Positions 1 through 40,178 of a DNA stretch of 40,178 nt are shown here, in pieces. How positions within the stretch are numbered: position 1 is the stretch's first letter; each line of letters opens with the position of its first letter. A model generated the notes under the pieces. That model had not been told where the DNA came from and made no database searches. It was given only the letters and a program-made list of their open reading frames with translations. This DNA is from Promethearchaeota archaeon (lineage in GTDB: Archaea > Asgardarchaeota > Lokiarchaeia > Sigynarchaeales > SOKP01), in contig JAHLWJ010000004.1 in the NCBI GenBank assembly GCA_019057975.1, positions 1 through 40,178 of the forward strand. The letters run 5' to 3'. Both the position numbers and the translations under genes were made by a program.

Positions 1-1788
1 ACTGAAAAAGAAATCGCTTGGGATTTAACAGAAATTTTCTCTGGTCATGATGACCCCAAAATCACTGAATATATGGATAACCTTTCCAATAAAGCTACTG
101 AACTTGTTAATAATTATAAAGGGAAAATTAACTCTCCTGATTTTACACCTGAGAAATTGCTAGAATTGTTTAAAATACAAGAAGAATTTGGAGCAGATAT
201 AGGTGAATTAGATCTTTATAAGAATAGATTATTCAGTGCTAATATGACAATTCCAGAAAATGAGGCTTTAAAGAATCGTATTGATGATTTTAATACAAAG
301 ATATCTAAAGATTTGGCATTTTTGGACTTAGATATTGCTAAATTTGTTAATAACAATGCTGATATAATAAATGAACCGATTTTATCTAATTATAAACATA
401 TATTAGAGATTATTAAAAGAAAATTTCCTCATGATCTTTCTGAAGTAGAAGAACAATTAATTCTTGAAAAAGATCAATACGGAATAAGAGCATGGAGTAC
501 TCTACAGTCTAAATGGTTGAATACAAGAAAAATAGTAGTAGAAGTTGAGGGTGAGAAGAAAGAATTATCTTATGGGGAGGCTAATGCTTTACTTAACCAC
601 CCGGATAGGGATACTAGAATATCAGCGAACAAATCTATTTATAGTCTGCTAGGAGAAGATAAGTATATATTTTCTTCTGCTTTAAGAAGTATATGTAGTG
701 ACTGGGTTAATAATTCGAAAAGAAGAAAGTACGATAGTCCAATGCATCATAGTTTCATTACAAATGATACAACTCAGGAAATAATTGATAATCTGATGAG
801 GGCAATAGAAGAAGGTTTAGGAGTTTATCGTAGATATCTAAATCTTAAAGCAAAGATCTTAGGTTTTCCTAAGTTAAATTGTGCTGATGTTCGTGCTCCG
901 CTTCCGATTGCCCCACATAAAAAATACTCGTGGGAAAAGGCTAAAGAACTTGTAATTCAAGCAAATAAAAAATTTGACGATGAATTTGTGGAGTATCTTA
1001 ACGATATGTTTAATCGAAATCACATTGATGCAAGTCCTAGAAAGGGAAAAGTAAATGGGGCCAATTGCGCTTCTTGGTATAAAGGGAAATCTACCTTTGT
1101 TCTCATGACCTACACTGGAGAAATGAATGAGATTTTCACACTTATCCATGAGCTTGGTCATGCAGTTCATGATTACTTAGCCACTCAAGCACAAACATAC
1201 TTTAATGTTCATCCTGGGTATACAGTAGCAGAAACTGCATCTATATTTGGAGAACTTTTACTAACAGATTTGCTTCTTGAAGTAGCAAAATCGAAAGAAG
1301 AAAAAATGGCAATATTAGCCCACGTATTAGATGATGCTGGACAAGCTGCGTTTCAAGTAAGCGCGAGATTTTGGTTTGAACAAGATTTATATAAGGCTGT
1401 TGAAAAGGGTGAAAACTTGGATGGGAGAACAATTTCGAAATATTGGTGTGCTGGGAGAGACAAAATATATGGAGATTCTGTTGAATGGTTTGAAGAAATG
1501 GATTGGGAATGGACTATGAAGCAACATTACTTTTTCCCGAATTTTCGCTTCTATAATTATCCCTATGTCTACGCTCAACTATTTGTTTATGCCCTTTATC
1601 AAACTTATAAAACAGAAGGTAAAGAATTTGTTCCTAAATTTAAGAAACTTCTCGCAACCGGGGGTAGCGTTTCTCCAGAAGAATTAGGGATGGTTTTCGG
1701 TTTAGATATTACAAAAAAAGATTTTTGGGCACTCGGGATAAAACAATATGAAAATTTTGTGAATCAATTAGAAAATCTTATGAAATAA
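1..1788 (+). CDS. pepF: Oligoendopeptidase F-like M3 zinc peptidase, 5' truncated by window edge
   Basis: The frame is open from base 1, and its first residues (TEKEIAWDLTEIF) match the WDL start region of M3B oligopeptidases. The gene therefore begins a few codons before the window; the ATG at 73 is internal. The zinc motif HELGH is encoded at 1147-1161, and the third ligand is probably the Glu of TVAETAS about 28 residues on. The C-terminal helices (NYPYVYAQ) are typical of PepF. No signal peptide is seen in the visible part. The family degrades peptides of roughly 6-18 residues in the cytosol, supplying amino acids. About 595 codons are present, near the usual family length of about 600. 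It is convergent with the glutamate synthase gene, 69 nt away. Confidence 0.93.
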   Translation, partial: TEKEIAWDLTEIFSGHDDPKITEYMDNLSNKATELVNNYKGKINSPDFTPEKLLELFKIQEEFGADIGELDLYKNRLFSANMTIPENEALKNRIDDFNTKISKDLAFLDLDIAKFVNNNADIINEPILSNYKHILEIIKRKFPHDLSEVEEQLILEKDQYGIRAWSTLQSKWLNTRKIVVEVEGEKKELSYGEANALLNHPDRDTRISANKSIYSLLGEDKYIFSSALRSICSDWVNNSKRRKYDSPMHHSFITNDTTQEIIDNLMRAIEEGLGVYRRYLNLKAKILGFPKLNCADVRAPLPIAPHKKYSWEKAKELVIQANKKFDDEFVEYLNDMFNRNHIDASPRKGKVNGANCASWYKGKSTFVLMTYTGEMNEIFTLIHELGHAVHDYLATQAQTYFNVHPGYTVAETASIFGELLLTDLLLEVAKSKEEKMAILAHVLDDAGQAAFQVSARFWFEQDLYKAVEKGENLDGRTISKYWCAGRDKIYGDSVEWFEEMDWEWTMKQHYFFPNFRFYNYPYVYAQLFVYALYQTYKTEGKEFVPKFKKLLATGGSVSPEELGMVFGLDITKKDFWALGIKQYENFVNQLENLMK

Positions 1789-1857
1789 TCGAAATTTTTT
1801 ATTTATTTTAGATTTAATTATTTCTAATTTTATTGTATGAAAAAGGAGGGAATTAAT

Positions 1858-3507
1858 TTATTCATAATTCCCCGAATAAATTTCCTCTTTAACTAACTCA
1901 AAATCAATTGATTCTTGAGATTTAACTCCAAGGCTCCACTTTTTACACACGTCTTTAGCTCTTTGAGAAATATACGCGATATCACCACGGCTAACTAAGT
2001 TCAACTTAAATTTTCGAACTCCGGCTAGCAACTGCTTTAAACCAATACCTAATTTGCTAGTAAAATAAGTATAAACTCCAATCGCCGAAGTAGGAATAAG
2101 ATGTCCGTTATAAATTCTATTTAAACCATCGAATTCAACAAATGCTTCACTTATGGTTAAACTTTTAGGATCTTTATCCTTAGGGAATCCTAAGTTCTTT
2201 AACATTGCTGGTGTGGCTTCCTTTTTGCCAATAACCTCTCCTATATATTTTGCTTTCATAGCAGCAGTAATTGGTGCTCTTGCCATAGCAATGCAGTTTA
2301 TATAAGGAGCGCCCATTGCAAGTGCTTTAAATATTTGTGTTTCATTTGCAATACCGCCTGCTATTGCAATAGAGGGTATAGTAGCGTTTGGGTTTTTCTT
2401 TTTAATCATATCAAGGCATCCAACTATAAGTGCTTCTAAATAGGCTGTAGGAATTGATCCTTCATTCATCATACTTACAGGGCTCATTCCAGTGCCTCCA
2501 CCAGCACCATCAAAAGTCATTCCATCCACTTTGCCTTCAATACCTAACCTCAAAATCCAGGCTGTTGCTGCTGGTCGATATGCTCCTGTTTTTATAAAAA
2601 TATTTTTTACACCACTCGAACGAACTTGATCAATTTCTTCTAATACATCTTCTGTAGATGATAACCCAACTCTACTATGCCTTTCAAAGTCAGGTATTAA
2701 TCCTGCTTTCCATTGCTCAATAATAACAGGATCAGAAGGATCTGGAAACACTAAATATCCTCTACTTTGTAATAACTGTGCCCGCTCCAACGATTCTAGT
2801 CTCACTTCGCCTCCAATTGCTTTTGCACCTTGACCAAATTTTATTTCAAGAGAGTTTACTTCTAAGTTAGACATAACATAATCAAAAACACCTAACCTTG
2901 TATCTTCTACATTTTTTTGAACAATAATATCCCCATGCTTCCCATCCCAAAATTCTCTGTATTTTTCAACTCGATATTTCATATCCTTAGTATCGATCAC
3001 TTTAGGATATAAGGCATGGTTTGCGAATTTGGCATAGGGATCCATCCCAACCACATTCTCGCCTATAGTGATACTAATTCCTGTTAATGCAGCTCCTATT
3101 GCCAATCCATCCCAATTTCGTTTTGCAACGTAAGTACTTCCTAAGCCTGGAAGAATAAATGGATAATTTTGTTCAATATTTCCCCACTTAGTTTTGATGC
3201 TAACATTAGGAAATATTACTTTATCTGCATCTGCTTCGATTCCCTGGGCTCCTCGACATTCAAATTGAATTTGAAAGTCGCTAAACGAGAATCCAAAATC
3301 TTTTGGAGAACCCGCAGTAGAATTTCCAAAATATTCTCTCCGAGGATATAATACTTCACGTCCTCGTAAAGCTGATTTTGAAACTTCGCAAAAAACAGGG
3401 CAATCAGCAACACAAATCGGGCATAATCCAGACTCACAAGAATCTTCAACTCTCGTTCTAGATCCGATCATGCTTGTTTGATGGGTAACCATCGAAAACT
3501 TCGTCAT
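1858..3507 (-). CDS. Stand-alone glutamate synthase (FMN-binding) domain protein, archaeal type
   Basis: 549 aa. The N-terminus has a compact cysteine array, C24-x4-C29-x2-C32-x3-C36-x3-C40, suited to an Fe-S cluster. The rest is the TIM-barrel synthase domain of GltB, with glycine-rich FMN/2-oxoglutarate stretches (FDGAGGGTGMSP near residues 335-350; AIAGGIANETQ further on). There is no N-terminal glutaminase domain and no GXGXG domain. The CHxNTCPVG motif that binds the 3Fe-4S cluster in bacterial GltB is also absent: the equivalent stretch reads MARAPITAAM. Family knowledge suggests glutamate formation from 2-oxoglutarate and ammonia or glutamine-derived ammonia with a separate electron donor. 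It is the last gene of a three-gene minus-strand unit, 45 nt after the zinc-ribbon gene. A related FMN oxidoreductase role cannot be excluded. Confidence 0.85.
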   Translation of the reverse strand: MTKFSMVTHQTSMIGSRTRVEDSCESGLCPICVADCPVFCEVSKSALRGREVLYPRREYFGNSTAGSPKDFGFSFSDFQIQFECRGAQGIEADADKVIFPNVSIKTKWGNIEQNYPFILPGLGSTYVAKRNWDGLAIGAALTGISITIGENVVGMDPYAKFANHALYPKVIDTKDMKYRVEKYREFWDGKHGDIIVQKNVEDTRLGVFDYVMSNLEVNSLEIKFGQGAKAIGGEVRLESLERAQLLQSRGYLVFPDPSDPVIIEQWKAGLIPDFERHSRVGLSSTEDVLEEIDQVRSSGVKNIFIKTGAYRPAATAWILRLGIEGKVDGMTFDGAGGGTGMSPVSMMNEGSIPTAYLEALIVGCLDMIKKKNPNATIPSIAIAGGIANETQIFKALAMGAPYINCIAMARAPITAAMKAKYIGEVIGKKEATPAMLKNLGFPKDKDPKSLTISEAFVEFDGLNRIYNGHLIPTSAIGVYTYFTSKLGIGLKQLLAGVRKFKLNLVSRGDIAYISQRAKDVCKKWSLGVKSQESIDFELVKEEIYSGNYE

Positions 3508-3552
3508 TTTTTCTCTATACTCTCTTGTTTTATTTTTTTGGTTTTTTAATTT

Positions 3553-3930
3553 TCATTCAAACTTCAAAAAATTGTTGAATTTTCTTTCATTAATTTGTAT
3601 ATTGTTGATTATATTCCAACTGTATTCATTATTCTCGAGTTTTTCTAAATGGGGTACTTCTTTTATAATTGGCTCAATAGGATCTAAATCAGATGCTAAT
3701 AAGTCCATGCAAGCCATTGCGGTATCACAATTCCACCCACGTGCTTTTCTCTTTTCTAGATTACTTCCAAATACTAAACCATTTAATTCTATAAAATTAT
3801 CACATCTCCACTTACGATAATTTCCATCTTGAGAACTTAAACCGCTAGTAATGGCAGTTTCTTCGCAGGTATGGCATATCTTTCCATCGTGTAAATATTC
3901 TTTTCCACAAATTTGACATTTTAACGGCAT
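3553..3930 (-). CDS. Small zinc-ribbon protein of unknown function
   Basis: 125 aa. It opens with CQIC-x11-CHTC (residues 5-8 and 20-23), a classic four-cysteine zinc ribbon. A short middle region follows with three further cysteines (WRCDN, GWNCDTAMAC), then an Asn/Lys-rich C-terminus. No catalytic motif is recognised. It starts at ATG 3930, 18 nt after the stop of the 75-codon gene and 45 nt before the glutamate synthase domain gene, so the three are probably co-transcribed. The context suggests an accessory or regulatory role in nitrogen assimilation, but that is inference from position only. The five-plus cysteines could also carry an Fe-S cluster. Confidence 0.7.
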   Translation of the reverse strand: MPLKCQICGKEYLHDGKICHTCEETAITSGLSSQDGNYRKWRCDNFIELNGLVFGSNLEKRKARGWNCDTAMACMDLLASDLDPIEPIIKEVPHLEKLENNEYSWNIINNIQINERKFNNFLKFE

Positions 3931-3948
3931 TTTAATTCACACTCTTTT

Positions 3949-4176
3949 TCAATTTTCTCCTTGTACCGCTTCATATAAGCGTGGTCTTGCGTTATAATAA
4001 ACCGTTAACCTTTCAGGCATAATTTTTTTAATACGCTTAATCACAGTTGTCACTCCATTACGATTTTCTCCATATCCCATTGCCCTAGCCCATTCTGCTG
4101 CTGAGCATCTTCCTACTTCTCTTAATTTTTCTAAGCAAATTTCTTCCCATGTTCGAAAATACTCTTGAACTGTTAT
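3949..4176 (-). CDS. 75-aa helix-turn-helix-like protein, apparent ATA start
   Basis: The minus strand encodes a well-formed 75-residue protein (ITVQEYFRTW...EAVQGEN). It contains an HTH-like segment (RCSAAEWARAMGY, GVTTVIKRIKK) and a basic C-terminal half. The frame is open only back to a TAG about four codons before the ATA, and there is no ATG, GTG or TTG before an internal ATG at codon 33, which would cut the HTH. A strong Shine-Dalgarno (4184-4190) lies exactly 7 nt before the ATA codon at 4174-4176. I therefore place the start at ATA. It is the first gene of the unit that continues with the zinc-ribbon and glutamate synthase genes. Either ATA is used as a rare start, or the gene has recently lost its ATG. 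A role as local regulator is inference. Confidence 0.6.
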   Translation of the reverse strand: MTVQEYFRTWEEICLEKLREVGRCSAAEWARAMGYGENRNGVTTVIKRIKKIMPERLTVYYNARPRLYEAVQGEN

Positions 4177-4183
4177 TTTTATA

Positions 4184-4190
4184 ACCTCCT
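4184..4190 (-). promoter_or_regulatory. Shine-Dalgarno site that fixes the ATA start
   Basis: On the minus strand these bases read AGGAGGT, a full match to the archaeal anti-SD. The spacer is 7 nt (4177-4183), after which comes ATA. The same type of site precedes the genes starting at 33116 and 39236. Confidence 0.65.
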
Positions 4191-4241
4191 ACTTGAAAAT
4201 TTATTATTTTATTTTTTTTAATTACCTTTGTTTTATAATTG

Positions 4242-4257
4242 CGGGAACTTTTTCCCG
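4242..4257. promoter_or_regulatory. CGGGAA/TTCCCG dyad next to a minus-strand TATA-like box
   Basis: A perfect 6-bp inverted repeat with a 4-nt centre. It is a rare GC-rich patch in an AT-rich spacer and sits directly upstream of a TATA-like box for the unit beginning at 4176. Its position suits an operator; a hairpin terminator is the alternative. Confidence 0.35.
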
Positions 4258-4655
4258 TAGTTAATATTATATAGGATCATGACTATTTAAACTTTCTTCT
4301 AGTTTTTTTGGTTTTTTCTAAAGGATTTTTATTTTTAGAGAAAATCATTGAACAATCTATTGCCATATATACATTTTAGTGGAAATATTTCATTTTAAAT
4401 GCACTACTATTTAAGATTTATCCTCACTTGTTGAACAAATTTTAAAAAAAAATTTAGTTTTCGACGAAATTTAATGTACATTTTATAAGAAGTGAAAAAA
4501 ATCTTGACACAAGTGTGTTTTATTGAAATAATTTCAGGATTCTACAAGAAGTTTTTGATAAGATGTGAACGAAATTAGAGATCTCGATTAATTTTGATGA
4601 AACATTTTTAATAACATAGTTATGAGTAAAACATTTTCTAAAGTTCGGCTTTAAT

Positions 4656-5168
4656 TTAATTTATTTCTAGTAGTTTCTTATTCTCATCTTCTTTTTTTAT
4701 TAATTCAGCTAAGGAGCTTTTTTCTTTAATAATATTCAATACTATATGTGTATTAGTGCGCTCAACGAAAGGTGATGCGTGGATGTCTTCTTTTATCATC
4801 TCACTGAGTTCTGATCTCGTTTTAAATCTTGCCAAAATTAGAGCATCATAGGTTCCTGTTAGATCATAAACTCCATATACATTGGGATTTTGAGCGATTT
4901 TTTCCTCGACTTCAAACATCTTACCTTTTGAAACAGTTATTTCTATAATGGCTATAATTTCATAGCCTAATTTCTCATAATCGATTTGAATACCATAACT
5001 CTTAATGATATCGGCTTCCTCTAAATCTTTAACATGCTTAATTATGGTATTTGGTGAACGTTTAAGATCTTCAGCTATAGTACTCTTATTTTTTCGACTA
5101 TCAATACTTAGAATTTTCAATATTTCAAGGTCTAACTCATCAACCTTGTCATCTTTAATAACATTCAT
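4656..5168 (-). CDS. Lrp/AsnC family transcriptional regulator
   Basis: 170 aa with the standard two-part build. The N-terminal winged HTH covers about residues 8-60 (DELDLEILKILS, then STIAEDLKRSPNTIIKHVKDLEE). The C-terminal RAM ligand-binding domain covers about residues 70-150 (VYGVYDLTGTYDALILARF). Lrp proteins are DNA-binding octamers or dimers that sense amino acids. It is divergent from glnA with 173 nt between the starts, and a near-perfect 16-bp palindrome lies in that spacer, so it probably controls glnA and perhaps itself. The lysine- and glutamate-rich tail after residue 150 is not conserved in the family. Confidence 0.93.
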   Translation of the reverse strand: MNVIKDDKVDELDLEILKILSIDSRKNKSTIAEDLKRSPNTIIKHVKDLEEADIIKSYGIQIDYEKLGYEIIAIIEITVSKGKMFEVEEKIAQNPNVYGVYDLTGTYDALILARFKTRSELSEMIKEDIHASPFVERTNTHIVLNIIKEKSSLAELIKKEDENKKLLEIN

Positions 5169-5287
5169 CTAGTAATAGTGGGTTTTATTTCTTAATAAAT
5201 ATAACGGATCTTTTTCATTCACCGACAAAAACTAATTTAAAAAGTTCAGAATGTGAAGTAATTTCTGAAAAAAATCAAATGGTTTTT

Positions 5288-5303
5288 AAATGTAATTGCA
5301 TTT
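5288..5303. promoter_or_regulatory. Candidate Lrp-type operator upstream of glnA
   Basis: The 16 bases AAATGTAATTGCATTT are palindromic except for one base pair. They end where a TATA-like element (5305-5313, TTTATATTA) begins, about 30 nt before the glnA ATG. The place and symmetry fit binding by the divergently encoded Lrp protein. Inference from sequence only. Confidence 0.5.
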
Positions 5304-5341
5304 ATTTATATTAATATAAGAAAGTTTTTAATTAAAATAAG

Positions 5342-6697
5342 ATGATTGAAAAAGATCACCCAAAAAGGAAGGAGTTATGTGAAAAGGTAATTGAAAAGGT
5401 TAGAGACGAAGATATCAAATTTATCTACCTTCAATTCACCGATATGCATGGAATAATCAAATCTTTTGAAATAAATTCAAAACGTATTGATGAGTTCTTT
5501 GAAATTGGCCAAAGCTTTGATGGTAGTTCTGTTACGGGGTATGGTGCTATAGAAGAGTCTGATAAAGTAGCACTACCCGATCCAAGCACGTTTTATGTAA
5601 TTCCATGGAGGAATGATAATAGAAAAGTTGCGAGGGTTTTTTGCGATATATATAATCCTGACGGCTCTAGGTATGAAGGAGATCCTCGATTTATCCTTCA
5701 GAGGGTTGTTAAAAAGGCAGAAAGCCATGGGTTTACATTCTTTTGCGCACCAGAGATGGAGTTTTTTATATTGGAACAAAACACTAAAGAGGAAGTATTT
5801 AGTCCAGCAGATATGCGGGGGTATTTCGATTATGATCCTTATGATATCAATGAAAGAATGAGGTACACAATTGCAGAGTATTGTGATTCAATGGGAATTG
5901 AGATAGAAGCGCTTCACCACGAGGTTGCTCTTGGTCAACATGAAGTAGATTTTCGATATGATGAACCAGTTAAAACTGCTGATAACGCAAATACAATAAA
6001 AATGATAGTTAAGACTGTAGCGGCAAAAAATAACATGATCGCAACTTTTATGCCAAAACCATTCGCGGGAATTAATGGTTCTGGACAACACGTACACCAG
6101 TCTCTATGGAAAAACGGAGAGAATCTTTTTTATGATGATAGAGATCCTGATAATATCTCCACTTTAATGAAAAAATGGATTGCTGGTCAATTAAAACATG
6201 CAACCTCGATGTGTGCTGTTTTGAGTAGCTGGCCTAACTCATATAAAAGGCTTGTACCTGGGTATGAAGCACCTACTCTGATAAGTTGGGGATTTCGTAA
6301 CAGATCCTCCCTTATTAGAGTACCTGATTTTCATGGTAAACCTAATGCCGCTAGATGTGAAATTCGATGCCCCGATCCTGCTGGAAATCCATATCTCCAG
6401 TTCGCAGTATTATTAGGTACTGGTTTAGATGGGATCTTAGCAAATCAATTAGTGATTCCCGAACCGGTTGACAAAAATATATATAAATCCTCTTTAAAAG
6501 AGCTTGAAAAGGCAAAAATCAATTCTTTACCTGAAAATTTAAGAATAGCATTGAATGAATTCAAAGAGTCTAAATTGATGGAAGAAATTTTCGGTGAGAC
6601 TGCTTTCAAGAACTATTATTACGCAAAGCTGGAAGAGTTCGATGCTTACCGTTGCATTGTAAGTGAATGGGAACGAAAGAGATATATCAGGCTATGA
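5342..6697 (+). CDS. glnA: Glutamine synthetase, type I
   Basis: 451 aa, close to the usual GSI-alpha length. All GSI signatures are visible: FDGSSVTGYG in the N-terminal beta-grasp domain, EMEFFIL (metal site), HHEVALGQHEVD, FMPKPFAGINGSGQHVH, NSYKRLVPGYEAP, NRSSLIRVP and RCPDPAGNPYLQ. The enzyme makes glutamine from glutamate, ammonia and ATP as a cytosolic dodecamer. The ATG at 5342 lies about 30 nt after a TATA-like box with no Shine-Dalgarno, so the mRNA is probably nearly leaderless. It sits next to lrp and close to the glutamate synthase domain gene, giving a nitrogen assimilation locus. I did not find the adenylylation loop of GSI-beta, so control is more likely transcriptional or by feedback. 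Confidence 0.97.
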   Translation: MIEKDHPKRKELCEKVIEKVRDEDIKFIYLQFTDMHGIIKSFEINSKRIDEFFEIGQSFDGSSVTGYGAIEESDKVALPDPSTFYVIPWRNDNRKVARVFCDIYNPDGSRYEGDPRFILQRVVKKAESHGFTFFCAPEMEFFILEQNTKEEVFSPADMRGYFDYDPYDINERMRYTIAEYCDSMGIEIEALHHEVALGQHEVDFRYDEPVKTADNANTIKMIVKTVAAKNNMIATFMPKPFAGINGSGQHVHQSLWKNGENLFYDDRDPDNISTLMKKWIAGQLKHATSMCAVLSSWPNSYKRLVPGYEAPTLISWGFRNRSSLIRVPDFHGKPNAARCEIRCPDPAGNPYLQFAVLLGTGLDGILANQLVIPEPVDKNIYKSSLKELEKAKINSLPENLRIALNEFKESKLMEEIFGETAFKNYYYAKLEEFDAYRCIVSEWERKRYIRL

Positions 6698-6715
6698 ATT
6701 GAGAGAAAATCGAGA

Positions 6716-6734
6716 GAAAGAGTATTTCTCTTTC
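6716..6734 (+). terminator. Hairpin after glnA
   Basis: GAAAGAG and CTCTTTC form a 7-bp stem with a 5-nt loop (TATTT), starting 19 nt after the glnA stop codon. There is no long T run after it, so the terminator role is tentative. Confidence 0.4.
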
Positions 6735-6742
6735 GTACGCTT

Positions 6743-7080
6743 CTAAACGTTGAAATTTTTAATCTTTTTAAAAGATTTGGAAAACTTGGGTAAAGGCTTA
6801 AAACGATTACCATTTAAAAATAAAGTCTTTAGATTTTTTAAGTTAAGAAGAAAAAATGGAAAAATGGATAATCTATTATAACTTAAAACTAAAACTTCAA
6901 GAGATATACAATATTTTAGTGAGGATGGAACTTCTTTCAAACAGTTTGAATCTAGTGTTAAATCCTTAAGGAATTTCAAATTACCAATTGTATCGGGTAT
7001 CTCTAAAATACTATTTTCTTATATAGTTCAATTTTTTCTATAAGATTTTTAAAATGTAGTTTATTATTTCTTGTTATCCA
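6743..7080 (-). pseudogene. Decayed leucine-rich-repeat gene fragment
   Basis: The minus strand from about 7014 down to 6743 reads as continuous LRR units (EIPDTIGNLKFLKDL, LKEVPSSLKYCISLEVL, LKNLKTLFLNGNRF) with the usual L-x-x-L-x-L-x-x-N pattern, but it has no ATG. The frame is closed upstream by TAA near 7020. In the next frame the preceding stretch (about 7020-7080, NKLHFKNLIEKIELY) continues the LRR style up to a TAG, as if a frameshift separated them. The only near start is TTG at 6979, which would begin in mid-repeat. I read it as the 3' remnant of a larger LRR protein. It resembles the LRR part of the gene at 22648, but I did not establish a direct copy. Confidence 0.6.
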
Positions 7081-7643
7081 AACAATTTTATAAAAACAAG
7101 AAGCGAAAAAATTTGACGGAAACTAAAGATTGGGTTTTTTTATTTCCTATTGCCGCAGCTGTGATTTTATTAATATCTTTAATATTTCCTTTAATAGCTA
7201 TAAGTTTCTATTATCCTCCTTTTATTAATCCTGAAATCACATTAGATTTAATGCCATTTGGGGGAATTCTGGATGAATTGGATCCATATATAGGATCAGT
7301 TCCTGAAGCAGAGGGTGTTAGGAATACTCTCCTAGGTATAAGCATTGGTTTTGCGATTCTATTCATTCTTGGAGCGGTATTATTGATAATTTCAGGGATT
7401 AAAGTAAAAACTGGGAGCAAGGAACTTAAGAAAGCAAGGAGAAAATGGTTAAGAAACGGTTTATCTTATATCATCACAGAATTAGTATTATTTTTTGGTT
7501 TAGTCATTGGAATTCCAATAGCATTGGAACAAGCAGAGATAACACTTGAAATGGGTTTTCTAATGAGGACGGGAATGATTCTAATAATAGGTGCAGGAGG
7601 AGTGTTGATCTTAGCATATATTCTTGCAAAAATAGCAGATTAA
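7071..7643 (+). CDS. Four-TM membrane protein of unknown function
   Basis: About 190 aa. A basic N-terminus (KNKKRK) is followed by four hydrophobic segments: roughly residues 23-47, 86-108, 130-150 and 162-186. A polar, proline-rich loop lies between TM1 and TM2 and a basic loop between TM2 and TM3. No family is recognised. No ATG is available; the first codon is TTG 7071, with another TTG at 7113 just before the first TM, so the exact start is uncertain. It is convergent with the ABC transporter pair and separated from it by a T15 run. Its place beside an exporter may be chance. Confidence 0.65.
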   Translation: MLSKQFYKNKKRKNLTETKDWVFLFPIAAAVILLISLIFPLIAISFYYPPFINPEITLDLMPFGGILDELDPYIGSVPEAEGVRNTLLGISIGFAILFILGAVLLIISGIKVKTGSKELKKARRKWLRNGLSYIITELVLFFGLVIGIPIALEQAEITLEMGFLMRTGMILIIGAGGVLILAYILAKIAD

Positions 7644-7658
7644 CTTAATTATTTTCAA

Positions 7659-7673
7659 TTTTTTTTTTTTTTT
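7659..7673 (+). terminator. T15 run, U-rich archaeal terminator
   Basis: Fifteen consecutive T residues begin 16 nt after the stop of the membrane protein gene and before the convergent ABC gene ends. Archaeal RNA polymerase terminates on such U-tracts without needing a hairpin. Confidence 0.6.
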
Positions 7674-7684
7674 AATTTCTCTTA

Positions 7685-9499
7685 TTAAGTCTTGTTTTCT
7701 ACAATTTCTTTCATTTTTTCTATATATTCTAACGATTGGTGGCGGAAATACGTATTGTAGAGTTCAGCGTACATTCCACCATTAGCCATTAACACATCAT
7801 GATTACCTTCTTCTATTATTTTCCCATGATCGAGTACAATTATTCTATCAACTTTTCTCACTGTCCAAAGTCGATGCGCAATAATGATAGATGTACGCCC
7901 TTCAATTGTTTTTTGTAGTGCATCTTGGATTCTTGTCTCAGTGAAAGGATCTACAGAAGCCGTCGCTTCATCTAGGATTAGAATTGAGGGATTTTCCAAT
8001 AAGACTCGAGCAAAAACTACTAATTGTCGCTGTCCCATTGAAAGAAGGCAACCTCGTTCACCCGTATAAGTCTTTAAGCCATTTGGCAGATCTTCAATCC
8101 AATCTGAGCCGCTGGAATTATCAAGAGCATTAAAAACAGCTTCTTCGGTAGCATTTTTACAACCGTATTTGATATTATTTTCGAGAGAATCAGCCCAAAG
8201 AAATGGAGTTTGCGGTATTATTCCAATCTGTTTTCGATATTCGTTTAGATCGTAACTCTTTATGCTTATTCCATCTACTAAAATATCTCCTTCTTGGAAT
8301 TCATAAAATCTAGCTATTAGTTTCGCAAGGCTTGATTTTCCTGCACCTGTATGACCTACAATGGCTACTGATTCTCCAGGTTTAATTTTTAAACTAAAAT
8401 TTTGGAAAACTTCCTTAGATGCTTCATATCTAAAATTGACATTCCTAAACTCAATTTCCCCATTAAGTTTTGGTGGTTTTATATCATCATTTTGAACAAT
8501 TAATGGTAATGCATCTATTAAAGCAAAAATTCGCTCTGAAGCAGCCATACCTGTCTGAAAAACTGGCCAAAATGAGGCAATAGACAACAATGGGAAAAAT
8601 AGAAACCCTAACCCCGATAAAAACAGGTTCAAATCTCCGATACTTAATGTACCATCTATTACCCTTAATCCCCCAAGAAATACTATTAAAGTTAATACCA
8701 ACCCTTGAATCATGCTTAAAGCAGGCCATACCACACTAAAAACAAAACCTCTTCGTAGATTAACTTTGTAAGAGATGTCATTTACTTCATTAAAAGTCTC
8801 ATATAATTTTTGTTCCTGTCGGAAGGTTTTTGCAATCTGAATTCCCGAGAAACTTTCTTTGACATATGTATTAACGGAAGCGAGTGCTCGTTGTCCTAAT
8901 AACGCTCTCCTTCTTGCAATTTTACGATAAGAGAGTGCTATAATAAAAAATAAAGGAAATGAAATCAATGTTGCGAAAAATAACATGATATTCATAAAAA
9001 CCATTATTACTAATAAAAAAATTACTATAACAAAAGAGGATACTAAATCAAGGGAGAGCTCAACAATTTGACCCACATCTCTAGAATCTGTATTAATTCG
9101 ACTCACTATCTTACCAATCGGATTTCTATCAAAAAAAGATAAATCATGATTTAAAACCGCTTCACCCGCATCCCTTCTTAAATCTAATACCACATCTCCA
9201 ATTATTGTAGAAATTTTACGACGTCTAAAATAATTAAAAACCCATCCTAATATATTCAACGTAAAAGTAAGTGTTATTACAAAAATAATATATACTACAT
9301 TTCTATTGGTTTCTATATTATTTAGAACTACAGTCGTCAAAATTGGAATGAGAGAACTAGAGAGAGAAGCAATGGTTAAAAGGACCGCTACAAATCCCAT
9401 GGGACGTTTATACGGGCTAAAATATTGCAAGATCCGTTTCATTAAGACTTTATCCTTATAAATTCTATCATATTCCTCTGCCTCTAGTCCAACCCACAT
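7685..9499 (-). CDS. ABC exporter half-transporter (TMD-NBD), partner with degenerate signature motif
   Basis: 604 aa. An N-terminal type IV exporter membrane domain (about residues 35-320, six hydrophobic spans) is followed by a nucleotide-binding domain. Walker A is GHTGAGKS (382-389) and Walker B is LILDEATASVD with the catalytic Glu at 511. The H-loop reads IIAHRL. The signature is LSMGQ (486-490) instead of LSGGQ. The upstream gene ends 3 nt before this ATG, and the two proteins complement each other: this one carries the weak signature, the other the weak Walker B. That is the pattern of heterodimeric exporters such as TM287/288. The substrate is unknown; drugs, lipids or peptides are all possible. 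Confidence 0.93.
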   Translation of the reverse strand: MWVGLEAEEYDRIYKDKVLMKRILQYFSPYKRPMGFVAVLLTIASLSSSLIPILTTVVLNNIETNRNVVYIIFVITLTFTLNILGWVFNYFRRRKISTIIGDVVLDLRRDAGEAVLNHDLSFFDRNPIGKIVSRINTDSRDVGQIVELSLDLVSSFVIVIFLLVIMVFMNIMLFFATLISFPLFFIIALSYRKIARRRALLGQRALASVNTYVKESFSGIQIAKTFRQEQKLYETFNEVNDISYKVNLRRGFVFSVVWPALSMIQGLVLTLIVFLGGLRVIDGTLSIGDLNLFLSGLGFLFFPLLSIASFWPVFQTGMAASERIFALIDALPLIVQNDDIKPPKLNGEIEFRNVNFRYEASKEVFQNFSLKIKPGESVAIVGHTGAGKSSLAKLIARFYEFQEGDILVDGISIKSYDLNEYRKQIGIIPQTPFLWADSLENNIKYGCKNATEEAVFNALDNSSGSDWIEDLPNGLKTYTGERGCLLSMGQRQLVVFARVLLENPSILILDEATASVDPFTETRIQDALQKTIEGRTSIIIAHRLWTVRKVDRIIVLDHGKIIEEGNHDVLMANGGMYAELYNTYFRHQSLEYIEKMKEIVENKT

Positions 9500-9502
9500 T
9501 TT

Positions 9503-11350
9503 TCAAGAAGCCTCATTTTGTTTTATTAATTGATCTACGTCTACATCAAACTTTTTGATGAAGATTTTTTGATATTCTTCTGATGTCAATAAAAGTTCAT
9601 CATGGGTTCCCATTGTTGCTATTTCTCCTCTTTTTAAGACGATTATTAGGTCTGCCCATCTTATTTGTGAAAGCCTATGAGTTATGAGAAGCGTTGTTCT
9701 ATCCTTGAGAATATTTCGAATAGCTCTTTGTATTTTATCTTCGGTATTAGAATCTATTGAGGAAGTTGAATCATCTAAAATAAGAATTCTTGGATCGGAG
9801 AGAAAGGCTCTAGCGATTGCTATTCTTTGTCTTTCCCCACCACTCAATTGAACGCCCCTCTCTCCAACTTCTGAATCATACTGGTTAGGTAATTGGCAAA
9901 TAAAATCGTGAGCTTGGGCTTCTTTAGCTACTTGAATAACTTCTTCCTTAGAAGATGTTCTACCAAATGAAATATTGTTAAAAATTGAATCTGAAAACAG
10001 GAAAACATCTTGTTCTATATATGATATTTGGCTCCTCAATGATTTTAAAGCATAATCTCGGATATCAATATTATCAATTAATATTTTGCCTTTATCAACA
10101 TTATATAAACGAGATATCAATTTGGTTAGTGTTGTTTTTCCTGAACCAGTTGTACCTACAATAGCTACTGTCTGTCCTGGTTTCACCTCTAAATTGATAT
10201 TTTTTAATACTGGTTTTTCACTTCCAGGGTAAGCAAATGATATGTTCTCGAATTTGATTCTTCCTTCTAATGATTTCGAAATTCCTTCAACATTTTCATC
10301 AATTTCAGTCTCTCGATTCATTAAATTAATTAATCTTTGACCACTGGTAATTGCTACCCGAACCATTGCAAAAACAAATAGAGAAATTTGAGTAGGAAAA
10401 CGTAATTGCCTTAATAACGCTAAATAACCAATAATAGAACCGATTGGGAACAATAGATTCCCAAGTATTAAATTTAGACTAATTGCATGAGTTAGGCCAA
10501 ATGTAATAGTTAGGGCTAATATTAAGAAAGGAATATATCTTGCCTGGACTTTCCCTTGATCAATAAAAGCATCTCGATATCCCCTCGCGTTTAAAATGTA
10601 CTTTTCTAATTCACCATCTTCTTGAACTGTAGCCTTAACAACTTCTATCCCCGTTAGTGTTTCGTTTAAAGTTGTATTCATCCCTCCGAAAAATCCCCTT
10701 AGTCTCCATGAAATTGGAGCTATTTTTTTAACATAAGATCTCAACGAAATTAAAAATAATATAGCAAACACCAGTGGAGCTATTATTAGTTGAAGCGGAA
10801 AAAAGAGTATTATATAAATTAAAGGGATTACCAAAGCAGTGAATGATTCGAATATTAAGGAGATTCCTGGACTAATAAGGAAATTAAGCATGCGAACATC
10901 GTTAGTTGCTAGGGCCATCAATTCGCCAATTTGAATTTGCTCATGAAAAGATTGGCTCTTTCCTAAAAGGTTAGAATAGAATTCCCTCCTACAGTCTCTT
11001 TCCATCCTATGAGCTATAATTTCTCTTAGTGCAAAGCTTACCATTCTCAAAATTGGTGAAAAAATGCTCAATATTAAGATAATAATCGTGTAATATACCA
11101 ATGAAGAGGTCTTGCCAAAATATAAATCGTTTATGAGATTACCGATAAGAACAGAAGTAATAGAAGTTAAGTTGGAAGTTAAAATTGTCGTAAATAACAC
11201 AATTACAACATAGAACTTATTAGACTTAAAAAGAATATGCGAAAAAATCCAATTTCGTGAACCTTTATGGCGAGCCTTTTCAAAAGGATCTTTTCCTGGT
11301 GAAAACTCAACAATACGTTTTTGAATGGTATTGTTTTTACTATTTTTCAT
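9503..11350 (-). CDS. ABC exporter half-transporter (TMD-NBD), partner with Asp in place of catalytic Glu
   Basis: 615 aa with a cytosolic N-terminal stretch of about 45 residues, six membrane spans (about 45-330) and an NBD. Walker A reads GTTGSGKT, the signature is a full LSGGE, and the H-loop is LITHRL. Walker B reads LILDDSTSS, so Asp527 replaces the catalytic Glu. In heterodimeric exporters this makes one ATP site slow or non-hydrolytic; here that site would pair this Walker A/B with the LSMGQ signature of the downstream partner. It is first of the two-gene unit and lies about 130 nt after the small RAM-domain gene on the same strand. Confidence 0.93.
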   Translation of the reverse strand: MKNSKNNTIQKRIVEFSPGKDPFEKARHKGSRNWIFSHILFKSNKFYVVIVLFTTILTSNLTSITSVLIGNLINDLYFGKTSSLVYYTIIILILSIFSPILRMVSFALREIIAHRMERDCRREFYSNLLGKSQSFHEQIQIGELMALATNDVRMLNFLISPGISLIFESFTALVIPLIYIILFFPLQLIIAPLVFAILFLISLRSYVKKIAPISWRLRGFFGGMNTTLNETLTGIEVVKATVQEDGELEKYILNARGYRDAFIDQGKVQARYIPFLILALTITFGLTHAISLNLILGNLLFPIGSIIGYLALLRQLRFPTQISLFVFAMVRVAITSGQRLINLMNRETEIDENVEGISKSLEGRIKFENISFAYPGSEKPVLKNINLEVKPGQTVAIVGTTGSGKTTLTKLISRLYNVDKGKILIDNIDIRDYALKSLRSQISYIEQDVFLFSDSIFNNISFGRTSSKEEVIQVAKEAQAHDFICQLPNQYDSEVGERGVQLSGGERQRIAIARAFLSDPRILILDDSTSSIDSNTEDKIQRAIRNILKDRTTLLITHRLSQIRWADLIIVLKRGEIATMGTHDELLLTSEEYQKIFIKKFDVDVDQLIKQNEAS

Positions 11351-11478
11351 CGATAACTATTGCCTTATTTAATAGAAAAAAAATCTCTCAAATTATTTTA
11401 ATTGAAATATTTGATGATTAATAGAGTTTTACGTTATGAATTAAGAAATTAAAGTATAATAAATAAGAATAAATCCAA

Positions 11479-11733
11479 TTAAGGAGGATAATTCCTCTTA
11501 GTACTTATAAGAGTCGTAGTTGCTTCAATCCACTGATTTAAATCATTATCATTTCTACAGATTGTAACAATTTTATCTAGATCTTCTAATTTATTAAATT
11601 TACATTCAACCATTAAGTCCCAACCCCCGTAGATAGGTGTCGCATAATTTATTTCCCAATCTTCATTTGAGTTGTTAGATTTTAGGCCTTTTAGTTTTTC
11701 TGTGACTTTCCATTGAGTTCCGATGATTTTCAA
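11479..11733 (-). CDS. Stand-alone Lrp/AsnC-type ligand-binding (RAM) domain protein
   Basis: 84 aa, with no DNA-binding part. The fold pattern matches the C-terminal RAM domain of Lrp regulators: beta-strand, YGGWDLMVECKF, helix (LEDLDKIVTICRN), then a final strand with WIEATTTLIST. Stand-alone RAM proteins of about 75-90 aa are known in archaea; they bind amino acids and can mix with full-length Lrp oligomers. It lies 91 nt downstream of carB in the same direction, so it may be read with carAB. It could modulate the Lrp protein encoded at 4656-5168, which is inference. Confidence 0.7.
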   Translation of the reverse strand: MKIIGTQWKVTEKLKGLKSNNSNEDWEINYATPIYGGWDLMVECKFNKLEDLDKIVTICRNDNDLNQWIEATTTLISTKRNYPP

Positions 11734-11824
11734 TCGAATTAAAATATAACCACGATAATAAATTAATTTAACACCTATATATTATGATAATTTTTTTTTA
11801 TTTTTATTGTTATTAAAGAATCTT

Positions 11825-14800
11825 TTACCAATATACTTCTTTTAAAGTCTTATGATATTCATTTAAAGATTTTATTTCTACTTTCTTTTTTCTAACATTT
11901 TCTATCGCATCTACTACAGCTTTAGCAAGTTGTAGATTAATTATCACGGGAATATTATAATCTACAGCCATTCTTCTTATTTTATATTCATCTTCAATGA
12001 TCGTTCTAAATTCTTCTTCCACTGTTGTTGGCATTGGGATATTGATTACCATATCTATATGCCCTTCCTGCAAGCACGCTATTATGTTGGGTTCTTTTCC
12101 AAATTCATGAACTTTATATAATTTTACCGTTTCGATTCCACTATTATTTAGGGCAATAGCAGTATCTTCTGTGGCAAAAATGCTAAAACCTAGACTTTTC
12201 AATTTTTTGGCAAGTGGAATCACTTGTTTCTTCAATTCCTCTCCTCCTACAGAAACTAAAACATTCCCTCCTTCAACTGGAATATACATTTCTGTAGCTT
12301 CTAAAGCTTTTATTAGAGCATCCTGAAAATCCTCTCCAATAATTCCGATTTCACCCGTTGACGCCATTTCAACACCAAGTCTGAAATCTGCCTTATCTAA
12401 CCTCATAAAGGAAAACATAGGGGCTTTAATCCCAACATAGTTTCCATAAGGAAGGTTAAGGAGTCTTTCAGGGATCTTGTTACCCATTATTACCTCTGCT
12501 GCTAATCTCATTAGGTTTATTCCTCGAGTCTTTGAGACATAAGGCATAGATCTTGAACTACGTAAATTGCACTCAATTACATAAACATCTCCATTTTTAA
12601 TCATATATTGAACATTAAAAGGTCCATGGATTTTTAATGCAAGAGCAATTTTATTGGTATAATTCTCAATTTCCTTAATTACCTTATCTGAAATAGTGTA
12701 AAAACCAATGGACATAGTAGCATCTCCTGAGTGGATTCCAGCATTTTCTATGTGTTCAACAATAGCGCCTATCAATACATTATCACCATCAGATACACCA
12801 TCACATTCAATTTCTCTAGCATCTGTAAAAAACTTAGTTATTACTATAGGATATTCACTCGAAACTGATGCTGCGAGATCAAGAGTATCTATGAGCGTTT
12901 TTTCATCATAGGATACTCTCATTGCGGCACCACTTAATACATATGAAGGTCTAACTAATACAGGATAACCAACTTTTCTTGCAAAATTTAAAGCCTCTTC
13001 TCTATTAATTAAAGTATTCCATTCAGGTTGTTTTATATTTAGTTGATCCAATAATGCACTAAATTTACTTCTATCTTCTGCCATATCTATTCTTGTTCCA
13101 TGAGTTCCAAGTATTGTAAGATTAGTTTTTCTGAAAAATTCTGAGTATTTTGCAATTTTTGTTGCTAAATTATTTGCTATCTGTCCTCCTGCTGAAACAA
13201 CTATCCCTTCTGCTTTTTCGAGTTCACATATGTCAAGCACTCTTTCACCAGAAATTTCTTCGAAATAGAGCTTGTCACTTACGTCATAGTCAGTCGAAAC
13301 TGTTTCTGGATTGTAGTTAATCATTATAGCTTGATCTATTCCCAGTTTCTTAATCCCCCATAAACAATTAACAGATCCCCAATCGAACTCAACAGAAGCC
13401 CCTATTCGGTATGTACCAGAGCCTAGCACAATTACTTTTCTTAGATTTAGATTATTCTCTTGCTCAAAATCAATATCATGTTCAGAAGCACTATAGGTGA
13501 GATAAAGATAGTTAGTTACTGCGGGCCATTCAGCGGCTAAAGTATCAATTCTTTTTACATATGGATGAATTCCTAATTTTTTTCTCATTTGTCTTATAAA
13601 AATTGTATCGACGCCCATAATTTTACCAATCTGTCCATCAGAGAATCCAAATCTTTTTGCTCTTTCTAACCAATAACTTTTTTCAAGATCTTTAGATTCT
13701 AATAAATCAAGATGCTCAAGGTTACCTTCGATATCAATAATATTTTTTAGCTTATGTAAAAACCATTTATCAATTCTTGAAAGACGATATATTTCGTCTA
13801 AAGAAATTCCCCTTTTTATTGCCTCAGCAATTCTGAACACTCTTAAATCAGTTGGATTTCTTAATGCATATTTTAATTCATTGATGTCATCGATAGGTTC
13901 TAAATCATTAGCTACAAATCCTTTCATACCGATGTCTAGCATCCTAATGGCTTTCTGAAGAACTTCTTCAAAAGTTCTGCCAATTGCCATTACTTCTCCA
14001 ACAGATTTCATTTGACTCCCTAAACGACGGTCCACTTTTTGAAATTTTGTGAGATCCCATCTAGGAATCTTAAGTACTAAATAATCTAATGCTGGTTCGA
14101 AACAAGCTGTTGTAATTCCAGTAATTTTGTTTTTTAATTCCGGTAATGTGTATCCTACTGCTAGTTTTGCCGCTATATATGCTAATGGGTATCCCGTGGC
14201 TTTAGAGGCAAGTGCTGATGATCTTGAAAGCCGAGCATTTACTTCTATTGCGCGGAACTCTTTTGAAAATGGATCTAATCCATATTGTATGTTACATTCC
14301 CCGATAATACCAAGGTTTCGTATAACCCGAATGGAAGCAGATCTAAGCATTTGATATTCCTCATTTGTAAGAGTTTGGCTAGGACTTACAACAAACGATT
14401 CTCCTGTGTGAATGCCAACGGGATCAAGGTTTTCCATGTTACAGTTAATAAAACAGTTATCTTCAGAATCTCGTACAACTTCATATTCAATTTCTTTCCA
14501 ACCCCATATACTCTCTTCAATTAGAATCTGATTTATTCTTGATTGAGCTAAACCTTTCTTTGCCATTCTTTCGAAATCTTTCATATTATTAACGATACCT
14601 GATCCTCTTCCACCTAAAGTATATGCTACTCGTATCATACATGGAAATCCAATCTCCTTAACAGCTTTTAGCGCCTCAGAATAAGAATTTACAGCATAAC
14701 TTTTACACACCTTAACATTAGATTCTTCCATTGCTTTAATAAACAAATCACGATCTTCTGTTGCCTCGATAGCTTCTATTGGCGTTCCTAGCACTCTTAA

Positions 14801-15136
14801 ATTGTATTTTTCTAAAATACCGGCTTCTTTTAGTTCAACACCTACATTCAAAGCAGTTTGTCCTCCAAAAGATAATAAAATACCATCAGGTTTCTCTTTT
14901 TTAATCACTTCCTCTACATACTTAACATTAATAGGTAACAAGTAAACTTTAGTCGAGATATTAGGATCAGTCTGCACCGAGGCAATATTAGGGTTAATTA
15001 AAATCGTTTCAATCCCTTCTTCTTTTAAAGCTTTAAGTACTTGAGTTCCGGTATAGTCAAATTCTCCAGCTTGACCTATCTTTATTCCTCCAGAACCCAA
15101 TATAAATGCTTTTTTTATACTCTTATCTAGTGGCAT
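11825..15136 (-). CDS. carB: Carbamoyl-phosphate synthase large subunit
   Basis: 1103 aa, full length. It shows the internal duplication of the family: two ATP-grasp halves, each starting with a Rossmann-like segment (AFILGSGGIKIGQ near residue 10; VIVLGSGTYRIGA near 570). An oligomerisation region lies between the halves and a C-terminal MGS-like allosteric domain covers about residues 945-1103. The first half holds the glycine-rich ATP loop LGGRGSG. It makes carbamoyl phosphate from bicarbonate, two ATP and ammonia channelled from CarA, feeding pyrimidine and arginine synthesis. It starts 2 nt after the carA stop, so translation is tightly coupled. Confidence 0.97.
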   Translation of the reverse strand: MPLDKSIKKAFILGSGGIKIGQAGEFDYTGTQVLKALKEEGIETILINPNIASVQTDPNISTKVYLLPINVKYVEEVIKKEKPDGILLSFGGQTALNVGVELKEAGILEKYNLRVLGTPIEAIEATEDRDLFIKAMEESNVKVCKSYAVNSYSEALKAVKEIGFPCMIRVAYTLGGRGSGIVNNMKDFERMAKKGLAQSRINQILIEESIWGWKEIEYEVVRDSEDNCFINCNMENLDPVGIHTGESFVVSPSQTLTNEEYQMLRSASIRVIRNLGIIGECNIQYGLDPFSKEFRAIEVNARLSRSSALASKATGYPLAYIAAKLAVGYTLPELKNKITGITTACFEPALDYLVLKIPRWDLTKFQKVDRRLGSQMKSVGEVMAIGRTFEEVLQKAIRMLDIGMKGFVANDLEPIDDINELKYALRNPTDLRVFRIAEAIKRGISLDEIYRLSRIDKWFLHKLKNIIDIEGNLEHLDLLESKDLEKSYWLERAKRFGFSDGQIGKIMGVDTIFIRQMRKKLGIHPYVKRIDTLAAEWPAVTNYLYLTYSASEHDIDFEQENNLNLRKVIVLGSGTYRIGASVEFDWGSVNCLWGIKKLGIDQAIMINYNPETVSTDYDVSDKLYFEEISGERVLDICELEKAEGIVVSAGGQIANNLATKIAKYSEFFRKTNLTILGTHGTRIDMAEDRSKFSALLDQLNIKQPEWNTLINREEALNFARKVGYPVLVRPSYVLSGAAMRVSYDEKTLIDTLDLAASVSSEYPIVITKFFTDAREIECDGVSDGDNVLIGAIVEHIENAGIHSGDATMSIGFYTISDKVIKEIENYTNKIALALKIHGPFNVQYMIKNGDVYVIECNLRSSRSMPYVSKTRGINLMRLAAEVIMGNKIPERLLNLPYGNYVGIKAPMFSFMRLDKADFRLGVEMASTGEIGIIGEDFQDALIKALEATEMYIPVEGGNVLVSVGGEELKKQVIPLAKKLKSLGFSIFATEDTAIALNNSGIETVKLYKVHEFGKEPNIIACLQEGHIDMVINIPMPTTVEEEFRTIIEDEYKIRRMAVDYNIPVIINLQLAKAVVDAIENVRKKKVEIKSLNEYHKTLKEVYW

Positions 15137-15138
15137 TT

Positions 15139-16275
15139 TTATTTCAACTCCATTACTTCCATAAATTTATCAAATAAATACAAGGAGTCTAGAGGACCCG
15201 GACAAGCTTCGGGATGGAATTGTACAGCAAAAACAGGTTTACTTTCATGAATTAATCCTTCATTAGATTGATCATCAATATTTCTTAAAAATTCCTTAAA
15301 ACCGCCAACCTCAAAATCTTTCACACAAAAACCATGATTTTGAGAGGTAATATAACAGTGATTAGTTTCAGTATTTATGACTGTTTTATTCCCCCCTCTA
15401 TGTCCGTATTTTAACTTGTAAGAAGTTCCTCCAGCTGCTAACCCAATAATTTGATTTCCTAAGCAAATTCCGAATGTTGGAGTATTGTTCTTAATCAAAT
15501 TTCTACAAACCTCAATAGCCCCTTTATACATTGCAGGATCTCCAGGACCATTTGAAATAAAGACTCCATTTGGGTTGTATTCTATAATTTGTTCATAGGT
15601 GTAGTTAAATGGCACAACTATAATTTCTAATCTTCTTTTTGCAAAATTCCGTAATATATTTAATTTAACTCCCATATCTAAGATAACGACTTTTCCAATC
15701 GGGTTAGGTTGTCTATAAATTTTTACTTCTTTTGTTGAGACTTCACTAGCTAACTGTCTTAGGTTGGGATCTTCTGCTTTTTTAACTTCTTCTTTTAATT
15801 GATCAATATTAGGTTCTTCTCCTGAGTTAAATACAGAGAGTAATCCTACTTGAACACCCTCTTCTCTTAAAATTTTTGTTATCGCCCTGGTATCTACCCA
15901 TTCAATCCCAGGTATATCTTCCTCGCGAAGGAATTCATCTAAAGTTTTAACACTCTCGTAATGACTAGGTTGTTTACAACACTCATTCACAATAAAACCA
16001 GTAACTTTAATGGAATTTGATTCAAAGTGTTTAAAAATGCCGTAATTGTCCTTTTCCCAGGGAGGAACGCCATAATTTCCTACGAGAGGGTGAGTCATTG
16101 TTACAATTTGGCCTTGATAAGATGGATCTGATAAAGTTTCGTTATAACCTGCTCCTGTCATTGTATTAAAAACAAGTTCTCCAGTAACTTGTTTTGTTGC
16201 TCCGAAACCTATGCCTTTAAAATAACGACCATCTTGAAACATTAAAATTGCTGGTCTTTCCTTCTTATACAACAT
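15139..16275 (-). CDS. carA: Carbamoyl-phosphate synthase small (glutaminase) subunit
   Basis: 378 aa. The N-terminal CarA-specific domain (about residues 1-150, with VFNTMTGAGYNETLSDPSY) is followed by a class I glutamine amidotransferase. The triad is visible: Cys271 in GICLGNQ, His354 and Glu356 in FHPEACPGP. Asn replaces the His of the more common CLGHQ, a change seen in other archaeal sequences and not a catalytic residue. It hydrolyses glutamine and passes ammonia to CarB. It is the first gene of the carAB unit; the 144-nt spacer upstream is AT-rich with no clear SD. Confidence 0.96.
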   Translation of the reverse strand: MLYKKERPAILMFQDGRYFKGIGFGATKQVTGELVFNTMTGAGYNETLSDPSYQGQIVTMTHPLVGNYGVPPWEKDNYGIFKHFESNSIKVTGFIVNECCKQPSHYESVKTLDEFLREEDIPGIEWVDTRAITKILREEGVQVGLLSVFNSGEEPNIDQLKEEVKKAEDPNLRQLASEVSTKEVKIYRQPNPIGKVVILDMGVKLNILRNFAKRRLEIIVVPFNYTYEQIIEYNPNGVFISNGPGDPAMYKGAIEVCRNLIKNNTPTFGICLGNQIIGLAAGGTSYKLKYGHRGGNKTVINTETNHCYITSQNHGFCVKDFEVGGFKEFLRNIDDQSNEGLIHESKPVFAVQFHPEACPGPLDSLYLFDKFMEVMELK

Positions 16276-16419
16276 TTACAAAATTGTTATAAGCTTCTCA
16301 TCCATTCTTAAAACATAAATAAATTATTATGTATTATAAGATTGTTTATTAACGAGTTAAATATACTCTAACATTAAAGTTAATTTTTAATTAGCGATGC
16401 TAAATTAGTATAAAATATA

Positions 16420-17493
16420 TTAAAAACTTCTTTTCGTTGAATTGAATTCCTCAATATTTGAAGTAAGAAAAAATTGTTTTTGAGTTTTTCTTATGGATTC
16501 TAAGATTGGCTTAAAATTAATAGTATCAAAACTGTTCCACCATGAATAGTCCCCCATGTTGATTTTCTCTAAATCTTTTGAGTTTTGTGTAATTATAACT
16601 CCATTGTCTAAAAGAAAAGAAGGATCTATAATGTCCTTATCACCTTCTTCAAGTTTTTTCATATTTTGAAGCATGCATTCAAGTAAATCATCATAAAATA
16701 GAAGTGGGATATATTTTATTATCGTATTATCTAAACTATTCAATAAGCTAGCTCGATCATTTTTTTCTGTTATAAAGCCTATGTTTGAGAGATCGAAAAT
16801 TTCAATATCTATTAACTCAGGGTGATATTCAGTTTCTTTTGATTTTTTTAATTTTCTATAATATGTGGCTTCTTTTACCTTATACATTTTCATGTTTTCT
16901 TGCTTTCCTTCTATGTCAACGAGAATTAAATTTTGTTCAAATCGTTTCCTACTTATATCTGAAATTAATTGACAATAATCTATTGCAGCTTCTATGAGAT
17001 CACCTTCAAGTATTTTTGCTTTAACAATAGTATGTAAATAAGCTCTCAAAAAAGCAGAGAAATCTTCTTCTAAAGTGGGTAGATTTCCATGAAGATACTT
17101 TGTAAACCCCCACCATCTTGATACTCGTTCTTGGGAAAGAGATAAAAAGAATTTCTCACGAGAACGAACCTCAGTATAATATAATAATTTTTCAAATCCA
17201 TATTTAAGAAATTGAAGAGGAACAATTATAGCTGTAAGATCTTCGGTTACTGGAAATGAAATCGGTTCTCTAGGTCGTATTAAAACTGATCTATCACCAT
17301 TGAATACTCGATCAACTCTCATTGGTTGAGGCATAATTGGATTGGTTCCTATAGAACTGATTAGGTTCCCCAAATTTGGTTTATTTATGTTGGAATAATC
17401 CGGAGGGAAAATATCAATAAAAAAGAAAAAGGGAGCTGCGTCAAACTTATAGGTTTTGAATTTGTTAATAGGTTTTATACTGATCACCAGCAC
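16420..17493 (-). CDS. Protein of unknown function (357 aa)
   Basis: Starts at GTG 17493. No family is recognised. The N-terminus (residues 1-60) is hydrophobic and aromatic (DAAPFFFFIDIFPPDY) but too polar overall for a clear signal peptide. A middle helical part (about 110-185) carries WWGFTKYLHG and many acidic residues, and the C-terminal half is Lys/Asp/Asn-rich with long amphipathic helices. No cysteine clusters or nucleotide-binding loops are seen. It sits alone between carA, 144 nt downstream on the same strand, and the divergent Fe-S gene. Length, codon use and lack of internal stops support a real gene. It may be lineage-specific. Confidence 0.65.
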   Translation of the reverse strand: MLVISIKPINKFKTYKFDAAPFFFFIDIFPPDYSNINKPNLGNLISSIGTNPIMPQPMRVDRVFNGDRSVLIRPREPISFPVTEDLTAIIVPLQFLKYGFEKLLYYTEVRSREKFFLSLSQERVSRWWGFTKYLHGNLPTLEEDFSAFLRAYLHTIVKAKILEGDLIEAAIDYCQLISDISRKRFEQNLILVDIEGKQENMKMYKVKEATYYRKLKKSKETEYHPELIDIEIFDLSNIGFITEKNDRASLLNSLDNTIIKYIPLLFYDDLLECMLQNMKKLEEGDKDIIDPSFLLDNGVIITQNSKDLEKINMGDYSWWNSFDTINFKPILESIRKTQKQFFLTSNIEEFNSTKRSF

Positions 17494-17660
17494 ATAAAAA
17501 GTCTAGATATACGAGATATTTAGTGAAAAACTTAATATTATCTTAAGTTTGTGATTTTATCTCACGAATGTCAAGAAAGGTTTACATTTCAAAAAATAAT
17601 GAAAAAGTATTTTTAAAAAAAAATGAATTAATATTAAATGACCTTTAACGATGATAATTT

Positions 17661-17666
17661 GGTGAT
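17661..17666 (+). promoter_or_regulatory. Shine-Dalgarno GGTGAT pointing to an ATT start
   Basis: GGTGAT matches the anti-SD fully and is followed by AAA and then ATT at 17670. The gene at 40094 has the same arrangement, GGTGAT, three bases, then ATG. This supports ATT 17670 as the initiation codon of the Fe-S protein. Confidence 0.5.
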
Positions 17667-17669
17667 AAA

Positions 17670-18860
17670 ATTATTAATCTAAATAAAGAAATTGAAAAAC
17701 TTTTATTAGAACAGGGAGCTGTGAGTGTAGGATTTGCGATAAAGAATACACTTGAAGGAGGACCCCCCACTACGGATATGACTTATATACTTCCAGAAGC
17801 AGAAACTGCAATCTGTTTTGCTGTTCCGTTGGATAAGTCAAAAATACGTCCTTATTTGGGAAAATCTGGAAAAAGGGGACGTTTTGATCATGTAATTGAT
17901 AATGGAGATGTATATTTAAAGGCGTATAAATATTCAAAGGTTGCTGCTGATTTTTTAGAGGAAAAGGGATATAAATCTGCTCCAGTCATTAACAACTTCA
18001 AATATCGTGAGGATGTACGTGATTGGCGGACAAAATTACCACCACTTCTCGCTCTTAGATTGGTTGCAGCCCGTTCAGGTGTTGGTTCAATAGGGTGGTC
18101 AGGTAACATTCTAGTAAAAGGATATGGCGCTGCTATTTTATTAGGTGCACTTGTAACTTCTGCGAAATTAGAACCTACAGACCCTATACCCATAGAGGAT
18201 TCACCTTGTGATAAATGTAAACTATGTGTAAATGTCTGCGCCTTTAGAATGTTTGACAATAAAGAAGAGGATTCATATATGCTTGGAGGATATACCTTTT
18301 CATTTTCAAAACGGATTAACGTATCTCGCTGTTATGCAGTTTGTGGAGGGCAATCAGGTTTGGACAAAACACATAAATGGTCTACATGGTCTCCTGGACG
18401 AACACCTTATCCCGAAACAGAAGAAGATGCGGATCGAACTTTTGCTCACCTATTCACCCATCCTGTAAAAAAATTACGTGTTGCAGGGGAAGAAGGGAGT
18501 TATGCTGAGTCAAAATTAATAAATGATAAAATCGCTCAAGAATATATCTCATCAGGGGAGATTGCATCAAATACATTTACAGAAGACTTCATTCTAACAT
18601 GTGGAAACTGCCAATTGATTTGCTCGGGCGATCACGATGAAACTGCTGAAAATTATCGTATATTAACAAATTCGGGTTGTGTTGTGACCACAGAAAATGG
18701 TGATAACATAATCTTGTCTAAGGAAGAAGCAGACGAACTTGAAAAAGCTGGAAAAATTGCTAATCCATATGTCGAAACCTCTGAGAGGCGCCAATATGTC
18801 GAAAAAATAGTCACTGATATCTTTAAGAGACTTAGAAAGGAACAATCAGATGAACCCTAA
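17670..18860 (+). CDS. QueG-like (epoxyqueuosine reductase/reductive dehalogenase-like) Fe-S protein, probable ATT start
   Basis: The cysteine pattern CDKCKLCVNVCAF near residue 175 and a second set, CGNCQLIC, near residue 310 fit the two 4Fe-4S clusters of QueG-like and reductive-dehalogenase-like proteins. GSIGWSGNILV matches the substrate/cofactor loop region. The first standard start is GTG 17721, but the frame is open back to TAA at 17655. The extra codons (NKEIEKLLLEQGAVSVGFA) form the N-terminal helix-strand of this family, so translation should begin upstream, most likely at ATT 17670. The HEAT repeats of true QueG are missing, so the substrate is not predicted. It is convergent with the neighbouring minus-strand gene; the stops are only a few nt apart. 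Confidence 0.8.
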   Translation: MINLNKEIEKLLLEQGAVSVGFAIKNTLEGGPPTTDMTYILPEAETAICFAVPLDKSKIRPYLGKSGKRGRFDHVIDNGDVYLKAYKYSKVAADFLEEKGYKSAPVINNFKYREDVRDWRTKLPPLLALRLVAARSGVGSIGWSGNILVKGYGAAILLGALVTSAKLEPTDPIPIEDSPCDKCKLCVNVCAFRMFDNKEEDSYMLGGYTFSFSKRINVSRCYAVCGGQSGLDKTHKWSTWSPGRTPYPETEEDADRTFAHLFTHPVKKLRVAGEEGSYAESKLINDKIAQEYISSGEIASNTFTEDFILTCGNCQLICSGDHDETAENYRILTNSGCVVTTENGDNIILSKEEADELEKAGKIANPYVETSERRQYVEKIVTDIFKRLRKEQSDEP

Positions 18861-18864
18861 TGTA

Positions 18865-20088
18865 CTACTTTTCTTTTGATTTAATAAACGCTTTATCTTT
18901 ATTAATAAAGTAAACCCACGCATTTCGAGACATTAAACAATAATCATCTTTGCCAATCTTTTCAAGAAGTTTAATTCTTTGCTTCCGCGCTTCAATATTT
19001 TCTGGAGCCGCTTGAATTAAAACATCTAACACTTCTAATGCAAGTTGGGCTTGGTCTTTCTCTAAGAGCTCTTTTGCTCTCTTTATGATTTTTTCAGAGT
19101 CTCCTATAAGTTTGTATATTTCTCCCATAACCTCTTTTTCTGGTCTCGGTAAAAGATGGGCAATGTTACCGTCAAAATATCCGTGGTACCATCTATAACA
19201 ATTAAACGCAAAAAATTCTGGTCTTGAATAGCTTGCCTGAAGAAAGGGACTTTTTTTTAAGTGTTCAGGAATTTTTACATCGTGGATCATTTCAGTAATG
19301 TGGGTTCCTTTATTGATGTGTTCAACAACTTGGTCATGTAGAGAGCGAATGACTTCAATATGATCGTTTATACCTTTTATAGCGTTTTCACCTTCAATAA
19401 ATGTCCCACCTCCACTATAGAAAATATATTTCGGATTTAATTCCCTTACTCTTTCTAACTCTTTTGCCCAATCCAATGCAAAGCGAGTAGGCTTCCAAGG
19501 ATTACCTATATTGGGAAAACTTCCAATCATCAGATCTCCTATAAACGCAGCGTCGAGTTCTGGGACATACACCCACACCGCATCATCAGTTTCCGCTCGT
19601 GCTGTGTGAAGCTCAAAAGTTTTATCTCCCAATGAAAATGTCATATCGCCAAGGAACGTTTTAGTTGGATAAATTAAATCTAACTTTGGTACAATTTCGG
19701 GGAAACCAAATTGTTGAGCATCTTTCCTAGCTTTATATGGGGCTAGCATTTGATATTTATCCAATCGATCTGGTAAGTACTTGCTTGCAATAACCTCAGG
19801 GTTATCATCCATGAACACTGGAGCCGCTAACACATGATCCATGTGTCCATGTGTGTAAATTACATATTTAATTTTGTCTTTGATTCGTTCTTTAACTTTC
19901 CCTGCCCAACGTTTAGCTAGTAATGTATCGATAAGCACAACTCCCTCAGTTGTATCAATCCAACCACAGCTAGATAAAGGTGCTCTTGCGGTATGCACAT
20001 CTTTAATGGGGTTATCAAAGGTCACTTCAAAGGAAATTACATTTATGGGTTTCACACTTTCAGATTGCTCTTTATTCTTTTTTGACAT
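18865..20088 (-). CDS. Alkylsulfatase-like metallo-beta-lactamase fold hydrolase (copy 1)
   Basis: 407 aa. The MBL zinc motif THGHMDH gives H80, H82, D84 and H85, and further ligand regions are HTARAETDDA and FIGDLM. The C-terminal part, from about residue 270 (RWYHGYFDGNIAHLLPRP, then a TPR-like helical segment QLALEVLDVLIQAAPENIEA), matches the dimerisation domain of SdsA1/BDS1-type alkyl sulfatases. No signal peptide is seen, so it is probably cytosolic. Family members cleave sulfate esters or related bonds; the substrate here is unknown. A close paralogue lies at 25525. The gene is downstream of the 3-hydroxyacyl-CoA dehydrogenase on the same strand, separated by an A9 run on the plus strand that may end the upstream transcript. 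Confidence 0.85.
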   Translation of the reverse strand: MSKKNKEQSESVKPINVISFEVTFDNPIKDVHTARAPLSSCGWIDTTEGVVLIDTLLAKRWAGKVKERIKDKIKYVIYTHGHMDHVLAAPVFMDDNPEVIASKYLPDRLDKYQMLAPYKARKDAQQFGFPEIVPKLDLIYPTKTFLGDMTFSLGDKTFELHTARAETDDAVWVYVPELDAAFIGDLMIGSFPNIGNPWKPTRFALDWAKELERVRELNPKYIFYSGGGTFIEGENAIKGINDHIEVIRSLHDQVVEHINKGTHITEMIHDVKIPEHLKKSPFLQASYSRPEFFAFNCYRWYHGYFDGNIAHLLPRPEKEVMGEIYKLIGDSEKIIKRAKELLEKDQAQLALEVLDVLIQAAPENIEARKQRIKLLEKIGKDDYCLMSRNAWVYFINKDKAFIKSKEK

Positions 20089-20120
20089 ATTTTAAAACCA
20101 TTCCTTTTAATAAGAAAAAT

Positions 20121-20129
20121 AAAAAAAAA
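20121..20129 (-). terminator. T9 run (minus strand) after the 3-hydroxyacyl-CoA dehydrogenase gene
   Basis: Nine A on the plus strand, read as T on the minus strand, lie just past the dehydrogenase stop codon and before the next minus-strand gene. It suits a U-tract terminator. Confidence 0.45.
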
Positions 20130-20137
20130 GATAAAAA

Positions 20138-21301
20138 TTATTTCATATCTACAAATTTTCCACTTCTAAACAAATCACATGGTTTAAGATATTCTTTTCC
20201 AAGCTTTTCAGCAGTTTCTTCTAATAATTTAACCAACCCTTCCCAATTTTGAATACCATATTGAAAAGGTCCAGGAGCATTCATACCTGCCATATTTGCA
20301 TCGTCAATTACTTTCCAACCAGAGGCTATTCCTTCTTCTAATATTCTACATCCTTCATTCAAGCGGATAGCTAGAAAAACACCGGGGTTTACCAAACCTG
20401 CCTTTTCAATTTTTGAGAAATCAGGTTGTGGTCTTCCTTTAGTCCAATCATAAAACCCTTGTCCTGATTTTCTACCCCATTTTTTCTCTTGGTACATTTG
20501 AGTTATAACTTTTCCTGGTCTGAAGTCTTCATGTAAAGTATCAGCATAATAGTTACGTACATGATATCCTGTATCAATACCAGTATAGTCTGAAAGAACT
20601 AGTGGAGACATCGGACCACCTCCTCCAAAATCAGCATCTAAAGATTCAAAAGAAATTCCTTTTTCTAAACATGTATCAAGAAGATAGTTCATATAGATAC
20701 CACCTGGAGCGTTTAATCTGTTTACAATAAATCCTGGTCGATCTTTCAAGACTTTTGCCACAAATCTATCTCCTCTAAGGCAAGGCAGACTTTCACTTAC
20801 CTTTACACCAATTTCCATTGATTCCTCAGAAGATTTTTCTCCTGCAATGACTTCTATTAACCTCATTAATGGTGCTGGATTGAAAAAATGCATACCAATA
20901 CATTTTTCTGGTCTGTTTGTAGCAGTTGCCATTTCAGTTATAGACATTGTAGATGTATTTGATGCAATAACTGCATGGGAGGGAGCATTATCATCACAAG
21001 TTTTGAAGATTTTTTTCTTGACATCCATATCCTCAACAACCGCCTCTATGATTAAATCAGCATCTTTTACCGCAGTAGCAAGATCTAAATTTGTCTTCAT
21101 TCGTGCTATGGTTTCTGCTGCATTTAATACTCCCTTTGATTCAAGTTTAGTTAGTCCACCTTTAATGTTTTCAACAGCTTTATCGATGTATTCCTGTGTT
21201 ATATCAACGAGTGTTACGTTATATCCTGCCATTAAGGAGATTTGAGCAATGCCGTTACCCATTAATCCTACACCAATTACAACAATATTTTTCACATCCA
21301 T
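20138..21301 (-). CDS. 3-hydroxyacyl-CoA dehydrogenase
   Basis: 387 aa. The NAD-binding Rossmann domain starts at residue 5 (VIGVGLMGNGIAQ) with an acidic residue (D32) for NAD rather than NADP. The family signature SNTSTMSIT and the catalytic His stretch GMHFFNPAPLMRLIEV follow. Two C-terminal 3HCDH helical domains are present (about 190-280 and 290-387), making it longer than the usual 280-aa single-domain bacterial enzyme and containing its own dimer-like pair. It oxidises 3-hydroxyacyl-CoA to 3-ketoacyl-CoA. Together with the thiolase at 29446 and the crotonase-fold proteins at 38400 and 39336 it covers the lower part of a beta-oxidation-like route. It lies downstream of an NMO-like gene on the same strand. 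Confidence 0.94.
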   Translation of the reverse strand: MDVKNIVVIGVGLMGNGIAQISLMAGYNVTLVDITQEYIDKAVENIKGGLTKLESKGVLNAAETIARMKTNLDLATAVKDADLIIEAVVEDMDVKKKIFKTCDDNAPSHAVIASNTSTMSITEMATATNRPEKCIGMHFFNPAPLMRLIEVIAGEKSSEESMEIGVKVSESLPCLRGDRFVAKVLKDRPGFIVNRLNAPGGIYMNYLLDTCLEKGISFESLDADFGGGGPMSPLVLSDYTGIDTGYHVRNYYADTLHEDFRPGKVITQMYQEKKWGRKSGQGFYDWTKGRPQPDFSKIEKAGLVNPGVFLAIRLNEGCRILEEGIASGWKVIDDANMAGMNAPGPFQYGIQNWEGLVKLLEETAEKLGKEYLKPCDLFRSGKFVDMK

Positions 21302-21348
21302 AATTTATACTCTCATTCATTTATCTTTTTAATAATTTTAAAATAAGT

Positions 21349-21359
21349 AAAAAAAAAAA
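21349..21359 (-). terminator. T11 run (minus strand) after the NMO-like gene
   Basis: Eleven A on the plus strand, 11 nt past the stop codon of the NMO-like gene when read on the minus strand. It is likely a U-tract terminator that separates this gene from the dehydrogenase. Confidence 0.5.
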
Positions 21360-21369
21360 TAAGGTTTGC

Positions 21370-22431
21370 TTATTTTAAAAATCCGTAAGCATTTTTCAGA
21401 CGCTTTTCTGCATCACCTACTATATCGTCAACAATCTTCTTCACATTTTCTAAGCTGGATATTACACCAATACTTTGACCCAAGAGAACAGCTCCTGAGA
21501 GAACGTCCCCTGTATAAGCTGCTTCATACGCTTTCATTTCCTCAATCAATTCTTGTTGAGACATGGCTGATTCTTGAGCCATCTTCGCTTCTTTGTCCGT
21601 TACAAGCCCATGATGTAATGAATATTCGTTTTTCCATAAGCGTATAGGTCCTAAAGATCCTGTTACTAATATTGTGTCCTGAGCTTTAGCTGGAGGGACA
21701 ACACTTTTGTATTCTTGACTAAATTCACTGTCATTTGAAGCAATAAATCGTGAACCCATTGCAACAGCTCCTGCTCCCATAGCCAAAGCGGCAGCAAGCC
21801 CTTCACCTGTGGCAAATCCTCCACAAGCTATAACAGGAAAATCTGGATATTTCTGCATAACTTGTTGTAGTAAGACGAGGGTACTCACTTTTTCATAGGA
21901 CTGATGACCTCCTCCTTCACCACCAGTAACAACTACTCCATCAACATTTGAAGAAACACATTTATCAGCGAGCCATAATGCTGGAGCGACGTGAAAATGT
22001 TTAATTTGCGAACCACTCTCTTTCAATTTTTGATATTCTTTTGATTGGGGTAATGTTTTTGATGACCCTGCACTTGTAATACAATAAACACATTGTTCTT
22101 TTAATCTTTGGTTTTCTCTTATGAACTTCGGAATTTGTGTGACTAGGGCTGGAGCATCAACTTCCCTTCGAGAGGTTCTTACATTAAAGCCGAACGGTTT
22201 ATCTGTATGTTCAACCACAGACAACATATTCGTTTTCATAATTTCAATGGGACTTTTTCCTTTCTGATAATCACTTATTAAAGCACTGTGACTTAATACA
22301 CCAAGCCCACCTGCTTCTGAAACTGCAATTGTCAACTCGGTTGTATAGAATGGACCCATTGGAGCGGCAACTATAGGGTGTTTAATCCCTAACATTTTTG
22401 TTATATTTGTTTCTAATACCATTTTTTTCAC
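21370..22431 (-). CDS. NMO/FabK-like FMN-dependent oxidoreductase (copy A)
   Basis: About 350 aa. The TIM-barrel NMO/enoyl-ACP reductase II fold is shown by KHPIVAAPMGPFYTT near the N-terminus (first FMN-contacting strand), VVVTGGEGGGHQSY near residue 170 and the FMN phosphate loops VIACGGFATGEG and AVAMGSRFIAS. Starts are GTG 22431 or ATG 22422 (MVLETNITK); the second aligns with the paralogue at 35617. The family includes nitronate monooxygenases and FabK enoyl reductases; sequence alone does not choose. Its position next to a 3-hydroxyacyl-CoA dehydrogenase favours an enoyl-thioester reductase or dehydrogenase role, which is inference. It is very similar to the protein at 35617 and more distant from that at 28255. 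Confidence 0.88.
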   Translation of the reverse strand: MKKMVLETNITKMLGIKHPIVAAPMGPFYTTELTIAVSEAGGLGVLSHSALISDYQKGKSPIEIMKTNMLSVVEHTDKPFGFNVRTSRREVDAPALVTQIPKFIRENQRLKEQCVYCITSAGSSKTLPQSKEYQKLKESGSQIKHFHVAPALWLADKCVSSNVDGVVVTGGEGGGHQSYEKVSTLVLLQQVMQKYPDFPVIACGGFATGEGLAAALAMGAGAVAMGSRFIASNDSEFSQEYKSVVPPAKAQDTILVTGSLGPIRLWKNEYSLHHGLVTDKEAKMAQESAMSQQELIEEMKAYEAAYTGDVLSGAVLLGQSIGVISSLENVKKIVDDIVGDAEKRLKNAYGFLK

Positions 22432-22614
22432 TATTTAGTAATACTGAATTATTATACCTAATAATTTAGATAGAGAAATATTTTGCAATCTAAATATTTT
22501 ACTCTCAATTTGGAACTTGAAATATTCTTCTATTAAAAAAACAAACAATTTGTAAAAAAAAATTGGTTATCTTTTATCTCAAATTGTAATATACTTCCAC
22601 TAGAGATGGAGTAA

Positions 22615-22626
22615 GTATTTAAATAC
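22615..22626. promoter_or_regulatory. 12-bp palindrome with TATA-like core
   Basis: GTATTTAAATAC is a perfect palindrome. Its core looks like an archaeal TATA box and lies about 25 nt before ATG 22648, which would make the HTH-LRR mRNA leaderless from that ATG. Confidence 0.45.
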
Positions 22627-22647
22627 ATGCACTTCTTCTATTCTATT

Positions 22648-24297
22648 ATGAGTGAGAGAAATCATGGGCGAAGATATTCCTTTGTAGAAAAAAAGGAAAT
22701 TCTAGATTTTCTTGAACGAAACACATACAAAGTCACAAGTGAAAAGTATGGAATATCAGAAACCACCTTATCACGATGGAAAAAAGCGCTTAAAAGTGGA
22801 AGTAAAAAAAATAGATCAAAAATAATTATTTCTCTTCCAAAGTTTTGGCTCGAATACTTAAATGAACAAATTGAAGCAGATGAATGGGAGGATTATTCTG
22901 ATGCTTTCTTAAGTATCCTTCGAGACCATTTTAGAGGTCAAACATCAAACAGAAAAGAAGATTCAAAATATTTAGAAAATGTAAAAGTGATAATTCCAAA
23001 ACTGTTAGAATTAAATCCTAATATCGATGCTATGTTGCTCTCAAGGGAAAATGAGGTAATTTACAAATCAGAGCTATGGGGATCTACTGAAGGGATACAA
23101 AATTTAATAGAGAATTGGAAAAAAATGTATGATGAGTGGATAAATAATCCCCCTTGGTGGAAAACAGAAAGCAAACGCTCTGGCAAGGTAAGAGAATTTG
23201 AGTTTCAAAATAAAAAATATAATATCAGAGATATGTCAGTTAAGCACTTAATAGGTGTGAAGAAAATAGGAGTCCTTCCTCCAACAGGTGAAGATCAAGA
23301 GAAAACTAAATTTTTATTAGGCTTAAAGAGGAAATTAACTGAAAATTATGTATATATTTTCGCTAAAGTAAATGACATTGAAGGTAATTCATTGCTACTT
23401 GCGATGGATACTCTTAAAAGAACAGCAATGGGTGTCATTCCAACATCTATTGCTGTTAAGGTACCCAAAAGAGTCCAGCAAAGAAATGATAAGACTATTT
23501 CAAAAGATATTATAGAAATGTGGTCAAAGAACTGGAGGTTATCAGACGAATATCATAGGGAGAAAATAAAATTAGAACAAAATAAGATTTTTCAGATAAA
23601 AACGAATCCAACACTTTTGCAATTAGCTACCCAGGTGAATAAACCACTTAAACCTGAGGAGAAGGAAGTGCTTGATGCAATAGAGAAGCAACTTGGAAAA
23701 ATTATCGAGAGAATTACTGCTGATCCCGAACAAGAAACAAATAAAGCTAATCTTTGGAAAATCCCTTGGGTGAGTCCTGATATCGAATTCCATTATCGTA
23801 AATATCCCTGTAATTATATAGCTTTAAATGGAATGATCGTTCTCTTAACACTATTTAACTTAGGTTTATCAGAGTTACCATCGGAAATTTCAAATCTCAA
23901 AAATTTAACTTATCTTAATCTTAGTTCAAATAATCTTACTCAGCTTCCAAGTACAATTTCTAATCTAAGATCTTTAGAAACTCTCTTTCTGAATGATAAT
24001 AAGTTCACTAAAGTTCTAGATAGCATAATTGAATTACCTAGATTGCACAACCTTTATATGCATAATAACAAAATCTCCGAAATTCCTGTAGCTTTAACAG
24101 ATGCTTGGAATGCTCGTGTTGAGGATCCATCCTATCGGGGATCTATTTATGTTCCTTGTAATTTAATTTTCTCAGGAAATCCGATTGAGCATAACTCATT
24201 GTCAAAGGAACAGGAACTCATTGTCAAAGGAACAGGAACATTCGACCATTCGACCAATTCGACCATTCGACCCCTAATCAATTTAGTCATCGATTAA
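22648..24297 (+). CDS. HTH + ribbon-helix-helix + LRR multidomain protein
   Basis: 549 aa from ATG 22648; an in-frame ATG at 22627 directly abuts the promoter palindrome and is less likely. Four parts are seen. Residues 8-47 are a transposase/Psq-type HTH (FVEKKEILDFLERN, YGISETTLSRWKKAL). Residues 57-95 look like a CopG-type ribbon-helix-helix (IIISLPKFWLEYLNEQI, YSDAFLSILRDHF). A long alpha/beta middle part (about 100-390) has a faintly roadblock-like stretch (NIDAMLLSRENEVIYKSE). Residues 405-475 are three LRR units (LSELPSEISNLKNLTYLNL and following). I know no standard family with this order. It may be a DNA-bound sensor or regulator. The last codons run through short tandem repeats. Confidence 0.75.
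   Translation: MSERNHGRRYSFVEKKEILDFLERNTYKVTSEKYGISETTLSRWKKALKSGSKKNRSKIIISLPKFWLEYLNEQIEADEWEDYSDAFLSILRDHFRGQTSNRKEDSKYLENVKVIIPKLLELNPNIDAMLLSRENEVIYKSELWGSTEGIQNLIENWKKMYDEWINNPPWWKTESKRSGKVREFEFQNKKYNIRDMSVKHLIGVKKIGVLPPTGEDQEKTKFLLGLKRKLTENYVYIFAKVNDIEGNSLLLAMDTLKRTAMGVIPTSIAVKVPKRVQQRNDKTISKDIIEMWSKNWRLSDEYHREKIKLEQNKIFQIKTNPTLLQLATQVNKPLKPEEKEVLDAIEKQLGKIIERITADPEQETNKANLWKIPWVSPDIEFHYRKYPCNYIALNGMIVLLTLFNLGLSELPSEISNLKNLTYLNLSSNNLTQLPSTISNLRSLETLFLNDNKFTKVLDSIIELPRLHNLYMHNNKISEIPVALTDAWNARVEDPSYRGSIYVPCNLIFSGNPIEHNSLSKEQELIVKGTGTFDHSTNSTIRPLINLVID
24193..24271. repeat. Tandem repeats in the 3' end of the HTH-LRR gene
   Basis: A 22-bp unit (AACTCATTGTCAAAGGAACA, then GG) occurs twice exactly at 24193-24214 and 24215-24236. 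Next come four units of CATTCGAC/CAATTCGAC at 24239-24271. The 22-bp step is not a multiple of three, so the second copy is read in another frame and the C-terminal tail is new sequence. Confidence 0.9.
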
Positions 24298-24417
24298 TAC
24301 TAATATTAACATTAAGTATCTCGAAATTTTTTTCTATGTTTTAATTGAGAAAAATTATTATAGTTTTCGAGCTAATTCTAAACAATTATGAGATAGGTAT
24401 TTAATTTCTAAAAAAAG

Positions 24418-25467
24418 TTGATTTTAGTGGACAGAAATAATGATGAGTTAACTATTGTAATCTATGGGATTGGTGGGATAGGTGCTACTCTTGGGGGATG
24501 GTTATCACAAAAAAATGATAAAGTTTACTTATTAGCGCGTGGTGATAATGCTAAGGCGCTAAAAAGTAATGGCTTAATTCTTAAAAATATAGTAAGCGAT
24601 AATATTGAAACGATAAAAGTAAATGTAATTGAAGATCTAAATGAAATCCCAAATATAGATGTTATTGTAATCACCGTTAAAAATTATGATTTAGAAGAGG
24701 TTGCGAAGGATATTTCTGATAAATTAGGAGATAGTCCTATAGTCGTAGGTTTACAAAATGGGTTTGAGAATCAAAAAGTATTACCAAAATATTTTACTAA
24801 AATTGTGTATGCTGTTGTAGTACAATCTGGTTGGCGGGAAGAACCAGGTATATTTGGGACCAGAGGTAAAGGACACCTAACTCTCGGAACTCCTGAAAAT
24901 AAAAATTTAACGATATCAGAAAAAATTGCCAAGATTTTAAACCGTGGAATCCCAACAAGAACAACACAGAGATTTCAAGATGCAACTCATTCCAAATTAA
25001 TAATAAACCTTTCAAATGCGACATTTACATTAATAAGTTCAGACCTTAAAGATGATGATGCCATCTACAAGCTTTGGAATATTTTTATGAATGTATACCT
25101 TGAGGGTGTGAAGGTTGTAAAAGCTGCCGGATATAAAGAGTTTGAATTAAAGGGATTACCTTCATGGAACGTAATGGAATTAGGTAAAAATCTTGATAAA
25201 GCAACAGCAATCAAGAATTTCGGTCGGAACCTCAAATACTCATGGTTCAATAGCATGGCTCAAGATATGATTCATCGACAAAAAAATCAATCTGAGCTTG
25301 AATCATTAACAGGGTATCTTGTAAAATTAGCGGATTCATTAAACATTAAAATTCCCTATAACAAAGTAATTTATGAGCTTAGTACGCAACAATTCGAAAT
25401 AAAACCTTATCAACCTTTACCAGTTGAAACTGTGTTGGAAGAAATCAATAAAAATCTAAACAAGTAG
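24418..25467 (+). CDS. 2-dehydropantoate 2-reductase-like protein
   Basis: About 349 aa. The N-terminal NADP-binding Rossmann fold reads IVIYGIGGIGATLGGWL (GxGxxG), followed by LLARG, where the Arg fits NADPH preference. Next are ITVKNYD, the substrate-side lysine region typical of PanE/ApbA, and GLQNGF. The C-terminal helical domain has the conserved K of HSKLIINLSN. The family reduces ketopantoate for CoA synthesis, but many archaeal members act on other 2-keto acids. Starts are TTG 24418 or GTG 24427; a TATA-like element near 24398-24406 would place transcription close to GTG 24427. It lies between the HTH-LRR gene and the second alkylsulfatase-like gene, 57 nt before the latter. Confidence 0.85.
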   Translation: MILVDRNNDELTIVIYGIGGIGATLGGWLSQKNDKVYLLARGDNAKALKSNGLILKNIVSDNIETIKVNVIEDLNEIPNIDVIVITVKNYDLEEVAKDISDKLGDSPIVVGLQNGFENQKVLPKYFTKIVYAVVVQSGWREEPGIFGTRGKGHLTLGTPENKNLTISEKIAKILNRGIPTRTTQRFQDATHSKLIINLSNATFTLISSDLKDDDAIYKLWNIFMNVYLEGVKVVKAAGYKEFELKGLPSWNVMELGKNLDKATAIKNFGRNLKYSWFNSMAQDMIHRQKNQSELESLTGYLVKLADSLNIKIPYNKVIYELSTQQFEIKPYQPLPVETVLEEINKNLNK

Positions 25468-25524
25468 AAATTATTATTAACTACGAAAAATTCCATTTTA
25501 TAAAATTAAAAAGGAAAACCAAAA

Positions 25525-26724
25525 ATGAATGAAATTAAAGGTACTCGTATTTTGGGAGCACATACTGCCGGTTTTACTAATCCTATAAAGGATGTTTATA
25601 CTGCTCGATTACCAATAGCGGGATGTGCGTGGGTAGAAACTACCGAGGGAGTTGTTTTAATTGATACAATAGCAAGAGTTGATGTAGGAAAGGAAGTCTT
25701 CAAAAAAATTAAAGGGACAATTAAATATATCATATACACACACGGGCACGGTGATCACGTAGGTGGAGCTGCTGCTTATTTAAAAGATAATCCGGAAATA
25801 ATCGCAAGTAGTTATTTGCCAGATAGATTAGATAAATATAAAATGCTTGCACCTCACAGAGCTCATATCACAGCGGTTCAATTCAATATTCCAGAAATTG
25901 TTAGAACTCCGGAATTTGTGTATCCCACTAAAACTTTTTTAGGAGATATGACAATTAAACTAGGAGATAAAACCTTTGAGCTTCATAGTGTAAGAGCAGA
26001 AACGGATGATGCTGTGTGGGTGTATATTCCCGAAATTAAGGCTGTGTTTATAGGAGATCTTATAATAGCAGGTTTACCAAATGTTGGCAACCCGTGGAAA
26101 CCTACTCGCTTCGCATTGGATTGGGCAAGAGCTTTAGAAGATGTAAAAGCCCTTAACCCTGAGCATGTATTTTGCAATGGCGCAGGTTATTATTATACAG
26201 GCAAGAAAGCACTAAAAATTTTAGATTTGAATATTGCTGCAATTCGAAATTTGCATGATCAAGTAGTCGAACACATCAATAAAGGTACCCATATTACTAA
26301 AATGATTCGTGAAATTAAGCTGCCAGATCACCTTGCGAATGACCCTTATTTAAGACCATTATATTCAAGAACAGAATTTTTTGTATTTAACGTTTACAGA
26401 TGGTATCATGGTTACTTCGATGAAAACATCGCTCATCTATTGCCTAGACCTGAAAAGGAGGTTATGGATGAAATTTATAAGCTAATAGGAGACTCTGGAA
26501 AAGTTTTAAAGAGAGCAAGAGAGCTCTTAGAGCAAAATCAAGCTCAACTTGCATTAGAAGTATTAGATGTCTTAATTCAAGCAGATCCAGAAAATATTGA
26601 AGCTCGAAATCTGCGGATTGATTTGTTAAAAAATCTAGCTGCTAGTGATTATTGTTTAATGTCTCGTAATGCATGGGTTTATTACATAGACAAAGATAAG
26701 GATTTTATAAATTCAAAATCATAG
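25525..26724 (+). CDS. Alkylsulfatase-like metallo-beta-lactamase fold hydrolase (copy 2)
   Basis: 399 aa, a close paralogue of the protein at 18865. The zinc motif THGHGDH gives H73, H75, D77 and H78; later ligand regions are HSVRAETDDA and FIGDLI. The C-terminal dimerisation segment (RWYHGYFDENIAHLLPRP) and helical repeat (QLALEVLDVLIQADPENIEA) are almost the same as in copy 1. Copy 1 has an extra lysine-rich N-terminal stretch of about 10 residues. No export signal is seen. The two copies lie on opposite strands about 5.4 kb apart with four genes between, so this is an older or rearranged duplication, not a fresh tandem. The substrate is unknown. Confidence 0.85.
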   Translation: MNEIKGTRILGAHTAGFTNPIKDVYTARLPIAGCAWVETTEGVVLIDTIARVDVGKEVFKKIKGTIKYIIYTHGHGDHVGGAAAYLKDNPEIIASSYLPDRLDKYKMLAPHRAHITAVQFNIPEIVRTPEFVYPTKTFLGDMTIKLGDKTFELHSVRAETDDAVWVYIPEIKAVFIGDLIIAGLPNVGNPWKPTRFALDWARALEDVKALNPEHVFCNGAGYYYTGKKALKILDLNIAAIRNLHDQVVEHINKGTHITKMIREIKLPDHLANDPYLRPLYSRTEFFVFNVYRWYHGYFDENIAHLLPRPEKEVMDEIYKLIGDSGKVLKRARELLEQNQAQLALEVLDVLIQADPENIEARNLRIDLLKNLAASDYCLMSRNAWVYYIDKDKDFINSKS

Positions 26725-26771
26725 TAGAATTAAGGAAGAATTAACTCAATTTTGAAGAAGTGAAAGAAGAG

Positions 26772-26780
26772 TTTTTTTTT
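26772..26780 (+). terminator. T9 run after alkylsulfatase-like copy 2
   Basis: Nine T residues about 50 nt past the stop codon; a plausible U-tract terminator before the ADP-ribosylglycohydrolase-like gene. Confidence 0.45.
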
Positions 26781-26847
26781 AATTCACATTTTTAATAATA
26801 ATTATTGAAAAAAAATATGAAGAATAGAAAGAAAAAATGATTGTATC

Positions 26848-27972
26848 ATGATTGAATTAAGTTATAAAGAATATTACAATAGAGTTTTTGGATCCTGGTT
26901 AGGTAGAGTCGCAGGAGACTTTGTAGGCATCCCAGTTGAGGCGTGGCCTTACGAAACTATTTTGAAAAAATATGGTGATATAACAGATTATCCCGAACCT
27001 ATAAATTTAAACCATGTAAACGATGATGAAATGTATGAAATTGTTGCGTTGATCGCTATGGAAAAATATGGTATAAATCTAACCGCACAACAAATTGGTC
27101 AAGAATGGCTAAACCTTCTTAGTAGAGAGGATAATATCTTTACTGCTGAAAAAATCGCATATGATAATCTTGAAGCCGGGGTTTTGCCGCCTAAATCTGG
27201 TATCCTTAATAATTTCTATTATGATTTCATAGGAGCTCAGATGCGAGCTGATATATGGGGGCAGATTTCTCCAGGATGCCCGGAAATAGCCAAAAAATAC
27301 GCCCAAATGGATGGTTCTATTTCTCACGCAGGAGTTGGGATAGAAGGAGAGGTTTTTCTTGCTGTGTTGATATCTCAAGCTTTTTTTGAGTCAGATATAA
27401 AGAAGAACATTAAAAATGCCCTTAAATACCTCCCCCCTGAAAAAGATAGTTTATATACTCAGATGGTACTGAAGGCAATTGATATTTATGAGAATAATAA
27501 GACGGATTTTAGAGCTGCAAGGAAAATTCTTATTGAGGAATATTGGATCAAAAAAGTCGTTAGCAAAGTTCTTCGATCATCTTTAGTTTTCCAAAGAGAT
27601 TTCGTAAGATCTCTAGTAATAAATTCTGGTCTAGGGAAGATCCATACCTTACCCAATATTGGAATAATAATACTTTCACTTCTATATGGTGCTCAGGATA
27701 AAGAAGATCCGTTTGGACGATCAATCTGTATCGCTGCGATGATGGGGTACGATACTGATTGTAATTGTGGGAATATTGGAGCACTTATGGGCGTTCAACT
27801 TGGAGCCAACAAAATCCCTGCAAAATGGAAGGTTCCTTTACAAGATACTTTTTCTACATTTGTAAAAGGGCATGAAAAATGGAAGATTTCTGAATTAGCG
27901 CGGAGAATATCCAAAATTGGAGAAAAATTAATACAAGAGAAAGCTAACAACTTAGTTATAATAAAAACATAG
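26848..27972 (+). CDS. ADP-ribosylglycohydrolase-like (DraG/ARH fold) protein
   Basis: 374 aa. The dinuclear-metal motifs of the family are recognisable: GRVAGDFVGIPVE near residue 15, NDDEMYEIVAL near residue 52 (in place of TDDTQM), SHAGVGIEGEVF near residue 155, and GYDTDCNCGNIGALMG near residue 310 (in place of GGDTDTNAA). These cover the metal-binding aspartates. Members remove ADP-ribose from proteins or cleave other ADP-ribosyl compounds. DraG controls nitrogenase, but no nitrogenase genes are present here, so the target is open. It stands alone after a T9 run, with about 280 nt of non-coding sequence following. Confidence 0.85.
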   Translation: MIELSYKEYYNRVFGSWLGRVAGDFVGIPVEAWPYETILKKYGDITDYPEPINLNHVNDDEMYEIVALIAMEKYGINLTAQQIGQEWLNLLSREDNIFTAEKIAYDNLEAGVLPPKSGILNNFYYDFIGAQMRADIWGQISPGCPEIAKKYAQMDGSISHAGVGIEGEVFLAVLISQAFFESDIKKNIKNALKYLPPEKDSLYTQMVLKAIDIYENNKTDFRAARKILIEEYWIKKVVSKVLRSSLVFQRDFVRSLVINSGLGKIHTLPNIGIIILSLLYGAQDKEDPFGRSICIAAMMGYDTDCNCGNIGALMGVQLGANKIPAKWKVPLQDTFSTFVKGHEKWKISELARRISKIGEKLIQEKANNLVIIKT

Positions 27973-28254
27973 TGTGTTTTACAAATAGATCGGTAAAATT
28001 TAATTTTCAGTTTATTCAGCCCTTTATTTCTTAAACCTTACAACATCAAAAGTGATAGTGCAATTCTTCGCTCGAGTTGGATGTGTAGCATATTCATTTT
28101 ATAGGATTAGAGTTCAAGGAACTTTTTCACCAATTTTAAAAATTAAATTAGGGATTTCAAAGTTTAAAATTTTTATATGGAAACAGTATAAAATTTATTA
28201 TACTAAATATATTTGAATTGATAATTATCAAAAAAAATTAAAACATGAATAAAA
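27973..28254. other. Intergenic region with possible gene debris and the NMO-like promoter
   Basis: No intact gene. On the minus strand, 28170 down to 28024 reads like the end of a protein (ending THPTRAKNCTITFDVVRFKK) but with in-frame TGA and TAA, so it may be a relic or chance. TATA-like sequence near 28195-28213 lies before ATG 28255. Confidence 0.3.
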
Positions 28255-29439
28255 ATGATACATACAAAATTCCAAGAGATAATTGGGACGAAGCATCCAA
28301 TCATACAAGCCGGTAAAATTGAGGAAGTCCCTCAATTTCGGTAAATGGGGCCATATGCTACGACTAAGTTATGCATAGCCGTGGCAAAAGAAGGCGGATT
28401 GGGCTTAATCTCGACGATTGGCATGGCAGGTCCTGATGTGAATTTTATACCTGAGAAAGATCGAAAACTTGATTTCGGAGTTGGTGGTACCCCCAAAAAT
28501 GTTCTTAAACAAACTATAAGGTATGTTTATGAAAAACTCAAGGATTATCCCGAAGCAAAATTTGGTGTTAATATACCAATTGCTAAAGAATTCACTATGG
28601 TGTCAAGACAATTTATGAAAGCCGTTATTGAGATTTTTGAAGAAACACCAGAAGTGAAGAATCAGTTAAATGTTATGGTGACATCCGCGGGAGATCCGCT
28701 TCCTTGGGCTATAGATGCGAGAGAAAAGGGATCTAAAAGGTCATTTCTTGAAATCAAGAAGGAATTACCTTCAGTAATTTGGTGTCAGGTGTGCCCAAAT
28801 GTGAGAGGGTCAAAAAGAGCTGAGAGATCTGGTGTAGATATTATCATAGCATCAGGGAGGGAAGGAGGAGCTCATTGTGCTTGGAGAGACACGTCTTCAA
28901 TGGTTCTACTCCCTGAGGTAGTTAGAACTGTCAATTTACCTGTTGTTGGTGCTGGAGGTTTTGCTGATGGTGCTTCATTAGCAGCAGCTCTCGCTTTGGG
29001 AGCTATAGGAGTTCAAATGGGCACACGGTTCATCGCTACCCAAGAAGGTGATTTTGAACAAATGTGGAAAGAGCAACTAGTAAAAGCCACTGAATTTGAC
29101 ACGATTGTTGGAAGAGGAATATTCGGACCTATGAGATTCTTAATTAACCGAGCCTCTCTTGAGGTTATTGATGAAACTATTAAGGGTGCTTCGGATCTAT
29201 ATCGTGGTAAACCTTGTCCATCAACTGATGAAATTCGCAAACTAGAGGAGCGAGGATTCAGAAAACTAGTAGATGAGGATGAAAATGAAAGTCTTATGAA
29301 CGCAGGTGTCGTCACCGGTAGAATTCACTCAATACCAACGGTCCATGATTTAATTCAAAGTATAATGACTGAAGCAGAAGAAATTATTTTAAACTTGCCA
29401 AATAAAGTAAAAAAAGAAGAAAATATTATAATAGAGTGA
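28255..29439 (+). CDS. NMO/FabK-like FMN-dependent oxidoreductase (copy B), interrupted by a predicted 30-nt BHB intron
   Basis: The frame begins at ATG 28255 (MIHTKFQEIIGTKHPIIQA), which matches the N-termini of copies A and C (ETNITKMLGIKHPI). After codon 20 it runs into TAA at 28342-28344, then continues in the same frame from 28345 with MGPYATTKLCIAVAKEGGLG. Removing 28315-28344 gives one 384-aa protein with HPIIQAGMGPY, the family's first FMN-binding strand. Other motifs: IIASGREGGAH, VVGAGGFADG and VQMGTRFIAT. Without splicing, translation could restart at ATG 28345 and give 364 aa lacking the first barrel strand. It differs from copies A and C (extra segment LDFGVGGTPKN; Pro replaced by Gly before MGP). 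The thiolase starts 6 nt after the stop, so they form an operon; an acyl-CoA-related role is inferred. Confidence 0.82.
28315..28344 (+). other. Predicted bulge-helix-bulge (tRNA-endonuclease-type) intron, 30 nt
   Basis: Inner helix: 28316-28324 pairs with 28330-28338, 9 Watson-Crick pairs, loop AAGUC. 5' bulge: 28313-28315 (GUA). Central helix of 4 bp: 28309-28312 (GCCG) with 28339-28342 (CGGU; one G-U pair). 3' bulge: 28343-28345 (AAA). The outer helix is weak (A28308-U28346, mismatch, C28306-G28348). Cleavage after the second base of each bulge removes exactly 28315-28344, takes out the TAA stop and joins GGU to AUG in frame. As in archaeal pre-tRNAs, the central helix pairs 5' exon with the intron's 3' part. 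Confidence 0.7.
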
Positions 29440-29445
29440 TTAAAA

Positions 29446-30759
29446 ATGAAAGAATTAAAAGAATGTGTAGTTATTGATACCATTAGAACCCCAGTTGGAA
29501 AATCAGGTCGAGCACAAATGAAAAAACTTGGAGGTGTATATCGAGAATGTTCAGCTCAAGATTTATTAGTCACTGTTTTAAGAGCCATAGTCGATAGAAC
29601 AAAAGAAAGGTGTCCGGATTTTGATCCAAAGGAGATTGAGGATTGTCATGTGGGTTGTTTATCACAATTTGGAGAACAAGGCGGTAATATCGCAAGAATA
29701 GCATTATTGTTAGCAGGATTACCCCAAGAAATAGCAGGAGCAACTGTAAACAGATACTGTAATGCAGGGCTTCAAGCCGTAAATACAGTAGCAAATGCGA
29801 TAAGAGTAGGTGATGGAGACATTTGCATAGCAGCGGGTGTAGAGTCAATGACACATTATGCGATGGCTTCAGATATGCAAATAACAAGAATGATCCCAAA
29901 CTATCCAATGATAATGTCTCCAGCATGGGCTAATGAACCATTGAAAAGTATCGTACCACAAGGTGTTTCTTCAGAGATGATAAACGATAGGTTCGGATTT
30001 ACACGAGAAGAATTGGATCAATTTGGCGTTTGGAGTCATCAGAAAGCTACTAAAGCAATGCGTAATGAAGAAGAGTATTCCAAACGTGTGGTACCAGTTA
30101 CTTATCAGAAAAGATATACAGATGAAAATATGAAACCAATTAAAGATGAAAACACTGGAAAGCAAAAAGTTGAGGAGGTTACGATTACAAAAGATCAGAC
30201 AGTGCGAGAGATATATCTTGATGATCCAGAAAAGGGTTGGGAAATGATAAGTAAATTGAAACCGGTGTTCAGGGCTGCTAAAAAGGGTGGAAAAGTGACT
30301 GCAGGAAATTCTTCACAAATCGTTGATGGGGCAGCAGCAACCTTGTTAATGTCCCGAGAGAAAGCAGATGAGCTTGGATTAAAACCAATGGCAAGAATAC
30401 TTTCAACTGCTGTCGCTGGAGGGGATCCCATTATCATGTTATTGGCACCAATCCCTGCTATGAGAAGAGCATTAGATCGTGCAGATCTCACAGTGGATGA
30501 TATGGATATAATCGAGCCTAATGAAGCTTTCGCAAGTCCATGTTTGGCATTTGCTAAAGATTTCGGATATGAATTTGATGATCCCAGAGTCAATCCTACC
30601 GGGGGTGCTATCGCTATAGGTCATCCTATCGGAGCAAGTGGAGGAATCTATTTTACTGAAATGGTGCACTATATGAAAAATTACAATAAAAAATATGGCG
30701 TTCAATTAATGTGTGGCGGCTTCGGTGTAGGTATTGCATCGGTAGTTGAAGCTCTTTAA
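29446..30759 (+). CDS. Acetyl-CoA acetyltransferase / 3-ketoacyl-CoA thiolase
   Basis: 437 aa. All thiolase catalytic residues are present: nucleophile Cys105 in NRYCNAGLQA, His393 in GHPIGASG, and Cys423 in the C-terminal CGGFGVG. NEAF precedes the His segment. The protein is about 40 residues longer than classical thiolases, with an extra loop around residues 215-260 (KDENTGKQKVEE region). It either splits 3-ketoacyl-CoA or condenses acetyl-CoA. It follows the NMO-like gene by 6 nt. Unlike many archaeal thiolases it has no DUF35 partner next to it and looks bacterial-type. A decayed hotdog thioesterase follows downstream. Confidence 0.95.
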   Translation: MKELKECVVIDTIRTPVGKSGRAQMKKLGGVYRECSAQDLLVTVLRAIVDRTKERCPDFDPKEIEDCHVGCLSQFGEQGGNIARIALLLAGLPQEIAGATVNRYCNAGLQAVNTVANAIRVGDGDICIAAGVESMTHYAMASDMQITRMIPNYPMIMSPAWANEPLKSIVPQGVSSEMINDRFGFTREELDQFGVWSHQKATKAMRNEEEYSKRVVPVTYQKRYTDENMKPIKDENTGKQKVEEVTITKDQTVREIYLDDPEKGWEMISKLKPVFRAAKKGGKVTAGNSSQIVDGAAATLLMSREKADELGLKPMARILSTAVAGGDPIIMLLAPIPAMRRALDRADLTVDDMDIIEPNEAFASPCLAFAKDFGYEFDDPRVNPTGGAIAIGHPIGASGGIYFTEMVHYMKNYNKKYGVQLMCGGFGVGIASVVEAL

Positions 30760-30807
30760 TTCACACTATAATTATAGACCAGTAATTAATAATATCAATT
30801 TTTTTTA

Positions 30808-31017
30808 CTCTCTTTATTAGTCTTTGAAGTATTAAATAATCCTGAATACAATATATCAGGTACGTTAAATGTAAAGTATCTTAAACCTATGCCAGTTAAA
30901 ACGGTTAATTTACATGCCAAGGTTAAAGAAATGGGAGAAAAAAAAGTTTCATATGAACTATAATCAGGTAAAAGTCTTTACGCTACTGGAGGAATAACTG
31001 CTTTATGTGTTGGTTAA
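30808..31017 (+). pseudogene. Remnant of a PaaI-like hotdog-fold thioesterase
   Basis: One frame reads LSLLVFEVLNNPEY, then SGTLNVKYLKPMPVKTVNLH, AKVKEMGEKKVSYEL, a TAA (30961-30963), and SGKSLYATGGITALCVG before the final TAA. The pattern N-V-x-Y-L-K-P-M-P is characteristic of PaaI-type thioesterases. There is no start codon, the N-terminal half of the domain is missing and an internal stop interrupts it, so it is a dead gene. It lies directly downstream of the thiolase in the same direction and was probably once part of that unit. It accounts for most of the 350-nt gap 30760-31109. Confidence 0.65.
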
Positions 31018-31109
31018 TAAAATATAAAAATTAGAAAATAATTCTTCTTTCGAAAGGTTTTAGATTTAAATTTATTTACTCAAAAAAATAAAAAAATTTG
31101 TATTATTGC

Positions 31110-33116
31110 TTATTTCTTTTTTGGCTTAAATAAAATTGCTGGTTTTGCACTGATTGAATAAGAAAAACCCGGTGATTCTTGAATATCTCCATATTTTGAC
31201 TTTAATTCTTCTAGGGTTCCCGAATCAAGAGCACGCGCATAACAAGCTTCAACACATATAGGTTGTTTCCCAATATCAAATCGATCAACGCAATAATTAC
31301 ATTTCTGCATCCTTGCTTTTTCTTCTTCGACGAATTGAGGCGCAGAATATGGACAAACATCTTTACATAAGTGGCCTGCGCAATTAAGACATCTCTCAGC
31401 TTCAGTTATAGCTGCTTCTTCACTGAAACCTAAAGTGACCTCCTTGAAATTAGAAACTCTCTCGGATGCTGACAGAAGTGGCATGGATTGGCGCTCTTTT
31501 TTCTCCGTCTCTGGGGGGATGTCGACTATTATTTCGGTTGCTGCAATTTCTGGACTTGATCTAACTCTAAGTACATCACCTTGAAGATAACGATGAATTT
31601 TAGATGCTGATTTTTGACCACTCGCGATCGCATCAATAATACTTGCTATACCGCTAAAGCAATCTCCGGCAACAAACAAGCCCTTGGTTCCAAGCATCAA
31701 AGTTTCAGAATCTGCGGTGATAGTACCCCTCTTACTGATTTTTATTATACCAGAATTACTAACTTCAGGAACTTGACCTATAGCAAAAATAACTGTATCA
31801 GCCTCTAAAGTGTGTTCTTCATCACTTACTACATCAAAGTGAGCTTCTCCATCATCATCAAATGTACATCCTGTAATCTCAAGACATCCTACTCCAGCTA
31901 CTTTTCCATTATTACTCAAAATTTTCGTGAAAGAACGAGAATCATAGATCTGAATTCCTTCTTCACGAGCTTGATCAACTTCCAATATATCTGCAGGCAT
32001 ATCATCACAACATTCAAGACATGATACACCTACTTCTGTAGCACCAAGACGACGGGCAGTGCGTGCACAATCCATCGCAACATTTCCACCACCTATGATT
32101 AATACTTTATTACCGAGTTTAACTTCTTTACCAAGATTAACATCTCGCATAAATGAAGTTCCTACTAGAACCCCGTCTAGATCAGCCCCAGGAATACTAA
32201 GTTTCTTCCCTTTATGAGCCCCAATTGCAACTAGTACTGCCCCATATCGCTGTTTTAATAGATCCTCTAATCCTTGATTTAGATCTATTAGAGTATTAAT
32301 CTTTATTTCAACCCCAAGTGCTTTAATGTAATCAATATCCCTGTTGAGAACATCACGTGGTAACCTGTGTTCTGGAATTCCTACGGCCAGCATACCTCCA
32401 GCACGGGACGACGCTTCAAAAATAGTAACACCATAACCCATTCTAATTAGGTCGTAAGCTGCTGCTAAACCTGCAGGACCAGACCCAATTATCGCAACTT
32501 TTTCTGATTGAGTTTGCAGTAAGCGTTTTGGCGGTTCTTCAGATACGTTATCTGCTACAAATCCTTTCAGTGCTTCAATAGCAATTGCTTGATCCACATC
32601 TTTTCGAGCACAAACCTCTTCGCAAGGATGAAGGCAAACACGACCACATACTGAAGGTAAAGGCATCCTCTGTCTAATTAAAGCTAAAGATTCCTTAAAC
32701 TTACCCTTAGCTATCAAAGCAGTGTACGCAGGGATATGAAGATGAACCGGGCATGCGATTTGACAAGGTGCTTGTAATTCACCATATGAGTATTTAGCGC
32801 CCATTTTTTCTTTTGAAATTAAGCCGCATGGAACTTCTTCCCGACATTTATCTTTATCAACTACAACAATCCCATCTTCCTCTCTTTTACTTATTGCCTC
32901 ATTCGGACAAACAAAAGCACAAACAGGTTCTTCACAATGATAACAATTTGAGATAAGATAGCTAGCAAAAATATTAGGATATGGACCTTCTTCTTGGTAA
33001 TTGATTCTCATCCATGATGCGGGACCTGACGGTTGGTCATGCCAATCTTTACATGCCACTCTACAAGCATTACAACCTGCGCACCTTGTTTGGTCAAAAT
33101 AAAATCCTACTTGCAT
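31110..33116 (-). CDS. DmsB-like ferredoxin subunit split by a GltD-like FAD/NAD(P) oxidoreductase
   Basis: 668 aa from ATG 33116. Residues 1-95 match the N-half of DmsB: C12, C15, C18, C22 and C58, C61, C66, C70, with KREEDGIVVVDKDKC. Residues 100-575 are a GltD-type flavoprotein: CQIACPVHLHIPAY and SVCGRVCLHPCEEVC clusters, FAD loop GSGPAG (211-216), NAD(P) loop GGGNVA (342-347) and a closing GDCFSG FAD motif. Residues 576-668 return to DmsB (C576, C579, C584, C588 with CPYSAPQF; C606, C609, C621, C625; then LEELKSKYGDI). It should pass electrons from NAD(P)H through FAD and several Fe-S clusters to the molybdoenzyme encoded 2 nt upstream. An upstream in-frame start would overlap that gene; the SD at 33125-33133 decides for ATG 33116. 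Confidence 0.85.
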   Translation of the reverse strand: MQVGFYFDQTRCAGCNACRVACKDWHDQPSGPASWMRINYQEEGPYPNIFASYLISNCYHCEEPVCAFVCPNEAISKREEDGIVVVDKDKCREEVPCGLISKEKMGAKYSYGELQAPCQIACPVHLHIPAYTALIAKGKFKESLALIRQRMPLPSVCGRVCLHPCEEVCARKDVDQAIAIEALKGFVADNVSEEPPKRLLQTQSEKVAIIGSGPAGLAAAYDLIRMGYGVTIFEASSRAGGMLAVGIPEHRLPRDVLNRDIDYIKALGVEIKINTLIDLNQGLEDLLKQRYGAVLVAIGAHKGKKLSIPGADLDGVLVGTSFMRDVNLGKEVKLGNKVLIIGGGNVAMDCARTARRLGATEVGVSCLECCDDMPADILEVDQAREEGIQIYDSRSFTKILSNNGKVAGVGCLEITGCTFDDDGEAHFDVVSDEEHTLEADTVIFAIGQVPEVSNSGIIKISKRGTITADSETLMLGTKGLFVAGDCFSGIASIIDAIASGQKSASKIHRYLQGDVLRVRSSPEIAATEIIVDIPPETEKKERQSMPLLSASERVSNFKEVTLGFSEEAAITEAERCLNCAGHLCKDVCPYSAPQFVEEEKARMQKCNYCVDRFDIGKQPICVEACYARALDSGTLEELKSKYGDIQESPGFSYSISAKPAILFKPKKK

Positions 33117-33118
33117 AT

Positions 33119-35446
33119 TTAGGCACCTCCTTTCTCCAATTTCACTTGAACCAGACATGTTTTTAATGCAGCAGCACCTCCTTCACTCATTGCATCCTTA
33201 GTAAGTGTATTTGCACATGCACCTCTGTCGATTCCATTCTCATCAGGATTATACCATGCCCCTTCATAAATACAAACAACTCCGGGAATAATTCTTCTAG
33301 TGACAAAAGCTTCTATTGCTACCGTCCCTCTATCGTTGGAGGCTAAACACATATCGCCGTTTCTAATGTCTCTAGGTTCTGCATCAGCTGGATTTATCCA
33401 CATGCGATGAGGTATTGCTTCCATGAGCCATTCGATTTTATACAGTTCTGAATGCACCCGTTGCCTTGGATGAGGTGAAATCAATTGAAGGGGATATTTT
33501 TCTGCTAAAGGATCATCACGATTCTCCCATGTTGGCACATATTTCGCAATAGGTGGACAAATAGGATTATTCCAGCTTGCAACTTGATCGGAATAGATTT
33601 CAATCTTCCCTGAAGGTGTTGGGAATGGGTTTTTTTCAAAATCGTCTATATTCTTTTTGAATGCTACATACGGTTCTTTAAGTTCAACTCTATGGAGCCC
33701 TTCTCTTTTATATTTATCATAATCTTTAATATGTTCCCGAACATCTTGTGCCATAACAGCGAGTAAGCGAAGCCATTTATCATTGATATCATCATATTTT
33801 TCTAATATTCCTTTCATTGGAGCGAGTTGGGGGTTTTTTAAATATTGTTCAAGAAGTTCCTCTCTTTTAAAGTTTTTAATACCTAATCTTTCAGCTAATT
33901 CTTCTGCAATTGTTAAATCATCTTTACATTCACCGATAGGTTCAATTGCTTTATTCATATGACCAAAATAAGGACCTGAAGGCCAAGGTCTTGTAAGTTC
34001 ACTTCTCGACGAAAAGCCAGTTACAGGAAGGACGATATCAGCATATTGAGCAGTAGGCGTTAACCATAATTCTGGAACAACAGTAAACAAATCTTCTCGA
34101 CTCATAGCTTCTGCAGATTTATTTGCATTTCCTATTTGATTTACGAAATCACAAACAGCAAACCAAGCAAATTTTACGTCAAAAGGATAACCTCCAGATT
34201 TACCATGAAGAATTGCATCAAAAATCTTATTTACATGGACTCTGGTATCTAAACGATCTCTGGGATTAATATTTCCTCTTAAAGACTTACCTTTTGGCCA
34301 AGCAGTATTTCTACCTGGTGGAATCATAATTCCTCTAAACATATGACCATATGGAATCCCATGGAGTCCACCACAAGCACTTCCACCAGGTTTTCCGATA
34401 TTTCCTGTCATTGCAGAAAGTGTTATAGCTCCTCGATTGTATTGTCCGCCCATTGCTGAACGAGCAGGACCTTGGCAATCTTCTAATGCTGCAGGTTTGG
34501 TAGTAGCATATTCTATAGCCAAATCCTCTATAACAGAGGCTTTCACACCGCATATTTTTTCAGCCCACTCTGGTGTCTTGGGAATTCCATCTTCCTCTCC
34601 CATTACATATTCTCTATATTTATCAAAACCATGAGTATATTTATCGAGAAACTCCTGATCTTGTAAATTTTCTCTAAGGATAACATTAGCCATCGCTACC
34701 ATCATAGCTGTATCCGTCCCTGGAATTATAGGGATCCATTGATCAGCGGCTACTAAAGCAGTATCTGAATATCGCGGGTCAATAACAATAACTTTAGCTC
34801 CATTTTCTTTAGCTTTTATTAACCACCATAATGTATTTGTCCCTGAAATCTGACGAGCAGGATCCCAACCCCAGCATATAATTAATTTTGTATTCATCCA
34901 ATCTTCCCGGCTGTTGCCAACAAAGATCTGACCAAAACCATATGATGCTTGAGTTCCAAAAATTGCTCCTTGGGAAGAAATATTACCATATGATGTTGAA
35001 TATCCACCAAGCGAATTCAATAATCTTGCATAAGCCACTCCGGCACCGTGTAATGCTCCAAAATAGCCTCCACCAGTAATATATAATATACTTTGATTTC
35101 CATATTTCTCTATTGTTTCCTTTAGTTTCTTTGCGATAGTATCATAAGCTTCATCCCATGAAATCCTTTCAAATTTGCCCGAACCCTTAGGACCAGCCCT
35201 TTTTAAAGGGTATCTTAATCTTTCTGGATGATAAATATACTGTCTAATTGACCTACACCTTAAACATGCCCTAAGTTGTTTGTCAGAGTCTGCAGAATCA
35301 TCACCTTCTACTCGTATAATCTTTCCATCCTTAATATGGAACCTTAATGGACACCGACCTCCACAATCAAATGCAGAAGTAGTTCTTACAATTTTTACTC
35401 CTTCATCATCTATATTTTCTTCTTGACTTACCATATTATCTACCAA
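33119..35446 (-). CDS. DMSO reductase-family molybdopterin oxidoreductase, catalytic subunit (DmsA-like, cytoplasmic)
   Basis: 775 aa. Near the N-terminus FDCGGRCPL (C28, C32) and RACLRCRS (C61, C64) form the Fe-S site; LRYPLKR and FERISWDEAYD follow as in DmsA. GNISSQGA near residue 155 places a Ser where DmsA has its Mo-ligand Ser. PARQISGTNT, IDPRYSDTA and SAMTGNIGKPGG are molybdopterin-binding stretches, and the C-terminal Molydop_binding domain starts near residue 655 (LQLISPHPRQRVHS). There is no twin-arginine signal, so it stays in the cytoplasm. The first Cys of the usual TTC-x-F-DC motif is Ser24, while an extra Cys64 replaces the usual Gly. It is first of a two-gene unit with the flavo-ferredoxin fusion. 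No DmsC-like anchor or chaperone gene is nearby. The substrate is not predictable. Confidence 0.9.
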   Translation of the reverse strand: MVDNMVSQEENIDDEGVKIVRTTSAFDCGGRCPLRFHIKDGKIIRVEGDDSADSDKQLRACLRCRSIRQYIYHPERLRYPLKRAGPKGSGKFERISWDEAYDTIAKKLKETIEKYGNQSILYITGGGYFGALHGAGVAYARLLNSLGGYSTSYGNISSQGAIFGTQASYGFGQIFVGNSREDWMNTKLIICWGWDPARQISGTNTLWWLIKAKENGAKVIVIDPRYSDTALVAADQWIPIIPGTDTAMMVAMANVILRENLQDQEFLDKYTHGFDKYREYVMGEEDGIPKTPEWAEKICGVKASVIEDLAIEYATTKPAALEDCQGPARSAMGGQYNRGAITLSAMTGNIGKPGGSACGGLHGIPYGHMFRGIMIPPGRNTAWPKGKSLRGNINPRDRLDTRVHVNKIFDAILHGKSGGYPFDVKFAWFAVCDFVNQIGNANKSAEAMSREDLFTVVPELWLTPTAQYADIVLPVTGFSSRSELTRPWPSGPYFGHMNKAIEPIGECKDDLTIAEELAERLGIKNFKREELLEQYLKNPQLAPMKGILEKYDDINDKWLRLLAVMAQDVREHIKDYDKYKREGLHRVELKEPYVAFKKNIDDFEKNPFPTPSGKIEIYSDQVASWNNPICPPIAKYVPTWENRDDPLAEKYPLQLISPHPRQRVHSELYKIEWLMEAIPHRMWINPADAEPRDIRNGDMCLASNDRGTVAIEAFVTRRIIPGVVCIYEGAWYNPDENGIDRGACANTLTKDAMSEGGAAALKTCLVQVKLEKGGA
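33125..33133 (-). promoter_or_regulatory. Shine-Dalgarno inside the 3' end of the molybdoenzyme gene
   Basis: The minus strand reads AAAGGAGGT, 8 nt before ATG 33116 and overlapping the last codons of the upstream gene. It fixes the start of the flavo-Fe-S subunit and shows translational coupling. Confidence 0.75.
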
Positions 35447-35616
35447 TAGATTATTGATAATTTTATATTTTCTAGAAATTATTTTGTTGTTTGAAAATTT
35501 ATAGTTTTATTAAGGTTATTCTAGAATCCTTCAGTTATTAACTTTAAAGAAATCACTTTAAGGTAGATCTTATTAAAAAAAAAGATTTAAAGCTAATTAA
35601 AAAGAAAAAAGAAGAT

Positions 35617-36669
35617 TTACTTTAAATAGGAATGAGCTTTTTTCAAGTTTTTTTCTGCGTCTTTAATTATATTATCAATTATATCAGACACATTTTCTAT
35701 TTTGTCAATAACTCCAATGCTTTGTCCTAAAGGAACAGCCCCATCGTTGATATTACCTTGGTAGGCTAACTCGTATTTTTCTGCCATTTCTGTTGCTTCT
35801 TCTGGAGTCATTGCTCCTTCTTGAGCCAGTTTTTCTTCTTTATTTGCCACAAGTTCATGATGTAGTGAATATTCGTTTTTCCATAAACGAATAAACCCTA
35901 ATGCGCCAGTAGTTAATATTGTATCCTGGGCTTTCGCAGGAGGAACAATATTTTTATAGGAATCATGAAATTCACTTTCTTTAGATGCGATAAACCGAGA
36001 ACCCATCACAACAGCTCCTGCACCCATAGCTAAAGCAGCCGCTAGACTTTGACCTGTTGCAAACCCCCCACATGCCACAATAGGATAATCTGGATATTTC
36101 TGTATAGCCTGTTGCAGTAAAACTAGAGTGCTCACCCTCTCGTAGGATTGATGTCCCCCTCCTTCACCCCCAGTAATCGCCAAACCATCCACTCCCGTGG
36201 CAACACATTTATCTGCAAGCCATAGTGCTGGAGCAACATGAAAATGTTTAATATTTGAACCCTTTTCCTTCAATTTTTGGAAAGATTTTGATTCAGGCAA
36301 CATCCTTGAAGACCCTGCACTAGTTACAGCATACACGCACTGTTCTCGAACCCTTTGATTTTCCAATATGAATTTTGGGATTTCTCTACAAATCCTCGAA
36401 CCGCTTTGCTCAGTTCGGGAAGTTCTAATGTTAAAACCAAAAGGTTTATCAGTATGTTCAATCACTTCTAGCATATTCTCTTTCATTATCTCTGTGGGAA
36501 ATCTTCGAGCTTGAAATTCGCTAAGTAAACCAGTATGACTCAGCACTCCTAGACCTCCAGCTTCTGAAACAGCTATAGTTAGTTCAGTAGTAAAAAATGG
36601 ACCCATTGGTGCTGCAATTATAGGATGCTTAATCCCAAGCATCTTAGTTATATTCGTCTCAATAACCAT
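35617..36669 (-). CDS. NMO/FabK-like FMN-dependent oxidoreductase (copy C)
   Basis: 350 aa, starting MVIETNITKMLGIKHPIIAAP. FMN-site motifs AITGGEGGGHQSY, VACGGFATGQS and AVVMGSRFIAS are present. It is nearly colinear with copy A at 21370 throughout, including the C-terminal GQSIGVI and a Lys-rich last helix, so these two are recent relatives; copy B at 28255 is a separate branch. The upstream spacer carries a short copy of its own first nine codons (36742-36795), a sign of earlier tandem duplication. It lies between the molybdoenzyme unit and the UroD-like gene, all on the minus strand, with an A9/T9 run after its stop (35575-35583). Whether it acts on nitronates or on enoyl thioesters is not decided by sequence. 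Confidence 0.88.
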   Translation of the reverse strand: MVIETNITKMLGIKHPIIAAPMGPFFTTELTIAVSEAGGLGVLSHTGLLSEFQARRFPTEIMKENMLEVIEHTDKPFGFNIRTSRTEQSGSRICREIPKFILENQRVREQCVYAVTSAGSSRMLPESKSFQKLKEKGSNIKHFHVAPALWLADKCVATGVDGLAITGGEGGGHQSYERVSTLVLLQQAIQKYPDYPIVACGGFATGQSLAAALAMGAGAVVMGSRFIASKESEFHDSYKNIVPPAKAQDTILTTGALGFIRLWKNEYSLHHELVANKEEKLAQEGAMTPEEATEMAEKYELAYQGNINDGAVPLGQSIGVIDKIENVSDIIDNIIKDAEKNLKKAHSYLK

Positions 36670-36741
36670 TGATCATCAATTTGATAATTTTGATATTTAT
36701 TAATAATACTTATTATTCTAATCTAAAAATCTTTAATAATA

Positions 36742-36795
36742 TTAGTCTCTAATGATGATGTTTTGCAGTTTTGTTATGTTTGTCTCGATAACCAT
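36742..36795 (-). pseudogene. Vestigial 5' end of an NMO-like gene
   Basis: The minus strand encodes MVIETNITKLQNIIIRD and a stop. The first nine residues are identical to copy C's start, but several of the nine codons differ synonymously. The bases AAATAGTG stand 6 nt before the ATG, as they do before copy A's ATG. After codon 9 the similarity stops. Confidence 0.6.
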
Positions 36796-36860
36796 TCAAA
36801 CCACTATTTCACATCATCAATATTTTTTTTAAAATTTTAGTGATTAAAAAAATCTTATGC

Positions 36861-38033
36861 CTAATATATATCTCCATAATCTTGTATCGCTTTAAAGAGA
36901 GCGACTATATTTTCTGCGGGGTGATCCAATAAGAAATTTGTTGGACCAGGAATATAGCCTCCCTTTTTTCCTAAAGTTTGAATATCATCTCTAATAAAAT
37001 TTCTAATAAATTCAGGAGATTCATATTTTAACATTTCCGAATCATCAATTGTTCCAATAAGAGTAATTTCTGGATATTTTTCTCTATACATTTTTAAATC
37101 ATTGTTTTTGGGTTTCAAAGATTCTACCCCATCAATGCCAATCTCAACAAAGTCTGGGAAAATCTCACCTATATTACCACAACTATGGATAACAAATTTA
37201 GCACCGTCATCATGCGCAATTTTTACATATTCTGCTAATTTAGGTTTAATAAATTTACGCCAATTTTTAACATTCATCTGTAAACCCGCATTAAACCCAT
37301 AATCATCCCCACACATAACAATATCAGGTTTTTGATTCATTAATAACTTTAATGAGGGTTTTTCAATTGTTTCCCATTGGAAATCAATATGTTGTTGAAG
37401 AAAACTTGGTTCCTTCCTTGCAAAGCGAGCAAAATTTGCAAGTCCAATCCCAAACACACAATTCTCAAATGGACCAGTTATCCCCTGTGAAACTACAATG
37501 TCATATTTTTCCAACATGGTTTTTCTAATTCGTGATAAATTTCGAAACGCGGCAGGATTTGGTTTCAATTCCTTTTCCTTTTCCCAATATTCTTGGATAT
37601 ATTTTTTATTTAAAAGTGCCGGTCCCGTATACCAGAAGTGTGGTATCCCATCTTCCTTTACCACCGCATCAAACGTACCTCCGTTATTATTTAAGACCCT
37701 ATCGGTGAAGCCCAATTGTATAAATCCCCCACCAGTTGTGCTCCAACACATATCGATTTTTGCATCCAAACCTCCAGGAAATATATCAGGAGGAGAAAAT
37801 TTAGCAACTATTGAATGAATAAAGGGAATCATAAAAGAAACTCTATCCTTATCTAACTGTATCATATCTTCTTCTGTAAGCTTATAGGGAGAATTCATGA
37901 ATCTATATACAAAATCACAATCTCCCCCTAAGATAAAACTAGGAACGCGATCTGGGATTTTTCCCTCCAGAACCGTTGTTATTCTTTCAAGAGCGGACAT
38001 TTTTTGAACTTTAGTCATAATTATCAAGCCCAC
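36861..38033 (-). CDS. Uroporphyrinogen decarboxylase (UROD/MtaA/CmuA)-like protein
   Basis: About 385-390 aa. The UROD barrel starts with SALERITTVLEGKIPDRVP, the standard opening of the methyltransferase branch. HSCGNIGEIFPDFVEIGIDGVE carries the His-x-Cys zinc site of MtaA/CmuA-type cobamide:CoM methyltransferases and demethylases. True HemE residues are not evident. GTG 38033 gives an extra MGLII; ATG 38018 (MTKVQKM) is an alternative start. The upstream SCP2-like gene ends 2 nt before 38033, so they are one unit. No corrinoid protein or methyltransferase partner lies in the window, so methyl transfer is only a family-level guess. The four-gene unit (two crotonases, SCP2, UROD-like) suggests a peripheral degradation role. 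Confidence 0.85.
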   Translation of the reverse strand: MGLIIMTKVQKMSALERITTVLEGKIPDRVPSFILGGDCDFVYRFMNSPYKLTEEDMIQLDKDRVSFMIPFIHSIVAKFSPPDIFPGGLDAKIDMCWSTTGGGFIQLGFTDRVLNNNGGTFDAVVKEDGIPHFWYTGPALLNKKYIQEYWEKEKELKPNPAAFRNLSRIRKTMLEKYDIVVSQGITGPFENCVFGIGLANFARFARKEPSFLQQHIDFQWETIEKPSLKLLMNQKPDIVMCGDDYGFNAGLQMNVKNWRKFIKPKLAEYVKIAHDDGAKFVIHSCGNIGEIFPDFVEIGIDGVESLKPKNNDLKMYREKYPEITLIGTIDDSEMLKYESPEFIRNFIRDDIQTLGKKGGYIPGPTNFLLDHPAENIVALFKAIQDYGDIY

Positions 38034-38035
38034 AT

Positions 38036-38392
38036 TTAAGTTCTAATTCTAAGTAAAATTGAAAAGATAATGGATTCATTTTTCATCTTAACTTTTCCCT
38101 CCTCAACTCCTTTCATTAGAGCAGTAGGACCTCCAAACACATATCCTTGGGGTGCTGCAAAATACCCATCACAATCTATATTTTCTAACTCTGAAATCTC
38201 TTTAACTTCCTCTAATTTTTCCATTTCAAAGTTTCCATTCTCAATTTCAATTAAAACTGCAGGTGGTTGATCGGTTATATAAACTACGAATTTAGTCTGT
38301 TCTGGAAAATCCTTATTTAATTTCCCAAATATTTGACGTCTCCATAAACCTGAATAAATTAAGGCGGGAATACCTCTAAATTTTGCACACAT
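38036..38392 (-). CDS. SCP2-like sterol-carrier-fold protein
   Basis: 118 aa. Strands TKFVVYITDQPPAVLIEIENG are followed by DGYFAAPQGYVFGGPTALMKG and the closing VEEGKVKMKNE, which is the pattern of the SCP2 domain, where a G-x-L/V-K-V/M-K-strand ends the lipid pocket. The family binds acyl-CoA or other hydrophobic molecules. It begins 7 nt after the crotonase gene at 38400 and ends 2 nt before the UROD-like gene, so it belongs to the same transcript. Together with the crotonase-fold enzymes it points to a hydrophobic acyl substrate. The family call is from fold pattern only. Confidence 0.65.
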   Translation of the reverse strand: MCAKFRGIPALIYSGLWRRQIFGKLNKDFPEQTKFVVYITDQPPAVLIEIENGNFEMEKLEEVKEISELENIDCDGYFAAPQGYVFGGPTALMKGVEEGKVKMKNESIIFSILLRIRT

Positions 38393-38399
38393 GTTAGCA

Positions 38400-39236
38400 T
38401 CACTTTAATGGGAAAAAATCAGGCAAGTCTCCAGGTACTTTTAATTTCCATTCAGGTCTTCTTTTTTGAAGAAAAGACACTACCCCTTCGCGCGCATCTG
38501 GTTGTAACCCCGTCCATCCAAAATATCGATGGTTTATCAGCTCAGCCTTATCTACATCTGTTTCAGTAAGAAATTGATATAGCATCGTTTTTGTAAGAGC
38601 AACGCTCACAGGAGCACATAATAATATTTCATCAGCAATTTCTCGGGCAGTATCCATTAATTTGTCATCTGGCACAATTCGACTCACAAGTCCATATTCT
38701 AAAGATTCCTGAGCATTTAAGATTCTCCCAGTATACATTAGTTCAGCAGCGCGGCCTAATCCAACAATACGGGGTAATATCCAAGGACAGGCAATTTCAG
38801 GTATAACACCACGTCGATTAAAGACAATTCCTATACGAGCACTCTCAGATGCGATTCGTATGTCAAAGGGTAGAATAAAAGTGACTCCCACTCCAACAGT
38901 TGGACCATTAATTGCAACTATTACAGGTTTTTTCAATGAAAAGTACCTTTTTATTGCAGTTCCTTGACTTCTTGCTCTTTGTTGTTGTTCTTCACGTGGA
39001 CGATTTGAACCATCAAATGTAGTTGCACCTCCTGATAAATCTGCACCAGCACAAAATCCCCTTCCAGCACCGGTCAATATGGTAACCCGTAAGTTGGGAT
39101 CATTTTCTACCTTGAAAAGTGCATCCCAGACCTCTTGACCCATCTGCCACGTCCAAGCATTCAGGCGTTCGGGTCTATTTAGTGTGATAGTAGCAATCTC
39201 GTCAGAACTTTCAAAAATTATTTGTTCATAATTCAT
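38400..39236 (-). CDS. Enoyl-CoA hydratase/isomerase (crotonase) family protein, FNRRG subgroup
   Basis: 278 aa. The crotonase fold shows ITLNRPERLNAW, oxyanion-hole segment GRGFCAGADL and second oxyanion glycine GPTVGVGVTF. Where classical hydratases read GQPE (first catalytic Glu), it has GIVFNRRGVIPE; this is the FNRRG-x-x-PE form seen in a distinct EchA-like subgroup. The second Glu position is kept in AAELMYTG. The reaction may be hydration or isomerisation of an enoyl-CoA. The SD AAGGAGGT at 39246-39253 lies 9 nt before ATG 39236. It precedes the SCP2-like gene by 7 nt and follows the second crotonase gene by about 100 nt. Confidence 0.9.
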   Translation of the reverse strand: MNYEQIIFESSDEIATITLNRPERLNAWTWQMGQEVWDALFKVENDPNLRVTILTGAGRGFCAGADLSGGATTFDGSNRPREEQQQRARSQGTAIKRYFSLKKPVIVAINGPTVGVGVTFILPFDIRIASESARIGIVFNRRGVIPEIACPWILPRIVGLGRAAELMYTGRILNAQESLEYGLVSRIVPDDKLMDTAREIADEILLCAPVSVALTKTMLYQFLTETDVDKAELINHRYFGWTGLQPDAREGVVSFLQKRRPEWKLKVPGDLPDFFPLK

Positions 39237-39335
39237 TTCTACAAAACCTCCTTTTTTAATAATAATGATTTAAATTGTGGTTTTTTTAAATAAAAAATAG
39301 TTAGAAATAATATTATTATTGGTATTTGGTTGTTA

Positions 39336-40094
39336 TTATTCTCTACTTCTTCCAGGAATAAATCTGGTAAACCTATTCATCTGGCCATAGTACTCAAATA
39401 AAGCGTCAATACCTCGTATTTTAAGATCAGTATTCATGGCAAGTTTATTATGTAAAGCCCCCCAGGCGGGTATCTTGGCAATTTCAGCACCTAATTTATT
39501 CACTTCTTCATCGAGTTTATCTCGAGGGACACTTATACTCACAAGCCCCATTTCTGCTGCCTCTTTTCCTGAAATCCTTCTCCCACTCATTAATAGATAT
39601 CGTGCTTTTTTAACACCTAAGTAAAATTGCCAAAGTGGTAAGCTTTGTGAACCACCCCATAATTGAGCAGGATGTCCTAATATCGCATCATCAGCTGCAA
39701 CTGAGATATCACAGCAAAGTTGAAGATAACATCCAGCATCAGTACAATTACCATGAATTTGAGCAATCGTTACCTTTGGAAAATTAAATATGCGCGGATA
39801 TTTCGCATATATTTTTTTTCTAAGTATATCATAGGAATTCTTGTATTTCCAACCACCTTCAGGGGGTGTTAAATAATATGAACCTTTTAAGTCAAAACCA
39901 GAACAAAAGCTTTTACCCGCACCTTTTAACACGATAACATTTACACTGTCATCTGCTTCCGCATGATCAAAAACGGCATCAATATCGTCAAGTAGCTGAT
40001 AACTTAACGCATTATGTTTTTCAGGTCTGTTTAAAGTTATATACCCAACTTTAGTTTCCTTATTACTTTCATAAATAACGGTTTCAAATTCCAT
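39336..40094 (-). CDS. Crotonase-family protein lacking both catalytic glutamates
   Basis: 252 aa. ITLNRPEKHNAL and GKSFCSGFDLKG mark the CoA-binding and oxyanion parts, and DAGCYLQLCCDISVAADDA the second glycine region. The first catalytic Glu position reads GHPAQLWGG (Ala for Glu), and the second reads ARYLLMSG (Tyr for Glu), so simple hydratase activity is unlikely. Other crotonase chemistries (isomerase, hydrolase, decarboxylase) remain possible. ATG 40094 has GGTGAT three bases upstream (40098-40103). It is the first visible gene of the minus-strand unit. The remaining 84 nt to the window end hold a T-rich stretch and no gene I can see. Confidence 0.88.
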   Translation of the reverse strand: MEFETVIYESNKETKVGYITLNRPEKHNALSYQLLDDIDAVFDHAEADDSVNVIVLKGAGKSFCSGFDLKGSYYLTPPEGGWKYKNSYDILRKKIYAKYPRIFNFPKVTIAQIHGNCTDAGCYLQLCCDISVAADDAILGHPAQLWGGSQSLPLWQFYLGVKKARYLLMSGRRISGKEAAEMGLVSISVPRDKLDEEVNKLGAEIAKIPAWGALHNKLAMNTDLKIRGIDALFEYYGQMNRFTRFIPGRSRE

Positions 40095-40097
40095 ATT

Positions 40098-40103
40098 ATC
40101 ACC
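40098..40103 (-). promoter_or_regulatory. Shine-Dalgarno GGTGAT three bases before ATG 40094
   Basis: Minus strand GGTGAT, AAT, ATG. It is useful as an internal reference: the Fe-S gene near 17670 has the same site and spacing before ATT. Confidence 0.65.
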
Positions 40104-40178
40104 ATTTATTTTTTTTTTGTTGCATTAACTGATTTTATCTCTCAAAATATTTAAAACTTTGATTCTTCAACATTAACA

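Follow-up and report, generated by a model that had tools for sequence, protein, structure and literature searches.

The window analysed here, a stretch of 40,178 nucleotides of Lokiarchaeial DNA, carries on its plus strand (28255-29439) a gene whose product is a nitronate-monooxygenase/FabK-like flavoenzyme (denoted NMO). PF03060 was found in homologues of this product; its own match to the FabK model lies below the model cut-off. The reading frame that opens at ATG 28255 meets a TAA stop at 28342-28344 and is resumed in frame at ATG 28345, from where it runs to 29439. A preliminary description of this DNA had given these coordinates, which proved to be exact, and had proposed that a 30-nt bulge-helix-bulge (BHB) intron divides a motif that is unbroken in two paralogues of the window. 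Both paralogues were found on the minus strand, reading HPIVAAPMGPF at 22348-22380 and HPIIAAPMGPF at 36595-36627. The fold described for the insert, a 9-bp inner and a 4-bp central helix with two 3-nt bulges, was confirmed at the exact positions claimed (Table 1), and if each bulge is cut behind its second base, HPIIQAGMGPY is restored on paper. Excision of 28316-28345 instead of 28315-28344 would give an identical mRNA, since A stands at either position, 28315 and 28345.

Table 1. Features of the interrupted NMO gene in the window and inserts in related genomes (handles beginning with G denote genomes).
Feature	Location	Strand	Remark
Exon 1, NMO/FabK-like flavoenzyme gene (MIHTKFQEIIGTKHPIIQAG)	28255-28314	+	kept in orthologues
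Putative intron, 30 nt	28315-28344	+	missing in G009, G001 and G004; G008 has another 30-nt insert here
Exon 2, MGPY to stop	28345-29439	+	open frame, 364 aa
Central helix, 5' strand GCCG, within exon 1	28309-28312	+	4/4 pairs with 28339-28342
5' bulge GTA, predicted cut after 28314	28313-28315	+	from geometry and restored protein
Inner helix, 5' strand	28316-28324	+	9/9 pairs with 28330-28338
Hairpin loop, 5 nt	28325-28329	+	loop length equal in 18 distinct introns fitted to the plan
Inner helix, 3' strand	28330-28338	+	pairs with 28316-28324; covariation
Central helix, 3' strand CGGT	28339-28342	+	pairs with 28309-28312, one G.U; column pairs covary in 18 introns
In-frame TAA stop, within the putative intron	28342-28344	+	from reading the frame
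3' bulge AAA, predicted cut after 28344	28343-28345	+	first bulge base A in 18/18 distinct introns
RNA polymerase A' (rpoA1) insert, DEDGL-PIPSG	G001, C4:220013-220042		30 nt, stop-bearing; uninterrupted in G008
UvrB insert, YYQPE-AYMP	G001, C4:251907-251936		30 nt, stop-bearing; uninterrupted in G008
EF-2 insert, position A	G008, G014		
EF-2 insert, position B	G008, G012, G007, G010, G002, G068, G023, G018, G070		
EF-2 insert, position C	G031, G027		
EF-2 insert, position D	G022		
MBL-fold hydrolase insert	G010		
Acyl-CoA synthetase insert	G008		
cbf5 insert	G048, L116 (G048:C151:6500-9000), locus positions 1497-1528	-	relaxed BHB fold, 7-bp inner helix

In composition shuffles of the 30 nt, the central helix arose at the exact cut sites in 2,812 of 400,000 cases; three of these had an inner helix of at least 6 bp and none had one of at least 8 bp. 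A loose BHB pattern without positional demand is common (415 matches in 655,954 strand bases), and the weight therefore lies on where the fold sits and not on its mere occurrence. Decay of the gene, which the preliminary description had named as evidence that would speak against an intron, was not found. Apart from the insert the NMO gene of the window bears no lesion and its frame is open; the whole spliced gene yielded dN/dS values of 0.04-0.07 against four relatives, and purifying selection on it is strong. Exon 1 differs from its counterpart in genome G009 by four synonymous and one nonsynonymous changes.

The insert site in NMO orthologues and homologues

Presence or absence of the 30 nt in related genomes had been proposed as a check and was determined by an orthologue search of 83 Lokiarchaeial genomes, which at a threshold of 1e-80 gave 21 matches in 19 genomes. 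The nearest genome compared, G001, has 26% of the window's sampled 31-mers in common with it. Exactly the 30 nt are missing from the orthologues of G009 (97% identity), G001 (95%) and G004 (92%), and the more distant plus-strand orthologues among those listed are also uninterrupted; one stop was recorded for G037, yet the reading there opens with an intact QAGMGPY. Among the orthologues, the only further insert was seen in G008 (92%), where 30 nt with one TAA occupy the same site. This insert is identical to that of the window at 15 of 30 bases. With the cut placed behind the second base in each of its bulges, AAA and AGT, 30 nt shifted by one would be removed and QAGMGPY would likewise be restored; excision at the codon boundary would yield GVGP, placing V where M is invariant.

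QAGMGPY is present in 114 of the 120 homologues listed, that is, in all 114 that cover the site, M being found in 114 of 114. The other six (P0003, P0016, P0044, P0084, P0104 and P0108) are annotated with a start at MGPY, the same point at which exon 2 of the window begins; these six are candidates for further intron-bearing genes.

A separate observation concerns the G008 orthologue of the window gene at 17721-18860. This gene (G008:C88, minus strand) has two in-frame TAG codons, at ~9428 and ~9893, where relatives have Trp and Tyr; it is otherwise aligned well with its relatives and is probably a pseudogene, the Pyl genes being described as missing from Lokiarchaeia (PMC9723677).

Inserts of 30 nucleotides in other genes

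The preliminary description had regarded the insert as a single short intron in a metabolic enzyme. This view gave way to that of a family as the comparison was widened stepwise to 328 kb, 1.06 Mb and 2.43 Mb. In the first 328 kb, the NMO locus (window and G008) was the sole site with a stop-bearing in-frame insert of such a kind; the wider comparison then brought up the inserts in rpoA1 and uvrB of G001, and a scan for the fold, of a kind also suggested beforehand, those in EF-2 of G008. Altogether 20 inserts with 18 distinct sequences were read in six genes, all of them exactly 30 nt long: 14 in EF-2 (13 genomes, four positions), two in NMO, and one each in rpoA1, uvrB, an MBL-fold hydrolase and an acyl-CoA synthetase. 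EF-2 and rpoA1 belong to the core genes. An in-frame stop is present in every one of the 20 inserts, with TAA, TAG and TGA all used and up to three stops per insert. The predicted cuts restore the conserved protein on paper in EF-2, RpoA1, UvrB, the hydrolase and the synthetase as well as in NMO (QAGMGPY).

The two EF-2 inserts of G008 (SITAH-IDHGKTT and TDSD-DEEQERG) were detected by the fixed-plan scan described below. A search of 227 genomes of the phylum gave an EF-2 match in 216; in-frame stops together with ~30 extra nt per insert were present in the best EF-2 row of at least 13 genomes, all belonging to the family of G001, and many further genomes have an EF-2 that lacks an insert. A second EF-2 match at 1e-60 is absent from six of the 13 interrupted genomes (G008, G007, G012, G023, G027 and G070); this check spans those six, the remaining seven being judged from the best EF-2 row alone. 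G010, whose EF-2 is interrupted, is a one-contig assembly. Stops and 30 extra nt were also seen in rpoA1 of G016 and G062, in rows of the match table only. A different kind of interruption was noted in rpoA1 of G062:C88, G085:C31 and G052:C111, each of which gave two matches with a break near query residue 455-466 in one open frame of ~1,500-2,300 aa; our guess is that this split represents an intein.

Cbf5 was matched in 83 of 83 genomes, with no stop inside any match listed and nearly all Lokiarchaeial rows uninterrupted. The split case found was that of G048, a relative of the same order, in which a 32-nt insert interrupts the gene; a BHB cut brings back the frame and the sequence GTLDPKV.

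The 30-nt inserts have a common plan, in which a 4-bp central helix, a 3-nt bulge, a 9-bp inner helix and a 5-nt loop are followed by the returning strands of 9 and 4 bp and a second 3-nt bulge. The 18 distinct introns fit this plan with 11-13 of 13 pairs each in the best register within ~12 nt (a wider range for G070, the MBL-fold hydrolase and the acyl-CoA synthetase), and only two of them, EF-2 position B of G010 and the synthetase, have as few as 11. In a control with 20,000 random places, each taken at the best of 25 registers, at least 12 pairs were reached in 65 and at least 11 in 647. In the gapless alignment of the 18 introns 93.6% of the cells pair, compared to 59.9% in shuffles. The covariation score is 0.853, compared to 0.206 for shuffles and 0.12-0.16 for slid partners, in an alignment to which EF-2 contributes 12 of the 18 introns, many of them evidently related. 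Covariance of both arms, another check named in the preliminary description, extends over the entire hairpin: across the 18 introns and six genes all 13 pairs change on both sides, and the covarying central helix includes exon bases. At the second place of the 3' bulge, 15 introns have A and three have G.

The doubt voiced earlier about a weak outer helix was justified, as such a helix is essentially absent from the window and the other introns. Its first pair is formed in 15 of 18 introns; positions 2-6 are paired in 6, 4, 4, 11 and 5 of the 18, respectively. A strict BHB, in which the outer helix closes the second bulge, is thus found in neither the window nor the family, and with the outer helix confined to its first pair the motif is therefore a relaxed BHB. 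Features of a relaxed, EndA-spliced BHB that are present at the sequence level are an exon-intron central helix, 3-nt bulges, an inner helix, predicted cuts that would restore the product, and uninterrupted orthologues. The proposed BHB intron is accordingly upheld by orthologues, covariation and shared plan in its relaxed form and given up in its strict one.

Scans with the fixed plan returned many more matches than accepted introns. The first, which allowed one mismatch, gave 286 matches in 2.12 million strand bases, of which 18 were perfect; six accepted introns were among the 22 matches listed with coding context. A later scan for at least 12 pairs gave 735 matches in 4.86 million strand bases, nine of them with coding context; five of the nine are introns proven by homology, and the other four are without such proof. 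Among 126 distinct places with inserts of 8-14 residues, five scored at least 12, and these, all stop-bearing, were accepted. Four scored 11, one of them being the synthetase intron of G008 and the other three being stop-less and not accepted. Four more stop-bearing places with scores of 8-10 were rejected, their alignments being on the scale of 53-71 residues or repetitive, with 46-62% identity, as were several stop-bearing inserts seen against short frames of 70-89 aa in the 1.06-Mb comparison.

Proposed splicing and the alternative readings

We assign 28315-28344, with a probability of roughly 0.9, to an mRNA intron of relaxed BHB form that would be spliced by the splicing endonuclease EndA and would belong to a fixed-size 30-nt family of Lokiarchaeia, patchy among close relatives. 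We favour this reading, which is drawn from sequence comparison, because of the insert itself, its geometry and covariation, the uninterrupted orthologues, the purifying selection and the occurrence of EndA and RtcB genes in the genus. A two-subunit EndA would recognise the hairpin and the exon-intron central helix in the pre-mRNA and would cleave each 3-nt bulge between its second and third bases, and RtcB would ligate the exons. The stop would depart with the intron, HPIIQAGMGPY would be translated as part of one protein, and translation would be limited to the spliced mRNA. Introns would be gained or lost among relatives.

The splicing genes were counted in 19 genomes of the genus, a set outside which the window's own assembly lies. 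EndA-family genes are present in all 19, as two genes in 14 (each frame ~200 residues) and as a single gene in five; RtcB is present in 18, and the genome lacking it is 58% complete. EndA of five representatives falls into two types. One has the expected His and Lys, with PDB 3p1z and 3ajv as nearest structures, and is presumably the catalytic subunit; the other lacks the His, has 1a79 as nearest structure, and we take it to be the structural subunit. In G008 the type with the expected His was looked for and not found, only the His-less type being there, and this shortfall is a gap in the case for EndA splicing.

The alternative that survives best, which we nevertheless regard as very improbable, is that the gene is a pseudogene, or that translation starts at ATG 28345 without the first 20 residues, the hairpin being a chance insertion. 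The presence of a stop codon, the six of 120 listed homologues annotated from MGPY and at least one other broken-looking gene nearby in G008 are in line with it. However, a pseudogene would hardly be free of any other lesion, with dN/dS at 0.04-0.07 and exon 1 conserved as well, and decay would not preserve length, geometry and covariation. The fixed plan is moreover found in EF-2 of 13 genomes, including a one-contig assembly, and in rpoA1, and a late start is opposed by QAGMGPY in all 114 covering homologues among the matches listed.

Less probable still is programmed ribosomal bypassing, in which the ribosome would jump the hairpin and the RNA would stay uncut. Bypassing elements, that of T4 gene 60 among them, are typified by a short gap that contains a hairpin and a stop codon and is missing from the protein. 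The Lokiarchaeial gaps resemble it in being short and stop-bearing and in having a hairpin, and the same codon stands at both ends in UvrB (GAA) and in NMO of G008 (GGA). Unlike in T4 gene 60, the take-off and landing codons that would give the exact product differ in five of six introns tested, including that of the window, UvrB being the one that matches; a GGA-GGA jump in G008 would produce V instead of the invariant M. The exon furthermore pairs with the intron in the style of an EndA substrate, exon bases being part of the covarying central helix, and in the cbf5 gene of G048 it is the BHB cut that restores the frame across 32 nt.

Stop-codon readthrough or recoding, with ten residues added per site, is a reading to which we give next to no weight. 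Its appeal lies in the length of the inserts, a multiple of three in 20 of 20, and in reports that Asgard archaea recode UGA as Sec and, in Sifarchaeia, UAG as Pyl; the available part of the same source describes Lokiarchaeia as being without the Pyl gene cluster, tRNA-Pyl being retained in some of their genomes though the Pyl genes are missing (PMC9723677). Recoding is at odds with the occurrence of all three stop codons, up to three in one insert. In EF-2 the ten residues would land in the GTP-binding region, within the DHGKTT motif or adjoining it, and in NMO between QAG and MGPY, and the 32-nt insert of G048 would be left unexplained. Equally negligible is an assembly or binning artefact, for which it can be said that every genome was assembled from environmental DNA, with contamination estimated at 5-9% in several, and against which stand the fixed plan in 14 assemblies besides the window (G001, G008 and 12 more with EF-2 introns, including the one-contig G010), the recurring sites and the covarying arms.

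Possible intron turnover and relation to known introns

On an EF-2 tree of 36 rows, the label for absence of an intron requires 10 changes, compared to a shuffled mean of 10.8 (181 of 500 shuffles are as low), and label B requires 8, compared to 7.4. The EF-2 introns are scattered on the tree, not clustered, and with the scatter at the level of shuffles many losses and repeated gain are therefore not separable. At the EF-2 loci L132 (G002) and L151 (G018) the introns are identical at 30 of 30 bases and the preceding 30 nt at 97%, with flanks at ~80%; this pattern hints at local transfer or conversion, which a single pair of this kind does not prove. All 12 distinct EF-2 introns contain an in-frame stop, for which shuffles give an expectation of 44-70% each; the resulting product of 0.002 overstates the significance, since the EF-2 introns are related. 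The stop may be under selection as a means of silencing mRNA that is left unspliced.

Archaea related to eukaryotic cells hence appear, from these comparisons, to have very short introns of one family in their protein genes. To a more far-reaching statement we give slightly better than even odds: that Lokiarchaeia possess tiny uniform 30-nt mRNA introns still spreading and being lost among housekeeping genes (EF-2, RNA polymerase A', UvrB), that enzymes of tRNA introns splice them, and that each keeps an in-frame stop such that translation is confined to spliced mRNA. If the statement is true, introns of protein genes would be a living, dynamic feature of the archaeal relatives of eukaryotes that is independent of the spliceosome. 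A uniform intron class in essential genes of Asgard archaea would mean that core proteins are split or shortened unnoticed in gene prediction; EF-2 and RpoA1 are in wide use as phylogenetic markers. Current gain, movement and loss of mRNA introns in these relatives, and the way in which a tRNA splicing enzyme picks mRNAs, would become testable, with a bearing on the background of introns and splicing before the spliceosome.

The archaeal mRNA introns found in the literature concern one gene, cbf5, in Crenarchaeota. The accessible part of that report describes a cbf5 pre-mRNA intron with an unconventional BHB that is cut between the second and third bulge residues, is missing in some crenarchaeal lineages, and whose splicing is tied, like the unconventional BHB, to a hetero-oligomeric EndA (PMC2738675). 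As far as this part goes, the crenarchaeal case comprises one gene in Desulfurococcales and Sulfolobales (PMC2738675), whereas the Lokiarchaeial inserts, uniform at 30 nt, are distributed over at least six genes, with several positions in EF-2. In the open-licence papers searched, a literature outside which preprints lie, no description of BHB introns in mRNAs of Asgard archaea was found. The inserts would thus be of a known kind, BHB introns including one in an mRNA; the open-licence literature yielded no report of a class with a fixed length of 30 nt, of its distribution across housekeeping genes or of its occurrence in Asgard archaea.

Relaxed BHB forms are, according to the portion of the source available, competent substrates for some EndA enzyme types (PMC12397907), and the excerpts available on archaeal tRNA introns of the BHB/BHL type point to a like recognition logic and like enzymes (PMC12397907, PMC6125680). 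Unlike archaeal tRNA introns, the Lokiarchaeial inserts reside in mRNA, have a fixed length of 30 nt, and contain an in-frame stop in 20 of 20 cases; in all 18 distinct sequences the 3' bulge starts with A. A tRNA gene search that permitted introns predicted them in 9 of 16 genes within 1.36 Mb of G010. A selenocysteine tRNA gene was also noted in G010 (L198, 19262-19354).
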